From Undibacterium pigrum (lineage in GTDB: Bacteria; Pseudomonadota; Gammaproteobacteria; Burkholderiales; Burkholderiaceae_D), in NCBI RefSeq assembly GCF_003201815.1, contig NZ_QJKB01000002.1, positions 124,001 to 188,000 on the forward strand: a stretch of 64,000 nt of DNA, in the 5' to 3' direction. Numbering within the stretch: the first letter of the stretch is position 1; every line of letters starts with the position of its first letter. Below are positions 1 through 64,000 of this stretch, piece after piece. Under the pieces are notes generated by a model. That model saw only the letters and a program-made list of their open reading frames with translations, was not told where the DNA came from and made no database searches. A program made the translations under genes and the position numbers.

Positions 1-525
1 GGAAGGTCCGAAACTCGCTGCGCTCAGACAGCGGCCCTTCTTTTTCCATTTTCTGTACCGCACAAACGGCATCGACACATCGGAACGGCAAAATTCAAAA
101 ACAACGGCAACCCCAAAAACACGGGTTAATTGACCATGCACAACTGCATATGCATAACGGTCCCATTGACGTTGCTTTTGACTCTGTTTTTGATCTTCAA
201 CCGCTTGGGACGATGTAATTTGTGCGCCACAGAAAATGGATCAGAAAGCTTCGTTGTTTGAGGTGTAGCTGGGGTTTCGAGATGCATGCATCTCGCCAGC
301 GTAACGGCAATCGCTTGCAAGCGATTGTGCGCCCTGCAAGGGGAGCGAGTTTCGAAGCTTTCCCATTTTTTGTGACGCACAAATTATGCTGGAGCGTAGC
401 GTAAGCACCCGAAGGGCGAGTCTGCGGTCGCCTTTCTTTGAATACTTTCTTTGGCGAAGCAAAGAAAGTATTTCGGCCGCCGGGCCGAGACCCGGCTTGT
501 GTCCACGAAGGGCGATCGTTTTAAT
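1..525. repeat. Large palindromic dispersed repeat, copy 1 (cut by window edge)
   Basis: Two arms face each other around about position 145. The left arm (1-120) and the right arm (about 170-525) are imperfect inverted copies, including the shared stretch around TTTTCCATTTTCTGT. The left end lies outside the window. The right arm carries an extra segment of about 85 bases (270-355) with two perfect palindromes, CGAGATGCATGCATCTCG and ATCGCTTGCAAGCGAT, and ends in the hairpin CTTTCTTTGGCGAAGCAAAGAAAG. The same family recurs at 23845-24532 and 56578-56870. Short open frames here are by-products of the repeat and not genes. Confidence 0.85.
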
Positions 526-565
526 AAAGACTCAAGCAACTGGACTTCAGCAAAAAAATAAATAC

Positions 566-615
566 GTACTTGGAAAGCCCAGTGTTGGGCTGATAAAACG
601 TAGCCCAACCTACGC
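566..615. repeat. Short dispersed inverted repeat (GTTGGGCT/AGCCCAAC)
   Basis: GTTGGGCT (584-591) and AGCCCAAC (602-609) form a stem with the flanking ACCTACG context. The same unit appears in the opposite orientation at 56371-56403. This type of element is scattered in many proteobacterial genomes. Confidence 0.6.
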
Positions 616-661
616 GATGACATGATTGCTGTTTATCGCCAGAACCCCATCCTCATCCCAA

Positions 662-682
662 CCTTCTCCTTGAAGGAGAAGG
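662..682. repeat. Hairpin downstream of mmsA
   Basis: CCTTCTCC (662-669) pairs with GGAGAAGG (675-682) over a five-base loop. It lies 14 bases beyond the mmsA stop codon. It may be a transcript end or one of the dispersed 'CCTTCTCC' repeats common in proteobacteria. There is no clear U-run, so terminator function is doubtful. Confidence 0.45.
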
Positions 683-695
683 AGCCCGCTCGCCG

Positions 696-2192
696 CTACT
701 TCGCCACCGGCATCGTAAACTCCGCCCCTTTATCTATGCTATCTGGCCACCTCTGCATGATGGATTTATAGCGGGTATAAAAACGTATACCCTCTTCGCC
801 ATAGGCATGTACATCACCAAATAAAGAACGTTTCCAGCCACCAAAAGAATGCCAGGCCATGGGTACGGGGATAGGCACATTGATGCCCACCATGCCTACC
901 TGGATGCGACGTGAGAATTCGCGTGCAGTGTTGCCGTCCGAGGTAAACAAGGACACGCCGTTACCAAATTCATGGCGGTTGATGAGTTCGACAGCAGAGG
1001 CAAAATCAGGAACGCGGACTACGCACAAGACAGGGCCAAAAATTTCTTCGCGATGTATTTTCATGCCCTCTTTGACATGGTCAAACAAACAGCCTCCAAG
1101 GAAGAAACCGGACTCATGACCAGGCACTTTGAGGCCACGACCATCAACCAGCAATTGCGCGCCTTCGGCTATGCCTTCAGCGATATAAGATTCGATTTTT
1201 TCCTTGTGCTGGGCAGTTACTACCGGGCCCATTTCGGCATCAGACTCCATGCCGTTTTTGATCTTCAGGGCCTGCACGCGTGGTACTAAAGCTTCAACCA
1301 ATTTATCAGCCACATTGCCAACGGCAACAGCAACCGAGATCGCCATGCAGCGTTCACCGGCAGAGCCGTAAGCTGCGCCCATCAGGGCGTCGACAGCTTG
1401 TTCGAGGTTGGCGTCGGGCATGACGACCAGGTGGTTTTTTGCACCGCCCAGAGCCTGAACGCGCTTGCCCATGCGGGTGCCTTCGCTATAGATGTATTCG
1501 GCAATCGGGGTAGAGCCAACGAAAGAAATTGCCGACACATCGGGATGCTGAAGCAGTGCATCGACAGCCACTTTATCGCCCTGCACGACATTGAATACTC
1601 CATCCGGCAAACCGGCTTTTTTGAGCAAGTCAGCTATCAGCAAAGAGCAGGAAGGGTCGCGCTCAGATGGTTTCAGGATGAAGGTATTGCCAGTCGCTAT
1701 CGCCAGCGGTGCCATCCACATGGGCACCATGAAAGGGAAGTTGAAAGGCGTGATGCCAGCCGTCACACCCAGCGGTTGACGCAGATTGTAATTGTCTATG
1801 CCACCGCCGATATTGTCCGAAAATTGTGACTTCAACAGTTGTGGCATACCACAGGCAAATTCAACGATTTCTATGCCGCGGGTGACTTCACCCATGGCAT
1901 CCGACAAAACCTTGCCATGCTCGCGGGTGATCAGGGTCGCCATTTCCTTGTGATGCTGGTCCAGCAATTCCTTGAACTTGAACATCACACGGGCGCGTTT
2001 AAGCGGCGCGGTTTCTGCCCAGGCGGGCGCGGCGGCCTTGGCGGCGGCGATGACAGCATGTACTTCTTCAATGCTGGCAAGGGCAACACTGCCCGTCACT
2101 TCGCCAGTCGCAGGATTGAATACATCTTGCTGGCGGCCACTTGCAGAAGCATAGGCCTGGCCATTCATATAATGTGCGATTGTGGATGTCAT
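696..2192 (-). CDS. mmsA: CoA-acylating methylmalonate-semialdehyde dehydrogenase
   Basis: Oxidises methylmalonate or malonate semialdehyde to propionyl- or acetyl-CoA in valine, thymine or inositol breakdown. The 498-residue product is a full-length aldehyde dehydrogenase fold. The nucleophile is in the motif GERCMA (Cys near residue 282), and the segment that carries the general-base Glu in ordinary ALDHs reads ALGGAKNH, as in the CoA-dependent MmsA/IolA branch. The start at 2192 is chosen over an upstream one at 2240 because an AAGG box lies about 8 bases before it and homologues begin here. A perfect DnaA box (2203-2211) sits in the leader. A LysR gene is divergent and probably controls it; no mmsB neighbour is seen. 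Confidence 0.93.
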
Positions 2193-2305
2193 AAGTAAAC
2201 CTTGTGGATAAGTTCCATCATATGGAAAGATGTGCACCACAATAATCGACTACCCACTTTAAATCCAATGAGTTATTATCAAGAGCAATATAAGGATTGC
2301 TAATA

Positions 2306-3190
2306 ATGGACTTGACACAATTGCGTGCTTTTGTTGCTGTCGCCAGGGAAGCCAATCTGACCCGGGCGGCTGAGCGACTGCATGTAACCCAGCCCGCAGT
2401 CAGCCTGCAAATCAAATCCCTGCAAGAGAGCTTGCAACTGACTTTATTCACACGCAGTGCCAGCGGCATGCGCCTGAGCAATGACGGTGCCAGGCTATTA
2501 CCCCTGGCAGAAAAAGTCATCGCCAGCATGGGTGAGTTTCGCCAGACGGCGCAAGCCTTGCACAGTACGGTTTCTGGTGAACTGGCGATAGGGACGATAC
2601 TGGACCCGGAGTTCACCCGCCTGGGGGTATTGTTGAAGCGCCTGGTCGAGACTTATCCACAGTTATCCACAAAATTGCAACAAGGCATGTCGGGATCAGT
2701 CTTGCAGCAAGTGCGGGCTGGCAGCCTGGATGTGGGCTTTTACCTGGGCCAGCCCCCCGATGATGGCAAAACGCCCTGCCATAGCCTGGTGCTGACAGCA
2801 TTTACCTATCGCGTGGTAGCACCAAATGGCTGGAAAAACCGGGTGGCAGGCCAGGGCTGGGCCAGTCTGGCAAAATTGCCGTGGTTGTGGACACCGGCAG
2901 AATCGGCACATCATCGCCTATTAAGCAAAATCTTCGCCGAACATGGCGTCATCCCCAATAAAGTTGCCCTGGTAGACCAGGAACCCAGCATGCTGGATCT
3001 GGTCAAGTCTGGTGTGGGCCTGAGCCTGATACGTGATTCCATCGCCATACGCGAAGCCCATGCCCATGGCCTGGTGATTGCGGATGCCGTCAGCGTCACT
3101 ACTGAACTGAGTTTTATCTGCCAGGAAAAGCGTCAAAACGAAGCCATGATTGCGGCAAGTTTTGCCTTATTGAAAACGATCTGGGCTTAA
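2306..3190 (+). CDS. LysR-family transcriptional regulator
   Basis: A 294-residue LysR-type regulator: N-terminal winged helix-turn-helix (about residues 1-60, including NLTRAAERLHVTQPAVS) followed by a periplasmic-binding-like effector domain. The ATG at 2306 is preferred over TTG 2297 because AAGGA precedes it at about 9 bases and the protein then starts MDLTQLRAF, typical of the family. It is divergent from mmsA with about 110 bases between starts, so it is the likely regulator of mmsA. Two perfect DnaA boxes sit 10 bases apart inside the gene (2653-2661, 2663-2671). Confidence 0.92.
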   Translation: MDLTQLRAFVAVAREANLTRAAERLHVTQPAVSLQIKSLQESLQLTLFTRSASGMRLSNDGARLLPLAEKVIASMGEFRQTAQALHSTVSGELAIGTILDPEFTRLGVLLKRLVETYPQLSTKLQQGMSGSVLQQVRAGSLDVGFYLGQPPDDGKTPCHSLVLTAFTYRVVAPNGWKNRVAGQGWASLAKLPWLWTPAESAHHRLLSKIFAEHGVIPNKVALVDQEPSMLDLVKSGVGLSLIRDSIAIREAHAHGLVIADAVSVTTELSFICQEKRQNEAMIAASFALLKTIWA

Positions 3191-3285
3191 ACACCACTCT
3201 GCATGCGCCAGCATCAGAAATAACTGCCCTAATTGGAAATTCAGCGGTATATTTCCACAAATTATCTCTATCGGAAACCTGAGTC

Positions 3286-4014
3286 GTGAAATTCTTGAAA
3301 TCCAGTTTAGTGTTATGTCTGGCCACCGTTCCTGCGCTTAGCCACGCAGAAACGATCAAACTGCTGATACAGGAATTTGCACCATTTACCCATACCGATG
3401 TCAGGAGCGGGGAAATCCAGGGCGCACTGACAGAAAAGATACAGGAAATCCTCAGGCGTGCGGGGGACAACTATACGATCAGCAGTACCTCGCTGGCACG
3501 CGGCCTCAACTCCACGCTGAATGACGACAATACCTGTTTATTTGGCTTTCGCCGTACACCTGAGCGTGAAAATTCGTATAAATGGGTAGGCCCCCTGGTC
3601 ACCGATAACTGGGTGTTATATGGCCGCAAAACCGATACCCGGGTATTGAAAAATTTTGAAGATGCCAAGCCCTATTCCATAGGTTCGTATAAAAATGCGG
3701 CAACAGGCTTGCAACTCCATGAGCAGGGTTACAGGATAGAATTTTCCAACCAGGATGAGGATAATCCACGTTTGCTGATCAACAGCAGGCTGGATTACTG
3801 GATAGTTTCAGAATCACATGGCATGGCCATCGCCCAGCAGCAAGGCTATGCCAATGACATAGTGCGTGCCATCAAATGGAAAAGCATAGAACTGAATATG
3901 CTGTGCAATATCCGCATGGACAAGCAGCGTATAGAGCTCTATAACAAAATCAATAAAGAACTGGATAACGACGGTACCATGGAAAAAATCATGCGCAAAT
4001 ACGGGATTAAATAA
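3286..4014 (+). CDS. Periplasmic solute-binding protein, family 3-like
   Basis: 242 residues with a signal peptide (cleavage after about residue 21, ALSHAE) and the two-lobed fold of amino-acid-type binding proteins. No permease or ATPase gene is adjacent, so it may be one of the stand-alone family 3 proteins common in Burkholderiales rather than a transporter subunit. The start codon is GTG, preceded by GGAAA. The stop overlaps the start of the next gene by one base (TAATG), which suggests translational coupling. Its ligand cannot be read from the sequence. Confidence 0.8.
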   Translation: MKFLKSSLVLCLATVPALSHAETIKLLIQEFAPFTHTDVRSGEIQGALTEKIQEILRRAGDNYTISSTSLARGLNSTLNDDNTCLFGFRRTPERENSYKWVGPLVTDNWVLYGRKTDTRVLKNFEDAKPYSIGSYKNAATGLQLHEQGYRIEFSNQDEDNPRLLINSRLDYWIVSESHGMAIAQQQGYANDIVRAIKWKSIELNMLCNIRMDKQRIELYNKINKELDNDGTMEKIMRKYGIK

Positions 4015-4289
4015 TGGCCAGATCAACCAAGGCCGCCCATGCCGTCAACCGCCTGCGCGAACGTAGCAATAATGCCCCCTATTCCATGGTCAGCCTGGCC
4101 GATGGCCGTTTTTCCCTGACCCTGGCCAATCTGGAACAGCCGGATGAATTACCTGCCAGCGTCAGCGAGGCCATGGAAATCGATGAATTTGTTGCCTACG
4201 TCAACAGCCTGCAAAAACTGGCTCCTAAAAAAGCCAGTAAACTGGATATAGCCTTCGAGAAAAAAATCCAGGCAGCCAAGCAAAAATAA
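4014..4289 (+). CDS. Small conserved hypothetical protein (91 aa)
   Basis: A basic, soluble 91-residue protein with no signal peptide or membrane segment. It starts in the TAATG overlap with the solute-binding gene and is followed 25 bases later by the FKBP gene, so the three appear to be one transcription unit. The C-terminal 30 residues are Lys/Ala-rich and probably helical. I do not recognise the family. Confidence 0.7.
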   Translation: MARSTKAAHAVNRLRERSNNAPYSMVSLADGRFSLTLANLEQPDELPASVSEAMEIDEFVAYVNSLQKLAPKKASKLDIAFEKKIQAAKQK

Positions 4290-4314
4290 TCTGCACCACC
4301 CATAAGGAAACCGA

Positions 4315-4773
4315 ATGAAATACAAAAGCATTACAGCACTGCTGGCCAGTGTCCTGTTCACCAGCATCTTGCCAGCTTCAACAGCCCTGGCCCAAACCAA
4401 GGCGCAGGCACCTGACAGCGTAGTGATCAGCAGACTCACAAAAATCGATGAAAAAGTGGGTACTGGCAAGGAAGCCATTGTAGGCAATACTGTCTATGTG
4501 CATTACACAGGCTGGTTGCATGATCCCTTTGCCTACAGGGAGCGCGGCAACAAGTTTGACAGCTCGGTAGGCCAGCAGCCCTTCTCGTTCTCCCTCGGTG
4601 CAGGCCGTGTCATCAAGGGTTGGGAACAAGGTGTGGCCGGCATGAAGGTAGGCGGCAAACGTACCCTGGTCATCCCCCCTGAACTGGCCTATGGTCCGGC
4701 AGGAGCTGGCAATGGCATGATACCGCCCAACTCTTATCTGATTTTTGATATTGAATTGCTGGATGTCCGATAG
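4315..4773 (+). CDS. Secreted FKBP-type peptidyl-prolyl isomerase
   Basis: A 152-residue protein with a signal peptide (about residues 1-27) followed by a single FKBP domain. Typical family segments are present: VHYTGWL, FDSS, FSFSLGAGRVIKGWEQG, KRTLVIPPELAYG, and the closing LIFDIELLDV. It should catalyse proline cis-trans isomerisation in the periplasm and assist folding. It is the third gene of the run starting at 3286. Confidence 0.92.
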   Translation: MKYKSITALLASVLFTSILPASTALAQTKAQAPDSVVISRLTKIDEKVGTGKEAIVGNTVYVHYTGWLHDPFAYRERGNKFDSSVGQQPFSFSLGAGRVIKGWEQGVAGMKVGGKRTLVIPPELAYGPAGAGNGMIPPNSYLIFDIELLDVR

Positions 4774-4849
4774 TTAAACTGAATTAGTCGAGCTGCATTA
4801 GTTGAGCTGCATTACTTAAACTGAATTAGTCGAACTTTATAAGCTGCAT
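4774..4849. repeat. Short tandem direct repeat behind the FKBP gene
   Basis: TTAAACTGAATTAGTCGA occurs at 4774-4791 and 4816-4833, 42 bases apart. GAGCTGCATTA occurs at 4790-4800 and 4804-4814, and AGCTGCAT again near 4842. The repeat fills the gap between two convergent genes. Confidence 0.75.
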
Positions 4850-4858
4850 CCGCCCTGT

Positions 4859-5143
4859 TCAAAGCTGATTTTTGGCTTTGCTTTCCTGTGTTCCCATCCA
4901 TGCGGCATCATAGGAATACATGGCATAAAAGAACACCGAGATCGCCAGCACCGTTGCCAGAGTCCCTGCAAAAAACAGGGCACTCAGGCCAGCCGGGAAG
5001 ATGTATTCATACCAACCCAGCAGGCTGGCAGCAACCATGGCAAAAAAAGCCAGTATGAGCAAGCTGCGGCTTTTACGCATGGTGCCAAAAGCCATCAGCA
5101 GCAGTACCAGTAAAGACAAAGAAAAATTGATTAATCCTGGCAC
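4859..5143 (-). CDS. Small integral membrane protein (94 aa)
   Basis: Three hydrophobic segments (about residues 5-20, 28-45 and 50-75) with basic residues between the first two (MRKSR). There are no catalytic motifs and I do not recognise the family. It is convergent with the FKBP gene and divergent from glpK. The gap to glpK (5144-5307) is AT-rich near 5160-5200 and probably holds both promoters. Confidence 0.6.
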   Translation of the reverse strand: MPGLINFSLSLLVLLLMAFGTMRKSRSLLILAFFAMVAASLLGWYEYIFPAGLSALFFAGTLATVLAISVFFYAMYSYDAAWMGTQESKAKNQL

Positions 5144-5307
5144 AGGTCACCTTTCTTGCATAGTAGTAAATATTAATTAATAATCTACTATAACAAATTC
5201 AACTTTGTTTATCAGTACGCTGCAGTCTTTATTTGTAACCAGACGTCAGTATCAGGCTGAATGTTTTTGACTCTGCCTCTTTTTCCAGCACGCATCAGGA
5301 CTTTTTT

Positions 5308-6777
5308 ATGACATATCTGCTTGCACTAGACCAGGGCACATCCAGTTCGCGCAGTATCATCTTCAATGAGCACGGTGAATTGATCGCCACCGCCCAGCAA
5401 GAATTCCGCCAGATTTTCCCCCAGCCGGGCTGGGTAGAGCATGATGCCCTGGAAATTTGGCAAAGCCAGTTTGCCACTTGCCAGCAAGTCATGGCGAAAG
5501 CCAGTTTGCAGGCAAAAGACATCGCCGCCATAGGCATTACCAACCAGCGCGAAACTACGGTATTGTGGGACAGAAAAACTGGCCAGCCGCTCTACCATGC
5601 CATCGTCTGGCAAGACCGCCGGACAGAAGCTTATTGTGATGAATTGCGCCAGCAAGGCTATGCCGGGCGCATACAGGCCAAGACCGGCCTGATACTCGAC
5701 CCCTATTTTTCTGCCACCAAACTCAAATGGTTGCTCGATAACATCCCCGATGCACGCCGTCGCGCGCAGGCTGGTGAACTGGCTTTTGGCACCATCGATA
5801 GCTGGCTGGCCTGGCAACTCAGCGAAGGCGCGCTCCACGTCACTGATGTCAGCAATGCCTCGCGCACCATGCTGTACAACATCCACGATAACAAGTGGGA
5901 TGAAGAATTACTGAGCTGGTTTGATATTCCGAAAACCTTGCTGCCCGAAGTTTTACCATCCAGCCACAAGTTTGGCCAAAGTACATTGCTGGGTACTGCC
6001 ATACCCATCGCCGGCATAGCCGGTGACCAGCAAGCTGCCCTGTTTGGCCAGGCCTGCTTTACTCCTGGCATGGCTAAAAATACTTATGGCACGGGTTGCT
6101 TCATGCTCATGCATACCGGTGATCAGTGCCCGCATTCCCACAATGGCCTGATCAGCACGGCTGCCTGCCAGACTGATAGCCATGCCCAATATGCACTTGA
6201 GGGCAGTGTCTTCATTGGTGGTGCGGTGGTGCAATGGCTAAGGGATGGCTTGAAAGCCATACAGCATTCCACCGATGTTGAACAACTGGCAGCCAGCGTG
6301 CCGGATTCTGGCGGTGTGGTCTTTGTTCCTTCCTTCACCGGCCTGGGCGCACCTTACTGGGTACCTGGTGCCAAAGGTGCCATCCTGGGTCTGAGCCGTG
6401 GCAGCACGGTAGCGCATATTGCCCGCGCCGCACTGGAATCCATCGCTTTCCAGAGTACCGCCTTGCTGCAAGCCATGCAAAAGGATGCGGTATTCCCTAT
6501 CCGGGAATTACGTGTCGATGGTGGTGCAGCAGCCAATAATATGTTGCTACAATTCCAGGCAGATTTGCTGGGCATACCCGTGATACGCCCCAAAGTCACA
6601 GAAACCACAGCCCTGGGAGCAGCTTATCTGGCTGGCCTGGGTGTTGGTGTCTATCAAAATATGCAAGAATGCGCAGCTCTATGGCAAATGGACAGAGAGT
6701 TTACGCCAGCCTTAAGCCGTGACGAAGCAAATAATCTCATGCAAAACTGGGAAGTCGCCATAGGAAAAGTAAGATAA
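5308..6777 (+). CDS. glpK: Glycerol kinase
   Basis: Phosphorylates glycerol to glycerol-3-phosphate using ATP. The 489-residue product has both FGGY domains. It begins with the phosphate-binding loop [11 protein letters not shown], has WQDRRT in the glycerol-binding part, [10 protein letters not shown] in the hinge, and the C-terminal GGAAANN and [10 protein letters not shown] segments. Length matches the family (about 490-505). No glpF, glpD or glpR is next to it, so the glycerol regulon is scattered in this genome. Confidence 0.97.
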
Positions 6778-6798
6778 TTCGCAGTGGATATCCATTGT

Positions 6799-6847
6799 AT
6801 TGATAGCTGAAAAAATAGCTGAATAAAAATAGCTGAATAAGACAGGA
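6799..6847. repeat. Short iterated leader sequence (TAGCTGAA)
   Basis: TAGCTGAA or TAGCTGAAT occurs three times in about 45 bases directly ahead of the ribosome-binding site of the next gene. It is probably slippage-derived. Confidence 0.5.
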
Positions 6848-6855
6848 GAATAAAA

Positions 6856-7386
6856 ATGAAAATCATCAAATGGTCAGCAGGCATACTGGTTACCGCAATT
6901 GCATTGATACTGGCAATTGCCTACTCTTTGCCCAATGAATATAAAGTCAGCCGCAGCGTGCTGATACGTTCTACCCCGGCGGTACTTTTCCCCCTTATCG
7001 CCACACCCAAGGAATGGAAAAACTGGTCAGTCTGGAATCAGCGCGATCCAAATATGAAGATGGAATTTTCCGGCCCTGAATTTGGCACGGGTGCAGCATG
7101 GGACTGGAAAAGTGCAAGCCAGGGCAATGGCGGCATGAAACTCACGCATGCAGGCCCAAACCGCCTGGTGGAATATGAACTGCATTTTGAAGGCATGGGC
7201 AAGCCATCGACTGGCAATTTCACTCTGGTAGCCGAGCCAAATGGCACGAAAGTGACCTGGAATATGGAAGGCAACAGTGAAGGTAATTTTATGATGAAGC
7301 TATTTGCCCCGTTTATGGATAAAATGGTGGGCCCCGATTTTGAAGCTGGCTTAAGTAATTTAAAACAACTGGCAGAGAAAAAATAA
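6856..7386 (+). CDS. Membrane-anchored SRPBCC (polyketide cyclase-like) protein
   Basis: 176 residues: an N-terminal hydrophobic helix (about residues 7-24) and then a SRPBCC/START-type ligand-binding domain with recognisable WKNWSVWNQRDP and TGAAWDWKS stretches. The family binds hydrophobic ligands, but the ligand here is unknown. AGGAG precedes the ATG by about 8 bases. It stands alone between glpK and a small secreted protein. Confidence 0.8.
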   Translation: MKIIKWSAGILVTAIALILAIAYSLPNEYKVSRSVLIRSTPAVLFPLIATPKEWKNWSVWNQRDPNMKMEFSGPEFGTGAAWDWKSASQGNGGMKLTHAGPNRLVEYELHFEGMGKPSTGNFTLVAEPNGTKVTWNMEGNSEGNFMMKLFAPFMDKMVGPDFEAGLSNLKQLAEKK

Positions 7387-7467
7387 TTGCCTGAATAAGC
7401 GCACAGGTGTCAGCCTATATTGAGCTGACACCTCGCGTTTCACCTGAAACATCACCCGATTGCATTA

Positions 7468-7845
7468 ATGAAACTCAAGTATGTCCTGATCCTGGCTTTG
7501 CATGTGCTGACGGTATTGCCAACGTCTTCAGTCTTAGCCGCTGCGAGCAGCAGTGCCGCAGCCACTCCGGCCCAGGGTTCGCAGGCGGTATTTGTGGTTG
7601 CTCCACAAGACTTGCCCAAACAAAATGCTGGCGTGCAAATTGACACTCCCAAGCAGGCTGCCATTGAAAAAAGCAATAAGCCAGAAGTTGCCATACAAGT
7701 CTGGTCAGGGCCAGTGCCCCTGGCAGGTGGCTTGTGGATACTGGTAGCCTCTATGCCGGTACTGGCATCGCTGTATTTTGCTTATCAGTTACTCATGTTC
7801 ATCAGAGCCAGACGCCGCCGCTTATCCACAGAGCACGCACGTTAA
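7468..7845 (+). CDS. Small hypothetical membrane protein with signal peptide (125 aa)
   Basis: A signal peptide (residues 1-24), an Ala/Ser/Pro-rich periplasmic stretch, one transmembrane helix (about 88-112) and a short Arg-rich cytoplasmic tail (RARRRR). The family is not recognised. A perfect DnaA box (7822-7830) encodes the Leu-Ser-Thr near the end of the tail. Confidence 0.6.
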   Translation: MKLKYVLILALHVLTVLPTSSVLAAASSSAAATPAQGSQAVFVVAPQDLPKQNAGVQIDTPKQAAIEKSNKPEVAIQVWSGPVPLAGGLWILVASMPVLASLYFAYQLLMFIRARRRRLSTEHAR

Positions 7846-7878
7846 TTGAACTCTGAATTTAAATAAGAAAAAAGACTA

Positions 7879-8081
7879 CAAAAGGGGACTCATACAAACT
7901 CGTCCCAGCAAGGCCTTGCTGAGGAAAGCATCCTTGCAAGGATGCTTCGTTTCGGCGGCGGACAACATATTGTCCGAAACCCCGCCTACACCGTAGCGAC
8001 GAAGACAGTACTTTAGTACCTAATTTTCAAACTACCGGAGCTGCAACGCAGCTGGGGCGAGTTTTTATAAGTCCTTATTTG
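7879..8081. other. 203-bp multi-hairpin element bounded by inverted repeats
   Basis: The ends pair over about 24-31 bases (7886-7909 with 8051-8074: 21 of 24 positions match, one mismatch being a possible G-U pair). Inside lie a 16-base perfect palindrome (7906-7921), a 22-base perfect palindrome (7926-7947), a 7-bp stem with four-base loop (7959-7976), GTAC-TTTA-GTAC (8008-8019) and AGCTGC-AAC-GCAGCT (8039-8053). The layout is a closed stem with several branches, like a structured RNA or a miniature inverted-repeat element. It has no coding potential. Confidence 0.7.
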
Positions 8082-8088
8082 TTTTTCA

Positions 8089-8094
8089 TATAAT
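8089..8094 (+). promoter_or_regulatory. Possible -10 element for the BtaA-like gene
   Basis: TATAAT lies 80 bases before the start codon at 8174, directly behind the hairpin element. No good -35 box is seen at 16-18 bases upstream, so this is tentative. Confidence 0.35.
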
Positions 8095-8173
8095 CTTCAT
8101 CAAACTGTCACCAAGCTGTCACCTCAGCGTCCTAAAGTCTCCCTTAACCTACAACACATAAGCGGAGACCAGC

Positions 8174-9388
8174 ATGTCCAGCAAAGCCCTGATAGACAGC
8201 GCCGTTTTCAATTCCACCACGTCTGGCCGCAAGGGTCTGGCAGACAAATTGTTTGCCCACTGGTTCAGTCGCCTTGTGTATGCCCAGATCTGGGAAGATC
8301 CACAAGCTGACCTGGATGCTTTGCAACTCAAACCAGGCGCAAATATCCTGACCATTTCTTCCGGTGGCTGCAATGCCCTCGCTTATCTGTCTGCTGAGCC
8401 AGCTGCTGTCCATGCCGTGGATTTGAATGCTGCCCACCTCGCCATGCTCAATATCAAGCAAACCGCTATCAAACATTTGCCTGATTACGATGCGGTACTG
8501 GCTTTTCTGGGCAATGCCGACAAGCCTGATAATCTGAAACGCTATAAACGTCATATACGCATGCAGTTATCAGACGATGCCAGCAACTTCTGGGAAAGTC
8601 GCTCTTTGTCTGGCAAGCCGCGTTACCATTATTTTACCAACCAGGCTTATCAACATGGCTTGCTAGGTAACTTCATCAGCTTTGCGCATTTCTTTGTCCG
8701 CATGATGGGTGGAGACATGAGCAAACTCCTGCAGGCAAAAAATCTGCAGGAACAGGCGCAATTATTTGAGCAATATGTCGCCCCAGTCTTTGAAACTCGT
8801 TTGTTCCGCCTCATTGCCAGCCAGCCGCTGGCCCTGTATAGCCTGGGCATACCACCCTCACAATTCGCAGAATTGAAACACGAAGCCAAAGATGGCTTGC
8901 ATCTCTTGTTCAAGGAGAGAATGCGTCACCTGGCCTGTGATTTTCCGCTGGAAGAAAACTGTTATGCGCAACAGGCATTTGGCCGTCGCTATGACACCAA
9001 AAAACAGGCTGCCTTGCCCATGTATTTGCAGCAAGAACATTTTCACACCCTGCGCCGCAATATAGACAGGTTGCATCCCCACCATCAAACCCTGACTGAT
9101 TTTTTGCAGGGACAACCACGGGCTTCGATGGATGCCTATCTCTTCCTCGATGCCCAGGACTGGATGGACCAACAGCAATTGACCAAACTCTGGCAAGAAG
9201 TGAACCGCACCGCAGCGCCAGGGGCCAAGGTGGTTTTCCGTACAGGTGGCAGCAGCTCACCGCTGGAAGCCAAACTGGCACCAGAGATACTGGCGACCTG
9301 GCATACCGATACTGCCCATAACCGCAGCCTGTATGCCACTGACCGCTCAGCCATCTATGGCGGCATGCACCTGTACACCAAGATGTAA
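8174..9388 (+). CDS. BtaA-like (DUF3419) 3-amino-3-carboxypropyl transferase
   Basis: 404 residues, a good match to the BtaA/DUF3419 family. BtaA moves the aminocarboxypropyl group of S-adenosylmethionine onto diacylglycerol to make the homoserine ether lipid, the first step to betaine lipids. Visible family features are VYAQIWEDPQADLDAL (about residue 34), the SAM-site segment TISSGGCNALAYL (about 60) and HAVDLN (about 80). AGCGGAGA precedes the ATG. The next gene, 8 bases downstream, is not the N-methyltransferase BtaB but a GNAT-like protein. The exact substrate is therefore inferred. Confidence 0.8.
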   Translation: MSSKALIDSAVFNSTTSGRKGLADKLFAHWFSRLVYAQIWEDPQADLDALQLKPGANILTISSGGCNALAYLSAEPAAVHAVDLNAAHLAMLNIKQTAIKHLPDYDAVLAFLGNADKPDNLKRYKRHIRMQLSDDASNFWESRSLSGKPRYHYFTNQAYQHGLLGNFISFAHFFVRMMGGDMSKLLQAKNLQEQAQLFEQYVAPVFETRLFRLIASQPLALYSLGIPPSQFAELKHEAKDGLHLLFKERMRHLACDFPLEENCYAQQAFGRRYDTKKQAALPMYLQQEHFHTLRRNIDRLHPHHQTLTDFLQGQPRASMDAYLFLDAQDWMDQQQLTKLWQEVNRTAAPGAKVVFRTGGSSSPLEAKLAPEILATWHTDTAHNRSLYATDRSAIYGGMHLYTKM

Positions 9389-9396
9389 GTACCAAA

Positions 9397-10524
9397 TTGC
9401 ATACTTCTTTACCGCCTCGTGTGGTGGCAGACGCCCTGTGGCTGTTGACTGCGCGTTCGCGTGGTGGCCAGCACTGGCTTAACAATGCCACTTGCACTGT
9501 GAATGCCATAGAAATCGCCGGGCAAAGCCAGCCAGTGAGCCTATTGGAGCATCAAAGCAAATGGCAGGAAAGCTATGTTGCCAGCCCGCGTTCTACCTGG
9601 TTGCGCTATCCACGCCAGGAAATACTGCGTCAAGTAAGTCCTGCATGGGCGCAAGCCATCAAGCTAGGCAGTTGCGCCATACTCGGCCCACTTTCGGCCC
9701 TGCTCAAAGCCAGCAAACTGGACCAGGCTGCCATCGTCGCCAACCATCTGGTATCGACCAATCTTTATACTGACTGGTCTGCAAATGAGATCAGCACTGC
9801 CACCGATAAACTGCAGAGCACTTATCCACAGCATCCCTTAATGATGCGCAATATTTGTCCACAGGTGAACCCTGAACTGACAGAAAGCCTGCTCAGCACA
9901 GGCTGGCAATTATTTCCCAGCCGCATGATTTATCTCTGCGATCCACAGCAAGCCAGCGCCTGGAAACACAATCACGTCAGGCAGGATGCCCGCCTGCTGG
10001 ACAATACAGAAGTCGAAGTACTGACCCACGAAGCATTGCAAATGCAGGATATTGCGGTATTACAAGAACTCTACCGCCAGTTGTTTATCGATAAACACTC
10101 ATATCTCAATCCCGATTTCAGTGCCGCTTTCTTTGAACTTTGCCTGGAAACCCAGTTCCTGGAAATGCATGCCCTGCGCTGGCAAGGCCGTCTGGTAGGT
10201 GTCATAGGCATGTATACCCATCATGAAAATGGCTGGCTGACCACACCTCTGATAGGTTATGACACCAGCCTGCCCAAAGAACTGGGTTTATACAGACGTT
10301 TGATGGCTTTATTACTCAAGACAGCCAGAGAAAAGAAGCTGAAACTGCATTACAGCTCAGGTGCCAGCCAGTTCAAACGCGCCCGCGGTGGTACTCCTCA
10401 CCTGGAATATACCGCTATCTATAATCGTCACTTATCCACAACTGCAGTACAAAGCGCCAGGATATTTGGCCGTTTACTGTCCACTTTTGCACCAGCCTTA
10501 TTGAAAAAAGCTGACGGCATTTAA
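9397..10524 (+). CDS. GNAT-like acyltransferase paired with the BtaA-like gene
   Basis: 375 residues. The C-terminal half (about 200-350) has a GNAT/FemAB-like pattern: DKHSYLNPDFSAAFFELCL, GRLVGVIGMYTHHENGW, LGLYRRLMALLLKTARE and a final YTAIYNRHL. The N-terminal half has no recognised domain. The TTG start at 9397 lies 8 bases after the previous stop and has no strong ribosome-binding site; GTG 9421 or 9424 are alternatives. Tight linkage suggests it acts on the product of the BtaA-like enzyme, for instance acylating its free amino group, but this is inference. Perfect DnaA boxes are at 9822-9830 and 10432-10440. Confidence 0.65.
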   Translation: MHTSLPPRVVADALWLLTARSRGGQHWLNNATCTVNAIEIAGQSQPVSLLEHQSKWQESYVASPRSTWLRYPRQEILRQVSPAWAQAIKLGSCAILGPLSALLKASKLDQAAIVANHLVSTNLYTDWSANEISTATDKLQSTYPQHPLMMRNICPQVNPELTESLLSTGWQLFPSRMIYLCDPQQASAWKHNHVRQDARLLDNTEVEVLTHEALQMQDIAVLQELYRQLFIDKHSYLNPDFSAAFFELCLETQFLEMHALRWQGRLVGVIGMYTHHENGWLTTPLIGYDTSLPKELGLYRRLMALLLKTAREKKLKLHYSSGASQFKRARGGTPHLEYTAIYNRHLSTTAVQSARIFGRLLSTFAPALLKKADGI

Positions 10525-10707
10525 ACTGGCAGTATGTAAATTCTCATAGCACAATAACCATACAATTCTCTGTGGATAAGCCTATGCATATCCACAGGAT
10601 GAACTGTGCAAAACCATGCAAAGCTGTGGAAGAAGATTTTTTATCCCAAAACCGTCCTTTTTTCATACAGGACTTATCAGCACATCTATACATGAACTAA
10701 GTATTTG

Positions 10708-10741
10708 TTTTTGTGGATAAATTAAGACTTATCCACAAAAA
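10708..10741. repeat. Perfect inverted pair of DnaA boxes
   Basis: TTTTTGTGGATAA (10708-10720) and TTATCCACAAAAA (10729-10741) form a 13-bp perfect inverted repeat around an 8-base spacer. Two DnaA molecules would bind head to head, immediately before the first trio module. Confidence 0.9.
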
Positions 10742-10800
10742 ATCGCGACGTTAACTACTATTACTATGTATATATAAACTAATTATTTAATTAAACCCTT
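10729..10800 (+). other. Origin unwinding-like module 1
   Basis: DnaA box TTATCCACA (10729-10737), GC-rich TCGCGACG, GTTAAC (10750-10755), four triplets TAC TAT TAC TAT (10756-10767), then the AT-rich stretch from 10770. The box-to-trio gap is 18 bases. It reads in the same direction as module 2. Confidence 0.65.
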
Positions 10801-10921
10801 TTCGGAAAATGCTGGAAAATTTCCTGAAAGACCTGGTTTTGATCGAAATAAAAAAATTTTGAAAAATATCCAAACTTCAAAAAAAGAAGCACGTGTTACA
10901 AACGAACTTTCCCAAAAAAAA

Positions 10922-11110
10922 TCCATCCATCAAAACAGACGCTCGGTTTTTTTATTGCAAGCGCCGTTGAATTTTTTAAGATCACTCAGCTTAAAAAATC
11001 TCTTGCAAACTTTGTCTTAAAAAAATGAAGCTCATCCATCAACACAAGAATGCTTTTTTTTGATGCAAGCCATTTTGAATTTTTAAAGATGGCCTCAGGT
11101 TAAAAAGCAG
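10922..11110 (+). repeat. Imperfect 80-bp tandem repeat between the two modules
   Basis: 10922-11001 and 11031-11110 align along their length. Both contain CATCCATCAA, a T-run, TGCAAGC, TTGAATTTTT, AAGAT and a final TTAAAAA. It is non-coding and of unknown role; it may be the AT-rich core between the two DnaA box clusters. Confidence 0.7.
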
Positions 11111-11397
11111 CAGACTCTGGTTTGCCAGCCTTAAAAGCCAATTCTTTCCGTCTTTTCCTAAAAATTTTTATCTGCAAAGCTGAAAACAGGTGTTTTCCTG
11201 GGATTTTTCAGTGAAAAACAACATTTTTTAAAAAATCTTTGTGGATAAGTCTGCTGATATCCACTGTATCTATTGTGCGTAACTCAAAAATTACTCACGA
11301 CAGCGTTTACTGTTCAGATTTTGTCCTGTGGATATACAGACTTTTATCACCGCCTTATCATTGGCCTAAATGCTTGATCCTGTGGATGTTTACTGAC

Positions 11398-11455
11398 TTA
11401 TCCACAGCGACATGCCTGCGTTAACAACTACTACTATTTATATATAAACTTATTC
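11398..11455 (+). other. Origin unwinding-like module 2
   Basis: DnaA box TTATCCACA (11398-11406), GC-rich spacer (11407-11420), GTTAAC (11420-11425), triplets TAC TAC TAT (11429-11437), then TATATATAAAC and further AT-rich sequence. The box-to-trio gap is 22 bases. It shares the GTTAAC-trio-TATATATAAAC segment with module 1. Confidence 0.65.
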
Positions 11456-11552
11456 AATCTAAAGGTATCCACAGCTCAAAAAATGCAAAAAAACAAAAGC
11501 AAAAAACTGTCGTAGAATCCGTAACTCGTACAAAACCTGAGAGGAAATACCG

Positions 11553-12062
11553 ATGAAGCTATGGTCAACTTTGCTGTTTGCGACCTTGCTGGCATGTGGT
11601 TCTGCACATGCAGAAAAACCTACGGCAGCCTCGGTTAAAGAATTGCTGGTGTTGACGAATAGTCAGCAAATGCTGAAAAGTACAGAAGTCCAAATGGAAC
11701 GCGTCATGAAAGACATGATGAAAACAGCCATGAAGGACCAGCCTGTTAATGCAGAGCAGCAAAAAATCATGGATAAATTCCGGGATAAAGTCATGGATAT
11801 CCACAGATCAGAAGTTACCTGGGAAAAACTCGAGCCTATTCTCGTTGAGGTTTATAGCAATTCCCTGAGCCAGGAAGACGTTGATGGCATCAGCGCTTTC
11901 TACAGATCTCCGGCTGGCAGGTCTTTTGTCAGCAAAATGCCTGTTGTCATGCAAGAAAGTATGAATGCCATGCAAAAAGTAATGACACCCATGATGGAAA
12001 AAATGTTTGAAGCAGCAAAAAAAATGGGTGAAGAACTACGCGAACTGGCGCAAAAAAAATAA
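11553..12062 (+). CDS. DUF2059 periplasmic protein
   Basis: 169 residues: a signal peptide (1-20, GSAHAE), then a helical, Met-rich DUF2059 domain with the signature LVEVYSNSLSQEDVDGISAFYRSPAGRSFVSKMP (about residues 90-125). The molecular function of the family is unknown. GAGGAAAT precedes the ATG. It is the first gene to the right of the candidate origin. Confidence 0.88.
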   Translation: MKLWSTLLFATLLACGSAHAEKPTAASVKELLVLTNSQQMLKSTEVQMERVMKDMMKTAMKDQPVNAEQQKIMDKFRDKVMDIHRSEVTWEKLEPILVEVYSNSLSQEDVDGISAFYRSPAGRSFVSKMPVVMQESMNAMQKVMTPMMEKMFEAAKKMGEELRELAQKK

Positions 12063-12183
12063 TCTTGCAAAGCAAACGCGGCTTCAGATAGCGCCATCTG
12101 GCTCTCCCTATCAGCAAAATGAGCAAAATCAGCAACTATGGAAAAATTTTGACGAAATTGCCTTTGCAAGCAAATAAAGCATC

Positions 12184-13458
12184 ATGACCAAAGCCAGGCA
12201 TTACATTTTTCTTGGCATGGGTACACTGGGAGATATATTCCCTTTCCTCAGCCTGGCAGTTGAAATGCAAAAGCGCGGACATGAAACCACCATGCTGCTG
12301 GCTCCGGTTCATGCCATTCATGCACAAAAAGCAGGTATTACCTACAAGATATTGGGGACCCAGGCTGACTATGATGCGGCCTTAAGCCATCCAGATATGT
12401 GGGATATACGCAAGGGCATGGGCGTCGTGCTTGAATCAAGTAAGTCAGTGCTTACTGAAATGCCAGGCTATATTGCTTCTTTACCTGTTGAACAGGATTA
12501 CATCCTGGTCGCCCATCCACTGGGTTTGCCTGCAGCAGATATTGTGCGTAGTTTCAGGACTGATATCCCCATCGTCGCTGCTTATCTCGCGCCCTCTAAT
12601 TTACGAACTGTGCATAACCCCCTGGTGATGGGGGATTTATTCATACCGCAATGGCTGCCAGTTTGGATGCGCAGATGGCTATGGACTTATGCAGACAAGA
12701 ATTTTATTGATCCAGTTGCCGTACCCATCATCAATCAAGCCAGGCAGGCCAGGAATTTATCGACTATCAGCAGCCTGGCAGCGCATATGTATGCCGTCCC
12801 AGATTTAAGTATCAGTTTTTTCCCTGACTGGTTTGCACCAGCCCAGCCAGACTGGCCAGCTCCTTTGGCCATGGGCGAATTCCAGCTCTATGACAGCAGC
12901 ACAATTACAGACTTATCCACAGAGCTGGAAGAATTTCTTGCTGCGGGCCCTGCACCAGTGATTTTTACGCCAGGATCAGGAAATATTCAGGCCGGTCATT
13001 ATTTTCTATGCGCGCAACAGGCCGTGCAAAAACTGGGTTTGCGGGCGATATTCCTTACCAGCCATCGTGAACAGATCGCTGCAGCTTTACCTGCCAACAT
13101 ACTCTGGCAAAGTTATTTACCCCTGCGCAGTATTTTGCCGCGCGCATCTGTACTTGTTCACCACGGTGGCATAGGTACGACAGCAGAAGCATTGAGGGCA
13201 GGCACACCACAACTGATAACGCCGCTGGCATTTGACCAGTTTGATAATGCTGCACGCATTAAAAAATTGGGTACAGGTGATTTCATACGCATGTCGCGCC
13301 TGACTGGCGGCAGACTCACGCGCAGTCTGCAACAACTGCTGGCTTCAGAAGTTATAAAAAACAACTGCACGCAAGTTGCCGGGAAATTCAAGAAAACTGG
13401 CTATGCAGATTCTTTATGTGATGCTATCGAAGCACTGCAGTCAAAACAAAAAGCCTGA
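12184..13458 (+). CDS. Family 1 glycosyltransferase (UGT/MGT-like)
   Basis: 424 residues with the GT-B fold. The N-terminal acceptor domain starts FLGMGTLGDIFPFLSLA. The C-terminal sugar-nucleotide domain holds LVHHGGIGTTAEALRAGTPQ followed by PLAFDQFDNA (about residues 320-355), the hallmark of GT1 enzymes that glycosylate lipids, sterols or macrolides. The acceptor is unknown; the BtaA-like pair on the other side of the origin candidate raises the possibility of a lipid substrate, without direct evidence. A DnaA box lies at 12913-12921. Confidence 0.88.
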   Translation: MTKARHYIFLGMGTLGDIFPFLSLAVEMQKRGHETTMLLAPVHAIHAQKAGITYKILGTQADYDAALSHPDMWDIRKGMGVVLESSKSVLTEMPGYIASLPVEQDYILVAHPLGLPAADIVRSFRTDIPIVAAYLAPSNLRTVHNPLVMGDLFIPQWLPVWMRRWLWTYADKNFIDPVAVPIINQARQARNLSTISSLAAHMYAVPDLSISFFPDWFAPAQPDWPAPLAMGEFQLYDSSTITDLSTELEEFLAAGPAPVIFTPGSGNIQAGHYFLCAQQAVQKLGLRAIFLTSHREQIAAALPANILWQSYLPLRSILPRASVLVHHGGIGTTAEALRAGTPQLITPLAFDQFDNAARIKKLGTGDFIRMSRLTGGRLTRSLQQLLASEVIKNNCTQVAGKFKKTGYADSLCDAIEALQSKQKA

Positions 13459-13476
13459 GCGATCAGCTCAGGCTTT
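13451..13476 (+). terminator. Terminator-like hairpin after the glycosyltransferase
   Basis: AAGCCTGAGC (13451-13460) pairs with GCTCAGGCTT (13466-13475). The stop codon is inside the stem. The trailing U-run is short. Confidence 0.6.
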
Positions 13477-13501
13477 AGAGCATTAATCAAAATAAAGAAA
13501 C

Positions 13502-13510
13502 TTATCCACA
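13502..13510 (+). other. Isolated perfect DnaA box
   Basis: TTATCCACA lies in the 281-base gap between the glycosyltransferase and MFS genes. Nothing else recognisable lies in this gap apart from the preceding hairpin. Confidence 0.6.
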
Positions 13511-13739
13511 GCTTATTATTGTCTTCAGGTTTTTGCACGCCTTAACATTCGCAAACTTCAGTTGAAACGCGAATATTTTGCGTGCCCATTCAGAAAAATA
13601 ATAAAGAAATTCCAGCAAAGCCCCGTCCTGTATAGCTTTGCGGCCTGTCTTATATAGCCGCTATTACGCGACTATTCGATGTCAATGAAGACTTTTATCA
13701 TATCCAGCATCAATTATTTTTTATGTCTGGAGTCTATCT

Positions 13740-14966
13740 GTGTCTTTATCTTCTCAATCTTCAGCGTCATTGCAGGCTGCAAATGCGGCAAATCCAGCAA
13801 AGGCCGTTAATGTTATTCTTAAGCTGCTGCCACTTACTCTGGCGGTTTTCATCGGTTTCCTGACCATGGGCATGCAGTTGCCGGTGCTGCCTCTTTACCT
13901 GCATGACAACCTCGGCATGAGTACCCTCGTCGTCGGTACGGTCATCGGTGCACAGTTTGCTGTTGCCCTGTTGTCACGCGCATGGGCTGGTAATTTTGCG
14001 GACAGCCGTGGTGCCAAACGGGCAGTAGTGGCTGGCCTGCTCATCATCGCAAGCTCAGGCCTGGCTTATCTTGCCTCGCTGCCTTTTGTTTCTGTACCAG
14101 TCACGTCAGTCTGGATATTGCTGAGCGGACGTGTCTTGCTGGCCATAGGTGAAAGCCTGGTCGTCACAGGGGCACTGGGCTGGGGCATAGGGCTGGTGGG
14201 GCCGCAAAATGCGGGCAAGGTCATGGCCTGGGTTGGCATCGCCCTTTACGGCGCAATGGCGCTGGGTGCACCAGCAGGTGTTGCCCTGAATACGCAATGG
14301 GGCTTTGCCGGTATTGCAGCCAGCACCATATGCATACCATTCCTGGCATTGCTGATCGCTTTGACTATCACTGCAATTCCACCCATGGGAAGTACCCGCA
14401 TGCCTTTTTATAAAGTACTGGGCATGGTTGTGGCGCCTGGCATGGGTCTGGCACTGGCCAGCATAGGTTTTGGCGTGATTACGGCATTCGTTGCCTTATT
14501 GTTTGCCGCCAGGGGCTGGGGTAATTCTTCCATGGCATTTACTTCCTTTGGTTTGGCTTTCATCGCTGCGCGCATTTTCTTTGGACATTTGCCAGACAAG
14601 CTGGGTGGTGCCAGGGTGGCGCTTGTCAGCGTCATCATAGAAGCTGCCGGACTGCTGCTGATCTGGTGGGCGGATACTACAACGATGACTTATCTCGGCA
14701 TCGCCTTCACAGGTTTTGGCTATTCGCTGGCCTTCCCTGGTTTTGGCGTCGAAGCCGCCAGACGTGCACCACCGCAAAGTCGCAGCGTAGCCATGGGGGC
14801 ATACGTAGCTTTCCTGGATATCTCACTGGGTATTGCCAGCCCGCTGGCAGGTGTTATCGCCGGGCGCTGGAGTGTGGATACGGTATTTCTTGCCGGTGGC
14901 GTGGCCGTAGGTTTATCCATACTGGTGGCCATGCGTTTGCTGGGTAAAACCTCTCCTGCTGCATAA
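13740..14966 (+). CDS. MFS transporter, YfcJ/YhhS-like
   Basis: 408 residues with about 12 transmembrane helices and the loop 2-3 motif GNFADSRGAKRAVVAG, typical of major facilitator drug or sugar efflux proteins. The length and N-terminal region resemble the YfcJ/YhhS (arabinose efflux-like) group. The start is GTG with GGAG 7 bases upstream. The convergent TetR gene is a plausible regulator, although it is not divergent as is usual for pump repressors. Substrate unknown. Confidence 0.85.
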   Translation: MSLSSQSSASLQAANAANPAKAVNVILKLLPLTLAVFIGFLTMGMQLPVLPLYLHDNLGMSTLVVGTVIGAQFAVALLSRAWAGNFADSRGAKRAVVAGLLIIASSGLAYLASLPFVSVPVTSVWILLSGRVLLAIGESLVVTGALGWGIGLVGPQNAGKVMAWVGIALYGAMALGAPAGVALNTQWGFAGIAASTICIPFLALLIALTITAIPPMGSTRMPFYKVLGMVVAPGMGLALASIGFGVITAFVALLFAARGWGNSSMAFTSFGLAFIAARIFFGHLPDKLGGARVALVSVIIEAAGLLLIWWADTTTMTYLGIAFTGFGYSLAFPGFGVEAARRAPPQSRSVAMGAYVAFLDISLGIASPLAGVIAGRWSVDTVFLAGGVAVGLSILVAMRLLGKTSPAA

Positions 14967-14972
14967 AGTCTA

Positions 14973-14998
14973 GAACAGGCTGGTCATCAAGCCTGTTC
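14973..14998. terminator. Bidirectional terminator between MFS and TetR genes
   Basis: GAACAGGCT (14973-14981) pairs with AGCCTGTTC (14990-14998) over an 8-base loop. It overlaps the end of the TetR gene and lies 6 bases after the MFS stop. Confidence 0.65.
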
Positions 14999-15631
14999 AT
15001 TTCTGTTTTTCAGGCTGCTCAGATAAGCACAAAACATATCCGCCATGGCATTCGCATAATCATCTATCCTGGTCGCAGGATAAGTACTTGCCGAGACATG
15101 TTCACCGGCATTGCTGAGTGTAGTGGAGAGCAGTTCTTCGACGATGGAACGGCTTGCTGCCGAGGCTGCAGGCAGCAATTCTGCAATGAATACCTTGACG
15201 GTGTGGTCCCAGTATAGCCATGCCTCCTGTGCCTGCGGGTCATCGTTATATAGCGGAGCAATATCTGTCAGGGCACTACGGATTTGCGCCTCTTCACATT
15301 CTGAACGGATGAAGGCATGGACGAGGGTGCGCAGACGTTCCAGCGGTGCCTGCTGCGCATCCTGCAGTATCTCGCGCAACATTCCGCCCGTCTGCCGCCA
15401 TTCATCGCTCTGCAGGCGGAACAGGATGGCTGCCTTGTTAGGGAAATACTGATACACAGATCCTACGCTGACACCTGCTCTTTCTGCCACCCGCGCCGTA
15501 GTAAATTTTTGCGCGCCTTCCCTTTGCAAAACCTGCAATGCAGCTTCCAGTATGATGGCCACCAGTTCTGCAGAACGGCTTTGCTGAGGCTGCTTTCTTG
15601 AAGAAATACTGAGATTCTGGCGTTTGCTCAT
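14987..15631 (-). CDS. TetR-family transcriptional regulator
   Basis: 214 residues. The helix-turn-helix is clear at about residues 18-65 (FTTARVAERAGVSVGSVYQYFPNKAAIL); the C-terminal ligand domain is divergent. Residue 31 of the longest frame (15631) is taken as the start, since the upstream part is a hydrophobic run that does not fit the family. It converges on the MFS gene with 20 bases between stops. It may repress that pump or the S33 peptidase gene downstream on the same strand. Confidence 0.88.
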   Translation of the reverse strand: MSKRQNLSISSRKQPQQSRSAELVAIILEAALQVLQREGAQKFTTARVAERAGVSVGSVYQYFPNKAAILFRLQSDEWRQTGGMLREILQDAQQAPLERLRTLVHAFIRSECEEAQIRSALTDIAPLYNDDPQAQEAWLYWDHTVKVFIAELLPAASAASRSIVEELLSTTLSNAGEHVSASTYPATRIDDYANAMADMFCAYLSSLKNRNEQA

Positions 15632-15737
15632 GAGCGTGAAAAAGGGTGGTGAAAAAGGGCAATGAAAAAGGATAGTAAAAATAAGCACAAGCAAAAAATG
15701 AAATGGCAGGTGCTCTTGCAAGTATTTTAACCCGACC

Positions 15738-17159
15738 TTATTTTTCCAGGCATTCCTTCATGAGCACCTGGCCTGCAAGAAATGCACGGCTGGCTTTTGC
15801 GAAACAGCCAGGTGCTGTCCATAGTATGAAATGCGGGGCTTCTTTTACAGTGACGAGTGTCAGCTTGCCGGTTAGCTTGCCGGTTTTTTCCAGGCTGGCG
15901 ATATGCTCTACTGCGCCTTCATAATGAGTTTTCGGATCCCATGTGCCTTGCAGTACCAGGCTGGGTGGCAAGTTCGCGGGCAGTTTTCCAAAGTACTGGT
16001 CTGGCTCATAGGCGGGTAAACCGGTATTGACGAGCAAGCCTGGCAAGGGGCTGGTAAACAACAGGCTGGCGTTCTCCTGCTGTATGACCTCATGCGTCAA
16101 GCCCGGGCGCAAATTGTTTTCTGACTGGCTGATGATGCTCACCAGTGGTATCGATGGCGGCAACTGTGGATAAGTACCAAATTCAGCATAGCTTTTACCC
16201 AGTATGCCCAGCACTTTTTGTAATTCGCCTGTCTGCTTGCCTTGTTCCATCTCTCTGATCAAGGCTGGCAAATGCTGGCGTGCTGCAGGTACATCCAGCA
16301 ATCGGCCAAAAAACTGCCTGACTTCCCCTCCGGGGATATCTTTTGCCAGCGCAGGATTTGCTGCCAGCCTGGCCAGCAGATTTTTATAGGAGGTTTCGGC
16401 AGGACCAGCCAGCACTTTGCGGCCTATATCATCAAGCACAAAAGAACGCTGGCTAAGATCCCATTTACCTGCTGTCTGCAAGGGCACAAGAGAATCAAGG
16501 ATAAGACCATCCAGCGGCAATTCGGCGATCTGCAGAGCGCGCAGTATTAATTGCGTGCCATACGATACTGCGTATACATAAACGGGTTTGCCATCCTGGT
16601 TTTGCAGGATTAAATGCCGCAAATCATGTGCTGCATTTGTCAGGCTGAACTGGCGCGCATAGTCAGGATGTTGCTGAAGATAGCTGAAGCAGCTTTGCCA
16701 TTCCTGCGCCACCAGTGTCGTGCCGCCGGGGCTGTCCACGGCTTCTTCCTGCGGACACAGACGGCTGGAAAAACCCGTCCCACGATGATCGGGTACCAGC
16801 AAATCGAAGCCGGGAAAGCTGTCACGAAAGCGCTCAACAAAAGAATAAAGTGAAGCACCTGATTCTCCAGGGCCACCGGCTATCAGCCATAGCTGGCCTT
16901 TTGCTAGGCCTGTTGCTGGAAACTTGCGGACAAACAGGCTGATCACCATATCTGGCTGTTCAGTAACAGGCTTGCCTTGTGACAGTGGCATATTCACGCG
17001 TGCACACATGCTGCCTTTCAAATGTGCATCATTCCCGGCATCGCTACAAAGAGAAAACTCTGGCTGGTATTTGTTACCGTCTTGTCCTGAAATCACGGCA
17101 GCAAAACAACTGTCGTTGAAGCTGGTGGCGAGCAGAAATAATATAAGCAGAAAACGCAT
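15738..17159 (-). CDS. Secreted alpha/beta-hydrolase peptidase, S33 family with TAP-like C-terminus
   Basis: 473 residues. A signal peptide (1-20) is followed by an alpha/beta-hydrolase resembling tripeptidyl aminopeptidases: oxyanion segment GGPGESGAS, HRGTGFSS, nucleophile in AVSYGTQ, an Asp in GTWDPKTHYEGA and a His in APHFILW. It should remove N-terminal peptides outside the cytoplasm. The ATG at 17159 is used because AAGGGAG stands 4-5 bases ahead and the signal peptide begins there. A DnaA box lies at 16165-16173. Confidence 0.86.
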   Translation of the reverse strand: MRFLLILFLLATSFNDSCFAAVISGQDGNKYQPEFSLCSDAGNDAHLKGSMCARVNMPLSQGKPVTEQPDMVISLFVRKFPATGLAKGQLWLIAGGPGESGASLYSFVERFRDSFPGFDLLVPDHRGTGFSSRLCPQEEAVDSPGGTTLVAQEWQSCFSYLQQHPDYARQFSLTNAAHDLRHLILQNQDGKPVYVYAVSYGTQLILRALQIAELPLDGLILDSLVPLQTAGKWDLSQRSFVLDDIGRKVLAGPAETSYKNLLARLAANPALAKDIPGGEVRQFFGRLLDVPAARQHLPALIREMEQGKQTGELQKVLGILGKSYAEFGTYPQLPPSIPLVSIISQSENNLRPGLTHEVIQQENASLLFTSPLPGLLVNTGLPAYEPDQYFGKLPANLPPSLVLQGTWDPKTHYEGAVEHIASLEKTGKLTGKLTLVTVKEAPHFILWTAPGCFAKASRAFLAGQVLMKECLEK

Positions 17160-17306
17160 TTTTCTCCCTTGATGAAATCCATGGCATGCAAAAAATGCCA
17201 GCATATCCACAGCAATGACGAAGCTGTGGGGTGACGCGCCAGATTGAGAAAATAAGGGTGTGAAATGAGGATATGCGCACATCAAATCTGCTAGCTGCGG
17301 ACTAAC

Positions 17307-17337
17307 AAAAAAAAAGCCCCTCCGTTTCCGGAGGAGC
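17307..17337 (-). terminator. Rho-independent terminator of putA
   Basis: On the minus strand a stem of 8 of 9 pairs (17329-17337 with 17316-17324) and a four-base loop are followed by nine U residues (17315-17307). This is the clearest intrinsic terminator in the window, 32 bases beyond the putA stop. Confidence 0.92.
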
Positions 17338-17368
17338 TGATTCTGGTGCAGCTTAAAGATAATGAGTT

Positions 17369-20300
17369 TTAGTTAGCCAGTGTCATCAAGCTGGCATTGC
17401 CACCCGCAGCCGTGGTATTCACACACAGCGCACGTTCAGCCATCAAACGCCACAAAGGTATTTCTGCATGGTCATGGGTTTCGACGACAGAGACGATGGC
17501 TTCATCCATACCGGCAAACAAGAGTTTGTAATGCGACAGCAAACCACCTTCCACCAGGGCCAGCTGGGCACCGCAGTCTTCAGCTTCCGCGGCAATCAGC
17601 AGCTTGCTGACCTCGGCTGGCAAACCGGCAGGCAGGATAGCCATGGTTTGTGCAGGCAAAACTGGCAGGTTGCCGGTGGCCAGCGTTGCCGCCAGTTGAT
17701 TGACGAGACAGTTGACCGTAGTCGCGGCGCAGAAGATACGGCCACGTGGCGCAAATGACAGGGTATTGCGTTCGCCTGTCGGGCCGGGCAAGACCTGGGT
17801 CACTTTATAAGGGCTGTTATGGGCATAGTGTTCACCCAGCTCGGCAATTTTTTGATGACCCTGTTTTTGTGCCCAGACCAGCAAGGCTTCCAGCGCTGGT
17901 GGTGACTGGCGTTCATACACAGTATGTCCACCCAGGCCGGTGACAGGCGTGCGTTGCAGGCGTTTCAGGTACAGCGGGCCGCCAGCTTTTGGGCCGGTAC
18001 CGGATTTGCCTTCACCGCCAAAGGGCTGCACACCCACTACCGCACCGACGATATTGCGGTTCACATAGATATTGCCGACGTGAGCGCGCGAGATGATGAA
18101 ATCGATGGTTTCATCAATGCGGGTATGGATGCCCAGCGTCAGGCCAAAACCGGTGCCATTGATCTGGTCTATCAATGCAGGCAAGTCGCTGCGCTTGTAG
18201 CGCAAGACATGCAGTACCGGGCCGAAGACTTCTTTTTTCAGGTCGGCCAGGTTGGCAATTTCCATGACAGTAGGCGCAACAAAAGTACCGGCACGGCAAG
18301 TGGCTGCCAGGTCCAGCGTATAGAAGGACTTGGCCTTGTTGCGCATGCCATTGATATGATTCATCAAATTGTTTTGTGCTTCAGCATCGATGACGGGGCC
18401 GATATCGATGGCCAGGCGGTCTGGCTGGCCTATGCGCAATTCCTGCATGGCACCGTGCAGCATTTCTATGGTCTTGTCGGCGATATCTTCTTGCAGACAC
18501 AGTACGCGCAACGCTGAGCAACGCTGGCCTGCACTGTCAAAAGCTGAGGACATCACATCATTGACGACTTGTTCAGGCAATGCACTGCTGTCAACGATCA
18601 TGGCATTCTGGCCGCCGGTTTCAGCAATCAGCGGGATATCGATGCCTTCCGCCACCGCACGTTTTGCCAGTGTGCGGTTGATGATTTGTGCAACTTCAGT
18701 CGAGCCAGTAAAGATCACACCCTTGACGCGGTGATCAGCTACCAGCTGAGCACCAACGACTTCACCCGTGCCGGGCAAGAATTGCAGGGCACCACGTGGC
18801 ACACCTGCTTCATGCATCAGTTGTATGGCGCGATAAGCGATCAGCGGGGTTTGCTCTGCCGGTTTGGCCAGCACCACATTACCTGCGGCCAGCGCTGCAC
18901 TGACTTCACCTATGAAGATGGCCAGAGGGAAATTCCATGGGCTGATACAGACGACAGGGCCCAGCGCCTGGGTATTTGCCTGGCTCTCTACCTGGGCGGC
19001 GTAATAGCGCAAAAAATCTACTGCTTCACGCACTTCTGCCAAGGCATTTGGCAGTGATTTGCCGGCTTCACGTATTGCCAGCGCCATGAAATCCAGGGTT
19101 TGCGCCTCCAGCAGATCAGCCGCTTTTTTCAAGGCTGCAGCACGTTCTACCGGTGCTGTAGTTTGCCAGTCCATGGCATATTGTTCTGCCGCATGCAGGG
19201 CAGTTTGCACATCCTGGGCATCGGCTTCTATCACTTCACCAACGATATCAAGCTGATTTGCCGGGTTATTCACAGGACGGGCTTGCGTTGCAGATACCTG
19301 GCCATGCAGGATAGGCGTGGCTGTCAGACTTTGCTGGCTGCTTTCGGCAAAATGGGCACTGATTTTTTGCAGTTCCAGCTCATTTGAAAAATCCAGTCCA
19401 GCAGAATTTTTTCTTTCCTTGCCAAACAAATCCTTGGGCAAGGCTATGGCTGCATGTGGTGCGCCACCCAGTTCACGCGAGACTGCAATAGGATCAGCCA
19501 GCATGGATTCTATAGACACGCTTTCATCAACGATCTGGTTGACGAAGGATGAGTTAGCACCATTTTCCAGCAGGCGGCGTACCAGGTAAGCCAGCAAGGT
19601 CTGGTGTGAGCCTACCGGGGCGTAGATGCGGCAAGGTTTGTCCAGCTTGTCTTTACCAACCACCTGGTCGTACAAGGTCTCACCCATGCCATGCAGGCAC
19701 TGGAATTCATAATCAGTGATACCGGCTTTTTGTGCCCAGGTATAAATCGTGGACAGGGTCAGGGCGTTATGCGTGGCAAACTGTGGATAAATCACGTCCG
19801 TCGCGGCCAGCAGTTTTTGTGCGCAAGTCAGGTAAGACAAATCGGTGTAGACCTTGCGGGTGTAGACCGGGAAGCCACTCATGCCATCGACTTGCGAACG
19901 CTTGATTTCTGCATCCCAGTAAGCGCCCTTGACCAGGCGTATCATGAACTTGCTACCACTGCGGCGTGCCAGGTCAACCAGGTAATCGATCACAAACGGG
20001 CAACGTTTTTGATAGCCTTGCACCACGAAACCTATACCTTCAAAACCTTTGAGGTCAGCATCAAAAGCCAGTGCTTCCATCAGGTCCAGCGACAATTCCA
20101 GCCTGTCGGTTTCTTCTGCATCAATGTTCAAACCGATGTTGTATTGTTTCGCCAGCACCAGCAATTTTTTCAGCAGGGGCAGCAATTCATTCATCGTGCG
20201 TTCACGCTGGGCGCGTGAATAACGCGGGTGCAGGGCAGACAGTTTGACGGAAATACCAGGGCCATTCTTGATACCGCGGCCATTCGATGCCTTGCCTATC

Positions 20301-21028
20301 GCATGGATGGCAGTTTCATAGGCCTTGTAATAGAAGGCTGCATCCTTGGCAGTCAGTGCCGCTTCACCCAGCATGTCATATGAATAGCGATAGCCGCGCT
20401 TTTCATTATCCTGACTGTTTTTCAGTGCTTCTTCTATGGTTTGTCCAGTGACGAACTGGTTGCCCAGCATGCGCATGGCCATGTCAACGCCCTTGCGTAT
20501 CAGTGGCTCACCGCCCTTGGCGATCAAACGTGTCAGGGCAGAACCCAGGCCTTGTTCGCTATTTGTGCTGACCAGCTTGCCCGTCACCAGCAAGCCCCAG
20601 GTGGCAGCATTGACGAACAACGAAGGTGATTCACCCAGATGCTTGCGCCAGTCACCCTTGCTGATCTTGTCGGCAATCAGGCGGTCGGCAGTTTGATGGT
20701 CGGGGATGCGCAGCAGGGCTTCGGCCAGGCACATCAAGGCTACGCCTTCTTCTGAAGACAAGGAGAATTCATGCATCAGGGCATCAACACCAGAAGCGCG
20801 GGTGCGTTGCTGGCGTACATTGCTGACCAGACGGTGTGCCAGTTCTGCAACACTCTTTTGCTGATCTTCCTGCGGATTGATATTTCCCAAGAGCCATTGC
20901 ACAGCATCTGGCTCTGATCGGCGGTATGCTTCTGTAATTGCAGTCCTGAGAGGGCTGGCAGGGGCGAGCAGCTCTGCCTGCAGGGCAGAAAAAGGCGAGT
21001 TATTGGTTGGCACGGTGATCGCAATCAT
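17369..21028 (-). CDS. putA: Bifunctional proline dehydrogenase / P5C dehydrogenase
   Basis: 1219 residues. It converts proline to glutamate through pyrroline-5-carboxylate in one polypeptide. The FAD-binding proline dehydrogenase barrel covers about 190-500 (LVKGAYWD at 365). The aldehyde dehydrogenase domain covers about 580-1020, with Glu803 in AETGGQNA and nucleophile Cys837 in AGQRCSA. A C-terminal domain of about 150 residues follows. The N-terminal ribbon-helix-helix that makes E. coli PutA its own repressor is absent, so control is probably by the divergent Lrp protein. A DnaA box lies at 19782-19790. Confidence 0.96.
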   Translation of the reverse strand: MIAITVPTNNSPFSALQAELLAPASPLRTAITEAYRRSEPDAVQWLLGNINPQEDQQKSVAELAHRLVSNVRQQRTRASGVDALMHEFSLSSEEGVALMCLAEALLRIPDHQTADRLIADKISKGDWRKHLGESPSLFVNAATWGLLVTGKLVSTNSEQGLGSALTRLIAKGGEPLIRKGVDMAMRMLGNQFVTGQTIEEALKNSQDNEKRGYRYSYDMLGEAALTAKDAAFYYKAYETAIHAIGKASNGRGIKNGPGISVKLSALHPRYSRAQRERTMNELLPLLKKLLVLAKQYNIGLNIDAEETDRLELSLDLMEALAFDADLKGFEGIGFVVQGYQKRCPFVIDYLVDLARRSGSKFMIRLVKGAYWDAEIKRSQVDGMSGFPVYTRKVYTDLSYLTCAQKLLAATDVIYPQFATHNALTLSTIYTWAQKAGITDYEFQCLHGMGETLYDQVVGKDKLDKPCRIYAPVGSHQTLLAYLVRRLLENGANSSFVNQIVDESVSIESMLADPIAVSRELGGAPHAAIALPKDLFGKERKNSAGLDFSNELELQKISAHFAESSQQSLTATPILHGQVSATQARPVNNPANQLDIVGEVIEADAQDVQTALHAAEQYAMDWQTTAPVERAAALKKAADLLEAQTLDFMALAIREAGKSLPNALAEVREAVDFLRYYAAQVESQANTQALGPVVCISPWNFPLAIFIGEVSAALAAGNVVLAKPAEQTPLIAYRAIQLMHEAGVPRGALQFLPGTGEVVGAQLVADHRVKGVIFTGSTEVAQIINRTLAKRAVAEGIDIPLIAETGGQNAMIVDSSALPEQVVNDVMSSAFDSAGQRCSALRVLCLQEDIADKTIEMLHGAMQELRIGQPDRLAIDIGPVIDAEAQNNLMNHINGMRNKAKSFYTLDLAATCRAGTFVAPTVMEIANLADLKKEVFGPVLHVLRYKRSDLPALIDQINGTGFGLTLGIHTRIDETIDFIISRAHVGNIYVNRNIVGAVVGVQPFGGEGKSGTGPKAGGPLYLKRLQRTPVTGLGGHTVYERQSPPALEALLVWAQKQGHQKIAELGEHYAHNSPYKVTQVLPGPTGERNTLSFAPRGRIFCAATTVNCLVNQLAATLATGNLPVLPAQTMAILPAGLPAEVSKLLIAAEAEDCGAQLALVEGGLLSHYKLLFAGMDEAIVSVVETHDHAEIPLWRLMAERALCVNTTAAGGNASLMTLAN

Positions 21029-21178
21029 ATAAAAATAATCAAAACAAATATGATTTCATTGTATAGATGCTCTTCGAGGATTAATTCTGGAAATCAGAAC
21101 ATATATCGAAATTTTCTATTTTGTGAGAAAATTATGCCGAATATTATTAACCACTACACTGACGATTTTTGACTTCTT

Positions 21179-21637
21179 ATGCTCGACAAAATCAGTAAAA
21201 GAATTCTGGCCGAATTGCAAAACGATGGCCGTATCAGTAATGTAGAGCTGGCAACCAGGGTAAATCTCTCCCCTGCTGCCTGCCTGGAACGCGTGCGCAA
21301 GCTGCAAGAATCCGGCTACATACTAGGATACACAGCCCAGCTTAATCCTCATCTTTTAGATGTGGCTTTGCTGGTGTTCATTGAAGTTGTGCTCGACCGC
21401 ACGACCCCAGACGTGTTCGACGCTTTCCGGCGTGGCGTACAAGCCATCCCTGAAGTGCTGGAATGCCATATGGTGGCGGGTGGTTTTGACTACCTCGTCA
21501 AGGCGCGTGTCAAAGACATGAATGCCTATCGCGATTTCCTCGGTAAATCGCTGCTGCAATTGAATGGCGTGCGCGAAACGCATACCTATGCAGTGATGGA
21601 AGAAGTCAAGAATACCAGCTGTCTGCCTATTAAATAA
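21179..21637 (+). CDS. Lrp/AsnC-family regulator, probably of putA
   Basis: 152 residues: an AsnC-type helix-turn-helix (residues 1-60, NVELATRVNLSPAACLERVRKL) and a RAM ligand/oligomerisation domain (about 65-145). It is divergent from putA with 150 bases between starts, the arrangement seen for PutR/BkdR-type activators of proline catabolism. The intergenic region is AT-rich (GAAATTTTCTATTTTG around 21110), as expected for Lrp binding, but I cannot define operator sites. Confidence 0.92.
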   Translation: MLDKISKRILAELQNDGRISNVELATRVNLSPAACLERVRKLQESGYILGYTAQLNPHLLDVALLVFIEVVLDRTTPDVFDAFRRGVQAIPEVLECHMVAGGFDYLVKARVKDMNAYRDFLGKSLLQLNGVRETHTYAVMEEVKNTSCLPIK

Positions 21638-21670
21638 ACCTGCTGTCGATATCTCCCTGGGGAGTTGGTC

Positions 21671-23638
21671 ATGGAAGCGCGCCTGGAACGCCTTGAAGCC
21701 GTTCAATCCATGGTGCTGGAAATCAGCCAGATTTCTGTTTCTTCCCGCGATGTCACAGGATTCCTGCAAGCAGTGCATCAGGCATTGGGCCGCATCATGT
21801 ATGCGGCCAATTTCTATGTCGCCCTCTACGATAAACAGCAGCACGCCGTACGCTATGCCTACCGGGTTGATGAAATTGACGCGCCCGTGGATCCGGCTGC
21901 CTGGTTTGTGCTGGCCTCGCCCGACCAGTCGCCTACAGCCTGGATCATACTGAATCGCAAGCCCTTGCTGATGACGGCGGAAGAAGATGCCGCCAGAGAA
22001 AACGCCGTCATCGCTGCCGGTGGCGAAGCCTGGGGCACAGGCGCCCGCGCTGAGCACTGGATGGGCTACCCGCTGCTGGATCAGCAAAAGCAGCCGCTGG
22101 GAGCGATGGTCATACAAAGCTATGAGGTATCGCATACCTATAGCGAAGAAGACCAGGCCTTGTTTGCCCTCATCGCCAATCATATTTCCACCTCCTTGCA
22201 GGCCGTGCAAAGTCTGGACCGCCTGGAACAGGCCGTGGCCGACAGGACTGCTCTGCTGGAACATGAAGTGCAGGAAAGACGCCGTGCCGAAACCCTGCAA
22301 AGAGTCTTGTATGAAATCGCCGAGCTATCCATCACCGTCACTGAAACCGAGCTGAAATTCTCGCGTCTGCATGACATCGTCAGCCAGCTATTGCAGGTGC
22401 CAAATTTCATGGTGGCCCTGTACCTGCCTGAAGAAGATGAATTCAGCATACAGTATATGCGGGATGAAAAAGACGCCGACCTGAAGGGCCAGCGTTTCCC
22501 CATGGGGGCAGGCATGACTTCCTATGTGGTTCATCAGCGCCGTGCGCAACTGATAGACCAGCAGCGTTTGCAACAGCTGGTCAGTGATGGTGACATACAG
22601 GTACTGGGCAGCAGCGACCTGGTCAGCTGGATGGGGGCACCCATGCTTGCCGATGATTGCATACTTGGCGTTATCATCGTCCAGAGCTACAAGGCCGACA
22701 TCATCTATACCGAGGCCGATCTTGACCTGCTGGCCTTCGTTGCCAACCATGTTGCCTCTGCCCTGGCGCGTATCAAGGCCGACAGTGACATACGCGAGGC
22801 CTATGCCAGGCTGGCACAACAAAACGAAACCCTGAACCATACCCTGGCGGCCCTGCAAACTGCACAGGCTGAACTCATCAGCCAGGAAAAACTGGCTTCG
22901 CTGGGACGCCTGGTGGCAGGCGTTGCACACGAAATCAATACCCCGGTAGGCATATGCGTGACAGCCACGAGCCATATGGTCGAAGAGCTGGCCTTGATAC
23001 GCAAGGACTTTGAGGCAGGTCATCTGAGCAAGGATGGCTTGCAGCAATTTTTCGATATCATGGACCAGTCCCTGCGCATCATGACAAGCAACTGCCAGCG
23101 CAGCGCTACCCTGATACGCAGCTTCAAGCAGGTGGCGGTAGACCAGTCTTCAGAAAGCATGCGCGAATTTGACCTGCGTACTTATCTCGAAGAAATCCTG
23201 CTGTCTTTGCATCCCAAGATCAAGAATAAAAACATCAGCGTCAAGCTGGAATGTGGCAAGGGCGTGCTGGTCAGGAATTACCCCGGTGCGCTATCGCAGA
23301 TCATCACCAATATGCTGATGAATGCTATCCATCATGGCTTTGACGGACGTGAGCAGGGCTTAGTGACTATCCGCGTGCAAGTTGTGCAGGATCAGGTGGA
23401 GCTGGAATTTGCCGATGATGGCATAGGCATGGATGAAGCTGCCCTGAAAAAATTGTTTGAGCCATTTTTTACGACCAAGCGTGGCCAGGGTGGCAGCGGG
23501 CTGGGGGCGCATATTGTGTATAACCTGGTGACTGGGGCTTTGCATGGCACGGTCAGGGCGACCAGTGTACTGGGGGAAGGGTTGCGGTATCAGTTGCGGT
23601 TTCCGCAGAGGAGGAGTTTGCCAGTGAAGGAGGGATAG
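21671..23638 (+). CDS. GAF-GAF sensor histidine kinase
   Basis: 655 residues: two GAF domains (about 15-180 and 215-370), a coiled-coil linker, a dimerisation domain with the H-box VAGVAHEINTPVG (His420), and a HATPase domain with N-box NMLMNAIHHG, DDGIGMD, FEPFFTTKRGQGGSGLG. There are no membrane segments, so it senses a cytoplasmic signal. ATG 21671 is chosen because GGGGAG lies 6 bases upstream. No response regulator is next in the operon; the closest is the convergent HD-GYP regulator at 24591, beyond a repeat element. Confidence 0.93.
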   Translation: MEARLERLEAVQSMVLEISQISVSSRDVTGFLQAVHQALGRIMYAANFYVALYDKQQHAVRYAYRVDEIDAPVDPAAWFVLASPDQSPTAWIILNRKPLLMTAEEDAARENAVIAAGGEAWGTGARAEHWMGYPLLDQQKQPLGAMVIQSYEVSHTYSEEDQALFALIANHISTSLQAVQSLDRLEQAVADRTALLEHEVQERRRAETLQRVLYEIAELSITVTETELKFSRLHDIVSQLLQVPNFMVALYLPEEDEFSIQYMRDEKDADLKGQRFPMGAGMTSYVVHQRRAQLIDQQRLQQLVSDGDIQVLGSSDLVSWMGAPMLADDCILGVIIVQSYKADIIYTEADLDLLAFVANHVASALARIKADSDIREAYARLAQQNETLNHTLAALQTAQAELISQEKLASLGRLVAGVAHEINTPVGICVTATSHMVEELALIRKDFEAGHLSKDGLQQFFDIMDQSLRIMTSNCQRSATLIRSFKQVAVDQSSESMREFDLRTYLEEILLSLHPKIKNKNISVKLECGKGVLVRNYPGALSQIITNMLMNAIHHGFDGREQGLVTIRVQVVQDQVELEFADDGIGMDEAALKKLFEPFFTTKRGQGGSGLGAHIVYNLVTGALHGTVRATSVLGEGLRYQLRFPQRRSLPVKEG

Positions 23639-23844
23639 TTTGTCACCCTTCTCAATATGCTTTTGGACATGATTTGAGATAGCAGGCTGGTGATAGGTGG
23701 GTTATTAAACTCGTATACTTAACAACGTCATTCCACTGGGCTGGCGCTCCAGCGTGTTTTTGGCTGAAATCCAGGGGCGTTCTTGGTATGCTGTCAGAGA
23801 TATTAATTTCAGATTCGTATCGTGTTACGTGCTTGATTTTCAAA
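23639..23844. other. Intergenic DNA without recognised gene
   Basis: This lies between the histidine kinase stop and the large palindromic repeat. It contains a CCACTGGGCTGGCGCTCCAG stretch resembling dispersed repeat fragments. No coding potential or RNA gene is seen. Confidence 0.5.
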
Positions 23845-24532
23845 TACCTGTACACGTAAATTGAGATTGCCGGCCGGTGGTAGACCGGCAGCTACATCCC
23901 TTTTTGCTTCGCCAAAAAGGGATGCCAAAAAGGCGACCGAGGCGTCGCTGCCCCCTAAAGGGGGTCCCCTTTGCTGCAAGTCAAAAAATGGGAAAGCCCG
24001 AAAACTCGCTGCGCTCAAACATCGGTCTTTCTATTTCCATTTTCTGCCTTGCAGCAAAGGCATCGACACATCGGAACTGCAAAGATCAACAACAACCCCC
24101 AAAGTCAAAAGCAACGTCAATGCAACCGGGATTCATATTGCATTAAACGTGGTTGATCAACGAGATGTGGTGTTGCTTTTGACTTTGGGTTTGCCGTTGC
24201 TGTTGTTGTTTTTGACTTTGGCAGTTCCCATGTGTAGCCGCCGTTTGTGCAGTACAGAAAATGGATTAGAAATGCCCGTGTCTGAGGTGTAGCAGGGGTT
24301 TCGAAGTGCATGCACTTCGCCTGCGTAACGGCAATCGCTTGCAAGCGATTGTGCGCCCTGCAAGGGAAGCGAGTTTCGGGCATTTCCCATTTTTTGTACA
24401 AACAAACGGGTACCCCGTAGGGGCGGCTACGCCTGGGTCGCCTTCTTTGGCTTACTTTTCTTGGCGAGACAAGAAAAGTGAGTAGCCGCCGGGCTACCCC
24501 CGGCCTGCAATCTCAAATGACGTGTATAGGTA
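23845..24532. repeat. Large palindromic dispersed repeat, complete copy 2
   Basis: The whole 688 bp is an imperfect inverted repeat. Outer ends TACCTGTACACGT (23845-23857) and its near complement (24520-24532) are followed inward by GAGATTGC, GGCCGG and AAAGGCGACC-type segments on both sides, then AAAAAATGGGAAA on both sides, then CCATTTTCTG on both sides, with the centre near 24160-24190. As in copy 1, only the right arm has an extra insert (about 24285-24375) with palindromes CGAAGTGCATGCACTTCG and AATCGCTTGCAAGCGATT. It carries no transposase. The reading frames inside are not genes. Confidence 0.85.
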
Positions 24533-24590
24533 ACGAATAATATGACTTAAAACAAGGTCGACGATATGTTGAGAAACACCTGCTAAAATC

Positions 24591-26102
24591 TCAATCCGGA
24601 AACCTCGCATTCACCATCAGCGCCTCATCCACATTGGCAATCATCAAATCCACATAACGCGGATCAAGGTGGCTGCCGCTGATGCTTTGCAGGTGGGTGA
24701 GGACGGCGTCGAGTTCCCAGGCGGGTTTGTAGCAACGGGCGTGCATGAGGGCGTCGAACACGTCGGCGACGGCGACGATGCGGGCGTAGACGTGGATGTT
24801 TTCTCCGCTCAGGCCCTGTGGATAACCACTGCCATCATATTTTTCATGATGCTGGTGGGCGATAATGGCGGCGGCTTTGAGTATCGGTCTTTGTGAACCT
24901 TCCAGTATCGATGCACCTACATCGGGATGCTGCTTCATGATTTCCCATTCAGCGACATCAAGCTTGCCGGGTTTCAGCAAGACGGCGTCAGGTGTCGCTA
25001 TTTTTCCTATGTCATGCATGGGGGCGGCTTGCCGCAGAATATTCGCTTCATCCCTGGGCATGCCGGAGGCAACTGCCAGCAGATACGAAACTTCAGCCAT
25101 GCGCTGGACATGGTTGCTGGCTTCATGCGAGCGCGATTCCACCACGTCGCCAAGGCGCAGTATCATTTCACTCTGGGTATCGGTGATTTCCTGGTTGAGT
25201 AAAATATTATCGAAGGCGATGGCTACGCCAGAAGAAAATACTTCCAGCAATTTTGCATCGATCTCGGCAACATCATGCACGCCCCGGAGTATCAGTAAAG
25301 AGGCCTTGCCGCTGCTGTTCGGGAAATAGCCTACATAGGTATCACCATTCAGGAGCGAGATGCGATTGGCGCAGGCTTCGTGTAATTGCTGGACCAGTTC
25401 ATCGGTAAAAATCTGGCTGTCATCGTCGAACTCGCCTATCTTGGCCAGCACTTCATAACTGTCGGCACCCGAGATGCCACTGGCACCGCGCAGGCGCACC
25501 AGCAGGCTTTGTTCCAGCCGCAACAGGGCGACTACCTGCTGTAGCAAGCCATTGGCAAAATCATGCAGGTTACGTTGCTTGAAGATATGGGCAGAGGCTT
25601 CGATGACACGTTCCAGGCCTTCGCGATAAGTAGCCTGGAAACGTCTGGCCTTTTCCACATCCATGATATCGCGGTAGGCACGCAGGGCGGCGAACGTGGT
25701 GGTGAATAATTTCTTGCGGTCGAGTTCGGTTTTTTCCTTGTAATCATTGATATCGTAATCAACGATGACATTTTCTTCCGGTGCCTGGCCGGGCTGGCCT
25801 GTGCGCAAGACGATGCGGGTGAACTGATTGCCCTGTTCCTGACGCAACCAGCGGGCTACTTCGAGGCCGCTGTCTTCTTTTTCCATGACCACATCAAGAA
25901 ATACCAGAGCAATATCCTGATGGCTGGCCAGCATGGTTTTGGCTTCTGCACCACTGTAGGCATCCAGAAACAGCAGCGGTCGCCCATCCATGCGAAAGCG
26001 GCTCAGCGTCAGCTTGGTGACATCATGGATATCAGGCTCATCATCAACCAGCAAGACTTTCCAGGGTGGCAGTGGCTTAGTGCTTGATGACAAGAAAGAC
26101 AT
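24591..26102 (-). CDS. Response regulator with DUF3369 and HD-GYP domains
   Basis: 503 residues. The receiver domain (about 14-135, LLVDDEPDIHD and phospho-acceptor Asp in ALVFLDVVM) is followed by a GAF-like DUF3369 sensor (about 160-310) and an HD-GYP domain (about 320-480). HDIGK (near 361) and HHEKYDGSGYP (near 425) are intact, so it is likely an active cyclic-di-GMP phosphodiesterase. The nearest histidine kinase is the convergent GAF-GAF kinase across the palindromic repeat. A DnaA box lies at 24817-24825. Confidence 0.94.
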   Translation of the reverse strand: MSFLSSSTKPLPPWKVLLVDDEPDIHDVTKLTLSRFRMDGRPLLFLDAYSGAEAKTMLASHQDIALVFLDVVMEKEDSGLEVARWLRQEQGNQFTRIVLRTGQPGQAPEENVIVDYDINDYKEKTELDRKKLFTTTFAALRAYRDIMDVEKARRFQATYREGLERVIEASAHIFKQRNLHDFANGLLQQVVALLRLEQSLLVRLRGASGISGADSYEVLAKIGEFDDDSQIFTDELVQQLHEACANRISLLNGDTYVGYFPNSSGKASLLILRGVHDVAEIDAKLLEVFSSGVAIAFDNILLNQEITDTQSEMILRLGDVVESRSHEASNHVQRMAEVSYLLAVASGMPRDEANILRQAAPMHDIGKIATPDAVLLKPGKLDVAEWEIMKQHPDVGASILEGSQRPILKAAAIIAHQHHEKYDGSGYPQGLSGENIHVYARIVAVADVFDALMHARCYKPAWELDAVLTHLQSISGSHLDPRYVDLMIANVDEALMVNARFPD

Positions 26103-26212
26103 GACGTATATCCCCTCAAAAGCTGCGTGGATGAGTCTGAATTAATTCGGTCTGCTTATGCTCATTATGTATGTATTTTTGTTATCTGTCACAAGAGGTA
26201 TTTTTCTTGTTT

Positions 26213-26857
26213 TCAATTTTTATTCGACAAGGCCAGCTTGATACCAAAAGAGACAAACATCAAACCAATGAAGCGGTTCAGCCACAGCGTGACAGCCTGG
26301 TTGACTGCCACGCGCTGTCTCGCAAATGCCGTCGACACTGCGAGGATATGACACCAGATCATGCCATTGAAATTAAAAATGCAACCCAGGAAGATCAGGG
26401 CCAGCGGCTTGTTGCTGGCATCAGCAGCAATAAACTGCGGCACAAAAGCCAGGAAGAAAATCGCGACCTTGGGGTTGAGTACATTCGTCAAAAAGCCCTG
26501 CATGAAAATCTTGCGGTGGCTGAGCAAGGGCTGGCTGGTCGTGCCAGCCTGAACTTGTTCAGCAGATTTTGCCCGGCTTAACAGCATGGATACGCCGACG
26601 TACAGCAGATAGGCAGCACCAGCCAGTTTAACGATGGTGAAAGCAGTTGCAGAAGTTGCCAGCAAGGCCGACAAACCCAGTGCCGCCGCCATGATATGTA
26701 CCATGGTGCCCGCACCTACACCCAGCGCCGCTGCCGACCCGGCACGCCAGCCCTGCGTTGCACTACGCGTCATGATGAGGATGGAATCAGGACCAGGGGC
26801 GATATTGAGTAAGATGCCTGCGATGATGAACTGGATGAGGTCTTGCGTGCCTAGCAT
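26213..26857 (-). CDS. LysE/RhtB-family amino-acid exporter
   Basis: 214 residues with about six hydrophobic helices and the family start (IAGILLNIAPGPDSILIMTRSATQGWRAG), typical of RhtB-type exporters of homoserine, threonine or similar. The start at 26857 has GGAG 6 bases upstream and removes ten extra residues of the longest frame. The precise substrate cannot be told. Confidence 0.92.
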   Translation of the reverse strand: MLGTQDLIQFIIAGILLNIAPGPDSILIMTRSATQGWRAGSAAALGVGAGTMVHIMAAALGLSALLATSATAFTIVKLAGAAYLLYVGVSMLLSRAKSAEQVQAGTTSQPLLSHRKIFMQGFLTNVLNPKVAIFFLAFVPQFIAADASNKPLALIFLGCIFNFNGMIWCHILAVSTAFARQRVAVNQAVTLWLNRFIGLMFVSFGIKLALSNKN

Positions 26858-26987
26858 ATATACTCCGGTATGGGATGGGGCGGACAAGGCCTACATTATA
26901 ATTGGTAATTGGAAAGTGATTATCTCTTGCAAGTTTGAGCCGACTTTTCAGGACGAAAATTTTATAGATACTGCTTAAGCATTACTA

Positions 26988-27362
26988 ATGCCAATACACC
27001 CCAGTGTAAAAAAACTTTTGTTGAACATCATGAAGACCTTTCCTGATGTTGCCATACATATGTTGCGGCTGGCCAGGACGCACCGCAGCATCGCACTTTG
27101 TACAACAGAAATGGTAGGAGAATTTGCCAGGCTGACTACCCAGGCCATGCGTGATGGCAATCAGGCAGTCGTGCAATCGCATCTGAAGTTCATGTCCGGC
27201 TTACTCAGAGTTGCAGACGAAAAAACCAGAGAATATATAGATGTCTATTATGTCGAAGAGTTATTTTTTGGGTTGACTCTCAAGCAAAAGAAAACGGCCT
27301 GGTCATGGTTGCCAGCGAATTTGAAACAATTATATGTTGCGATGTGGGGCGAGCTTGAGTGA
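26988..27362 (+). CDS. Hypothetical cytoplasmic protein (124 aa)
   Basis: A mostly helical soluble protein without signal peptide or membrane segment. The pattern (LNIMKTFPDVAIHM, CTTEMVGEFARL, VQSHLKFMSGLLRVADEK) recalls small helical proteins of the DUF7674 type found beside contact-dependent toxins or in isolation, but the match is weak. It is the first of three small genes read in one direction. Confidence 0.5.
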   Translation: MPIHPSVKKLLLNIMKTFPDVAIHMLRLARTHRSIALCTTEMVGEFARLTTQAMRDGNQAVVQSHLKFMSGLLRVADEKTREYIDVYYVEELFFGLTLKQKKTAWSWLPANLKQLYVAMWGELE

Positions 27363-27411
27363 GACGAATTCCCACGCGCTCATTGAATGCAGCTGTTGAG
27401 GATTTTTACAA

Positions 27412-27639
27412 ATGAAGCAGTTTTGGAATAACTTATCCCCCATTTGGAAAACAGTGCTCGCATGCCTGGCGATGGAAACAGGTTTGTTTCTCTTGCTACT
27501 CATATTCAGCCGTTCATTGATCATTTCACTGATGGTACAGATAGTGTTATTTGGTCCACCTACCCTGTTCTTCGCTCCCTTTCTCTATAAAAAATATAAG
27601 AAACTGGCAGAGAAGAAAAAAGGCTTATTGAGTGAATAG
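27412..27639 (+). CDS. Small membrane protein (75 aa)
   Basis: Two hydrophobic segments (about residues 12-31 and 37-55) and a Lys-rich tail (KKYKKLAEKKKG). It overlaps the next gene by 8 bases, so the two are probably co-translated. Function unknown. Confidence 0.6.
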   Translation: MKQFWNNLSPIWKTVLACLAMETGLFLLLLIFSRSLIISLMVQIVLFGPPTLFFAPFLYKKYKKLAEKKKGLLSE

Positions 27640-27883
27640 CAAAAAAATCGACTATGACTGGGTCTGTCATGCCTGCTCAGCAGAAAACAGCAAGCAAATC
27701 CAGCAGTGCCAGGTTTGTGGCTGCGAAGCTTTTGCCAGCGTGAAGACTATGCAAAAACACACGAACCAGCAGCCCAAAGTTGAATTTCAATTCTCACGTG
27801 AGATTGTGGTGGAAGCCTTATCCTGGATAGTGGGAGGCGTTCTTGCGCTTTTATTTAAATATGCTCTCTTAGTGTGGATGTGA
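27632..27883 (+). CDS. Small zinc-ribbon membrane protein (83 aa)
   Basis: The N-terminus holds two Cys pairs (CHAC and CQVC, 16 residues apart), a rubredoxin/RanBP2-like zinc ribbon, followed by a linker and one C-terminal transmembrane helix (about 62-82). GTG start inside the previous gene. It may be a membrane-tethered protein- or nucleic acid-binding module; no specific function is known. Confidence 0.65.
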   Translation: MNSKKIDYDWVCHACSAENSKQIQQCQVCGCEAFASVKTMQKHTNQQPKVEFQFSREIVVEALSWIVGGVLALLFKYALLVWM

Positions 27884-28032
27884 AACGAGCATTTTGTGCC
27901 CTCGCAATAGCTTATTCCCTATTTGTTGCATAATGACGCTTTTAGTCGGCATATTCGTGTAAATACGAACCAAGTTTTCCCGGGTCCGGTTGAAAACTTG
28001 CTGCTGGCTTGTTTAATTTTGCTTCGCATTTC

Positions 28033-29862
28033 ATGTCTATCTCTGCCCAAACAGTAACAACTTCTGACTTATCCACAGTGCAAACCCTGGCAGAATTATT
28101 TGCCTGGCGGGTAGCACAAACCCCTGATGCAGAAGCCTACCGGCAATTCGATGATGCCCAGGGCCTGTGGATATCTTATTCATGGCAACAGACGCAAGAG
28201 CGCGTCCAGGGTTTTATCAAGGCCTTGTCACCATTGGCGCTGGAGCATGGTTCTCGCATCGCTATTTTGCTGCCAAATGGCTTGCATGCAGTCTGCATGG
28301 ACCAGGCCGTGCAGGCTTGCGGCTTTGTGCCTGTGCCCATGCATGCGATGGATAACCCGGCCAGTATTGCCTACATCCTCAGTGACAGCGATGCTGCATT
28401 CTTAATCGCCGCAAGCGACAGACAATGGAAAGACATCGCCAATGCTGGTCTGGAATTGCCAGCCCTGCGTCAGGTCGTTGTGCTGGAAAAAGAGCTGGAT
28501 GCTGCAGTCTTGCCAGCCAGTGTTCCTGTCATACAAATCGATGAATGGCTGGCCAGCGCAGCACATCTGCAAGCCAGTGCAAAAGGCCCGGCAGCCGATG
28601 ATCTGGCGGCGCTGGTCTACACTTCGGGCACGACAGGCAAACCCAAGGGTGTCATGCTGACGCATACCAATGTGGTGTCTAACGTCAAGGCAGTTGTCCA
28701 CAGGGTGTCGCCGGTTATTAGTGATGTGTTTTTATCCTTCCTGCCCTTGTCGCATACCTTTGAGCGTACTGCAGGTTATTACCTGCCGATAGCTGCTGGT
28801 GCCTGCGTCGCCTTCTCGCGCTCGGTCAAGCAATTGCCACAGGATTTGCTGGAAGTGCAGCCTACGATTTTGATTTCTGTGCCGCGCATTTATGAGCGTG
28901 TGTATGGTGTGATTCAGACCAAGCTCTCGGCATCAAAATTGCAGGCGAATTTGTTCAATCTGGCGATTGCTACCGGCTGGCGTCGTTTCAGTCGTGAGCA
29001 GGGTTTGCTCAAGGGTGATGGCATGACCGCCTTGCTGGACAGCCTGCGCTGGCTGGTGCTGGAACCACTGATCGCCAGCAAGCTCAAGAACCAGTTTGGT
29101 GGTCGCTTGCGGGTGGCTGTCAGTGGTGGTGCGGCTTTGTCGCAGGCAATTTCGCAATGCTTCCTGGGCTTGGGCATACCTATCGTCCAGGGTTATGGCA
29201 TGACCGAGACCGCCCCTGTGGTTTCCTTCAATGCGCCTGATGATAATGATCCCGCCACGGTAGGCCGCGCTGTGGAAAAGGTAGAAGTGCGCATAGGCGA
29301 AAATGCAGAATTGCAGGTTCGTGGCCCGAATGTCATGCGTGGTTACTGGAAGCGGGAAGAAGATACCGCCAAGACTTTTATTGATGGCTGGCTGCGTACC
29401 GGTGACCAGGCATCCATCGTTGACGGGCGCGTGCGCATCCTGGGCCGCGTCAAGGAAATCATCGTCACCTCTACCGGTGAAAAAATTGCTCCTGTAGACC
29501 TGGAACTGGCGATCATGAATGATGCCGTGTTTGAGCAGGCATATGCCTTTGGCGAGAACGCCCCCTTCATCGCCTGTGCCGTGGTGCTAAGCCGTGCCTA
29601 CTGGCTGGATCTGTCCAGCTCACTGTGCCTGAACCCGGATGATGCAGCCAGCCTGAAATCACCGCAGGCGCAAAAAGCGGTAGTGCAGCGTATCAAGGGC
29701 CTGACAAAAGGCTTTCCTTACTATGCACAACCACGCGCGGCGATTCTGACACTGGAACCATGGACGGTGGAAAACACCCTGATCACCCCTACCCTGAAAC
29801 TCAAGCGCAATAATTTGCTCGCGCATTTTGCTGCGGATATCGAGGCTGTGTATAAGCGCTAA
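28033..29862 (+). CDS. Long-chain acyl-CoA synthetase (AMP-forming)
   Basis: 609 residues, FadD15/long-chain subgroup of the ANL superfamily. It activates fatty acids to acyl-CoA via acyl-adenylate. The phosphate loop YTSGTTGKPKGVMLTH is near residue 200, QGYGMTETAP near 390, and the hinge GWLRTGDQ and RVKEIIVTSTGEKIAP follow. The ATG at 28033 is preferred to TTG 28009. A DnaA box (28069-28077) encodes Leu-Ser-Thr near the N-terminus. Confidence 0.92.
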   Translation: MSISAQTVTTSDLSTVQTLAELFAWRVAQTPDAEAYRQFDDAQGLWISYSWQQTQERVQGFIKALSPLALEHGSRIAILLPNGLHAVCMDQAVQACGFVPVPMHAMDNPASIAYILSDSDAAFLIAASDRQWKDIANAGLELPALRQVVVLEKELDAAVLPASVPVIQIDEWLASAAHLQASAKGPAADDLAALVYTSGTTGKPKGVMLTHTNVVSNVKAVVHRVSPVISDVFLSFLPLSHTFERTAGYYLPIAAGACVAFSRSVKQLPQDLLEVQPTILISVPRIYERVYGVIQTKLSASKLQANLFNLAIATGWRRFSREQGLLKGDGMTALLDSLRWLVLEPLIASKLKNQFGGRLRVAVSGGAALSQAISQCFLGLGIPIVQGYGMTETAPVVSFNAPDDNDPATVGRAVEKVEVRIGENAELQVRGPNVMRGYWKREEDTAKTFIDGWLRTGDQASIVDGRVRILGRVKEIIVTSTGEKIAPVDLELAIMNDAVFEQAYAFGENAPFIACAVVLSRAYWLDLSSSLCLNPDDAASLKSPQAQKAVVQRIKGLTKGFPYYAQPRAAILTLEPWTVENTLITPTLKLKRNNLLAHFAADIEAVYKR

Positions 29863-29881
29863 CTTATGCACAGAGCTTGGC

Positions 29882-29907
29882 CAGGTGCTGCAAACTTGCA
29901 GCACCTG
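29882..29907. terminator. Bidirectional terminator hairpin
   Basis: A 12-bp perfect stem (29882-29893 with 29896-29907, CAGGTGCTGCAA) around a two-base loop lies between two convergent genes. T-rich sequence follows on the plus side. Confidence 0.75.
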
Positions 29908-29916
29908 TGACTTTGT

Positions 29917-31173
29917 TTAGCCGAACGGAATGAAATCTATGCCGTTCTGTATCTTGGCAACCACCTGTACCTGGTTCTCGGTACTCTCGCTAAAACTGGC
30001 GAGTATGTCGGCTCTTGTCATGCCCTTGCTGACTTGCCCATTCCAGTAATCAAAGCCTGCCTGGTCTGGTGTCCGGTGCAGCACATTACTGTACAGGGCA
30101 GTCAGGAAGGCATTGTCAGAGATATTTGCCCCATACAATTGCTTGAACTCGGCGGAAATGACAAAGCTGGCAGCAACCTGGTTCAGTGTTGATCCCTTGT
30201 CCATCTGCCCTATCCAGTAACCCAGGCCAGGCAAATCCGGGGTGCGGTTGAAGGCAGCCTGGTAGATACGGTAAGCTACACCCGCCGTGCTATTGATATC
30301 CAGTGCCACGCTCATGTCAGCAAATTGCAGTCGTTCTACCTGATTGACAGTATCCGTACCCTCAGCCCCGGTTTTATCCTGGACAGTAAAATTGGCACCG
30401 GATGCAGTGATGTTGAAGTCACTGCGCTTGCCAGCATAGATGGCAATGTCCAGGCCTGCGCCACCATTGATGATGTCATTTCCGGCCAGTCCATTGAAAC
30501 TGTCATTACCTGCAGTACCGCTGAGGCTGTCGTTACCCGCCGTACCGACGATGCCACCCGGTACCGCCTTGACGGCGGTAGTGAAAGAATAGCTGCTCGT
30601 GCCTATGTAGTTGTTGCCAGCAATATCCTTGATGGCGCCTGAAGGGATATTGAGCTTGTAAGTGCTGCCATTATTGAGGTCATTGGTCGGGTTGATGGTG
30701 ACCGTATTGCCGCTGATAGTGACATTGCTGCTTTGAGCAATATTGTAGCTGGCGACTGTACTGCCATCGGCGTTTTGCAGGCTGATGGTGCCGCTGCCAG
30801 CCTTGACCGGTTCGCTGAAGGTCAGCACGATATCGCTATTGGTGGCAACGCTGCCAGCCAGCGTTGCCGGGCTGAAACTGATTACTGTAGGCGGTGTGGT
30901 ATCGCCAAAAAAACTCAGCAAATCCAGCGTATCCTGGCCATTATTGAATACCAGTCTTTCCATGTTGAACAGGGTGGCATGCAATTCGCCGCTTGCTCCG
31001 GACAGAGTATCGATGTGCACAGAGCCATCAGCTGCCTTGGTAATGGTATAACTGGAGCGCAGTGAAGTACCCAGATTGAGGGTGTCTATACCGCCCTTGC
31101 CATCGAGTGTAAAAGTCGATGGATTAATGACGGTCCAGGTATTATTGCCATCGTCGCCGACTACGGTAGTCAT
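29917..31173 (-). CDS. RTX-type protein with Ig-like and DUF4214 domains
   Basis: 418 residues without a signal peptide. Order: an N-terminal GNNTWTV/GGIDTLNLG module (1-90), a bacterial Ig-like domain (about 90-200, FSPATLAGSVATNSDIVLTFSEPV), calcium-binding nonapeptide repeats (about 208-245: GTAGNDSL, GTAGNDSF, GLAGNDII, GGAGLD), and two DUF4214 repeats (about 300-400: YRIYQAAFNRTPDLPGLGYW and YSNVLHRTPDQAGFDYW). It is probably exported by a type I system with an uncleaved C-terminal signal and folds with calcium outside the cell. No type I transporter gene is nearby. Confidence 0.85.
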   Translation of the reverse strand: MTTVVGDDGNNTWTVINPSTFTLDGKGGIDTLNLGTSLRSSYTITKAADGSVHIDTLSGASGELHATLFNMERLVFNNGQDTLDLLSFFGDTTPPTVISFSPATLAGSVATNSDIVLTFSEPVKAGSGTISLQNADGSTVASYNIAQSSNVTISGNTVTINPTNDLNNGSTYKLNIPSGAIKDIAGNNYIGTSSYSFTTAVKAVPGGIVGTAGNDSLSGTAGNDSFNGLAGNDIINGGAGLDIAIYAGKRSDFNITASGANFTVQDKTGAEGTDTVNQVERLQFADMSVALDINSTAGVAYRIYQAAFNRTPDLPGLGYWIGQMDKGSTLNQVAASFVISAEFKQLYGANISDNAFLTALYSNVLHRTPDQAGFDYWNGQVSKGMTRADILASFSESTENQVQVVAKIQNGIDFIPFG

Positions 31174-31198
31174 GATAGATACTCCTTAAATTCTCTGT

Positions 31199-32092
31199 TC
31201 AGGCTGTAGCCTGAGTATGTACTCTGCCCTGCTGGTCAATCGCCAGGAAGCGCAAGCCGGTTTGCTGTAAATATGCCAGCGCATTTGCTTCTTTCAACAT
31301 GCCTATGGTGGTGCAACTGCCAGCCAGCGCGGCCACAGGTGCCAGTACGCTGATACTGCGCCACTGCCTGACCGGCATGCCGGTCTGCGGGTTCAGGATA
31401 TGGCAATAACGTTGTCCAGCCACTTCCATATACTTTTCATAATCACCACTGGTTGCCAGCGCCCCTGTCGTCAGGGGAATGCTGGCAATAATCTTGTCTG
31501 GCTGGCGTGGGTCTTGTATGCCCATGATCCAGGCCTGGCCATCCGGCTTGGGGCCCAGCACCCGTATATCACCACCCAGATTGACATAGCCATGCGTGAC
31601 GCCTGCTACCTGTAATACGGATGCTGCCCGGTCTGCTGCATATTCCTTGCCAAAGCCACCAAAATCAATCTCCATGCCTGCCAGCGGCAATCTCAGCTTG
31701 TTATCTGCTCTCTCCACCTTGTGCCAGCCTATACGCTGGCACAAAGCCTGCACTTCATCTTCTGCCGGCAAGCGCTGGTTCTTGAAGTCCCAGGCCTGGC
31801 GCAGTATGCCTGCCGTGATATCGAACAAGCCATCGCTGGCCTGGTACAAGGCCTGGGCATAATCAAACAAGGCCACAGTCTCTTCATCACAGGCTATTGC
31901 ATCCCCGCCCGCCTGAGCATTGATGCGTGAGACTATGCTGTCCGGTCTATAACGCGAATACTTGACTTCTATCCTTCTGACTTCCGCAATCGCTTCCTGT
32001 GCTTTGGCAAACATCGCCTGTTCATCATCGTCTGCAATGACAACTTCACAAGTGCTGGCCATGGCCTTGAAAGGGATGCGGTAAATCTGCAT
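31199..32092 (-). CDS. apbE: FAD:protein FMN transferase (ApbE family)
   Basis: 297 residues. ApbE enzymes move FMN from FAD to a Ser/Thr of a target protein. Family features: YSRYRPDSIVSRIN, DFGGFGKEYAADRA, VNLGGDIRVLG and HILNPQTGMPV (His and Asp/Asn for Mg-FAD binding). The protein lacks a signal or lipobox; an in-frame stop lies eight codons upstream of the ATG, so no hidden leader exists. It follows the DUF3570 gene by 21 bases, and that protein contains an ApbE acceptor-like motif. Confidence 0.93.
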   Translation of the reverse strand: MQIYRIPFKAMASTCEVVIADDDEQAMFAKAQEAIAEVRRIEVKYSRYRPDSIVSRINAQAGGDAIACDEETVALFDYAQALYQASDGLFDITAGILRQAWDFKNQRLPAEDEVQALCQRIGWHKVERADNKLRLPLAGMEIDFGGFGKEYAADRAASVLQVAGVTHGYVNLGGDIRVLGPKPDGQAWIMGIQDPRQPDKIIASIPLTTGALATSGDYEKYMEVAGQRYCHILNPQTGMPVRQWRSISVLAPVAALAGSCTTIGMLKEANALAYLQQTGLRFLAIDQQGRVHTQATA

Positions 32093-32113
32093 AAATCTAT
32101 CAGTACACCAGCA

Positions 32114-33244
32114 CTAAAATTGCCGTGACAAACCCAGCTGTACAGTCCTGGCATCAAAGGGCAACAGCCCCGGGCTGCCGCTGCCAAACAAACGCCATGA
32201 AGCGCGTTGCTGGTATTGCTCATACTTCACATCGACTTGCCAGTCTTCATTGATTTGCTTCGCCAGTTTGATACCCACGGTACGTGCGCCATACGCCGAC
32301 ACGCGCTGGTCCTCAGAATAATGCTGCGCACCATCAGGCGGGTTGGGGGCAAACGGATACATTTCCGGCCTGGCATCAACGTAGAAACTGGCGGCACTCT
32401 GGCTATAGATGCGCAATATCGGCGTGACACTCCAGCCCAGGCCTAAGGGCTGGGTATATTCCAGACCGAAGGTATGCGACCTGATCTTCCAGCTATCACC
32501 AAAATAGCGGTAACTGAGACGGGCACTGCCGCCTGTTGCATCGAAATGATGGTTCCAGCGCGTCAACAAGGTATAGCTGTTGCGTTCATCCGGGCGCTTG
32601 TCAAAAGCCTTATAGGGGTCAGACAAATAACCTTTGGCATGGGCCAGGCCCAGATTGACCTGCACGATATCATTTATGCTCATGACCTGGGTCAGGCCCA
32701 GCAAGGCATCGCTCACCTGCTTGTTTTCACCTTTGATCCTGCCGGTCGAGGCACTGACGGTATCATTGGCAAACCCCAGGCCCGCTGTCCATGTGGTATT
32801 TTTATCTTCGCTGAACTGGCTGCCCTGTACTGACATGCCGCGCGAAATATAGTCTGCCTCGCTGGATGCCGTAGCACCCAGGGTCAGTGTGTGATGCGGG
32901 AAATAACGGGTGACTTCGGCATCCAGTGCCCGGCGAAAATCCCTGAGCTTGACCAGGCCATAACTATGAAAGGCGGGCGAGGCACCAGAAATACTATCGG
33001 TGACATAAGTCGCACCAACTGACCATTCATCCGACAGCGGTGCCATGATCTTGAGGGCGCTGGCCTGTACCTTGACGCGTTCTTCGCCTGGCTGGCTGTC
33101 CTTGTAATCAAGTAATTTCAGGCTGATCAGGCCCTTGTCCGGTGCTGACTCCGCATGTGCAGCCTGCATCATGGGCAGTGCCAGTGCAGCAGCCAGCAAA
33201 GTGCTGGCCAGATTGTCAGGGGTCTTGGGGATGACTGGTTTCAT
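32114..33244 (-). CDS. DUF3570 outer-membrane protein, possible flavinylation target
   Basis: 376 residues: a signal peptide (1-31, QAAHAE) and then alternating amphipathic strands ending in an aromatic residue (LSRQF), as in outer-membrane beta-barrels. Residues 83-89 read DSISGAS (bases 32978-32998), fitting the ApbE acceptor pattern D-x-x-S/T-G-A-T/S, with Ser89 as candidate FMN site. It lies in an operon with ApbE, DUF4266 and TlpA genes. The family has no established function. RBS AGGA lies about 6 bases before the ATG. Confidence 0.85.
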   Translation of the reverse strand: MKPVIPKTPDNLASTLLAAALALPMMQAAHAESAPDKGLISLKLLDYKDSQPGEERVKVQASALKIMAPLSDEWSVGATYVTDSISGASPAFHSYGLVKLRDFRRALDAEVTRYFPHHTLTLGATASSEADYISRGMSVQGSQFSEDKNTTWTAGLGFANDTVSASTGRIKGENKQVSDALLGLTQVMSINDIVQVNLGLAHAKGYLSDPYKAFDKRPDERNSYTLLTRWNHHFDATGGSARLSYRYFGDSWKIRSHTFGLEYTQPLGLGWSVTPILRIYSQSAASFYVDARPEMYPFAPNPPDGAQHYSEDQRVSAYGARTVGIKLAKQINEDWQVDVKYEQYQQRASWRLFGSGSPGLLPFDARTVQLGLSRQF

Positions 33245-33303
33245 GCTTTTTCCTGAGCCTTGTCCTTACTTATTCATGCTTTTACTTACGCTTGTTTTAA
33301 TCT

Positions 33304-33558
33304 TTAGTTGCAGCCACAACCGCCGCCACCCACACCTGTGCCACCAAAGGCAGATTCCTTGCTGGAATAAGTATGTTCGGCGAATTTGTTTTCCAGCGCA
33401 TCATGGGTAAAGGTCATTTCCTTCTTGGCCAGCTTGCCTTTTTCCCAGGGCTGTACGGCCTGCACCAGTTGCATATTGCCGCAAGCACTGCAGGAAAGCA
33501 CCAGGCCCAGCAAAACCAGTTTGCGCACATATGTACCATGTATGAATTGCATCATCAT
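33304..33558 (-). CDS. DUF4266 lipoprotein
   Basis: 84 residues. A signal segment with lipobox-like LVLSCSAC (Cys about residue 23 or 26) precedes the DUF4266 core VQPWEKGKLAKKEMTF, ENKFAEHTYSSKESAFGG and the closing Gly-rich GGGGCGCN. The invariant C-terminal Cys pair could bind metal or form a disulfide, which fits the TlpA gene directly upstream. It starts in an ATGA overlap with the TlpA stop. Confidence 0.88.
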   Translation of the reverse strand: MMMQFIHGTYVRKLVLLGLVLSCSACGNMQLVQAVQPWEKGKLAKKEMTFTHDALENKFAEHTYSSKESAFGGTGVGGGGCGCN

Positions 33559-34064
33559 TTATTCCCCAGGCCTGCCTGTATGGCTTGTTCAATTTTTGTC
33601 TTGCTGGCTTCAGTAAAGCCTGCGTGCTGGTACAGTACCTTGCCATCCCGGTCTATCAGTATGCTGCTGGGCATGCCCTTGATTTCATACTGACGCGGCA
33701 TGACTCCCTTGGGATCATAGGCGATATGAAAATTGCCGGGTGTGGATTTCAGGAATTCCTGCGCTTCTTCCGGCTTGCTGTCGAGGTTGATGGCTACTAC
33801 CTGGAAACCTTGCGCACCGTACTTGCTTTGCATGGCATTCATCCACGGGAAGGATTGTTTGCATGGCCCACACCAGGATGCCCAGAAATCCAGATAAACG
33901 ACTTTGCCGCGATAATCAGCCAGCTGTATATTGCCCTTGCTGCTCTGGGCGCTGAACTCAGGTGCGGGTTTGCCAGTTTCCAATGCAAGGGCAGGCATGT
34001 TCCAGCCTGCCAGAACGATCAAGGCAGTCGCCAACGACTTTAGCTTCAGATTCAGAAATACCAT
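33555..34064 (-). CDS. TlpA-like periplasmic thiol-disulfide oxidoreductase
   Basis: 169 residues: a signal peptide (1-28), then a thioredoxin fold of the TlpA/ResA type with active site WCGPC (about residues 64-68) and the cis-Pro in KGMPSSILID. It is the first gene of the cassette and is translationally coupled to the DUF4266 gene. A role in reducing the Cys pair of the DUF4266 lipoprotein is plausible. RBS AAGG lies 7 bases before the ATG. Confidence 0.92.
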   Translation of the reverse strand: MVFLNLKLKSLATALIVLAGWNMPALALETGKPAPEFSAQSSKGNIQLADYRGKVVYLDFWASWCGPCKQSFPWMNAMQSKYGAQGFQVVAINLDSKPEEAQEFLKSTPGNFHIAYDPKGVMPRQYEIKGMPSSILIDRDGKVLYQHAGFTEASKTKIEQAIQAGLGNK

Positions 34065-34399
34065 GTTCTAGCCTTGCAGGAAAAATGATTGCCAGCCTTG
34101 CATCAGCAAAAAGTAGCTCGCGTTTTACATCCATCATAAGCCCTGTGCAGCGCAAATAAATCCCGGCTTTAGTAAAGATAGCGCGTTTTCTGTAAAGAAC
34201 TGTAACCAATAAAGTGTGAAAGACAAGTCTGCACTCAAACAAGTTGTCTTATAAATATATTTCTCCTGGAAAAGGGTAATGCAACCTAAAAACAACAAAT
34301 CGCTTTGCTGTTTTGACCCTCCCGCACTATCTGGCTAGCATGCCTTAACAGAAAAATCACATTGAGTCTAACTGAGCTTAACAAGGAGTCTATATCGCA
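34065..34399. other. Intergenic region between divergent TlpA and decarboxylase genes
   Basis: 335 bases without an open frame of note. The middle (34230-34265) is AT-rich. It should carry the promoter of the ApbE cassette on the minus strand and that of the decarboxylase-cupin pair on the plus strand. No operator is identifiable. Confidence 0.4.
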
Positions 34400-34798
34400 A
34401 TGGATAAGCAAACCGACCAGCAATTTCAGGATGGCCTGCATATACGCAAACAAGTCATGGGTGATGCCTTTGTAGAAAAGGCCTTCAGCAATACCGATGC
34501 CTTTACCGCACCGTTGCAGGAATTTGTCACCCGCAATGCCTGGGGTACGGTCTGGTGCCGTGATGGTCTGGATTTAAAGACGCGCAGCCTGATCACCCTG
34601 TCCATGCTGACCGCTTTGGGACGGGCTCACGAGATCAAGGGCCATGTTCGTGGTGCTGTCAATAACGGCGCCAGCATGAAAGAAATACAAGAAGTACTAT
34701 TACATGCCAGCGTGTATTGCGGTATGCCGCTGGCCATCGACGCCTATCGCTCTGCTCATGAAGTCTTGCTGGAGATGGGCAAGATAGACATAGCCTAA
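34400..34798 (+). CDS. Carboxymuconolactone decarboxylase family protein (PcaC-like)
   Basis: 132 residues, all helical, with the CMD signature HEIKGHVRGAVNNGASMKE and LLHASVYCGMPLAIDAY. The full-length match to PcaC suggests decarboxylation of gamma-carboxymuconolactone, but no other protocatechuate genes are nearby and the Cys pair of the AhpD branch is absent. It is followed 34 bases later by a cupin gene; together they may handle a small lactone or ring-cleavage product. Confidence 0.85.
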   Translation: MDKQTDQQFQDGLHIRKQVMGDAFVEKAFSNTDAFTAPLQEFVTRNAWGTVWCRDGLDLKTRSLITLSMLTALGRAHEIKGHVRGAVNNGASMKEIQEVLLHASVYCGMPLAIDAYRSAHEVLLEMGKIDIA

Positions 34799-34832
34799 AT
34801 AATAGCCACCTGATATTTCCAAGGAAGCAGAT

Positions 34833-35333
34833 ATGACAGAGAAAAGAAAAGCCATCGCACTCACGGAGGACGGGATAACCCGTCCGTTTGTGGTGGAGGA
34901 TGTACCCTGGGATGAATATTCCCACGGCCAGAGTTTTGGTTCACGTTACCGTCAGTTAGGCCAGTATGGCGGTTGCCAGCACATAGGCGTCAGCATGGAA
35001 GAACTGTCACCCGGCAAACTTGCCTGCCCCAACCATTATCATTATCTGGAAGAAGAACAATTGATGCTGCTCGATGGCAGCCTGACCCTGCGCATGGGTG
35101 AGCAGACCTATATCATGAAAGCGGGCGATTACATGGTATTCCCGGCCGGACAAAAGGTGGGGCACAGTCTGTACAATCATACCGATGCGGTATGCCGCTA
35201 CCTGATCATAGGCGAGCGTAATCCGCATGACGTGATTGTCTATCCCGACACCAATCGCATCAGTGTCGTGCTGGCCGGCGAGGGCTATGACAAGGCAGCC
35301 ACGCTGCAATACTGGGAACGTGAGAAAGATTGA
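34833..35333 (+). CDS. Cupin-domain protein
   Basis: 166 residues with one double-stranded beta-helix. Metal-site residues follow the cupin pattern: PNHYHYLEEEQLMLLDG (two His and a Glu) and a later His in GQKVGHSLYNH. It may be an isomerase, dioxygenase or sugar-binding protein; the CMD-family neighbour hints at a small-molecule pathway. RBS AAGGAAG lies ahead of the ATG. Confidence 0.85.
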   Translation: MTEKRKAIALTEDGITRPFVVEDVPWDEYSHGQSFGSRYRQLGQYGGCQHIGVSMEELSPGKLACPNHYHYLEEEQLMLLDGSLTLRMGEQTYIMKAGDYMVFPAGQKVGHSLYNHTDAVCRYLIIGERNPHDVIVYPDTNRISVVLAGEGYDKAATLQYWEREKD

Positions 35334-35416
35334 AAGGGGCTGTAAGGTATCAGGCAGCGGTACAGGCTTTGCAATTAAGTCCTCTAATTCCTCATTTGGT
35401 GTCATCACAGTGGCTG

Positions 35417-35435
35417 TCCGGCAAAAATTGCCGGA
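35417..35435. other. Hairpin before the LytS-like gene
   Basis: TCCGGCAA (35417-35424) and TTGCCGGA (35428-35435) form a perfect 8-bp stem with an AAA loop, 38 bases before the start at 35473. It may end the cupin transcript or influence the kinase leader. Confidence 0.5.
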
Positions 35436-35472
35436 TACTCTGCATGGTCTTGATTGAATGAAAGGATAAGTG

Positions 35473-36537
35473 ATGCGCCGCTTGTGGCTTTTTTATACCC
35501 TGGCCTGGCTAGCGTATTCCATCTTGATTGCGATGGCGATACAGGTCGACGGCTTGTCCAAAGGCCAATTTGACTTGCAACTGGCGCTGTATTCTGAAAT
35601 CAATACTTTGCCGGCGGCGCTGACCCTGGCCTTTATCTGGCCCCTGACTGGCGTGATGGAACGCAAGGCTTTGCGCCCCATCACTATCGTGTTTGTCCAC
35701 ATCCTGTTGTCAGTGGTATTCGGCTTTTTCTGGCACTACATGGTCAGTGGATTCATGCAATTGATAGTGCATATCAAAGAAATCATAGAAGTACGCCCCC
35801 TGAGTGCCTATATCTGGCCCTTCCTGTACAGCCTGATGATGTATGGCGTGGTTGCCGCTATTTTTCATTCCGTGCGTTCCAGCGAGGCGCGTCGCATGCA
35901 GGCCCTGGCTGCATCCCAGGCTCAGGGTTTGCTGGTGGTGGCCGAGCTGGCCAGCCTGCGCAATAAACTCAATCCCCACTTCCTGTTCAATACCCTGCAT
36001 TCCATCATTGCCCTCATGCGCAAGGATGGCAAGGCGGCTGAGGCGGCCCTGTTCCGCTTCTCTGACATGTTGCGCTATGTGCTGGATGCAGAAAAAAATG
36101 GCACTACCCATGTTGCCCTGGAAGATGAACTCAATTTCGTGCGTGACTACCTCAACCTGGAAGCGCTGCGCCTGGGTCACAGGCTGAATGTGGACTGGCA
36201 GCTTGATGAAATGGCAGGTGGCTTTGGCCTGCCGCCGCTGACAGTCCAGCCATTGGTGGAAAACAGTATCAAACATGCCTTCAACCCACGCGCCCAGCCT
36301 GGCAAGCTGCTCATCAAGACCAGGCTCAAGGCCTTGCATGGCGAGCTGGAAATCACTATCCGCGATGATGGCCCCGGTGCTGAACTGGCCGATGTACATG
36401 CTTCCAGCGGTATAGGCGTGAAAACCGTAGAACGACGCCTGCATCTGGAATATGGCGGGCGTTCCAGTTTCAGCATAGATACTGCACCCGGACAGGGTTT
36501 TCAAATATGTTTGACCATACCTATTTCTTCAGTCTGA
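35473..36537 (+). CDS. LytS/YehU-type membrane histidine kinase
   Basis: 354 residues: four hydrophobic segments in the first 130 residues, then a His_kinase domain with the acceptor LNPHFLFNTLHS (about residue 172) and a HATPase with VENSIKHAF and DDGPGAE. The ATG at 35473 follows AAAGGA. It is followed 13 bases later by its LytTR regulator, forming a complete two-component pair. No lrgAB-like or other obvious target is adjacent. Confidence 0.93.
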   Translation: MRRLWLFYTLAWLAYSILIAMAIQVDGLSKGQFDLQLALYSEINTLPAALTLAFIWPLTGVMERKALRPITIVFVHILLSVVFGFFWHYMVSGFMQLIVHIKEIIEVRPLSAYIWPFLYSLMMYGVVAAIFHSVRSSEARRMQALAASQAQGLLVVAELASLRNKLNPHFLFNTLHSIIALMRKDGKAAEAALFRFSDMLRYVLDAEKNGTTHVALEDELNFVRDYLNLEALRLGHRLNVDWQLDEMAGGFGLPPLTVQPLVENSIKHAFNPRAQPGKLLIKTRLKALHGELEITIRDDGPGAELADVHASSGIGVKTVERRLHLEYGGRSSFSIDTAPGQGFQICLTIPISSV

Positions 36538-36550
36538 TCTGGCAGCCAAC

Positions 36551-37294
36551 ATGACTAAAATTAAAACCGCCTTTATTGCAGAAGATGAACCACTGGCACG
36601 CGAAGTCTTGCGCGATGCCATCAGTGACAGGCCAGAGCTCAGCCTCATCGGTGAAGCTGCCGATGGTGTCACGGCTCTGGCGCAAATCAATTTGCTGAAA
36701 CCTGACGTGGTGTTCATGGATATACAAATGCCCGAGATGACTGGCCTGGAAGTCTTGCGCCGTCTCAGCCATTTGCCTGACATAGTCTTCACGACGGCGT
36801 ATGACCAGTATGCGGTGACGGCCTTTGAATTGCATGCAGTGGATTATCTGCTCAAGCCTTTTTCACGCGAGCGTTTTGATGCGGCGGTAGACCGATTGCT
36901 GGATGCGCCGCCTTCCATGCAGGCGATGGAACATGCCTTGAACCTGGCGGCAGGCCGTGACACCGGGCGGCTGGAACGCATACTGGTGCGTGACCGTGGC
37001 CATATCTTCCCGGTCAATGTGAATGACATCGCCTACCTGAAGGCCGATGCCAAATACACCGCCATCATCGTTGGCGACAGAACCCACCTGGTCAGGCTGG
37101 GCATTACTGAACTGGAAACCAGGCTGGACCCGGCGCGCTTTATACGGATACACCGCTCCTTGCTGGTGAACCTGGATTTCGTCGAATCCATGAAAGCCGA
37201 TGAGCAATCGCAATTGCGTCTGCATATGCGCGATGGCAGTGTCTTGCTGGCAAACCGCGAAGCATCCAGGATGCTGCGCGATATGTCGATCTGA
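36551..37294 (+). CDS. LytTR-family response regulator
   Basis: 247 residues: a receiver domain (1-125, AEDEPLAREVL, phospho-Asp in VFMDIQMP, Lys in LLKPF) and a LytTR DNA-binding domain (about 143-245, DIAYLKADAKYTAI, FIRIHRSLLVNLDFV). It is the partner of the kinase just upstream. Binding sites cannot be assigned from one genome. Confidence 0.95.
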   Translation: MTKIKTAFIAEDEPLAREVLRDAISDRPELSLIGEAADGVTALAQINLLKPDVVFMDIQMPEMTGLEVLRRLSHLPDIVFTTAYDQYAVTAFELHAVDYLLKPFSRERFDAAVDRLLDAPPSMQAMEHALNLAAGRDTGRLERILVRDRGHIFPVNVNDIAYLKADAKYTAIIVGDRTHLVRLGITELETRLDPARFIRIHRSLLVNLDFVESMKADEQSQLRLHMRDGSVLLANREASRMLRDMSI

Positions 37295-37314
37295 TCAATA
37301 TTGAACCTGCAGAT

Positions 37315-37902
37315 TTATTGCACTTGTGGATTGCTGAAGGTATATTCAAAATACGCAAACACTTCACGTGTCAGCGAATAGGCATCCCGTATTTCGTAGT
37401 CGGTGGAATGCACGTGCCCCACGGGTTCGACACCAAATTTTTTCATCGCCAGTTGAAAGCGCGCTATATGAAAAAACTGGCTGACCAGCATGCTGGACTT
37501 CCAGTTTTTCTCGTGCATCAGCGTGGCCGCTGCTCTGGCTGTGGCAAAAGTATTGATGCCCTGATTATCGGTATACACAGCCGCCACCGGTACGCCGTGC
37601 TCAACCAGGTAATTTTTCATGACTTCGGCTTCATCATGGCCTTCTTCACCTGTACCACCGCTGACCAGGATAGCCTTGCACTTTTGTGCCATATACAGGC
37701 GCAAGGCGGCGTTCAGGCGGCCACGCAAGCGGTCGGATGGTTTGCCATCAGGGTTGACAGTATTGCCCGGCACGATGGCCAGATCGGCCACCACGATCTG
37801 GTCACGCAAACCCAGGGTGGAAATGGCTGCCGCCATGAACAGGAGGCAGATCAGCAGCGCCAGGCTGAACTGTTTTATTTTCTTTTGCAGTGTATAAGGC
37901 AT
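37315..37902 (-). CDS. SanA/YdcF-like DUF218 protein
   Basis: 195 residues with one N-terminal membrane helix (about 12-32) and a periplasmic DUF218 domain (about 38-185: ADLAIVPGNTVNPDGKPSDRLRGRL, ILVSGGTGEEGHDEA, VSQFFHIARF). The family is linked to envelope barrier functions and to binding of nucleotide-like ligands, but its reaction is not settled. Convergent with the LytTR gene. Confidence 0.88.
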   Translation of the reverse strand: MPYTLQKKIKQFSLALLICLLFMAAAISTLGLRDQIVVADLAIVPGNTVNPDGKPSDRLRGRLNAALRLYMAQKCKAILVSGGTGEEGHDEAEVMKNYLVEHGVPVAAVYTDNQGINTFATARAAATLMHEKNWKSSMLVSQFFHIARFQLAMKKFGVEPVGHVHSTDYEIRDAYSLTREVFAYFEYTFSNPQVQ

Positions 37903-37996
37903 GTAAGCATGGCGAATAATGAAGAGGAACCCGCATGCTAAGCCTTTTCAGGTATGAATGCAAAATCATGCTCAGGCTAGCTGCATTCTTCCGGTC

Positions 37997-39937
37997 TCAG
38001 GCAGATAACATGGCACGCCGGTTGATCTGCCAGGACCTGGCCCATTGGCTGAAGACATCGGCAGGCATGGGTTTGCAGAAATAATAGCCCTGGCCAGTAT
38101 CACAGCCCATCTCCTGCAGTTGCTGCTCGGTTTTGGCACTTTCTATGCCTTCGGCTACTACCTTGAGGTTGAGGTTATGCGCCAGTTGTATGGCTGACAG
38201 CACAATGGCACGGCAACTGGCATCAATCGCCATGGTGCGCATGAAACTCTGGTCTATTTTGAGTTCATCTATCTTCAGGTTTTTCAGGTACGACAGTGAA
38301 GAGTGACCCACACCAAAATCATCAATAGACAGACGGAAGCCCAGTTTATGCAAACCCAGTATGGTTTGCGTGGCAACTTCTGTTGAATCGACAAAGCCGG
38401 TCTCGGTCAGTTCCAGCACCACATATTCTGCGGGCAAGTTGAATTCTTTCAGTAGTCCGTGCAGATTATTCACAAGCTCACCATCCATCAGGCATCTGGC
38501 GGAGAGATTGATGGAGACGTTGAGGTTCAGGCCCTCGCCACGCCATCTGGCCAGCTGACCAAAGGCTTCGCGCATGACCCACAGGGTAAAGGGTTTGATA
38601 AGGCCGGATTTTTCTGCAATCGGTATGAATTCAGCAGGAGCGATAGGGCCAGCTACCGGGTCTATCCACCTTGCCAGGGCTTCGGCGCCGGTGACGGCAC
38701 CGGTTTTTAAATCGATCTGAGCCTGGTAATGCAGGCTGAGCCCGCCTTTTTGCAGGGCCTCATGCAATTGTATGAAGAGCTGTTGCTGGCGGCTGAATTG
38801 CTGTTCTTGTCTTTCATCAAAAAAGGCCAGGTTGTGATTGGCAAACTGGGCTTGCAGCATGGCCTGGGTTGCCTTGCGTAGCAGGGTATCAGCATCTTCG
38901 CCATGTCTGGGGAAGCTGGCGATACCTATCGTATGATCGATGTGGATGGCATAGTCATTGATTTTATACTCAAGACGAAAAGCCAGGATTTCCCTGATGA
39001 TGTCAGTGGCAGTGATATCTTCAGAATGCTTGCGGTAGATACAGACAAATTCATCACGCCGTATGCGTGCAAAGATGCCACGTGAACCTACTGCGGCTGT
39101 CATGGTGTTGGCAATATTGCGTATCAGTTTGTCACTGGCATCGGTACCGATGATATTGCTGGTCTCAAACATTTTTTTGAGACGTATATGCGCTACCAGC
39201 AGGGTATGCCCGCGTTCCTGGGCCAGGCTGATTTCGCGGTTGAGTATGTCCAGCAGACGCAGGCGATTAGGCAAGCCAGTGACGGTATCCTGGTATGCAG
39301 CCTGTTCCAGTTTGTTGGTGTAGTCGCGGTTTCTGGCCTGTATGCCTTGTTCGCTGACATACAGTTTTTCTTTCAACAGACTGTGACTGAAGTTGTAGGC
39401 CAGGGCGATGCCGGTATACAACAGCATGGCCACACTGGCCTGCACCATGAATTTTTCATCATAGACATAAGCGAAGGAAAATTCGCGGACGCCCCAGATG
39501 CTGAGCAACATGGACATCAGCCACAGCAAACTCCAGCGCGCACCCTGGCGCTGACCCTTGAGCCACAAGGCCAGGAAGGGGAAAGCATATATCCACACTA
39601 CCCCGCTGCCAGCGATGCCACCCAGCACCACCAGTGCCACGCAACTTCCCAGGCCAAACAGCAAGAGCAAGGATTCAGCCATGGTCAGCAACTGGTCCTT
39701 GCCTGACAACAGGAATGCCGCACCCAGTACCAGCACGGCGCTGAGTGCCAGGATCAGGCCAGGCAGGCGGTAGCCAGACTGCAGGTAATTCGCCAGGCCT
39801 AGCAGCAAAGCGCAGGGTAAAGCCACATACACCAGTTGCCGCACATGGGGTTTGCGTTCACTGGCACTCATCTCATGTGCTGCCAGCATGCCCAGCATGC
39901 CTTTCAGAAATCCGGAATGTAGCATCTGTTGTCTCAT
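37997..39937 (-). CDS. Membrane GGDEF-EAL protein with degenerate GGDEF
   Basis: 646 residues: about six to seven transmembrane helices (30-200), a GGDEF domain (about 225-385) and an EAL domain (about 400-640). The cyclase signature reads RIRRDEF instead of GGDEF, so the cyclase is probably inactive or a GTP-sensing domain. EAL residues are kept (GAEALARW, LELTETG, DDFGVGHSSL, AEGIES). It is therefore likely a cyclic-di-GMP phosphodiesterase. The ATG at 39937 has GAGGAG about 9 bases upstream, preferred to TTG 39961. Confidence 0.93.
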   Translation of the reverse strand: MRQQMLHSGFLKGMLGMLAAHEMSASERKPHVRQLVYVALPCALLLGLANYLQSGYRLPGLILALSAVLVLGAAFLLSGKDQLLTMAESLLLLFGLGSCVALVVLGGIAGSGVVWIYAFPFLALWLKGQRQGARWSLLWLMSMLLSIWGVREFSFAYVYDEKFMVQASVAMLLYTGIALAYNFSHSLLKEKLYVSEQGIQARNRDYTNKLEQAAYQDTVTGLPNRLRLLDILNREISLAQERGHTLLVAHIRLKKMFETSNIIGTDASDKLIRNIANTMTAAVGSRGIFARIRRDEFVCIYRKHSEDITATDIIREILAFRLEYKINDYAIHIDHTIGIASFPRHGEDADTLLRKATQAMLQAQFANHNLAFFDERQEQQFSRQQQLFIQLHEALQKGGLSLHYQAQIDLKTGAVTGAEALARWIDPVAGPIAPAEFIPIAEKSGLIKPFTLWVMREAFGQLARWRGEGLNLNVSINLSARCLMDGELVNNLHGLLKEFNLPAEYVVLELTETGFVDSTEVATQTILGLHKLGFRLSIDDFGVGHSSLSYLKNLKIDELKIDQSFMRTMAIDASCRAIVLSAIQLAHNLNLKVVAEGIESAKTEQQLQEMGCDTGQGYYFCKPMPADVFSQWARSWQINRRAMLSA

Positions 39938-40252
39938 CGCAAAGCTCTCCTCTGCAATCAATACCGTCCATATTGACGCAGCTATCAGGTGATAGAGGCA
40001 ATGCCAGTTTCAGGATTTATTAATGGGCGGCAAATATTGGCAGAAAGTCTGCGTCAGGAAAATCTGCCATTTACGTGACAGCGCCCTTGCCTGCTGGCTA
40101 TGAGATTAAAGTTTAGTGCATTTTTTACAAAGTTAAAGTATTTGCAATGTTATTTTTGAAATAATTTTTCACCTGTTGGAAAATGCACACCTTTCCTTTA
40201 ATTTTCTTTAATGAAATGCGTGAGATGTGATTTGGCTACATGCAGCCTGGGT
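39938..40252. other. Intergenic region upstream of the GGDEF-EAL gene
   Basis: 315 bases between two minus-strand genes. The part near 40110-40200 is AT-rich. It should contain the promoter of the GGDEF-EAL gene. I see no repeat, RNA or clear operator. Confidence 0.35.
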
Positions 40253-41230
40253 TTAAGTTGCCTGCAATATGTTTTGCGGATTGCCATTAGCAAAATCGAC
40301 GATGTTCTGGAAAGCAATGCGGAAATACAGTTCATAGCTACCTTGCTCTACATAACCCAGATGCGGGGTGGCCAGGACATTTTCCCTGTGCAGCAAGGGA
40401 TGATCCCTGGCAACGGGTTCGCTCTCGAAAACATCAATCGCAGCAAAGCCGGGGCGGCCAGCATCGAGTGCTGCTTCCAGGGCACCTTGCTGCACCAGTT
40501 CGGCACGGCTGGTATTGACGAACAGGGCATCCGGCTTCATCAGTGCCAGGTCAGTCTGGCTGACGATGCCACGGGTAGCATCGTTGAGGCGCAGATGCAT
40601 GCTGATGATGTCGCATTCAGCAAAAAAGGCTTCTTTGGAGTTTGCTACCAGCAAACCATCTGCGGCTGCCTGCGTAAGGCTTGGTTCACGTCCCCACACC
40701 ATGACCTGCATGCCAAAGGCCCTGGCATAGCCAGCGATCATCTTGCCTATCTTGCCATAGCCCCAGATACCCAGAGTACGTTTCTTCAGGACACGGCCCA
40801 ACTGGTTGTGTGCTGGATCGAGGGAAGAGGTTTGCCAGACACCATCCTGCAACAGTTGAGCGTAACTGGTCAGCTTGCGTGACGCCGCCATGATCAGGGT
40901 CCAGGTCAGCTCAGCTGGCGCAGTAGGGTCACCTATGCCTTCGGCGATGGCAATACCCAGTTCATGGGCGGCGGCAATGTCGATGTTGCCTGCGACTTTG
41001 CCAGTCTGGGAAATGAGCTTCAGATTCGGCAGCTTTTGCATCAGGGCACGGTTCAGGCGGGTGCGTTCACGTATAAGTACGACAGCGTCAAAAGCCTGCA
41101 GACGTATCGCCAGCTGGCCTGTACCCACGGCAGTATTGTTGAAGACTTTGACTTCATGGTCCTTCAATAATTCAAAGCAAGGCAGTTGCCGGACTACGTC
41201 CTGGTAATCATCAAGTATGGCTATTTTCAT
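40253..41230 (-). CDS. D-2-hydroxyacid dehydrogenase family protein
   Basis: 325 residues of the formate/glycerate dehydrogenase superfamily. The NAD-binding motif reads GIWGYGKIGKMIAGYARAFGMQVMVW (about residues 150-175). Catalytic Arg lies in NTSRAELV, Glu in FESEPV and His in ATPHLGYV. It begins MKIAILDDYQ, typical of a branch annotated as phosphoglycerate dehydrogenase-like, but it lacks ACT domains, so the substrate is uncertain. Confidence 0.9.
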   Translation of the reverse strand: MKIAILDDYQDVVRQLPCFELLKDHEVKVFNNTAVGTGQLAIRLQAFDAVVLIRERTRLNRALMQKLPNLKLISQTGKVAGNIDIAAAHELGIAIAEGIGDPTAPAELTWTLIMAASRKLTSYAQLLQDGVWQTSSLDPAHNQLGRVLKKRTLGIWGYGKIGKMIAGYARAFGMQVMVWGREPSLTQAAADGLLVANSKEAFFAECDIISMHLRLNDATRGIVSQTDLALMKPDALFVNTSRAELVQQGALEAALDAGRPGFAAIDVFESEPVARDHPLLHRENVLATPHLGYVEQGSYELYFRIAFQNIVDFANGNPQNILQAT

Positions 41231-41387
41231 GGTTTATCCTCATTCGTCCTTATACATTCTTTAAAATCCGGGAAAATTCGTATTCCTGCTTTTATTCAGA
41301 TTTGCGTTGAAAAATCTTCACTTTCATAAAACGTAAAACAATGATAATGAAACTGAGGCAAAATTCGCTTCCTGCCAGACTCGCGTG

Positions 41388-41393
41388 TACAAT
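41388..41393 (+). promoter_or_regulatory. Possible -10 box for pckG
   Basis: TACAAT lies within the 383-base gap before pckG, with a weak TTCGCT 18 bases upstream. The leader of about 215 bases that would follow is GC-rich between 41420 and 41560 and could hold structure. The rest of the gap shows nothing recognisable. Confidence 0.35.
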
Positions 41394-41613
41394 GTCCGCC
41401 TACGTAGCTTTTAGATTCTTCCGCCCCGCGCCATCCTGCCGGGCGCAAGCCAGGAGCCAAGACACCCTCTTGTCTTCGTATTATCCGACAGAACCGCCGC
41501 TATGGTGTTCGCCTTGCTTGAGCGCTCCTGCGATCGCATCGCCACAATCTAACGACGATCCTGCCGTGCCGCTACACCGGTTTTTTTATTGAAATGGCAT
41601 TGGAGGTAGTATC

Positions 41614-43464
41614 GTGAATCAACCCATCATGAAAGGTGTGGCTGCATTAAACGCACCCGCTTACGTGAAACATCAGAAATTGATCAACTGGATCGCCGAA
41701 ATGGCGGCCTTGACCAAACCTGACAATATCTATTGGTGTGACGGCTCGCAAGAAGAGTATGACCGTCTGTGCGCACAAATGGTTGCCGCTGGCACCATGA
41801 AGAAGCTCAATGAAGCCAAGCGCCCGAATAGTTACCTGGCCTGCTCCGACCCATCGGACGTGGCCCGTGTCGAAGACCGCACCTATATCTGTTCGACCAA
41901 TAAGGAAGACGCAGGCCCGACCAATAACTGGATGGCCCCCGCAGAAATGCGCGCCACCCTGAACCCCATGTTTGATGGCTGCATGCGTGGCCGCACCATG
42001 TATGTCGTGCCTTTTTCCATGGGCCCGCTGGGCTCACCTATCGCCCATATAGGCGTGGAATTGTCTGATTCCCCTTACGTTGCCGTCAACATGCGCATCA
42101 TGACGCGCATGGGCCAGGCGGTATATGACGTACTGGGTACGGACGGTGATTTCGTTCCTTGCGTACACACAGTAGGCGCACCATTGGCAGAAGGCCAGGC
42201 CGATGTGGCATGGCCATGCAATAACACCAAATACATCGTGCATTATCCAGAAACGCGCGAAATCTGGTCTTTTGGTTCCGGTTACGGTGGCAATGCACTG
42301 CTGGGCAAGAAATGTTTTGCCCTGCGTATCGCCTCCACCATGGGCCGTGACCAGGGCTGGCTGGCAGAACATATGCTGATCCTCGGTGTAGAGTCGCCAG
42401 AGGGCAAAAAGCATTATGTCGCAGCAGCCTTCCCGTCTGCCTGCGGCAAGACCAATTTCGCCATGCTGATCCCCGCCATCAAAGGCTGGAAAGTCACAAC
42501 GATTGGTGACGACATCGCCTGGATCAAACCTGGTGCAGATGGCCGTTTGTATGCCATCAACCCGGAAGCCGGTTATTTTGGCGTGGCACCTGGTACCAAT
42601 ACTGCCACCAATTCCAACTGCATGGCATCTCTTACAGCCAACACCATTTTCACCAATGTCGGCCTGACCGATGATGGCGATGTCTGGTGGGAAGGCATGA
42701 GCAAGGAAGCCCCAGCGCACCTGATAGACTGGCAAGGTAAGGACTGGACACCAGAAATCGCCAAGGAGACTGGCCGTAAAGCCGCCCATCCAAATGCGCG
42801 TTTCACGGTGGCTGCAACACAAAACCCTGTCATTGATGCAGCATGGGATGACCCGGCTGGCGTGCCTATCTCTGCCTTCATCTTTGGTGGCCGTCGCTCA
42901 ACGACCGTGCCTCTGGTGACCGAAGCCCGTAACTGGGTAGAAGGCGTCTACATGGCAGCGACCATGGGTTCTGAAACTACGGCTGCAGCCGTAGGCCAGC
43001 AAGGCGTGGTACGCCGTGATCCTTTCGCCATGTTGCCTTTCATGGGTTACAACATGAGTGACTATTTCCAGCACTGGCTGGACATGGGCAAGAAGATAGA
43101 AGCAGCGGGCGCTACACAGCCAGCCATTTTCTGCGTCAACTGGTTCCGTACGGATGACAACGGCAAATTTGTCTGGCCAGGTTTTGGCGACAATATGCGC
43201 GTGTTGAAGTGGATGCTGGAACGCATAGAAGGCAAGGCCAATGGTGTGGAAAACATCTTTGGTGTTACCCCTACCTTTGCCGACCTGAACTGGGAAGGCC
43301 TGAACTTCACGCAAGCGCAGTTCGATACCATCACTTCCATCGACAAGGCAGCCTGGGAAGCAGAGTTGAAACTGCATGCCGAGTTGTTTGAAAAACTGGC
43401 TTACCATTTGCCAGCTGAGCTGGAAGCGACCCGCGTCGCCCTGGAAAAACGCCTGGCAGCCTGA
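41614..43464 (+). CDS. pckG: Phosphoenolpyruvate carboxykinase (GTP)
   Basis: 616 residues. Converts oxaloacetate and GTP to phosphoenolpyruvate, the first step of gluconeogenesis. The P-loop with its reactive Cys is visible as [13 protein letters not shown] (near residue 275). Other GTP-type segments include [15 protein letters not shown], the [14 protein letters not shown] stretch and [14 protein letters not shown] start with a strong GGAGG 8 bases upstream. The enzyme links well with putA, mmsA and glpK, all feeding carbon toward central intermediates. Confidence 0.97.
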
Positions 43465-43489
43465 GTTTCAGGCTTCATGCATTAACAAG

Positions 43490-43516
43490 AACGCGGCTAC
43501 GGCCGCGTTTTTTGTT
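43490..43516 (+). terminator. Rho-independent terminator of pckG
   Basis: AACGCGGC (43490-43497) pairs with GCCGCGTT (43502-43509) over a four-base loop and is followed by a T-run. Confidence 0.9.
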
Positions 43517-43613
43517 TTTTAGATAAGCTGGAAAAGCTTACCGAACGGGTGTATAAATATCGACTGGCTACTTCATTTGATGCTGGCCGACATTCCGACA
43601 CTCCGGGAACCCC

Positions 43614-44396
43614 ATGCGTCCATCTCCATCATGGCTGTTGCTGCTACTGCTGACTGGCAGCATCCTGCTTTCACCGGCTGAGGTGCTGGGACAGACACAG
43701 AACCGCGAAGAGCGAAGGCTGGATGTTTCGCTGTCTGATATCAACCGACCCAGTACCTTGATGGCTCAAAAAGTCTTGAGCAAGGCGTATGAACAACTGG
43801 GTATCAAGCTCAATTTCATCGCCACGCCGGCAGCGCGGGCGCTCAGCATGTGGACTGCAGGCAGGCTGGACGCAGTTTCTGCCAAGGTCATCGACACCGG
43901 TTTGCCGGATTCCATCAAGATAGACATACCCATCGTTTATGAAGAAGCGGTGGTGTTTGCTGTGAAAAAGAATGTCAGCGTGGATGGCTTCGACAGCCTG
44001 AAGCCCTATGTGGTCGGCTATGTCAGCGGGATTGCCTATCTTGAAGACAGACTCCGGAATGTGCCGCAAAAAGAACCAGCGCCCAGTCTGGAATCCCTGT
44101 TCCGCAAACTCGATGCCGGGCGCACCGATGTTGCCATCGACTCACGCTTCAGTTTTTGCCTGGTGCGCAAACTGGGTTTGAACCGCATACAGATACTGGA
44201 GCCATCACTGGAAAAAAGGCTGGGCTACCATTTCCTGCATACCAGACACCAGCAAATCGCCACTGCCCTGGAGCCGGTACTACGCAATATGGAAAAAGAT
44301 GGCAGTATCAAAAAGATACAGGAAGAAGTCATGCAAGAGTATATGGAGCAATGCACAGAACTTTCTGATGCCAGAAACAAGAAAGCCGCAGGCTAG
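43614..44396 (+). CDS. Periplasmic solute-binding protein, family 3-like
   Basis: 260 residues: a signal peptide (1-26) and a two-lobed domain with ARALSMWTAGRLDAVSAKV and LFRKLDAGRTDVAIDS segments, similar in type to the protein at 3286. No transport genes adjoin, so it may be a lone binding protein. Immediately followed by a terminator that overlaps its stop codon. Confidence 0.78.
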   Translation: MRPSPSWLLLLLLTGSILLSPAEVLGQTQNREERRLDVSLSDINRPSTLMAQKVLSKAYEQLGIKLNFIATPAARALSMWTAGRLDAVSAKVIDTGLPDSIKIDIPIVYEEAVVFAVKKNVSVDGFDSLKPYVVGYVSGIAYLEDRLRNVPQKEPAPSLESLFRKLDAGRTDVAIDSRFSFCLVRKLGLNRIQILEPSLEKRLGYHFLHTRHQQIATALEPVLRNMEKDGSIKKIQEEVMQEYMEQCTELSDARNKKAAG

Positions 44397-44410
44397 CTGC
44401 GGCTTTTCTT
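44382..44410 (+). terminator. Rho-independent terminator
   Basis: AAAGCCGCAG (44382-44391) pairs with CTGCGGCTTT (44397-44406) over five bases, then TCTTT. The stop codon is in the loop. Confidence 0.85.
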
Positions 44411-44427
44411 TGCATTGCTATTATTGA

Positions 44428-44841
44428 TCAGCGATGTACTGGCAACATACTGGGTTTGCGACTCAGGCCACTCCTGGCTGTTGCTTGCTCTGAGGCTTGC
44501 ATGATGGCAGTGGCTCCCAGCGCATGTTCAGTGGCAACTGGCTTGCTCAGGCGGCGTGTCAGTTTATTGATCAGGGGTTTGCTGATATAGGCTGCAGGAA
44601 AAGCGATTGGCCATACTGTCAGCCATGCTTCCATCCAGGCGCCCACAAAATCATGGCCCCAACCCATCCACATCAGGCGTAATACAGCAGTCGCTACCAG
44701 ACTGACCAAACCTGTCGTCAGTATGGTAGGCAACATCGACGCCAGGCTTCTGGAGCCAGCCACTACACGCGGTTGGCGCTGTGTGGCTACCTGGCTCTGG
44801 ACAGAAGCACCAGCAAGGGAATAAACAGAAGAATGTTGCAT
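44428..44841 (-). CDS. DUF2798-family membrane protein
   Basis: 137 residues: a polar N-terminus (about 35 residues), two transmembrane helices (about 36-58 and 66-88) with the DUF2798-like WMEAWLTVWPIAFPAAYISKPLINKL, and a polar tail. No function is assigned to the family. It follows another small membrane protein on the same strand by 46 bases; the two are divergent from a LysR gene. Confidence 0.75.
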   Translation of the reverse strand: MQHSSVYSLAGASVQSQVATQRQPRVVAGSRSLASMLPTILTTGLVSLVATAVLRLMWMGWGHDFVGAWMEAWLTVWPIAFPAAYISKPLINKLTRRLSKPVATEHALGATAIMQASEQATARSGLSRKPSMLPVHR

Positions 44842-44887
44842 AAGACCAATTACTTATCTAATCGTGCTACTGTTAAGCCACGGGCGG

Positions 44888-45205
44888 TTAGCCACGGGCA
44901 GCCAGAGCGCGCAATTCAGCGGCCATGTTTGGCGATGTGCCATCGAGGTCGTTGGCGATGCGGCGGATAGTCAGCATGGTGCGCAGGTTGCGTGTTGCTG
45001 TTTTTTCTTCGCGGGATTGTTTTGGGCTGATGACCAGCAAGGCAGCACGGAACATACCCAGCAACATAGGTTTGAAAACGATCAGCATGGTAGCCAGGAT
45101 ACCCAGACCCAACAGAGGGCGGGCAGCACCGGCAAAAGCACTGATAGCGATTTGAGAAACTGGCAGGGCGCTGGCTGCTGGAAAGGCGATATTCAGGAAA
45201 GTCAT
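44888..45205 (-). CDS. Small membrane protein (105 aa)
   Basis: One or two hydrophobic segments (about residues 5-60, including LLGLGILATMLIVFKPMLLGMFRAALLV) and a basic C-terminal half (SPKQSREEKTATRN). Family not recognised. Divergent from the LysR gene with about 150 bases between starts, so it and the DUF2798 gene are the probable targets of that regulator. Confidence 0.65.
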   Translation of the reverse strand: MTFLNIAFPAASALPVSQIAISAFAGAARPLLGLGILATMLIVFKPMLLGMFRAALLVISPKQSREEKTATRNLRTMLTIRRIANDLDGTSPNMAAELRALAARG

Positions 45206-45352
45206 GATTTACTCCACTCTTTAAACACTTTGTAATGACGTCATAATATTGCAGTGCATCATATAATTCTAATTTTGATTTACCATATCAATTATGCTGT
45301 TTATGAATAATTGTCAGTAAGTATTGGTCATTTATTAACCGGAGCAAATAAC

Positions 45353-46351
45353 GTGAATTTTCTGACATTGGATTTGAATCTCCTGCGCGTCTTTGATGCC
45401 GTCATGATCGAGCAAAACCTGACCCGCGCTGCAGACAAGCTGGCCATGACCCAGCCTGCCGTTTCCAATGCCCTGAAACGCCTGCGTCATTCACTCGGTG
45501 ATGAATTATTGATACGCACAGCCTATGGCGTGAAACCTACGCCGCGTGCAGAAATCCTCTGGCCAGCGATACGCCAGGCACTCTCCAGCCTGGAAACTGC
45601 AATTGCCCCCAGCAGCTTTGATGTATCACAGGCACAAACCACTTTCCGTATGGCGATGTCGGATGCTACCGCCGCCCTGTGGATGCCTACCCTGGTGAAT
45701 GTGCTGGAAAAAGAAGCACCCCGCGTCAATGTACGCATGGTGCCGCTGACTACGCGTGAACCGCGCCCCATGCTCATGCGTGGTGATATTGATATCGCCA
45801 TCGGTTTTTTCCCGGGTGTGGTCGCCCAGCTCACTGGTGGCCAGGGTGCTGCCAATAGCGCTATCCGCCATGAAAGGCTGTATTCCGGCCACTATGTCGT
45901 CGTCATGCGGCGTGACCATCCTCTGGCCAATAAAAAACTGACACTGGATGAATACTGCAATGCCAAGCACTTGCTGGTCAGTTTTTCTGGACGTGCCCAT
46001 GGCCTGGTGGATGAAGCACTGGCGCAAATGGGGCGCGAAAGGCGTATCGTTCTCACCGTTAATCAATTCTTTACCAGTGGCCGCGTGGTTTCAAATTCTG
46101 ATTTGCTGACGGTGCTGCCACGCCACCTGGTTGCCGCCACCGGCATGACCGAAGCCCTGGTCTGGAAAGAACTGCCTTTCGCCATGCCTGACGTACACGT
46201 AGACATGCTCTGGCATGAACGCGATAGCCGCAACCCTGCCCATCAATGGATACGTCGCAACCTGGTCGACATGACGCATTCGAACTTGATCACGGAACTG
46301 GAACATAAGCTGGGACATAAGCTGGAACATGAGATAAAACTCGATACCTGA
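45353..46351 (+). CDS. LysR-family transcriptional regulator
   Basis: 332 residues: the winged helix-turn-helix (about 1-65, NLTRAADKLAMTQPAVSNALKRLR) and the effector-binding domain (about 90-300), of the NodD/LinR-like type that starts LDLNLLRVFDAV. GTG 45353 is chosen because GGAG stands 8 bases upstream and the longer frame adds residues foreign to the family. The C-terminus ends in a degenerate repeat (ELEHKLGHKLEHEIK). Likely regulates the divergent membrane genes. Confidence 0.9.
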   Translation: MNFLTLDLNLLRVFDAVMIEQNLTRAADKLAMTQPAVSNALKRLRHSLGDELLIRTAYGVKPTPRAEILWPAIRQALSSLETAIAPSSFDVSQAQTTFRMAMSDATAALWMPTLVNVLEKEAPRVNVRMVPLTTREPRPMLMRGDIDIAIGFFPGVVAQLTGGQGAANSAIRHERLYSGHYVVVMRRDHPLANKKLTLDEYCNAKHLLVSFSGRAHGLVDEALAQMGRERRIVLTVNQFFTSGRVVSNSDLLTVLPRHLVAATGMTEALVWKELPFAMPDVHVDMLWHERDSRNPAHQWIRRNLVDMTHSNLITELEHKLGHKLEHEIKLDT

Positions 46352-46589
46352 AGTGAAAATAAGTCACCGCTGAATCGGCAAGCTGTGTATATGCTGTCGG
46401 CACGCGTGCATGGCCTAAAAACAACACTGCGTAATACTAGGTAGCGATGGACAACAATCAGGCTTAAAAGCGAGTCTTTCTGCTATTGCTGCGCTAGCAA
46501 AAACTTGCTAGGCTAAAAGCAGGGGTTTCTACAGGAATTTTACTTTCACATTTCGGCATGGCTGCAACGCATGATATTTCCACTTTAAC

Positions 46590-48599
46590 ATGACCGAAAT
46601 CCACGCTTCCTGTTTGCGCTTCCTGTTTTTGTTTGCATGGTGCTGCGGTCTCTGCAACACGGCAGCGCATGCAGGTACTGTCAGACTTGCGGCAGGCCAG
46701 CAAGAAGTTTCCTTAAGCTCGGCCTGGCAAGTCTACGAAGACAAGAGTGCCAGCTTGCAGGCTGCCGATGTCGCTGATCCTGCACATGCCCAGCTGTTCC
46801 GGCCTTTGCAGGGTAATCTCAGTGCTTCCTTTTCTTCTTCCGTATTCTGGCTGAAGCTGGACATACAGCGCAGCCAGGCTGGCCAAAGCAAGCAATGGCT
46901 GCTGGAACTCGCGCCTGTCATCCTCGACGATATCCGCCTCTACCATTTTGCTGCAGATGGCAGCATGACGACGCAGCGTGCTGGTGACCGCCTGCCATTT
47001 TCCGCACTGGAAATCCGCCATCGTTATCCACTCTTCATGCTGGAGTTGCCGGATACTGAAGTCCATCATGTCTACCTGCGCCTGCAAAGCAGCAGCGCCC
47101 TGTTTTTACGTGCCAGCCTGTGGGAGCCATATGCCTTTATAGCGCACTCGAATCAGGTGTCGAATTTCATGGGCATCTACTACGGCATCATGCTGGCCAT
47201 GATTGTCTACAACCTGTTGCTGGCCGTGTCTTACCGTGATGTTGCGCTACGCTATTACCTGTTGTTGTCCTGCATATCCCTGCTGGCAGGCATGAGTCTG
47301 AATGGCCATATAGGCATGTATCTCGCGCCGGACTGGCCAGAACTGGTGGATATCTTGCCCGGGGTCTTGTCGCCTCTGGTAGTGATGAGCACAGCCATGT
47401 TCATTGCCAGCTTCTTGCGCCTGCATGAAAAAATGCCACGTATCAATCGCCTGTTTGTGCTGGCCCAGATCATCTGTGTGTTTGCTGCACTGGCAGTGCT
47501 GGCCGGGTATTACCCGCTGGTTGCGCCCATCATGCAAATGACCGGCTTCGCCCTCATTTTGCTGATCTTGCCGGTGTGCCTCATCGTTGGCTTGCGCGGT
47601 TATCGACCAGGTTTCATCGTCATGCTGGCATCAGCCACCTGGATTACCGGGTTGTCGCTGGTGACCCTGCGCAATATGGGTGTGCTGCAACCTGGCTGGG
47701 CGACGGAATATGGTTTCCAGATAGGTTCTGCCGTAGAAGCCATCTTATTGGCGCTGGCGCAGGCTTACCATATCAGCCTGATGAAAATAGAACATGCCCA
47801 GACGCAGGCCAAATTGCTGGAAATTTCACAACGTACCGAGCAGGAGCTCGACAGCAAGGTCCGGCAACGCACGGCTGAACTGGCCGAGGCAGTGGCAAGG
47901 CTGCAAAAGCTGGACAAGGACAAAAATGATTTCCTCGGCATCGCTGCCCACGATTTGAAAAACCCTCTGACCAGCATCATAGGCATGAGTGATTTATTGC
48001 GTAAATTACAGCAAAGCATGCCTGAGCAACAGCGCCAGCATTATCTTGAACGCATCAGCAACAGCGGCCAGCGCATGATGCGCATCATCAGCAATTTGCT
48101 GGATGTGAATGCCCTGGAAACCGGTCACCTGCACTTGCAAATGCAAAGCCTGGATGTCAGCAAGATCTTGCAGGATGTGGCCCAGCAATATACCGAAATG
48201 CTCAAGGCCAAGGATTTGCAAGTCATCATGGATATACAGGACAAGGTTATCGTCAAGGCCGACTTTGATGCCTGCGTACAAATTATCGATAACCTCTTGT
48301 CGAACGCCGTCAAGTATTCACCGCTGGGCAAGCGCATCTGGCTCAGTGTCAGCAATACCGGCGGGGTAGGCATGTTCCAGGTCAGGGATGAGGGGCCGGG
48401 CTTGTCCGCCGAAGACCAGCAGCACTTGTTTGAGAAATTCACCAAGCTCTCCAGCCTGCCTACAGCGGGCGAACATTCCAGCGGACTGGGCTTGTCCATC
48501 GTCAAGAAACTTAGTGAAGCCTGCGGTGGCAAAGTCCACTGCGAAAGCGTGGTCGGCCATGGTTGCAACTTCATGGTTGAATTACCGCTGGCTGCATAG
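46590..48599 (+). CDS. 7TMR-DISM sensor histidine kinase
   Basis: 669 residues: a signal peptide (1-28), a periplasmic 7TMR-DISMED2 sensor (about 35-180), seven transmembrane helices (about 190-395), a coiled coil (400-445), an H-box GIAAHDLKNPLTS (His454) and a HATPase domain (about 560-669: DNLLSNAVKYSP, DEGPGLS, SSGLGLSIV). The DISMED2 fold resembles carbohydrate-binding domains, so a sugar signal is possible. No response regulator is adjacent; it is an orphan kinase. Confidence 0.93.
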   Translation: MTEIHASCLRFLFLFAWCCGLCNTAAHAGTVRLAAGQQEVSLSSAWQVYEDKSASLQAADVADPAHAQLFRPLQGNLSASFSSSVFWLKLDIQRSQAGQSKQWLLELAPVILDDIRLYHFAADGSMTTQRAGDRLPFSALEIRHRYPLFMLELPDTEVHHVYLRLQSSSALFLRASLWEPYAFIAHSNQVSNFMGIYYGIMLAMIVYNLLLAVSYRDVALRYYLLLSCISLLAGMSLNGHIGMYLAPDWPELVDILPGVLSPLVVMSTAMFIASFLRLHEKMPRINRLFVLAQIICVFAALAVLAGYYPLVAPIMQMTGFALILLILPVCLIVGLRGYRPGFIVMLASATWITGLSLVTLRNMGVLQPGWATEYGFQIGSAVEAILLALAQAYHISLMKIEHAQTQAKLLEISQRTEQELDSKVRQRTAELAEAVARLQKLDKDKNDFLGIAAHDLKNPLTSIIGMSDLLRKLQQSMPEQQRQHYLERISNSGQRMMRIISNLLDVNALETGHLHLQMQSLDVSKILQDVAQQYTEMLKAKDLQVIMDIQDKVIVKADFDACVQIIDNLLSNAVKYSPLGKRIWLSVSNTGGVGMFQVRDEGPGLSAEDQQHLFEKFTKLSSLPTAGEHSSGLGLSIVKKLSEACGGKVHCESVVGHGCNFMVELPLAA

Positions 48600-48665
48600 A
48601 ACAGATGGCTAATCCCTGAATGGCTTACAATCACAGACATTCAAAGCTCATCACCAACACCCATC

Positions 48666-49373
48666 ATGTTTACAGGCATAGTACAGGGCATAGCCCGCAT
48701 CGCAGAACTCAAGGACAAAACAGGCTTGCGCACTTACCAGCTGGACTTCCCTGAGGGTTTTTGCAAAGATCTGGAAATCGGTGCCAGCGTTGCCGTCGAC
48801 GGTGTTTGCCTGACAGTGACGGCCCTGCATGGCGACAATGCCGCAGAATTCGACGTCATGCAGCAAAGCCTGGCCATCACCACGCTGGGTGAATATGCCA
48901 AGGATGGCCGCGTCAATGTAGAACGCGCCGCCAAGGATGGTGCCGAGATTGGCGGCCACCCATTGTCTGGCCATGTCGACTTCAAAGCCCATATTGCCCA
49001 AATACGCGAGCTGGAAAACAATTACGTGATACGTATCGCCGTGCCACCAGAGTGGCTGCGCTACATCTTCGCCAAAGGCTATATCGCCATCAATGGTGCC
49101 AGCCTGACGATAGCCGAGGTCAACCGCCAGGAAGGCTGGTTTGAAGTCTGGCTGATCCCGGAAACCCTGCGCATGACTGTTTTTGCCGAGAAAAAAACCG
49201 GTGCCAGCCTGAACATAGAAATTGAACGAACCACCCAGGTCGTGGTCGATACAGTACGCAGCATGCTGGCAGAAACCCTGGGGCCACTGATGCCGGCACT
49301 GGAAAGCCTGCTGGCGCAGCAAGGCAAGGACCTGGGGCAAATCCTGCAAAGCCAGGTGCCGCCACCCAAATAA
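48666..49373 (+). CDS. ribE: Riboflavin synthase, alpha chain
   Basis: 235 residues. Two lumazine-binding repeats: MFTGIVQGIARI with SVAVDGVCLTVTAL and GGHPLSGHVDF in the first, and YIAINGASLTIAEV in the second. It dismutates 6,7-dimethyl-8-ribityllumazine to riboflavin. The end NIEIERTTQVVVDTV resembles the E. coli enzyme, but a C-terminal extension of about 25 residues makes it longer than usual. No other rib genes and no FMN riboswitch are present here. Confidence 0.93.
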   Translation: MFTGIVQGIARIAELKDKTGLRTYQLDFPEGFCKDLEIGASVAVDGVCLTVTALHGDNAAEFDVMQQSLAITTLGEYAKDGRVNVERAAKDGAEIGGHPLSGHVDFKAHIAQIRELENNYVIRIAVPPEWLRYIFAKGYIAINGASLTIAEVNRQEGWFEVWLIPETLRMTVFAEKKTGASLNIEIERTTQVVVDTVRSMLAETLGPLMPALESLLAQQGKDLGQILQSQVPPPK

Positions 49374-49419
49374 GCCTGATCTGCGCTTGCTTCAGACCTC
49401 AACACAATAAAGGACAGCC

Positions 49420-49854
49420 ATGCACAATGAAGGAAATGAGCAAGCCAGCGCAGCAGCCACAACCATATTGAACAATATCCTGCTATGGCAGGACGCCACC
49501 GCCGCCGGGGATGTGGATAAGTTGCTCGATCTGATGGATGAAGAAGTGGTATTCCTGGTGGCAGGCCATCCGCCCATGAAGGGCCGCGAGCAATTTGCCC
49601 AGAACTTGCGCAATATCTTGCAGACACATCACATCACTTCCAGCTCCCAGGTACAGGAAATTGTCGTGCAGACGGATCTTGCCTATACCTGGTCTTATCT
49701 GCAAGTCGAGATTATCCCCAAGCAGACAGGCCAGTACATGAAGCGTGCTGGGAATGTGCTGAGCATCTGGCGTTTGCAGGCCGATGGCAAATGGCGCATC
49801 TGCCGCGATGCCAATTTACTGACGCTGGAAACACAGCCTGAGCCAGAAGCGTGA
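49420..49854 (+). CDS. NTF2-like (SgcJ/DUF4440-type) protein
   Basis: 144 residues with the cone-shaped NTF2-like fold: an N-terminal helix (ILLWQDATAAGDVDKLLDLM), VVFLVAGHPPMKGREQFAQNL, and C-terminal strands with GNVLSIWRLQADGKWRICRDA. Such proteins are small enzymes or ligand-binding modules and the function cannot be fixed. Its stop overlaps the GTG start of the next gene by four bases. It holds one of only two intragenic DnaA boxes in antisense orientation (49512-49520). Confidence 0.82.
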   Translation: MHNEGNEQASAAATTILNNILLWQDATAAGDVDKLLDLMDEEVVFLVAGHPPMKGREQFAQNLRNILQTHHITSSSQVQEIVVQTDLAYTWSYLQVEIIPKQTGQYMKRAGNVLSIWRLQADGKWRICRDANLLTLETQPEPEA

Positions 49855-50474
49855 GCATGGGCAAGCCTGTTAACACATTGCTCCACAGGATATTCACAGG
49901 CATGTCCACAAGCTTATCTACATACTTATGCACCGCTTTCCTGGGCTTGTCCACAGTCTTATGTACAGGCTTATCCACAGGTGCCTATGCACAAAACACA
50001 CAAAACGCGCAAAACATTGACGCACCTAATGTCGTTCCCATCACCGCACAACTGACCAGCTCAGGCCAGCCTACTGCCAAAGCCCTGGAAAGCCTGGCTG
50101 CGCAGGGCTATGAAGCTGTCATTTACCTGGCACCGCCGCATGTCTCTGATGCCGTACGCGAAGAGAACATCATCGTCGGCCGCCAGAATATGTTGTTTGT
50201 GAATATTCCCATCGTTTTCAACAAGCCAGCCGTCAGCGACTACGAAACCTTTGCCGCCATCCTGCAAAGTCTGGGAAATAAAAAGGTGCTGGTCCACTGC
50301 CAGGTGAACATGCGTGCATCCACCATGGTCTTTCTCTATCGCGTGGTGGTCGGCAAGGAAGACCCTGTCCTCGCTTATGAAGCCGTCAGCAAGGTCTGGG
50401 CACCAAGCGGGCCGTGGAAGCAACTGATGCTGGACGTCATGCAAAAGCACAAGATCAGTTTTGAGCCATATTGA
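49851..50474 (+). CDS. Secreted DUF442/tyrosine-phosphatase-like protein
   Basis: 207 residues: a signal peptide ending about residue 48 (TGAYAQ) and a dual-specificity phosphatase-like domain of the beta-lactamase hydrolase-like (DUF442) type. The P-loop is HCQVNMRAS (Cys-x5-Arg-Ser), with an upstream GYEAVIYLAPPHV. Start is GTG 49851, or ATG 49857. The DNA encoding the signal peptide (49880-49990) is a run of degenerate DnaA boxes with one perfect copy at 49971-49979. Confidence 0.85.
   Translation: MSMGKPVNTLLHRIFTGMSTSLSTYLCTAFLGLSTVLCTGLSTGAYAQNTQNAQNIDAPNVVPITAQLTSSGQPTAKALESLAAQGYEAVIYLAPPHVSDAVREENIIVGRQNMLFVNIPIVFNKPAVSDYETFAAILQSLGNKKVLVHCQVNMRASTMVFLYRVVVGKEDPVLAYEAVSKVWAPSGPWKQLMLDVMQKHKISFEPY
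49880..49990 (+). repeat. Run of degenerate DnaA-box-like repeats within a signal peptide
   Basis: About nine variants of TTATCCACAGG follow each other every 11-18 bases: CTCCACAGG, ATTCACAGG, TGTCCACAAG, TTATCTACA, TTATGCACC, TTGTCCACAG, TTATGTACAGG, TTATCCACAGG, TATGCACA. They encode the Thr/Ser/Leu-rich leader of the phosphatase. Confidence 0.8.
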
Positions 50475-50496
50475 TTGTTGACTGTCGGCATGAACA

Positions 50497-50520
50497 CCTA
50501 CTTTGGTAGGCTGTGTTTTT
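50497..50520 (+). terminator. Weak terminator-like hairpin
   Basis: CCTAC (50497-50501) pairs with GTAGG (50506-50510) and a T-run follows at 50516-50521. Located 23 bases after the phosphatase stop. Confidence 0.45.
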
Positions 50521-50627
50521 GTATCCCGCCTCTGTAGTATGCAATTGTGGGCATGTCACTATGCCAGTCATGCTGTCTTAAAGGCTTCATGAATAATCAG
50601 CATATTTGATGAACCGGGTGGGATATC

Positions 50628-51038
50628 GTGATTGACTACTTCAGTAATGCTATCAAGAACGAACATATCGTTACGTGGGGACAAGCTGTACGCGCTTTGC
50701 TGATTTCCATACCGGTCTTTGTACTTTTCCTGATCGTTTCGACTGTCGTCGTGGCAGGCGTCGTCGTACTCGCTGGTTTTGCGGGACAGGGCGGGCATGG
50801 CACCAACCCCGGCAACACAGAATTTTTTAATTCTGCATTCAGCTATGTAAAAATATTTGGTCTTATTACTTTCCTGAGTTCACTGGCCGTGATACGCGCC
50901 ATCTGCCTGTGCATAGCTGCCATGTGCCAGGCAAGTTACGGCAAAACCAATATCGTTTTCTTTATATGTACTGGCGTACTTGCTGCTGTCTTGTTGATGA
51001 TGATGGTCTATTTTACCTATCTGCGCCCGTCTCCCTGA
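50628..51038 (+). CDS. Hypothetical membrane protein (136 aa)
   Basis: Three hydrophobic segments (about residues 20-52, 75-100 and 107-130) separated by a Gly-rich loop. Start codon is GTG. No motif allows a functional guess; it is separated from both neighbours by about 150 bases. Confidence 0.6.
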   Translation: MIDYFSNAIKNEHIVTWGQAVRALLISIPVFVLFLIVSTVVVAGVVVLAGFAGQGGHGTNPGNTEFFNSAFSYVKIFGLITFLSSLAVIRAICLCIAAMCQASYGKTNIVFFICTGVLAAVLLMMMVYFTYLRPSP

Positions 51039-51192
51039 GTGCTGGCGCGAAAGACTGCTGAAAAATCTTCACAACTGCGGAAGAAATCGTAACACCGGAA
51101 GATATCGTAACAAGTGAAATTATTGACAATGCCCATGTCATAATCAATGTGCAAAATTTAAGCAATCCATCCAGATCAATCAGGGAAGCACC

Positions 51193-54100
51193 ATGCAAAG
51201 CAAATCGTTCAAAATGGCGATGTTGTTCGCCTTATTCATCGCTATCATAGGCGGCGCATATTGGTACAAGAACAAGAGCCCGGGAGCGTCTGATGCGATA
51301 GGCGGTCTGGTGGTCAATGACGACCCGAACGCGCCGCTTACCCTGGTTGATGCGGCAGACCGTGGCCTCGATGGTGCGCCCGCACTGGCGCTGACCTTCA
51401 GTATTCCCCTCGACAGCAGCAAGACTTATGAAAAGTATTTGCAGGTATTCGAGATGCCACCCTCGGCGGCTGATCTGAAAAAAACCGAGACCAATAGCAA
51501 CGATGAAGACTATGGCTATGACGATGATGGTCAGCCCAAAAAAGGCAAGGTCAGCACCGTCAGTACCAAGGCAGAAGACACCGGCAGCAAGGGTGGCAAG
51601 CCAGTAGCCGGTGCCTGGGTGGTGGGTGAAAATCCGCGCCTCTTGTACTTCCCGCATATCAAGCCGCAAACACGTTATGTGGTCCAGGTGCAGACCGGCC
51701 TGCCTGCACGCAATGGCAAGACCCTGGGGAGCGAAGCACGCTATTCGATAGTCTCTGCGCCAGTTTCCCCCTCCTATTATTTCGCCAGCAATGGCATGGT
51801 CTTGCCTGCCAAACAAAATGGCGGCTTGCCTATCGTCACAGTGAATGTGCCTGAAGTCGATGTGCAATTCCTGCGCGTGAAAAATGACCAGTTGCCACGC
51901 TTTCTGGACCGCGTCATCAATGGCAAGCCCAAAAAAGCCGATGCCGCAAAAACTGAAGGTGAAGAAGGCGAAGGCGGTGAAGACTACAACTATGATTACA
52001 GACGCAGCAGTCTGAAAGGTGCTGTGCAGGTTTACCAGCTGGATGATTTGCGCAATATGTCAGACAGCGTCTACCTTGGCCGTTTCATGACCGAGCAAAA
52101 AGCCAACAAGCGCAGCGTCACCTATATCTCGGTAGAAGACATCAAGGAACTCAAAGACCCCGGCGTCTACGTCGCTGTCATGAGCCAGCCTGGCCGTTTC
52201 CGTTATGAATACCAGACTACTTATTTCTATGTATCCGATCTGGGTCTGCATACACATTTGTATGACAAGTCAGCCGATGCCTTTGTCAGTTCTTTGACTG
52301 ATGGCAAGGCCGTCAGTGGCGTAGAAGTATCCTGGATGGATGAGGCAGGCAAGGTGCTGGCCAAGTCGGATACCGATGGCGATGGCCATGCAACTTTTGC
52401 CGAGCAACCCAAGACTGCCAAGGTCTTGATGGCACGTAAGGGTGAGCAGATTTCTGTGCTGGCCCTGAAAGAACCGGCGCTCGATTTGTCTGAATACGAC
52501 ATCACTGGCTCGCCATTCAAGGCGACACGCTTGTTTGCTTACTCTGGCCGCAATTTATACCGGCCTGGCGAACAATTTGATTTATCGGTGCTGGCTCGTG
52601 ATGCCGATGGTCGCACCGTGCCTGCCAAGGCCATACAAGCCAGGCTGAAACGCCCCGATGGCAAGGACCAGTTCACCGCTACCTGGCGACCAGACCAGCG
52701 CTTTGGCGGTTACCTCGTCAAGCGCATAGAATTACCCGCCGATGCACCTACCGGTTTCTGGACTCTGGAATTGCGTGCTGATCCTGCCGACAAGGTGCCG
52801 GGCACGGTATTCCGCTTCGGCGTCGAAGAATTCCTGCCAGAACGCATGAAGCTGGACCTGAGCAGCAAGCTGGCAACGCTGGCCGCTGACAGTGACTACA
52901 GTGTCGATGTCGTTGGTAACTACCTGTATGGCGCACCGGCAGCAGGTAACCGCCTGCTGGGTGTGGCTCAGTTTGAGCGCAATAAAAACCCGCTGGCCAA
53001 GCAATACCCGGGTTTTGAATTCGGTGATGTCACCGAGAACGAAGCCAAGACCCGTACTGAGCTGGAAGAAAGCAAGTTGGATGATGAAGGCAAGGCCTCC
53101 GTCGATGTTGATCTTTCACCCATCGCCAAACGCCGTTCACCTTTCACCGTGCGCACTACCCTGAGCCTGCTGGAAAGCGGTGGCCGTCCTGTCGTACGCA
53201 GCATGGAACGCGTAGTCTGGCCTGCCCCCGTACTGGTTGGCCTGCGTCCCATGTTTGCGGGTGAATATGCGCCTGAAGGCAGTCCTGTGGAATTTGAAGT
53301 CATACGTTCAGACAAGGATGGCAAATTGCAGGCATCACCTACCTTGCCGGTACGCCTGTTCCGCGAAGACCGCAACTACTACTGGCGCTTTGAAGACCAG
53401 CGCGGCTGGCAGTCTGGCTTCACTGAAACCGATGAGCTGGTAGAAACCACTGCAGTTGCCGTGCCCGCCAATGGCCGTGGCAAATTGCGCCTGCCGGTAC
53501 GTTATGGCCGTTATCGCCTCGAAGTGCTGGACCCGGACACCAAGATGCAAGCTGTCTACCGCTTCTATGTAGGCTGGAGCGCCCGCACAGATGAAAGCCA
53601 GGGCGTGCGCCCTGACAAGGTCGCCATGAAGCTGGATAAACCTGTCTACAAGGATGGTGATACTGCACGCCTGACGATCACTCCGCCGCACAAGGGTGAA
53701 GCCCTGATCACGGTAGAAGGCGACAAGACCCTGTGGGTAAAACGCCTGTCTGTCGGTGCCGATGCAACGACTATCGATATCCCGCTCAATAAAGACTGGA
53801 AACGCCACGACCTGTATGTTTCTGCCGTAGTTCTGCGCCCTGGCAATGAAGGCGACAAGGTGACACCAGCGCGTGCACTGGGTATCGCCCATATCCCGCT
53901 GGACAGGGCAGACCGCAAATTTGCCGTGACCATGGAAGCACCTGTCAAAGTGCTGCCGGACAGCACCGTCAAGGTAAAAATCAAGGTGCCAGAAGCCAGA
54001 GGCCAAAAAACCATGGTGACCCTGTCAGCAGTGGACGTGGGCATTTTGAACATTACCAAGTTTGCTTCGCCTGATCCACACGCTTTCTTCTTTGCCAAAT

Positions 54101-56337
54101 TGCGTTATGGCGCAGACCAGCATGATATCTATGGCCGTCTCATAGAAAAAATGCAGGGCCAGAAAGGCAAGCTGAAGTTTGGTGGTGATAACACGCCCAA
54201 GGCCACCAAGAGCTTGCCGAAAAAGGTCAAACTTATCGACATCTTCAGTGGCCCTGTGCAATTGAATGAACAAGGTGAAGCCGAAATACCATTGGCTATT
54301 CCAGACTTCAATGGCACTTTGCGCCTGATGGCCGTGGTGGCTGGTGGCGAACGTTTTGGTGCCAAGGATGCCGAGATGACAGTCGCCGCACCGCTGATAG
54401 CCGAGCTGGCGACACCACGCTTCCTGTCCTTTGGTGACACTGCCATCGTCGCGCTGGATTTGCATAATCTCTCAGGTGCAGGACAGAACCTGAAAGTCAG
54501 CATCAATGGCGGCGAAGCCCTGAAACTGACAGAGGCAGAACGCAGCCTGAGTCTGAAAGACCAGCAAAAACAAACTCTGCGCTTCCCTATCGAAGCCAAG
54601 CCTGTGCCGGGTTTGCATACTATTACCGTCAACATCAGCGGCTCTGGTATCAAGATGGAGCGCAGCTTTGCCCTGACCGTGCAGGCACCAACGCCACAAA
54701 CCCAGATCACCAAACGCTTTACCGTAAAAGCCGGTGAATCGCTGGATCTCAGGGAAGCTGACCTGGCAGGCTTGCACAAGGCATCTTTGCTGGCGCATAT
54801 GGTGGTATCGAACAAGGCACCGATTGATATCCGCGCTGCCATCCAGGGTTTGCTGACTTACCCCTACGGCTGTGCCGAGCAAACCACAAGTACTGCTTAC
54901 CCGCATGTATTCGTCGATGAAGAAGCCGCCAAGCGCTTTGGACTCAAGCCCTATACACGTGAGCAAAGGGTGGAAATGCTGGACAAGGCCATCGCCCGCC
55001 TGGCCACCATGCAGGCACCGAATGGCGGCTTCAGCCTGTGGGGCAATGTGTCGGAGTATGAATACTGGTTGTCTGCCTATGTCACCGGCTTCCTGGTGGA
55101 TGCACGCGAACAGGGCTTTGCTGTGCCAGATGCCATGTATAACAAGGCACTGGATTTCCTCCTGCGCGGTTTGCAGGAAGGGGTAGCACGTTTGCCAGCT
55201 GCTGCTCCAGCAGCCGCGACCTCCACCACTACCAATGGCACCGGTTTGTGGGAAGAAAATCGTGTTCGTGATAATGGCCGCTTCAGTGTGCTGGCAGCAG
55301 GTGCCTATGTATTGGCACGCCAGAACAAGGCACCACTGGCGACACTGCGCCAGATGCACGATGCCCGTGGCAATGCGCAATCTGGCCTGGGCCTGATACA
55401 ACTGGGTATCGCCCTGAAGCAAATGGGTGACAAGGCACGCAGCGATGTCGCCCTGGCAGAAGGTGTCAAAAAAGGCCGTGACAATGGCTACTGGTGGTAT
55501 GACTACGGCAGTAACCTGCGCGATGCTGCCCTGTCCTATGCCTTGCTCGACAGGCATCAGATCACGCTGGCTGGCCGCGATAACCTGATTGGCGTCATCG
55601 CCAATGAGATGGAGAAACACCGCTACTACAGCACTCAGGAAAAACTCGCCCTGTTCCTGGTAGGCCGTTCTTACAGCACTGGCGAAACAGCAGCATGGAC
55701 GGGCACCCTGGCCGTTGCAGGCAAGACCGATGAATTGTCAGCCAAGGCCACGCTGTTCCGTGAATTGCAGGCCAGTGAACTGGCTGGCGGTGTCAAACTC
55801 AGCAACAACAGCAAAGACAATCTGTATGTGGAATTGTCTGTGACTGGTAATCTGATCAAGCTGCCGCCTGCCAAGACTGATGTCATAGAACTGAGTCGCA
55901 AGATGTATGCTCCAGACGGCTCAGAAATCGGTAACCGTGCCCTGAAGGTAGGCGAAACCATCATCATGCGCATCACAGCCCGCAGCCGCAGCGCCATGGG
56001 CACAGGCATGATAGTCGATCGCATCCCGGCTGGCCTGGAAATCGAGAACACGAATATCGTTCAGGGTGAGCAAATGAGCACAGTCACGATAGATAAAATC
56101 AACCCTGCCGAAGCCATGCAAAGTCCGCACATCAAACATGTCGAGTTCCGTGATGACAGGTTTGTGGCAGCAGTACGCATGGACTGGAATGTACTGAACC
56201 TGTTCTACCGCGTGCGGGTAGTGACACCAGGTAAATTCGTCATCCCGCCGCTGTATGCTGAGGATATGTACAGGCCGGATTTGTATGGGCAAACGGGTGG
56301 GACGGATGTGTTGACTGTGGTGGAGAGTGGGAAGTAG
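51193..56337 (+). CDS. Bacterial alpha-2-macroglobulin (YfhM-like) with thioester
   Basis: 1714 residues. A large periplasmic protease trap built of MG domains with a bait region and an intact thioester CAEQ (Cys1227-Gln1230) in PYGCAEQTTSTAYPHV, followed by the alpha-helical thioester domain (about 1200-1500). The N-terminus has one transmembrane helix (about 8-25) and no lipobox, so it is anchored by the helix and not as a lipoprotein as in E. coli YfhM. Two acidic/Tyr-rich inserts (about 98-115 and 255-272) interrupt the first domains. pbpC follows after a repeat patch. Confidence 0.94.
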   Translation: MQSKSFKMAMLFALFIAIIGGAYWYKNKSPGASDAIGGLVVNDDPNAPLTLVDAADRGLDGAPALALTFSIPLDSSKTYEKYLQVFEMPPSAADLKKTETNSNDEDYGYDDDGQPKKGKVSTVSTKAEDTGSKGGKPVAGAWVVGENPRLLYFPHIKPQTRYVVQVQTGLPARNGKTLGSEARYSIVSAPVSPSYYFASNGMVLPAKQNGGLPIVTVNVPEVDVQFLRVKNDQLPRFLDRVINGKPKKADAAKTEGEEGEGGEDYNYDYRRSSLKGAVQVYQLDDLRNMSDSVYLGRFMTEQKANKRSVTYISVEDIKELKDPGVYVAVMSQPGRFRYEYQTTYFYVSDLGLHTHLYDKSADAFVSSLTDGKAVSGVEVSWMDEAGKVLAKSDTDGDGHATFAEQPKTAKVLMARKGEQISVLALKEPALDLSEYDITGSPFKATRLFAYSGRNLYRPGEQFDLSVLARDADGRTVPAKAIQARLKRPDGKDQFTATWRPDQRFGGYLVKRIELPADAPTGFWTLELRADPADKVPGTVFRFGVEEFLPERMKLDLSSKLATLAADSDYSVDVVGNYLYGAPAAGNRLLGVAQFERNKNPLAKQYPGFEFGDVTENEAKTRTELEESKLDDEGKASVDVDLSPIAKRRSPFTVRTTLSLLESGGRPVVRSMERVVWPAPVLVGLRPMFAGEYAPEGSPVEFEVIRSDKDGKLQASPTLPVRLFREDRNYYWRFEDQRGWQSGFTETDELVETTAVAVPANGRGKLRLPVRYGRYRLEVLDPDTKMQAVYRFYVGWSARTDESQGVRPDKVAMKLDKPVYKDGDTARLTITPPHKGEALITVEGDKTLWVKRLSVGADATTIDIPLNKDWKRHDLYVSAVVLRPGNEGDKVTPARALGIAHIPLDRADRKFAVTMEAPVKVLPDSTVKVKIKVPEARGQKTMVTLSAVDVGILNITKFASPDPHAFFFAKLRYGADQHDIYGRLIEKMQGQKGKLKFGGDNTPKATKSLPKKVKLIDIFSGPVQLNEQGEAEIPLAIPDFNGTLRLMAVVAGGERFGAKDAEMTVAAPLIAELATPRFLSFGDTAIVALDLHNLSGAGQNLKVSINGGEALKLTEAERSLSLKDQQKQTLRFPIEAKPVPGLHTITVNISGSGIKMERSFALTVQAPTPQTQITKRFTVKAGESLDLREADLAGLHKASLLAHMVVSNKAPIDIRAAIQGLLTYPYGCAEQTTSTAYPHVFVDEEAAKRFGLKPYTREQRVEMLDKAIARLATMQAPNGGFSLWGNVSEYEYWLSAYVTGFLVDAREQGFAVPDAMYNKALDFLLRGLQEGVARLPAAAPAAATSTTTNGTGLWEENRVRDNGRFSVLAAGAYVLARQNKAPLATLRQMHDARGNAQSGLGLIQLGIALKQMGDKARSDVALAEGVKKGRDNGYWWYDYGSNLRDAALSYALLDRHQITLAGRDNLIGVIANEMEKHRYYSTQEKLALFLVGRSYSTGETAAWTGTLAVAGKTDELSAKATLFRELQASELAGGVKLSNNSKDNLYVELSVTGNLIKLPPAKTDVIELSRKMYAPDGSEIGNRALKVGETIIMRITARSRSAMGTGMIVDRIPAGLEIENTNIVQGEQMSTVTIDKINPAEAMQSPHIKHVEFRDDRFVAAVRMDWNVLNLFYRVRVVTPGKFVIPPLYAEDMYRPDLYGQTGGTDVLTVVESGK

Positions 56338-56577
56338 TAGATATTGAGAGTCGTAGGTTGGGGTTGATCTTGTAGGTTGGGCTACGCTTCACCAGCCCAA
56401 CACTTGGCCTTTGAACAGCGTATTCGTTCATTATGGTTAGACCTAAAACCTCTCACCACAGAGGCACCGAGACACAGAGGAAAAGCGGAGAAATGCTCGT
56501 CGATGAACGGCAATTATAAAGACGTCGCTCCAGCGAAGGCTGGAGCCCAGCGGCGTTCGTTGCATTACCGTACTTCG
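56338..56577. repeat. Patch of small dispersed repeats between alpha-2-macroglobulin and pbpC
   Basis: Three types are recognisable: GTTGGGCT/AGCCCAAC inverted repeat (56376-56401), the widespread 'CACAGAGGCACCGAGACACAGAGG' type sequence (about 56457-56482), and the hairpin GCTCCAGC-GAAG-GCTGGAGC (56527-56546). None encodes a protein. Confidence 0.7.
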
Positions 56578-56870
56578 ATTAAAGCGATCGCCCTTCGCAG
56601 ATGCTAGCCGGGTCTCGGCCCGGCGGCCGAAATCCTTTCTTTGCTTCGCCAAAGAAAGGATTCAAAGAAAGGCGACCGCAGACTTGCCCTTCGGGTGCTT
56701 GCGCTGCGCTCCAGCACAATTTGCGCATCACAAAAAATGGGAAAGCTTCGAAACTCGCTACGCTCAAACAACGAAGCTTTCTGATCCATTTTATGTGATG
56801 CACAAATTGCTACGTCCCAAGCGGTTGAAAAGCAAAGTCAAAAACAACAGCAACAGCAACACCGAAAACA
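56578..56870. repeat. Large palindromic repeat, half copy 3
   Basis: This is one arm only. It aligns, in reverse complement, with the right arm of copy 1: the shared ATTAAA-CGATCGCCCTTCG end, GCCGGGTCTCGGCCCGG, the CTTTCTTTGCTTCGCCAAAGAAAG hairpin, AAAAAATGGGAAAGCTTCG and AAGCGGTTGAA. It lacks the 85-base insert seen in the right arms of copies 1 and 2 and has no opposing arm. Confidence 0.8.
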
Positions 56871-56942
56871 AGATCAGTTCGACCAACATCCACAATACCC
56901 ATTTGCCGTTTATTTGATTTTTCTATATCCGATTTCCACCGC

Positions 56943-59312
56943 ATGACGCTCAATCTCAAGAAGTACGCCAACTTCACTTCCCTGCGTAAAACTCTGCTCA
57001 TTCATAAAAAGAAATGCGCAGCAATCATCATCGTCGTCCTGACCTTCATCATCGCCGACCTCTGCTTCCCCCTGCCCAAACCAGGCCGTGACTCCCCCTA
57101 CGCCATGGTAGTCCTGGCCCGCGACGGCACGCCTTTACGCGCTTTCCCTGACAAAGACCATATCTGGCGTCACGCCATCAGCCTGCAGGAAGTCTCGCCC
57201 TACTATGTCGATGCACTGACGCAGTATGAAGACCGGGCATTCTGGTGGCACCCCGGTGTCAACCCGCTGGCATTGACGCGGGCAGCATGGCAGTGGCTGC
57301 ACAATGGCAAAATCGTCTCCGGTGGTTCCACCATCACCATGCAGGTGGCGCGCATTATTGATCCCACGCCGCATACAGTGCGTGGCAAACTCAAGCAAAT
57401 TGCCCGTGCCCTACAACTGGAAGCGCATTATTCAAAAAAAGAAATCCTGACCCTCTACCTCAACTATGCCCCCATGGGCGGCGTGCTGGAAGGGGTGGAA
57501 GCTGCCAGCCGTGCCTACCTCGGCAAGCCAGCCAGTCGCCTCACACATGCCGAGGCAGCGCTGCTGACGGTGCTGCCGCAATTACCGTCCGTCTTGCGGC
57601 CAGACCGTTATCCACAACGTGCGCAAGTGGCGCGTGACAAGGTGATACGCCGCATGGAGGGCAACTGGAGCAAGGACATCATTGCCGATGCCCTGACCGA
57701 GCCTGTGACCGCCCAGGTGGTGCGTGAACCTCTACTCGCGCCCTTGCTGGCACTGCGAATGAAGCAGCAAGCGAAGCGTGCAAAAAACCAGCAAGCCGTG
57801 ATCCAGACTACCGTCGATACCGCAATCCAGCAAACAGTAGAAACCCTGCTGGCAGACCGCATACGGCAATTGCCGCCACGCGTTTCCATGGCAGCGATGG
57901 TGATGGACAATGCCACGTTTGAAGTGCTGGGCTATGCCGGTTCGGCAGATTTTAGCGACCGTGAACGTTTCAGCGATGTCGACATGGTGCGGGCTGCGCG
58001 TTCGCCAGGTTCTGCCCTGAAACCCTTCCTGTATGCATTTGCACTCGATGAGGGTCTGATCCACTCAGAGTCTTTATTGTCCGATACACCGCAATCTTTT
58101 TCTGGCTATCAGCCTGGTAATTTCCAGCAAAACTTCCACGGCCCGGTCAGTGTTTCTGAAGCCCTGGTGAAATCCCTGAATGTGCCTGCGGTTGAAGTGC
58201 TGGAACAACTGGGTTCATCGAATTTTGTTTCCATGCTCAGGCGCGGTGGCTTGAAGCTGGAATTCCCGCGTGGTGCCACACCCAACCTCAGTGTCATTCT
58301 CGGCGGTGCAGGCGCCAAGCTCGAAGACATGGTTGGTGCTTATTCTTCCCTCGCCCGCAAAGGCATGGCTGCCGTACCGCGCATGACACCCGCCGCAGCA
58401 CGCAAGGAACAAAGGATGATGAGTGAAGGTGCCGCCTTCATTGTGCGCGATATACTGGAAACCGGCGGGCCAGTGGCACGTGCCGTTGAAGGCAATGGTA
58501 GCTACCGCGGCATCGCCTGGAAGACCGGCACCAGTTTTGGTTTCCGCGACGCCTGGGCAGTCGGCGTCAGCAATCGCTACACCATAGGTGTCTGGGTAGG
58601 GCGGCCAGATGGCACGCCCAATCCTGGCTTCTTTGGTGCGAATGTCGCCGCTCCCTTGCTGGTGGATATCTTTACCGCCATACCCGATGGCCGCAGCCCC
58701 AGCCCGGCCGCCCCACCTGCCACTGTCAGCCAGGAAAAAATCTGCTGGCCGCTGGGCACACGCGCCAGCGAACAGCCAGAAAAACTCTGCCCGCTGCAAC
58801 GCACGGCATGGATCTTGAATGGCGCAGCACCACCAAGCTTTGCTGATCGCCTTAAAACCGCCTCGCCAATTTTCACTTACTTTGTCGATAGCCAGAGCGG
58901 CTTGCGGGTAGCACCAGAGTGCAGCAAGCGCCCCATGGATAAATTGCAGGCCGCCCGCTGGCCATCCGCCCTCGAACCCTGGCTGGACGCAGGCCTGCGC
59001 AAAGTCGCCCTGCCACCCGCCTGGGCAACAGAATGTGCAGCGATCTACAATGCCGATGAAAGCATCAAGATAGTCGGTCTCAGCGATGGCGAAATCCTGC
59101 ACAGGGCCAGCGGCAAGGAAGTACCCAAAGCAAGGCTGGAAATCCGTGGCTCTCAGGCAGAAGTCAGCTGGATGGTGAATGGTCATCTGGTGGCCAACAA
59201 ACTGGCCAACCAGTCGCAGATCATAGAATTCCCTGAAGCCGGACGCTATGACATTACCGCTTTTGATGCTTATGGAAGATACGATAGAATCAGTATCGGC
59301 GTAACAAAGTAA
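56943..59312 (+). CDS. pbpC: Penicillin-binding protein 1C
   Basis: 789 residues: one membrane helix (about 25-42), a glycosyltransferase domain (about 60-240, catalytic Glu96 in EDRAFWWHPG, GGSTITMQ), a transpeptidase domain (about 310-600, SALK with Ser357, KTGTS) and the PBP1C-specific C-terminal domain (about 700-789). Its pairing with the alpha-2-macroglobulin gene is the same as yfhM-pbpC in E. coli and suggests joint defence of the wall after damage. Here 605 bases of repeats separate the two, so it probably needs its own promoter. A DnaA box lies at 57608-57616. Confidence 0.95.
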   Translation: MTLNLKKYANFTSLRKTLLIHKKKCAAIIIVVLTFIIADLCFPLPKPGRDSPYAMVVLARDGTPLRAFPDKDHIWRHAISLQEVSPYYVDALTQYEDRAFWWHPGVNPLALTRAAWQWLHNGKIVSGGSTITMQVARIIDPTPHTVRGKLKQIARALQLEAHYSKKEILTLYLNYAPMGGVLEGVEAASRAYLGKPASRLTHAEAALLTVLPQLPSVLRPDRYPQRAQVARDKVIRRMEGNWSKDIIADALTEPVTAQVVREPLLAPLLALRMKQQAKRAKNQQAVIQTTVDTAIQQTVETLLADRIRQLPPRVSMAAMVMDNATFEVLGYAGSADFSDRERFSDVDMVRAARSPGSALKPFLYAFALDEGLIHSESLLSDTPQSFSGYQPGNFQQNFHGPVSVSEALVKSLNVPAVEVLEQLGSSNFVSMLRRGGLKLEFPRGATPNLSVILGGAGAKLEDMVGAYSSLARKGMAAVPRMTPAAARKEQRMMSEGAAFIVRDILETGGPVARAVEGNGSYRGIAWKTGTSFGFRDAWAVGVSNRYTIGVWVGRPDGTPNPGFFGANVAAPLLVDIFTAIPDGRSPSPAAPPATVSQEKICWPLGTRASEQPEKLCPLQRTAWILNGAAPPSFADRLKTASPIFTYFVDSQSGLRVAPECSKRPMDKLQAARWPSALEPWLDAGLRKVALPPAWATECAAIYNADESIKIVGLSDGEILHRASGKEVPKARLEIRGSQAEVSWMVNGHLVANKLANQSQIIEFPEAGRYDITAFDAYGRYDRISIGVTK

Positions 59313-59402
59313 AGCTATGTAAAGAAGCGACTATCTTCACTTTTTCTTCATATTTTTTGCTTAAGATCTATCCTGTCATCAACACCCTTGAAAGGAAACA
59401 GG

Positions 59403-59729
59403 ATGAAAAACTTACTAAACCTGGCACGCGCCAGTATCTTCATGGCGGCATTAGGTGCCAGCCTGTTTGTCCATGCCCAGCCTCCCGGCGGCGACCAGAA
59501 AAAACCGCCTGAAGCTGGCAAAGACGACAGACCACCCCGCGAACCACCACCACAGGCTTATGAAGATTGCAAAGGCAAGAAAGAAGGTGCGCTAGTGCAA
59601 ATCACCACACCACGCGAAGGCAAGATTTCTGCGACTTGCACCAATTCACCCAAGGGTTTGTTTGCCAAACCAGAACGGCCACCACGACCACCGGAAGGCA
59701 AGGACAATAATCCGCCACCCAAGAAATAA
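59403..59729 (+). CDS. Small proline-rich secreted protein (108 aa)
   Basis: A signal peptide (1-25, SLFVHAQ) followed by a Pro/Lys-rich low-complexity chain with a central segment EDCKGKKEGALVQITTPREGKISATC that holds the only two Cys residues and could form a small disulfide loop. Start ATG 59403 has a GGA-rich site ahead. Function unknown. Confidence 0.65.
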   Translation: MKNLLNLARASIFMAALGASLFVHAQPPGGDQKKPPEAGKDDRPPREPPPQAYEDCKGKKEGALVQITTPREGKISATCTNSPKGLFAKPERPPRPPEGKDNNPPPKK

Positions 59730-59832
59730 ATTGTCACAATAAAATTTTTCTTTACGTAGATAATTTCCATGCACAGCGGATTGCCAGAGTAGAATTTCCT
59801 ATTCTGATAATCCTGCATGCGATGGAATCTAC

Positions 59833-60510
59833 ATGAGTGAAGAAAAATTAGTCCCCGTTTTTATCCCGGCGCTGGTCGCTATTCTGGTCAATGTAGAAGA
59901 CAAGAAAGGCAGCCCATTAAGCTATGACGAAGTCATAGAAATCCGCGACAATGCCAGTGTCATCATGATGGAAAAACCCGATGCTGGTGAACTCGCCGAA
60001 TCACGCGGCTATGACGATATCGATCCAGAAAATTGCTGGTATGACTGGCAAATGTACAGGAGAGATATGGGCCGCAAGCCTGATCTCGACCCCGGTATAA
60101 AAATCACCATGAGCAATTCAAACGATGCGAGCATGCAGCAAGCTTTTGCAGATGCCCAGCAATCATTGCCACACTTCAGAAAGCTTATCCACAGCAATAC
60201 TGAGGAAGAATTTTTCCCTCTGATCAAAATCAAATTTGTACTTGCCACTGGCAATATGTTTATGTGGTTGAGAGTGATTGAAACCAGCGATACTGGCTTC
60301 ACAGGCGAGTTATTTGAAGTACCCGCAGAGCTGCGTGATTATGAAATTGGTGACACTTTCAATCTTGAAGATGCAGCGATCATCGACTGGATGATCAATC
60401 ACGATGGTGCCATGCATGGCGGCTATACCATCAGGGCGCACAGGGCAACGCTAAACGCGGAAGAGCAAGCGAGGCTGGATACGCATTTGGGTGTCAGGGA
60501 TTATCTGTAA
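59833..60510 (+). CDS. DUF2314 domain protein
   Basis: 225 residues. The C-terminal half carries a DUF2314 domain (about 105-205): FADAQQSLPHFRKLI, LIKIKFVLATGNMFMWLRV, GELFEVPAELRDYEIGDTFNLEDAAIIDWMI, then GGYTIRAHR. DUF2314 proteins are often found near toxin-immunity or plasmid-type loci, but the role is unknown. The N-terminal half is not recognised. A DnaA box lies at 60185-60193. Confidence 0.82.
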   Translation: MSEEKLVPVFIPALVAILVNVEDKKGSPLSYDEVIEIRDNASVIMMEKPDAGELAESRGYDDIDPENCWYDWQMYRRDMGRKPDLDPGIKITMSNSNDASMQQAFADAQQSLPHFRKLIHSNTEEEFFPLIKIKFVLATGNMFMWLRVIETSDTGFTGELFEVPAELRDYEIGDTFNLEDAAIIDWMINHDGAMHGGYTIRAHRATLNAEEQARLDTHLGVRDYL

Positions 60511-60516
60511 GTTTTT

Positions 60517-60541
60517 TGTAGGAGCGGCTTCAGCCGCGAAT
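60517..60541. repeat. REP-type hairpin (GTAGGAGCGGCTTCAGCCGCGA)
   Basis: GCGGCT-TC-AGCCGC (60524-60537) in the context TGTAGGAGC..GCGA is a well-known repetitive extragenic palindrome of many proteobacteria. Confidence 0.8.
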
Positions 60542-60581
60542 TGTCAACGCTGCTAGCCTGAAATTACTACCGGATTTTTAA

Positions 60582-60603
60582 AATCATGCATGCGAATACG
60601 CAA
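60582..60603 (+). repeat. 22-bp direct repeat, left copy
   Basis: It matches 62274-62295 with one mismatch and contains the palindrome TGCGAATACGCA. The two copies bound a 1.67-kb segment with unlike composition. Confidence 0.7.
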
Positions 60604-60792
60604 GCTTTTGGCCTATCAAGCTCCATCATTTAAAAGTCTTGAAATATCGTAAAATTAACGCGTGCATATTTCTCCCCTCAGAGAAGCGTTTGCTCGAACG
60701 CAAACTTCTTAGATGCGAAGGACTCAGTATAATCGGTGCAAAACTAATCTTACCAACCAAGCCAAATATAAATTCCGAAGAAAAGACAAACG

Positions 60793-61536
60793 ATGTTAAC
60801 CAAAGAAGACCTTGCGACAAATTTTTCGGGAGTATGCGAGTTAGGCCAAGGTGTATTCAAATGCCTGGATGAACTTCCTCAAAAAACCTACTTTAACTAT
60901 ATAAAATTTGGGGCAATAAATGACAGTGGGCCAGACTTATTGCTTGTCTCGGAAAACATTGAAGACGACGTCTTTGCTTCGATAGTATTTTCCAGCTTGA
61001 GCAGCATCAATTATGCAGATACGCTTCAACTCACCATATTGCCTGAGAACGGCTATGGCTTTACAAACGTAGTTTTGGCAGGGCCAAGTTATCATCGTCA
61101 TTTTAAGGGCAGGCTAGATGAAAAACGAGATAATTTGCTATTGTGTATCCCATCGTATCAATGTGAATTCACGGCTACTGAAAGCATAGAAGATTTTTTT
61201 CTGGTGCGTCGCTATATTACTCCCTCAGAAGATTGGCACAGATCACAATCGCCAATCATACGTCTTCGTTGCGACAATCCTAAAACACAATCTGGAACAG
61301 GGGAAGAAACGGTCCTTGTCAGATTCTCCAATCTCGTAAGCGAGATTGGCATGCTCAGTGGAGTTAGCAACGGCTACATTGAAATTAGCAACTACGAAAA
61401 TAGGGCTATTGAGATATTGTCGCCGTCAATAGACGAATTTATCCTAATTCGTGAACGTGACGATCAAACGCGCGAAACAATCACGCACCAAAACTTGCTA
61501 GACTCAGTTTGGAAGTTTTTGGTAACAACTGTTTAG
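60793..61536 (+). CDS. Unknown protein in AT-rich island (247 aa)
   Basis: A soluble 247-residue protein with no signal peptide, membrane segment or recognisable motif. Its codon use is visibly more AT-rich than its neighbours (for example many AAT, TTA, ATA codons), which suggests foreign origin. It lies between direct repeats together with a toxin-antitoxin pair. Beta-rich patterning in the second half (LVRFSNLVSEIGMLSGVSN, GYIEISNYENRAIEILSPS) is all that can be said. Confidence 0.7.
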   Translation: MLTKEDLATNFSGVCELGQGVFKCLDELPQKTYFNYIKFGAINDSGPDLLLVSENIEDDVFASIVFSSLSSINYADTLQLTILPENGYGFTNVVLAGPSYHRHFKGRLDEKRDNLLLCIPSYQCEFTATESIEDFFLVRRYITPSEDWHRSQSPIIRLRCDNPKTQSGTGEETVLVRFSNLVSEIGMLSGVSNGYIEISNYENRAIEILSPSIDEFILIRERDDQTRETITHQNLLDSVWKFLVTTV

Positions 61537-61545
61537 CGCGTGTAG

Positions 61546-61573
61546 GTGCGATTAGATTGTAACGTAATCGCAC
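61546..61573. repeat. Dispersed hairpin repeat (GTGCGATTA/TAATCGCAC)
   Basis: GTGCGATTA (61546-61554) pairs with TAATCGCAC (61565-61573). This is a type of element seen scattered in several proteobacteria; here it separates two convergent genes and may act as a terminator. Confidence 0.65.
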
Positions 61574-61604
61574 GCATGTCCAGCCTGGAAATACCACTTG
61601 TCAT

Positions 61605-61931
61605 TTATTTTCTCATCAATCTGTCGTAAAGAACGCTGGCAAAATCCCTGTTCGTATCCACAAACATGTGAACGAAAATTTCCTCGCCCTTGATCTGGTA
61701 GATGACTCTGGTTTGTCCTACCAGGCGCTGCCGATAATGGACAAGGCCAAGCGCTTCAATTTCTTCAGGGACAAAGCCGGCAACTGGCATATCAGCGATT
61801 TGCTGGAACATTTTTTTGAATTCTGCCTCAACAGTCATCCATACTTTATCGCCGAATTTTCTCTTCACATAACTGCGTATTTCACGATAGTCGTCTTTTG
61901 CATAAGCAAGGACTTTGACTTTGTGACTCAT
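61605..61931 (-). CDS. RelE/ParE-family toxin
   Basis: 108 residues with the RelE/ParE fold: VLAYAKDDYREIRSYVKRKFGD, FKKMFQQIADMPVAGFVPEEI, YRQRLVGQTRVIYQIKGEEIFVHMFVDTNRDF. It lies downstream of its antitoxin with a 4-base overlap, the usual order for Phd/ParE modules. Whether it cuts mRNA or poisons gyrase cannot be told from sequence alone. Confidence 0.92.
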   Translation of the reverse strand: MSHKVKVLAYAKDDYREIRSYVKRKFGDKVWMTVEAEFKKMFQQIADMPVAGFVPEEIEALGLVHYRQRLVGQTRVIYQIKGEEIFVHMFVDTNRDFASVLYDRLMRK

Positions 61932-62203
61932 TGCTGATTTTCCTTCTCCATCTCGGCAAAAAAGTCGTCAGCGTCTTGAAATTTAGCTTCTTCAATTTGT
62001 TTATTGCCAAGCGCGAGGATTTTTAGCAAAGCCATGGTTTCCTGCTGTTTCTGATAGCTGTCGATGTCCATGACAACCATTTTCGCTTCCCCGTTCTGGG
62101 TGATGATCAGAGGATCACCATGGTTCTCACTAAAATCCCTGGCGATCTCGGCGGCATTTGCTTTCAAGTAGGAAATGGGTTTGATTTGTTCGGAAAGCTT
62201 CAT
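61928..62203 (-). CDS. Phd/YefM-family antitoxin
   Basis: 91 residues: the N-terminal Phd/YefM DNA-binding fold (ISYLKANAAEIARDFSENHGDPLIITQNGEAKMVVMDIDSYQ) and a C-terminal helical tail (IEEAKFQDADDFFAEMEKEN) that should wrap the toxin. Probably autoregulated with the toxin through an operator in 62204-62260. Confidence 0.94.
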   Translation of the reverse strand: MKLSEQIKPISYLKANAAEIARDFSENHGDPLIITQNGEAKMVVMDIDSYQKQQETMALLKILALGNKQIEEAKFQDADDFFAEMEKENQQ

Positions 62204-62273
62204 GATCGCTCCAGATGAATAACGGACAGGAAGTCCAATTATAGTCCAAATATGGTCTATGCTCTTCTTTAAG

Positions 62274-62295
62274 AATCATGCGTGCGAATACGCAA
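62274..62295 (+). repeat. 22-bp direct repeat, right copy
   Basis: Partner of 60582-60603 with a single mismatch. It lies just before the stop of the GNAT gene. Confidence 0.7.
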
Positions 62296-62297
62296 AG

Positions 62298-62753
62298 CTA
62301 TTCGTACCTTGTATCGGCCTGTGGATAACACAGATAGTAATTATCAAACTCGGCTACTTCGCGCAAAACAAAGCCATGTCGAAGATAAAAACGGTTGGCA
62401 TCACTGTCACGCAAGGCACCAACATGGATGACTTTTCCGAGTTCGTCGGCCTCTGTCAATATGAGCTTCATGACTGCACTACCGAGACCGTGTTGCTGAA
62501 AATCTGGATGCAGGTAAAAATGGTCTAGCAAGAGATCATTGTCCTGCGGACGCAGTACTACAAACCCGGCGAGCAAGCCATCCAGTTTGATGAGCCTGGT
62601 ATATTCGGTTGCAAAATTTTGCAGCAAACGCTGTCTTGCTCTCTCTGCATCAAAGCGGCCTATGCGTTCAAGACTGGGGCGCATGGCGAAGACGCGCAGT
62701 TCAGCCAACTGCGCGGCATCATCGAGCGTGCAAGTTTCAAGTTTTAAATTCAT
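62298..62753 (-). CDS. GNAT-family N-acetyltransferase
   Basis: 151 residues with the GNAT core: LLLDHFYLHPDFQQHGLGSAVMKLIL (acetyl-CoA pyrophosphate loop Q/R-x-x-G-x-G/A) and ANRFYLRHGFVLREVAEFDNYYL. The start at 62753 follows the stop of the serine hydrolase gene by one base (TGA-A-ATG), so the two are co-translated. Substrate unknown. A DnaA box lies at 62320-62328. Confidence 0.9.
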   Translation of the reverse strand: MNLKLETCTLDDAAQLAELRVFAMRPSLERIGRFDAERARQRLLQNFATEYTRLIKLDGLLAGFVVLRPQDNDLLLDHFYLHPDFQQHGLGSAVMKLILTEADELGKVIHVGALRDSDANRFYLRHGFVLREVAEFDNYYLCYPQADTRYE

Positions 62754-62754
62754 T

Positions 62755-63816
62755 TCACGAACAATTCTGCACCAGCAATTTCGCCATGTGGATAAAAACA
62801 TTCTTATCCACAGTTTTTACATCCCATTTTCCCTGCACAGGAACGCGGCGCTGGTGGGAAATTACCATATCCAGTCTGGGGATAACCAGCAAGTATTGCC
62901 CATGCAAACCCCAGGCCATGTAAGCGCCTTGCAGCGGTGAATCTACGGGTTCTTCGAGTACCCACCACATATAGCCATACGCAACACGACGTGCTGCTGT
63001 GCTGGCTGGATGCATCTCGGATGATGGCGTATAGATGCTGGTGCTCAGGCGCATCCAGTCTGCTGGTATCAACTGTTTGCCATTCCAGTTGCCTTCGTGC
63101 AGGGCCAGCAGGCCTATGCGTGTCATGTCCCTGGTGGATAAAAGAAAATGATAAGGCAGATGGATGGATTTGCTGCTGTCACCAAATTTCTTTTGTGCGC
63201 TGAGTTTATAGTCCTGCAATTGCAGGCTTTGGGCGATGTCTTCATCAAACAATTGATAGATACTTTTTTGGGTAGCATTTTCCAATACGGTGCCTGCTGC
63301 ATTGAAGTCCCAGTTGTTATATAAAAAGTAGCTGCCGGGGGCGTGTGAGCCGCGTGCAGGGGCATTTGCCAGATCATCGCCGCTATTGGCGGCAGCATGG
63401 AAAACACCTGAGCGTGCCGTCAGCAAGTCGCGCAGTCTGGCCTGTTTTTCTGTGGATAAGAGGCCGCCAACATCGTCAATCTTTGCGGCCTCCAGGGTCT
63501 GGTCCAGATTGATGGTGTCATTGGCGACGTATTTGCCATACAGCATGGACAGGATGCTTTTGCGCTGTGACTCTATGATGCCTGGTACGTCGGTACGACC
63601 ATAGCTGTACAGGATGCGACCATCCTTGATGGCGAGCAAGGCAGTGGTGGCCTGCTTTTGCACGTAGTCATCAAGCTCGGTCTGGCCTTGTTTGCATGTC
63701 GCACTGGTCGTGGCAACGCTGTCCCATTCAACACCCGGGAAAACTGTGGTGGCATGGCCAGTCAAGCTAATAGCCGTCAGCAGTGTAAGCAGTAATTTGA
63801 GTTTGTAAGTAGCCAT
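62755..63816 (-). CDS. Beta-lactamase-like serine hydrolase (class C/S12 type)
   Basis: 353 residues with a signal peptide (1-22, LTGHAT). The S12/beta-lactamase fold motifs are SQRK (Ser-x-x-Lys, about residues 84-87), YNN (Tyr-x-Asn, about 166) and HGQY in place of KTG (about 306). It is probably an esterase, peptidase or penicillin-binding-like protein rather than a resistance enzyme. Three perfect DnaA boxes lie within it (62787, 62804, 63451). Confidence 0.88.
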   Translation of the reverse strand: MATYKLKLLLTLLTAISLTGHATTVFPGVEWDSVATTSATCKQGQTELDDYVQKQATTALLAIKDGRILYSYGRTDVPGIIESQRKSILSMLYGKYVANDTINLDQTLEAAKIDDVGGLLSTEKQARLRDLLTARSGVFHAAANSGDDLANAPARGSHAPGSYFLYNNWDFNAAGTVLENATQKSIYQLFDEDIAQSLQLQDYKLSAQKKFGDSSKSIHLPYHFLLSTRDMTRIGLLALHEGNWNGKQLIPADWMRLSTSIYTPSSEMHPASTAARRVAYGYMWWVLEEPVDSPLQGAYMAWGLHGQYLLVIPRLDMVISHQRRVPVQGKWDVKTVDKNVFIHMAKLLVQNCS

Positions 63817-63881
63817 GGATACCCTTTCGCATGAGCATAGTACTACTTGACCAAAATCTAATCACTTGGTTCCTGGCCCCT

Positions 63882-64000
63882 CTATTGCGGGTATTCCATA
63901 AACGTACTGACCAATGCCCTGGTCGCTTGCCCATACGCCTTGCCTATTTCCTGCAAGGCCTTATCCATGGCTAGTGCCGGGGCGATGTCGGTAAGCCAGT
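63882..64000 (-). CDS. C-terminal end of an unidentified protein (partial)
   Basis: An open minus-strand frame enters from the right edge and ends at the TAG at 63884-63882, giving 39 residues that end TRALVSTFMEYPQ. Codon use fits the neighbours. Too little is present to name it. Confidence 0.65.
   Translation of the reverse strand, partial: WLTDIAPALAMDKALQEIGKAYGQATRALVSTFMEYPQ

Follow-up and report, generated by a model that had tools for sequence, protein, structure and literature searches.

Descriptions of bacterial chromosomes usually assign them a single oriC with a single DUE. In the oriC of E. coli, whose unwinding region consists of 13-mers, inverted high-affinity boxes (R1 and R4, 180 bp apart) bound the DnaA array, an IHF site lies 28 nt inside R1, and the DUE is placed outside R1; this origin is linked to mnmG and situated away from dnaA. 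A second design is that of the BUS, or DnaA-trio, origins (Pelliciari 2021, PMC8287927), in which a DnaA box, a GC-rich spacer, 3'-GAT-5' triplets and an AT tract follow one another; in the available part of that report, the BUS search allows at most 16 bp between box and trio, with a peak at 10-13 bp. Bipartite origins, such as those of B. subtilis, H. pylori and C. difficile, contain two DnaA-box clusters per origin region, and the parts usually flank dnaA, one of them holding the DUE, according to the accessible portions of PMC7561715, PMC5043019 and PMC4285127.

The window (the whole stretch of 64,000 nucleotides of Undibacterium pigrum DNA analyzed here) contains a gap at 10525-11552, flanked by a GNAT ORF (stop at 10524) and a DUF2059 gene (ATG at 11553). 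The origin region within it (10561-11480) has an AT content of 66% and contains eight DnaA boxes, five of them perfect and three with one mismatch (Table 1). In 500 dinucleotide shuffles of the same region, the mean number of perfect boxes was 0.004 (maximum 1), and that of boxes with at most one mismatch was 0.25 (maximum 2), compared with the 8 observed. The 6.41-Mb genome has just two matches to the strict module, TTATCCACA-N6..20-GTTAAC, and both lie within this gap; the same pattern read backwards has zero occurrences in the genome. The earlier note had described an AT-rich, gene-free kilobase with five perfect and three near-perfect boxes as well as two co-oriented trio modules; coordinates, counts, composition and shuffles agree with the former, and the latter are both present as the sole two matches to the pattern genome-wide. 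Beyond that description, the gap contains two complete origin units in the same orientation, each ~215 bp long; in both, an inverted pair of perfect boxes is separated by exactly 158 bp, and the second unit has an IHF-like site. The order within each unit is the inverted box pair, a spacer, GTTAAC, TAC/TAT triplets and an unstable 40-bp tract. According to nearest-neighbor sums, the AT tracts of the two units are the two least stable 40-bp windows of 9001-13000, and both contain and extend past the triplet runs. When 800 kb of the contig were searched with a profile of the unit, the only full units recovered were the two of the window.

Table 1. Features of the two origin units (window positions; strand given as +, - or. 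for neither)
Feature	Position	Strand	Remarks
Origin unit A, predicted complete E. coli-type origin core	10571..10781	+	profile match 10562-10781, 164 bits
R4-like perfect DnaA box, end of unit A	10571..10579	-	158 bp from 10729
One-mismatch DnaA box ATATCCACA, unit A	10588..10596	+	
Extra perfect inverted DnaA box, unit A	10712..10720	-	17 bp before R1-like box
R1-like perfect DnaA box, adjoins unwinding tract of unit A	10729..10737	+	
12-bp spacer of unit A with GC-rich end, then GTTAAC	10738..10755	+	GTTAAC in 28/29 genus A units
DnaA-trio-like run CTA-CTA-TTA-CTA, unit A	10755..10766	+	opposite strand 3'-GAT-GAT-AAT-GAT-5'
AT tract of unit A, least stable 40-bp window of 9001-13000	10755..10795	.	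nearest-neighbor sums
Origin unit B, predicted complete E. coli-type origin core	11240..11455	+	profile match 11231-11455, 164 bits
R4-like perfect DnaA box, end of unit B	11240..11248	-	158 bp from 11398
One-mismatch DnaA box TGTGGATAT, within unit B	11327..11335	-	
IHF consensus match ATCAANNNNTTR, unit B	11367..11378	-	28 nt inside R1-like box, as in E. coli
R1-like perfect DnaA box, adjoins unwinding tract of unit B	11398..11406	+	
13-bp spacer of unit B, then GTTAAC	11407..11425	+	GTTAAC in 27/29 genus B units
DnaA-trio-like run CTA-CTA-CTA, unit B	11428..11436	+	
AT tract of unit B, second least stable 40-bp window of 9001-13000	11422..11462	.	nearest-neighbor sums
One-mismatch DnaA box GTATCCACA, just beyond unit B	11465..11473	+	

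The gap is proposed, with reasonable confidence, to be the Undibacterium oriC, composed of two complete tandem origin units that are both most likely able to open. The anatomy, uniqueness, conservation and old divergence of the units, along with the places of parS and dif, are observed; binding of DnaA and IHF, strand opening and the use of both units are predictions from the DNA sequence. In each unit, the inverted pair of perfect boxes would serve as the nucleation site for DnaA, and IHF would bend the DNA between the two boxes (through a consensus site in B and a degenerate one in A). Starting at the R1-like box, DnaA would then spread along the triplets and melt the AT tract next to them, which would receive the helicase. 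Each unit would build its own DnaA-IHF complex and be able to open its own tract, and a round of replication probably begins at either unit, the 670 bp between them being trivial to copy.

The identification as oriC rests on conservation and on chromosomal position. The strict module was found in 40 of 43 genomes of the genus, identified as Undibacterium by named relatives that share the neighborhood (per-genus counts were tallied by hand): 33 genomes contain two co-oriented modules, seven contain one and three none, and the 73 matches in total compare with 5 for the reversed pattern. parS sites, identified by a presumed consensus, are present in 37 of these 43 genomes, at one or two positions each, the other 6 being without a match. 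Wherever a contig carries both parS and the module (30 genomes), the two are 10-28 kb apart; in the remaining 7 parS-bearing genomes, parS is on a different contig from the module or the module is absent. In the window genome (G000), two parS sites are located just upstream of mnmG at 108.6 kb of C2, the contig of the window, 26 kb from the origin region. A dif-like site, likewise recognized by a presumed consensus with at most three mismatches, was detected in 7 of 8 genomes searched, G015 being the one with no match. Six chromosomes (G006, G014, G020, G021, G036 and G037) have module, dnaA and dif on one large contig; assuming circularity and measuring the shorter way round, the module-to-dif distance is 0.495, 0.494, 0.490, 0.497, 0.460 and 0.487 of the chromosome, respectively, and the dnaA-to-dif distance is 0.481, 0.430, 0.428, 0.434, 0.443 and 0.480. 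dif is therefore closer to antipodal from the module than from dnaA in 6/6 chromosomes; the window genome, whose dif is on another contig, was outside this comparison. Finally, the rpmH-dnaA gap contains a single perfect DnaA box, with dnaA and dnaN together 400 kb from the module. Because the module pair is conserved, parS is near, dif is antipodal and the rpmH-dnaA gap has just the one box, the origin region is very probably oriC, placed by these sequence features about 400 kb from dnaA and 26 kb from mnmG and parS.

It could instead be supposed that the region is a DnaA-titration or timing site (similar to datA or DARS) and that the true origin lies beside dnaA. The numerous DnaA boxes and the joint, distant location of dnaA and dnaN are compatible with such a site, and GC skew does not tell the two sites apart; on the other hand, a titration site would not account for two full modules of DUE and triplets, for parS within 10-28 kb in 30/30 genomes, for dif nearer the antipode of the module in 6/6 chromosomes, or for the presence of just a single perfect box between rpmH and dnaA. 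This reading is considered highly improbable, and the positions of parS and dif together with the box content led to the rejection of an origin at dnaA and of a site for titration only. The earlier note had left the choice between oriC and a second initiation or titration site, and conservation, parS, dif and box content favor oriC over a side titration site. Its check of conservation among relatives gave the outcome it had called for, both modules being co-oriented in 33/43 genus genomes. Its statement that neither dnaA nor gidA lies alongside is correct insofar as neither is adjacent and dnaA is ~400 kb off, but gidA (mnmG) is linked at 26 kb. The layout it had termed uncommon is not odd in its distance from dnaA, since E. 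coli oriC is also ~42 kb from dnaA; tandem complete units are uncommon, yet common among relatives.

GC skew, which the earlier note had named as a check, was too blunt to serve as the deciding test. The cumulative skew of C2 (800 of 872 kb) has a broad minimum that is lowest at 187 kb, compared with the module at 135 kb. For the 6.56-Mb chromosome of G020, a sample of 40 stretches of 20 kb gave a best fit at 6.34-6.48 Mb, compared with the module at 6.15 Mb, and the scores of the module (10,092) and of dnaA at the record start (9,872) are similar to each other, the best being 10,800. The skew thus narrows the origin to this chromosomal region, to within roughly 0.05-0.3 Mb, but module and dnaA are not separable by it. 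Of the two parts of the note's refuting condition, the conservation of the modules therefore counters one, and the skew leaves the other standing. In G036 (C1 and C2), seventeen DnaA-domain (PF00308) matches were recorded: dnaA and sixteen weak ones, mostly with repeated identical scores, which are probably transposon ATPases.

The two units are of considerable age. Within one genome, A and B are ~55% identical (29 genus loci), and across these loci the mean identity is 0.61 for A-A, 0.60 for B-B and 0.53 for A-B comparisons. For 57 of 58 units, the closest counterpart in another genome is one of the same position; FastTree supports the A clade at 0.973. On these sequence comparisons, the two units split before the genus did and have been conserved by position. 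In four relatives compared, unit A (10571-10780) is 88-93% identical and unit B (11240-11449) is 82-94% identical, both with zero gap columns in 4/4, whereas the inter-unit spacer is 60-70% identical with 89-147 gap columns. A recent duplication or assembly artifact was discarded on the ~55% identity of A and B and on their grouping by position. An integrated plasmid or phage origin remnant, or an assembly duplication, would agree with a site away from dnaA, but several named Undibacterium loci have the same DUF3419, GNAT or DUF2059 neighbors, units are present in most of the 80 named loci listed (see below), and the low identity between A and B does not fit an assembly artifact; this explanation is judged next to impossible.

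A more serious alternative is a bipartite-like oriC, in which one unit would be opened and the other would serve as a regulatory or titrating sub-origin contacting it via DnaA, as in the oriC1-oriC2 arrangement of H. pylori and C. difficile. The known bipartite origins do consist of two box clusters with the DUE in one part (in the accessible text of PMC7561715, PMC4285127 and PMC5043019), and A and B differ in two respects: an inverted box, perfect or with a single mismatch, is present at -17 in 15/29 genus A units compared with 1/29 B units, and at least three strict trios are found in 27/29 compared with 20/29. The -17 box is a possible functional difference between A and B. Neither unit, however, has lost its box, GTTAAC, triplets or AT tract. 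Across the loci covered, 247 of 253 distinct units contain three or more relaxed YYA triplets and 244 contain GTTWAC (a set of 254 distinct natural units collected, less one low-scoring match), while strict trios are found in 191/254 and GTTAAC in 185/254. For the comparison of A with B, counting identical units once left, among the 80 named loci listed, 41 co-oriented ones with two units and 15 with three. Moreover, the two least stable tracts amount to two DUEs, of which pure titration has no evident need. A bipartite-like arrangement is accordingly regarded as possible but rather unlikely. An oriC of two units most likely able to open remains the preferred reading, because the opening signals have been kept in both and the units form two separate ancient lineages. 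Points that weigh against it are the weak GC skew, the missing exact IHF site of unit A and of 120/182 units, strict trios in just 20/29 genus B units, box-to-trio distances above the 16-bp limit, the missing profile match to E. coli oriC and the 114/392 family genomes in which a perfect inverted pair was not found.

The tandem extends beyond the window. Among 30 genus loci (the window plus 29 loci picked for holding a module), the profile search revealed two full units in 28, three in one (L090) and one in one, which sits at a contig edge. In a wider set, 80 named loci among the matches listed (stretches of up to 8 kb) contain one unit in 13 cases, two in 52 and three in 15, so that 67/80 have two or three; each count should be read as a minimum for its 8-kb stretch, because several of the 13 single-unit loci sit near a stretch end. 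The named loci were drawn from 119 stretches that had been selected with the module pattern, and some belong to the same species as the 43 genus genomes. The raw two/three/one counts, 51/16/13, became 52/15/13 once an antisense echo of 18 bits in L098 and L178 had been set aside. The 188 exact-pattern units on which the profile had been trained come from these loci and therefore score high by construction; units without GTTAAC, such as units 2 and 3 of Janthinobacterium, were outside the training. Among the matches listed, 65/67 multi-unit named loci are unidirectional. Two units in opposite directions were observed in L164 (189-3185, Noviherbaspirillum aerium) and in L180 (3847-4681, a Herminiimonas MAG). 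Of the 80 named loci listed, 75 carry names that are taken to belong to Oxalobacteraceae (presumed membership save for Undibacterium, Janthinobacterium and Keguizhuia); the remainder comprises four MAGs with broader labels and one Paucimonas (Burkholderiaceae per NCBI). The three-unit loci include Janthinobacterium, and one Undibacterium locus (L297 in G015, 11454-13283) has three complete units spaced by 830 and 780 bp. In five of the 80 named loci listed (L131, L134, L136, L154 and L163), a unit lies ~1-4.5 kb from mnmG, which suggests an older mnmG-linked position.

In the family of the window, the exact inverted-pair pattern matched 278/392 genomes and 26/44 genera; no perfect inverted box pair was found in 114/392, including nearly all genomes of two small-genome genera. 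In the 43 genus genomes, this pattern occurs twice in 29, three times in one, once in 11 and not in 2, and 34 of the 40 genomes of another genus (g6) have three. Outside the family, double units were found in 0/155 genomes (an order sample of 160, of which 5 belong to the family), with a single R-F pair in 6/155. A class search with gaps of 150-180 matched 7/184 genomes, none of them twice; it is uninformative on the 158-bp spacing because the 149-bp gap of the window falls outside this range (G000 scored 0). Divergent units are missed in both the order and the class searches because these require perfect boxes.

An inverted box at -156 to -160 with at most one mismatch is present in 134/135 distinct units from genus and family loci, and TTATCC-like positions, at most candidates for R2 and ordered low-affinity sites, are conserved in the unit consensus. 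A presumed IHF consensus, one letter off the E. coli site itself, matches the reverse strand in 62/182 units, every one at offset -31, compared with an expectation of 0.9 after shuffling of the last 60 bp; the other strand gave 5 scattered matches in the same 182 units. The exact IHF site was absent from 120/182 units, including unit A of the window, in which it is degenerate.

The surroundings of the units are also rich in initiator boxes. The whole genome contains 85 perfect DnaA boxes (TTATCCACA), with 7 located within 1 kb of the first module, 32 at 1-60 kb and 46 in the remaining 6.3 Mb, and the density is ~37-fold higher within 60 kb of oriC. In 800 kb of C2, 32 boxes fall in the 1-60 kb zone and 8 outside, compared with means of 0.58 in the zone (maximum 7) and 3.4 outside for ~200 permuted words of the same composition. 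Three of the 11 single-mismatch words tried lean the same way (TTATGCACA, 6 in and 4 out; TTATACACA, 3 in and 1 out; TTATTCACA, 5 in and 6 out), and the others have little or no lean to the origin zone. The field spans 2203-63459 of the window, as part of 82-192 kb of C2 in G000, and 27/32 zone boxes lie inside stop-free frames of at least 180 codons. In G020, 13 of the 15 alignable boxes of C2:100-160 kb are intact (four others were not alignable), including 9/10 outside oriC; the corresponding figures are 30/72 for permuted words (Fisher p 0.005) and 39% for 9-mers overall. Box clusters near the origin are also present in G015 and Janthinobacterium LM6, with few in G006, among the matches listed. 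These boxes constitute a candidate DnaA-titration field. DnaA boxes likewise accumulate towards oriC in E. coli, but more mildly, according to the available text of Olivi 2025 (PMC12371093). Elsewhere, five perfect same-strand boxes 149-456 bp apart occur far from oriC in Janthinobacterium sp. LM6 (G043:C1:1791261-1792192, the genome of L176), and a similar run of boxes is present at G015:C1:4133466-4134628.

A broader proposal is that many Oxalobacteraceae have long kept two or three complete, independently opening origins ~270 to 3,570 bp apart, that initiation would be a contest or co-operation of neighboring orisomes, and that in this lineage a surrounding dense field of strict DnaA boxes would titrate the initiator; taken as a whole, this proposal, drawn from comparative data, is put forward tentatively, its chances falling slightly short of even. 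Among the open-literature titles and opening lines of abstracts listed, none concerned an Oxalobacteraceae origin or a wild-type tandem of complete units; the tandem layout may be recorded in subscription papers or DoriC, which lay outside that scope. Two or three anciently diverged complete units situated together make competition versus co-operation of orisomes directly testable, and they bear on why cells keep a spare origin and on which E. coli-type parts are indispensable. The strong clustering of strict boxes within 60 kb of oriC also offers the DnaA titration model an extreme example found in nature.

In terms of sequence criteria, the origin region qualifies as a predicted oriC with E. 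coli-type geometry. Like E. coli oriC, the units have inverted high-affinity boxes that would bound a DnaA array (158 bp apart here), an IHF site at the same offset inside the R1-like box in unit B and in 62/182 units, an unwinding tract outside that box, linkage to mnmG and a location away from dnaA. The differences are the presence of two units rather than one, the possession of GTTAAC and triplets in place of 13-mers, and the scarcity of GATC, with just 3 sites in 920 bp instead of the richness in Dam sites associated with SeqA; the unit profile gave no match to E. coli oriC at E 0.001. The sequence of the E. coli IHF site used for this comparison is that given in the available text of PMC4285127.

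The likeness to BUS origins lies in the common order of DnaA box, GC-rich spacer, triplets and AT tract, and the C. difficile trio quoted in the accessible portion of PMC7561715 has the same reading direction as the triplets of the units. Past the DnaA box, unit A has four consecutive trios and unit B three, at or above the three expected of a BUS. The units, which would resemble BUS in their predicted working, are not classed as strict BUS members because the distance from the box to the first CTA, 17 bp in A and 21 bp in B, exceeds the 16-bp limit; they also differ in that two complete modules are contained within one gap. The window shares with bipartite origins the two DnaA-box clusters per origin region; in contrast to two sub-origins with one DUE, its sequence contains two DUE tracts and two trio runs, and both parts are complete with a gene-free stretch between them.
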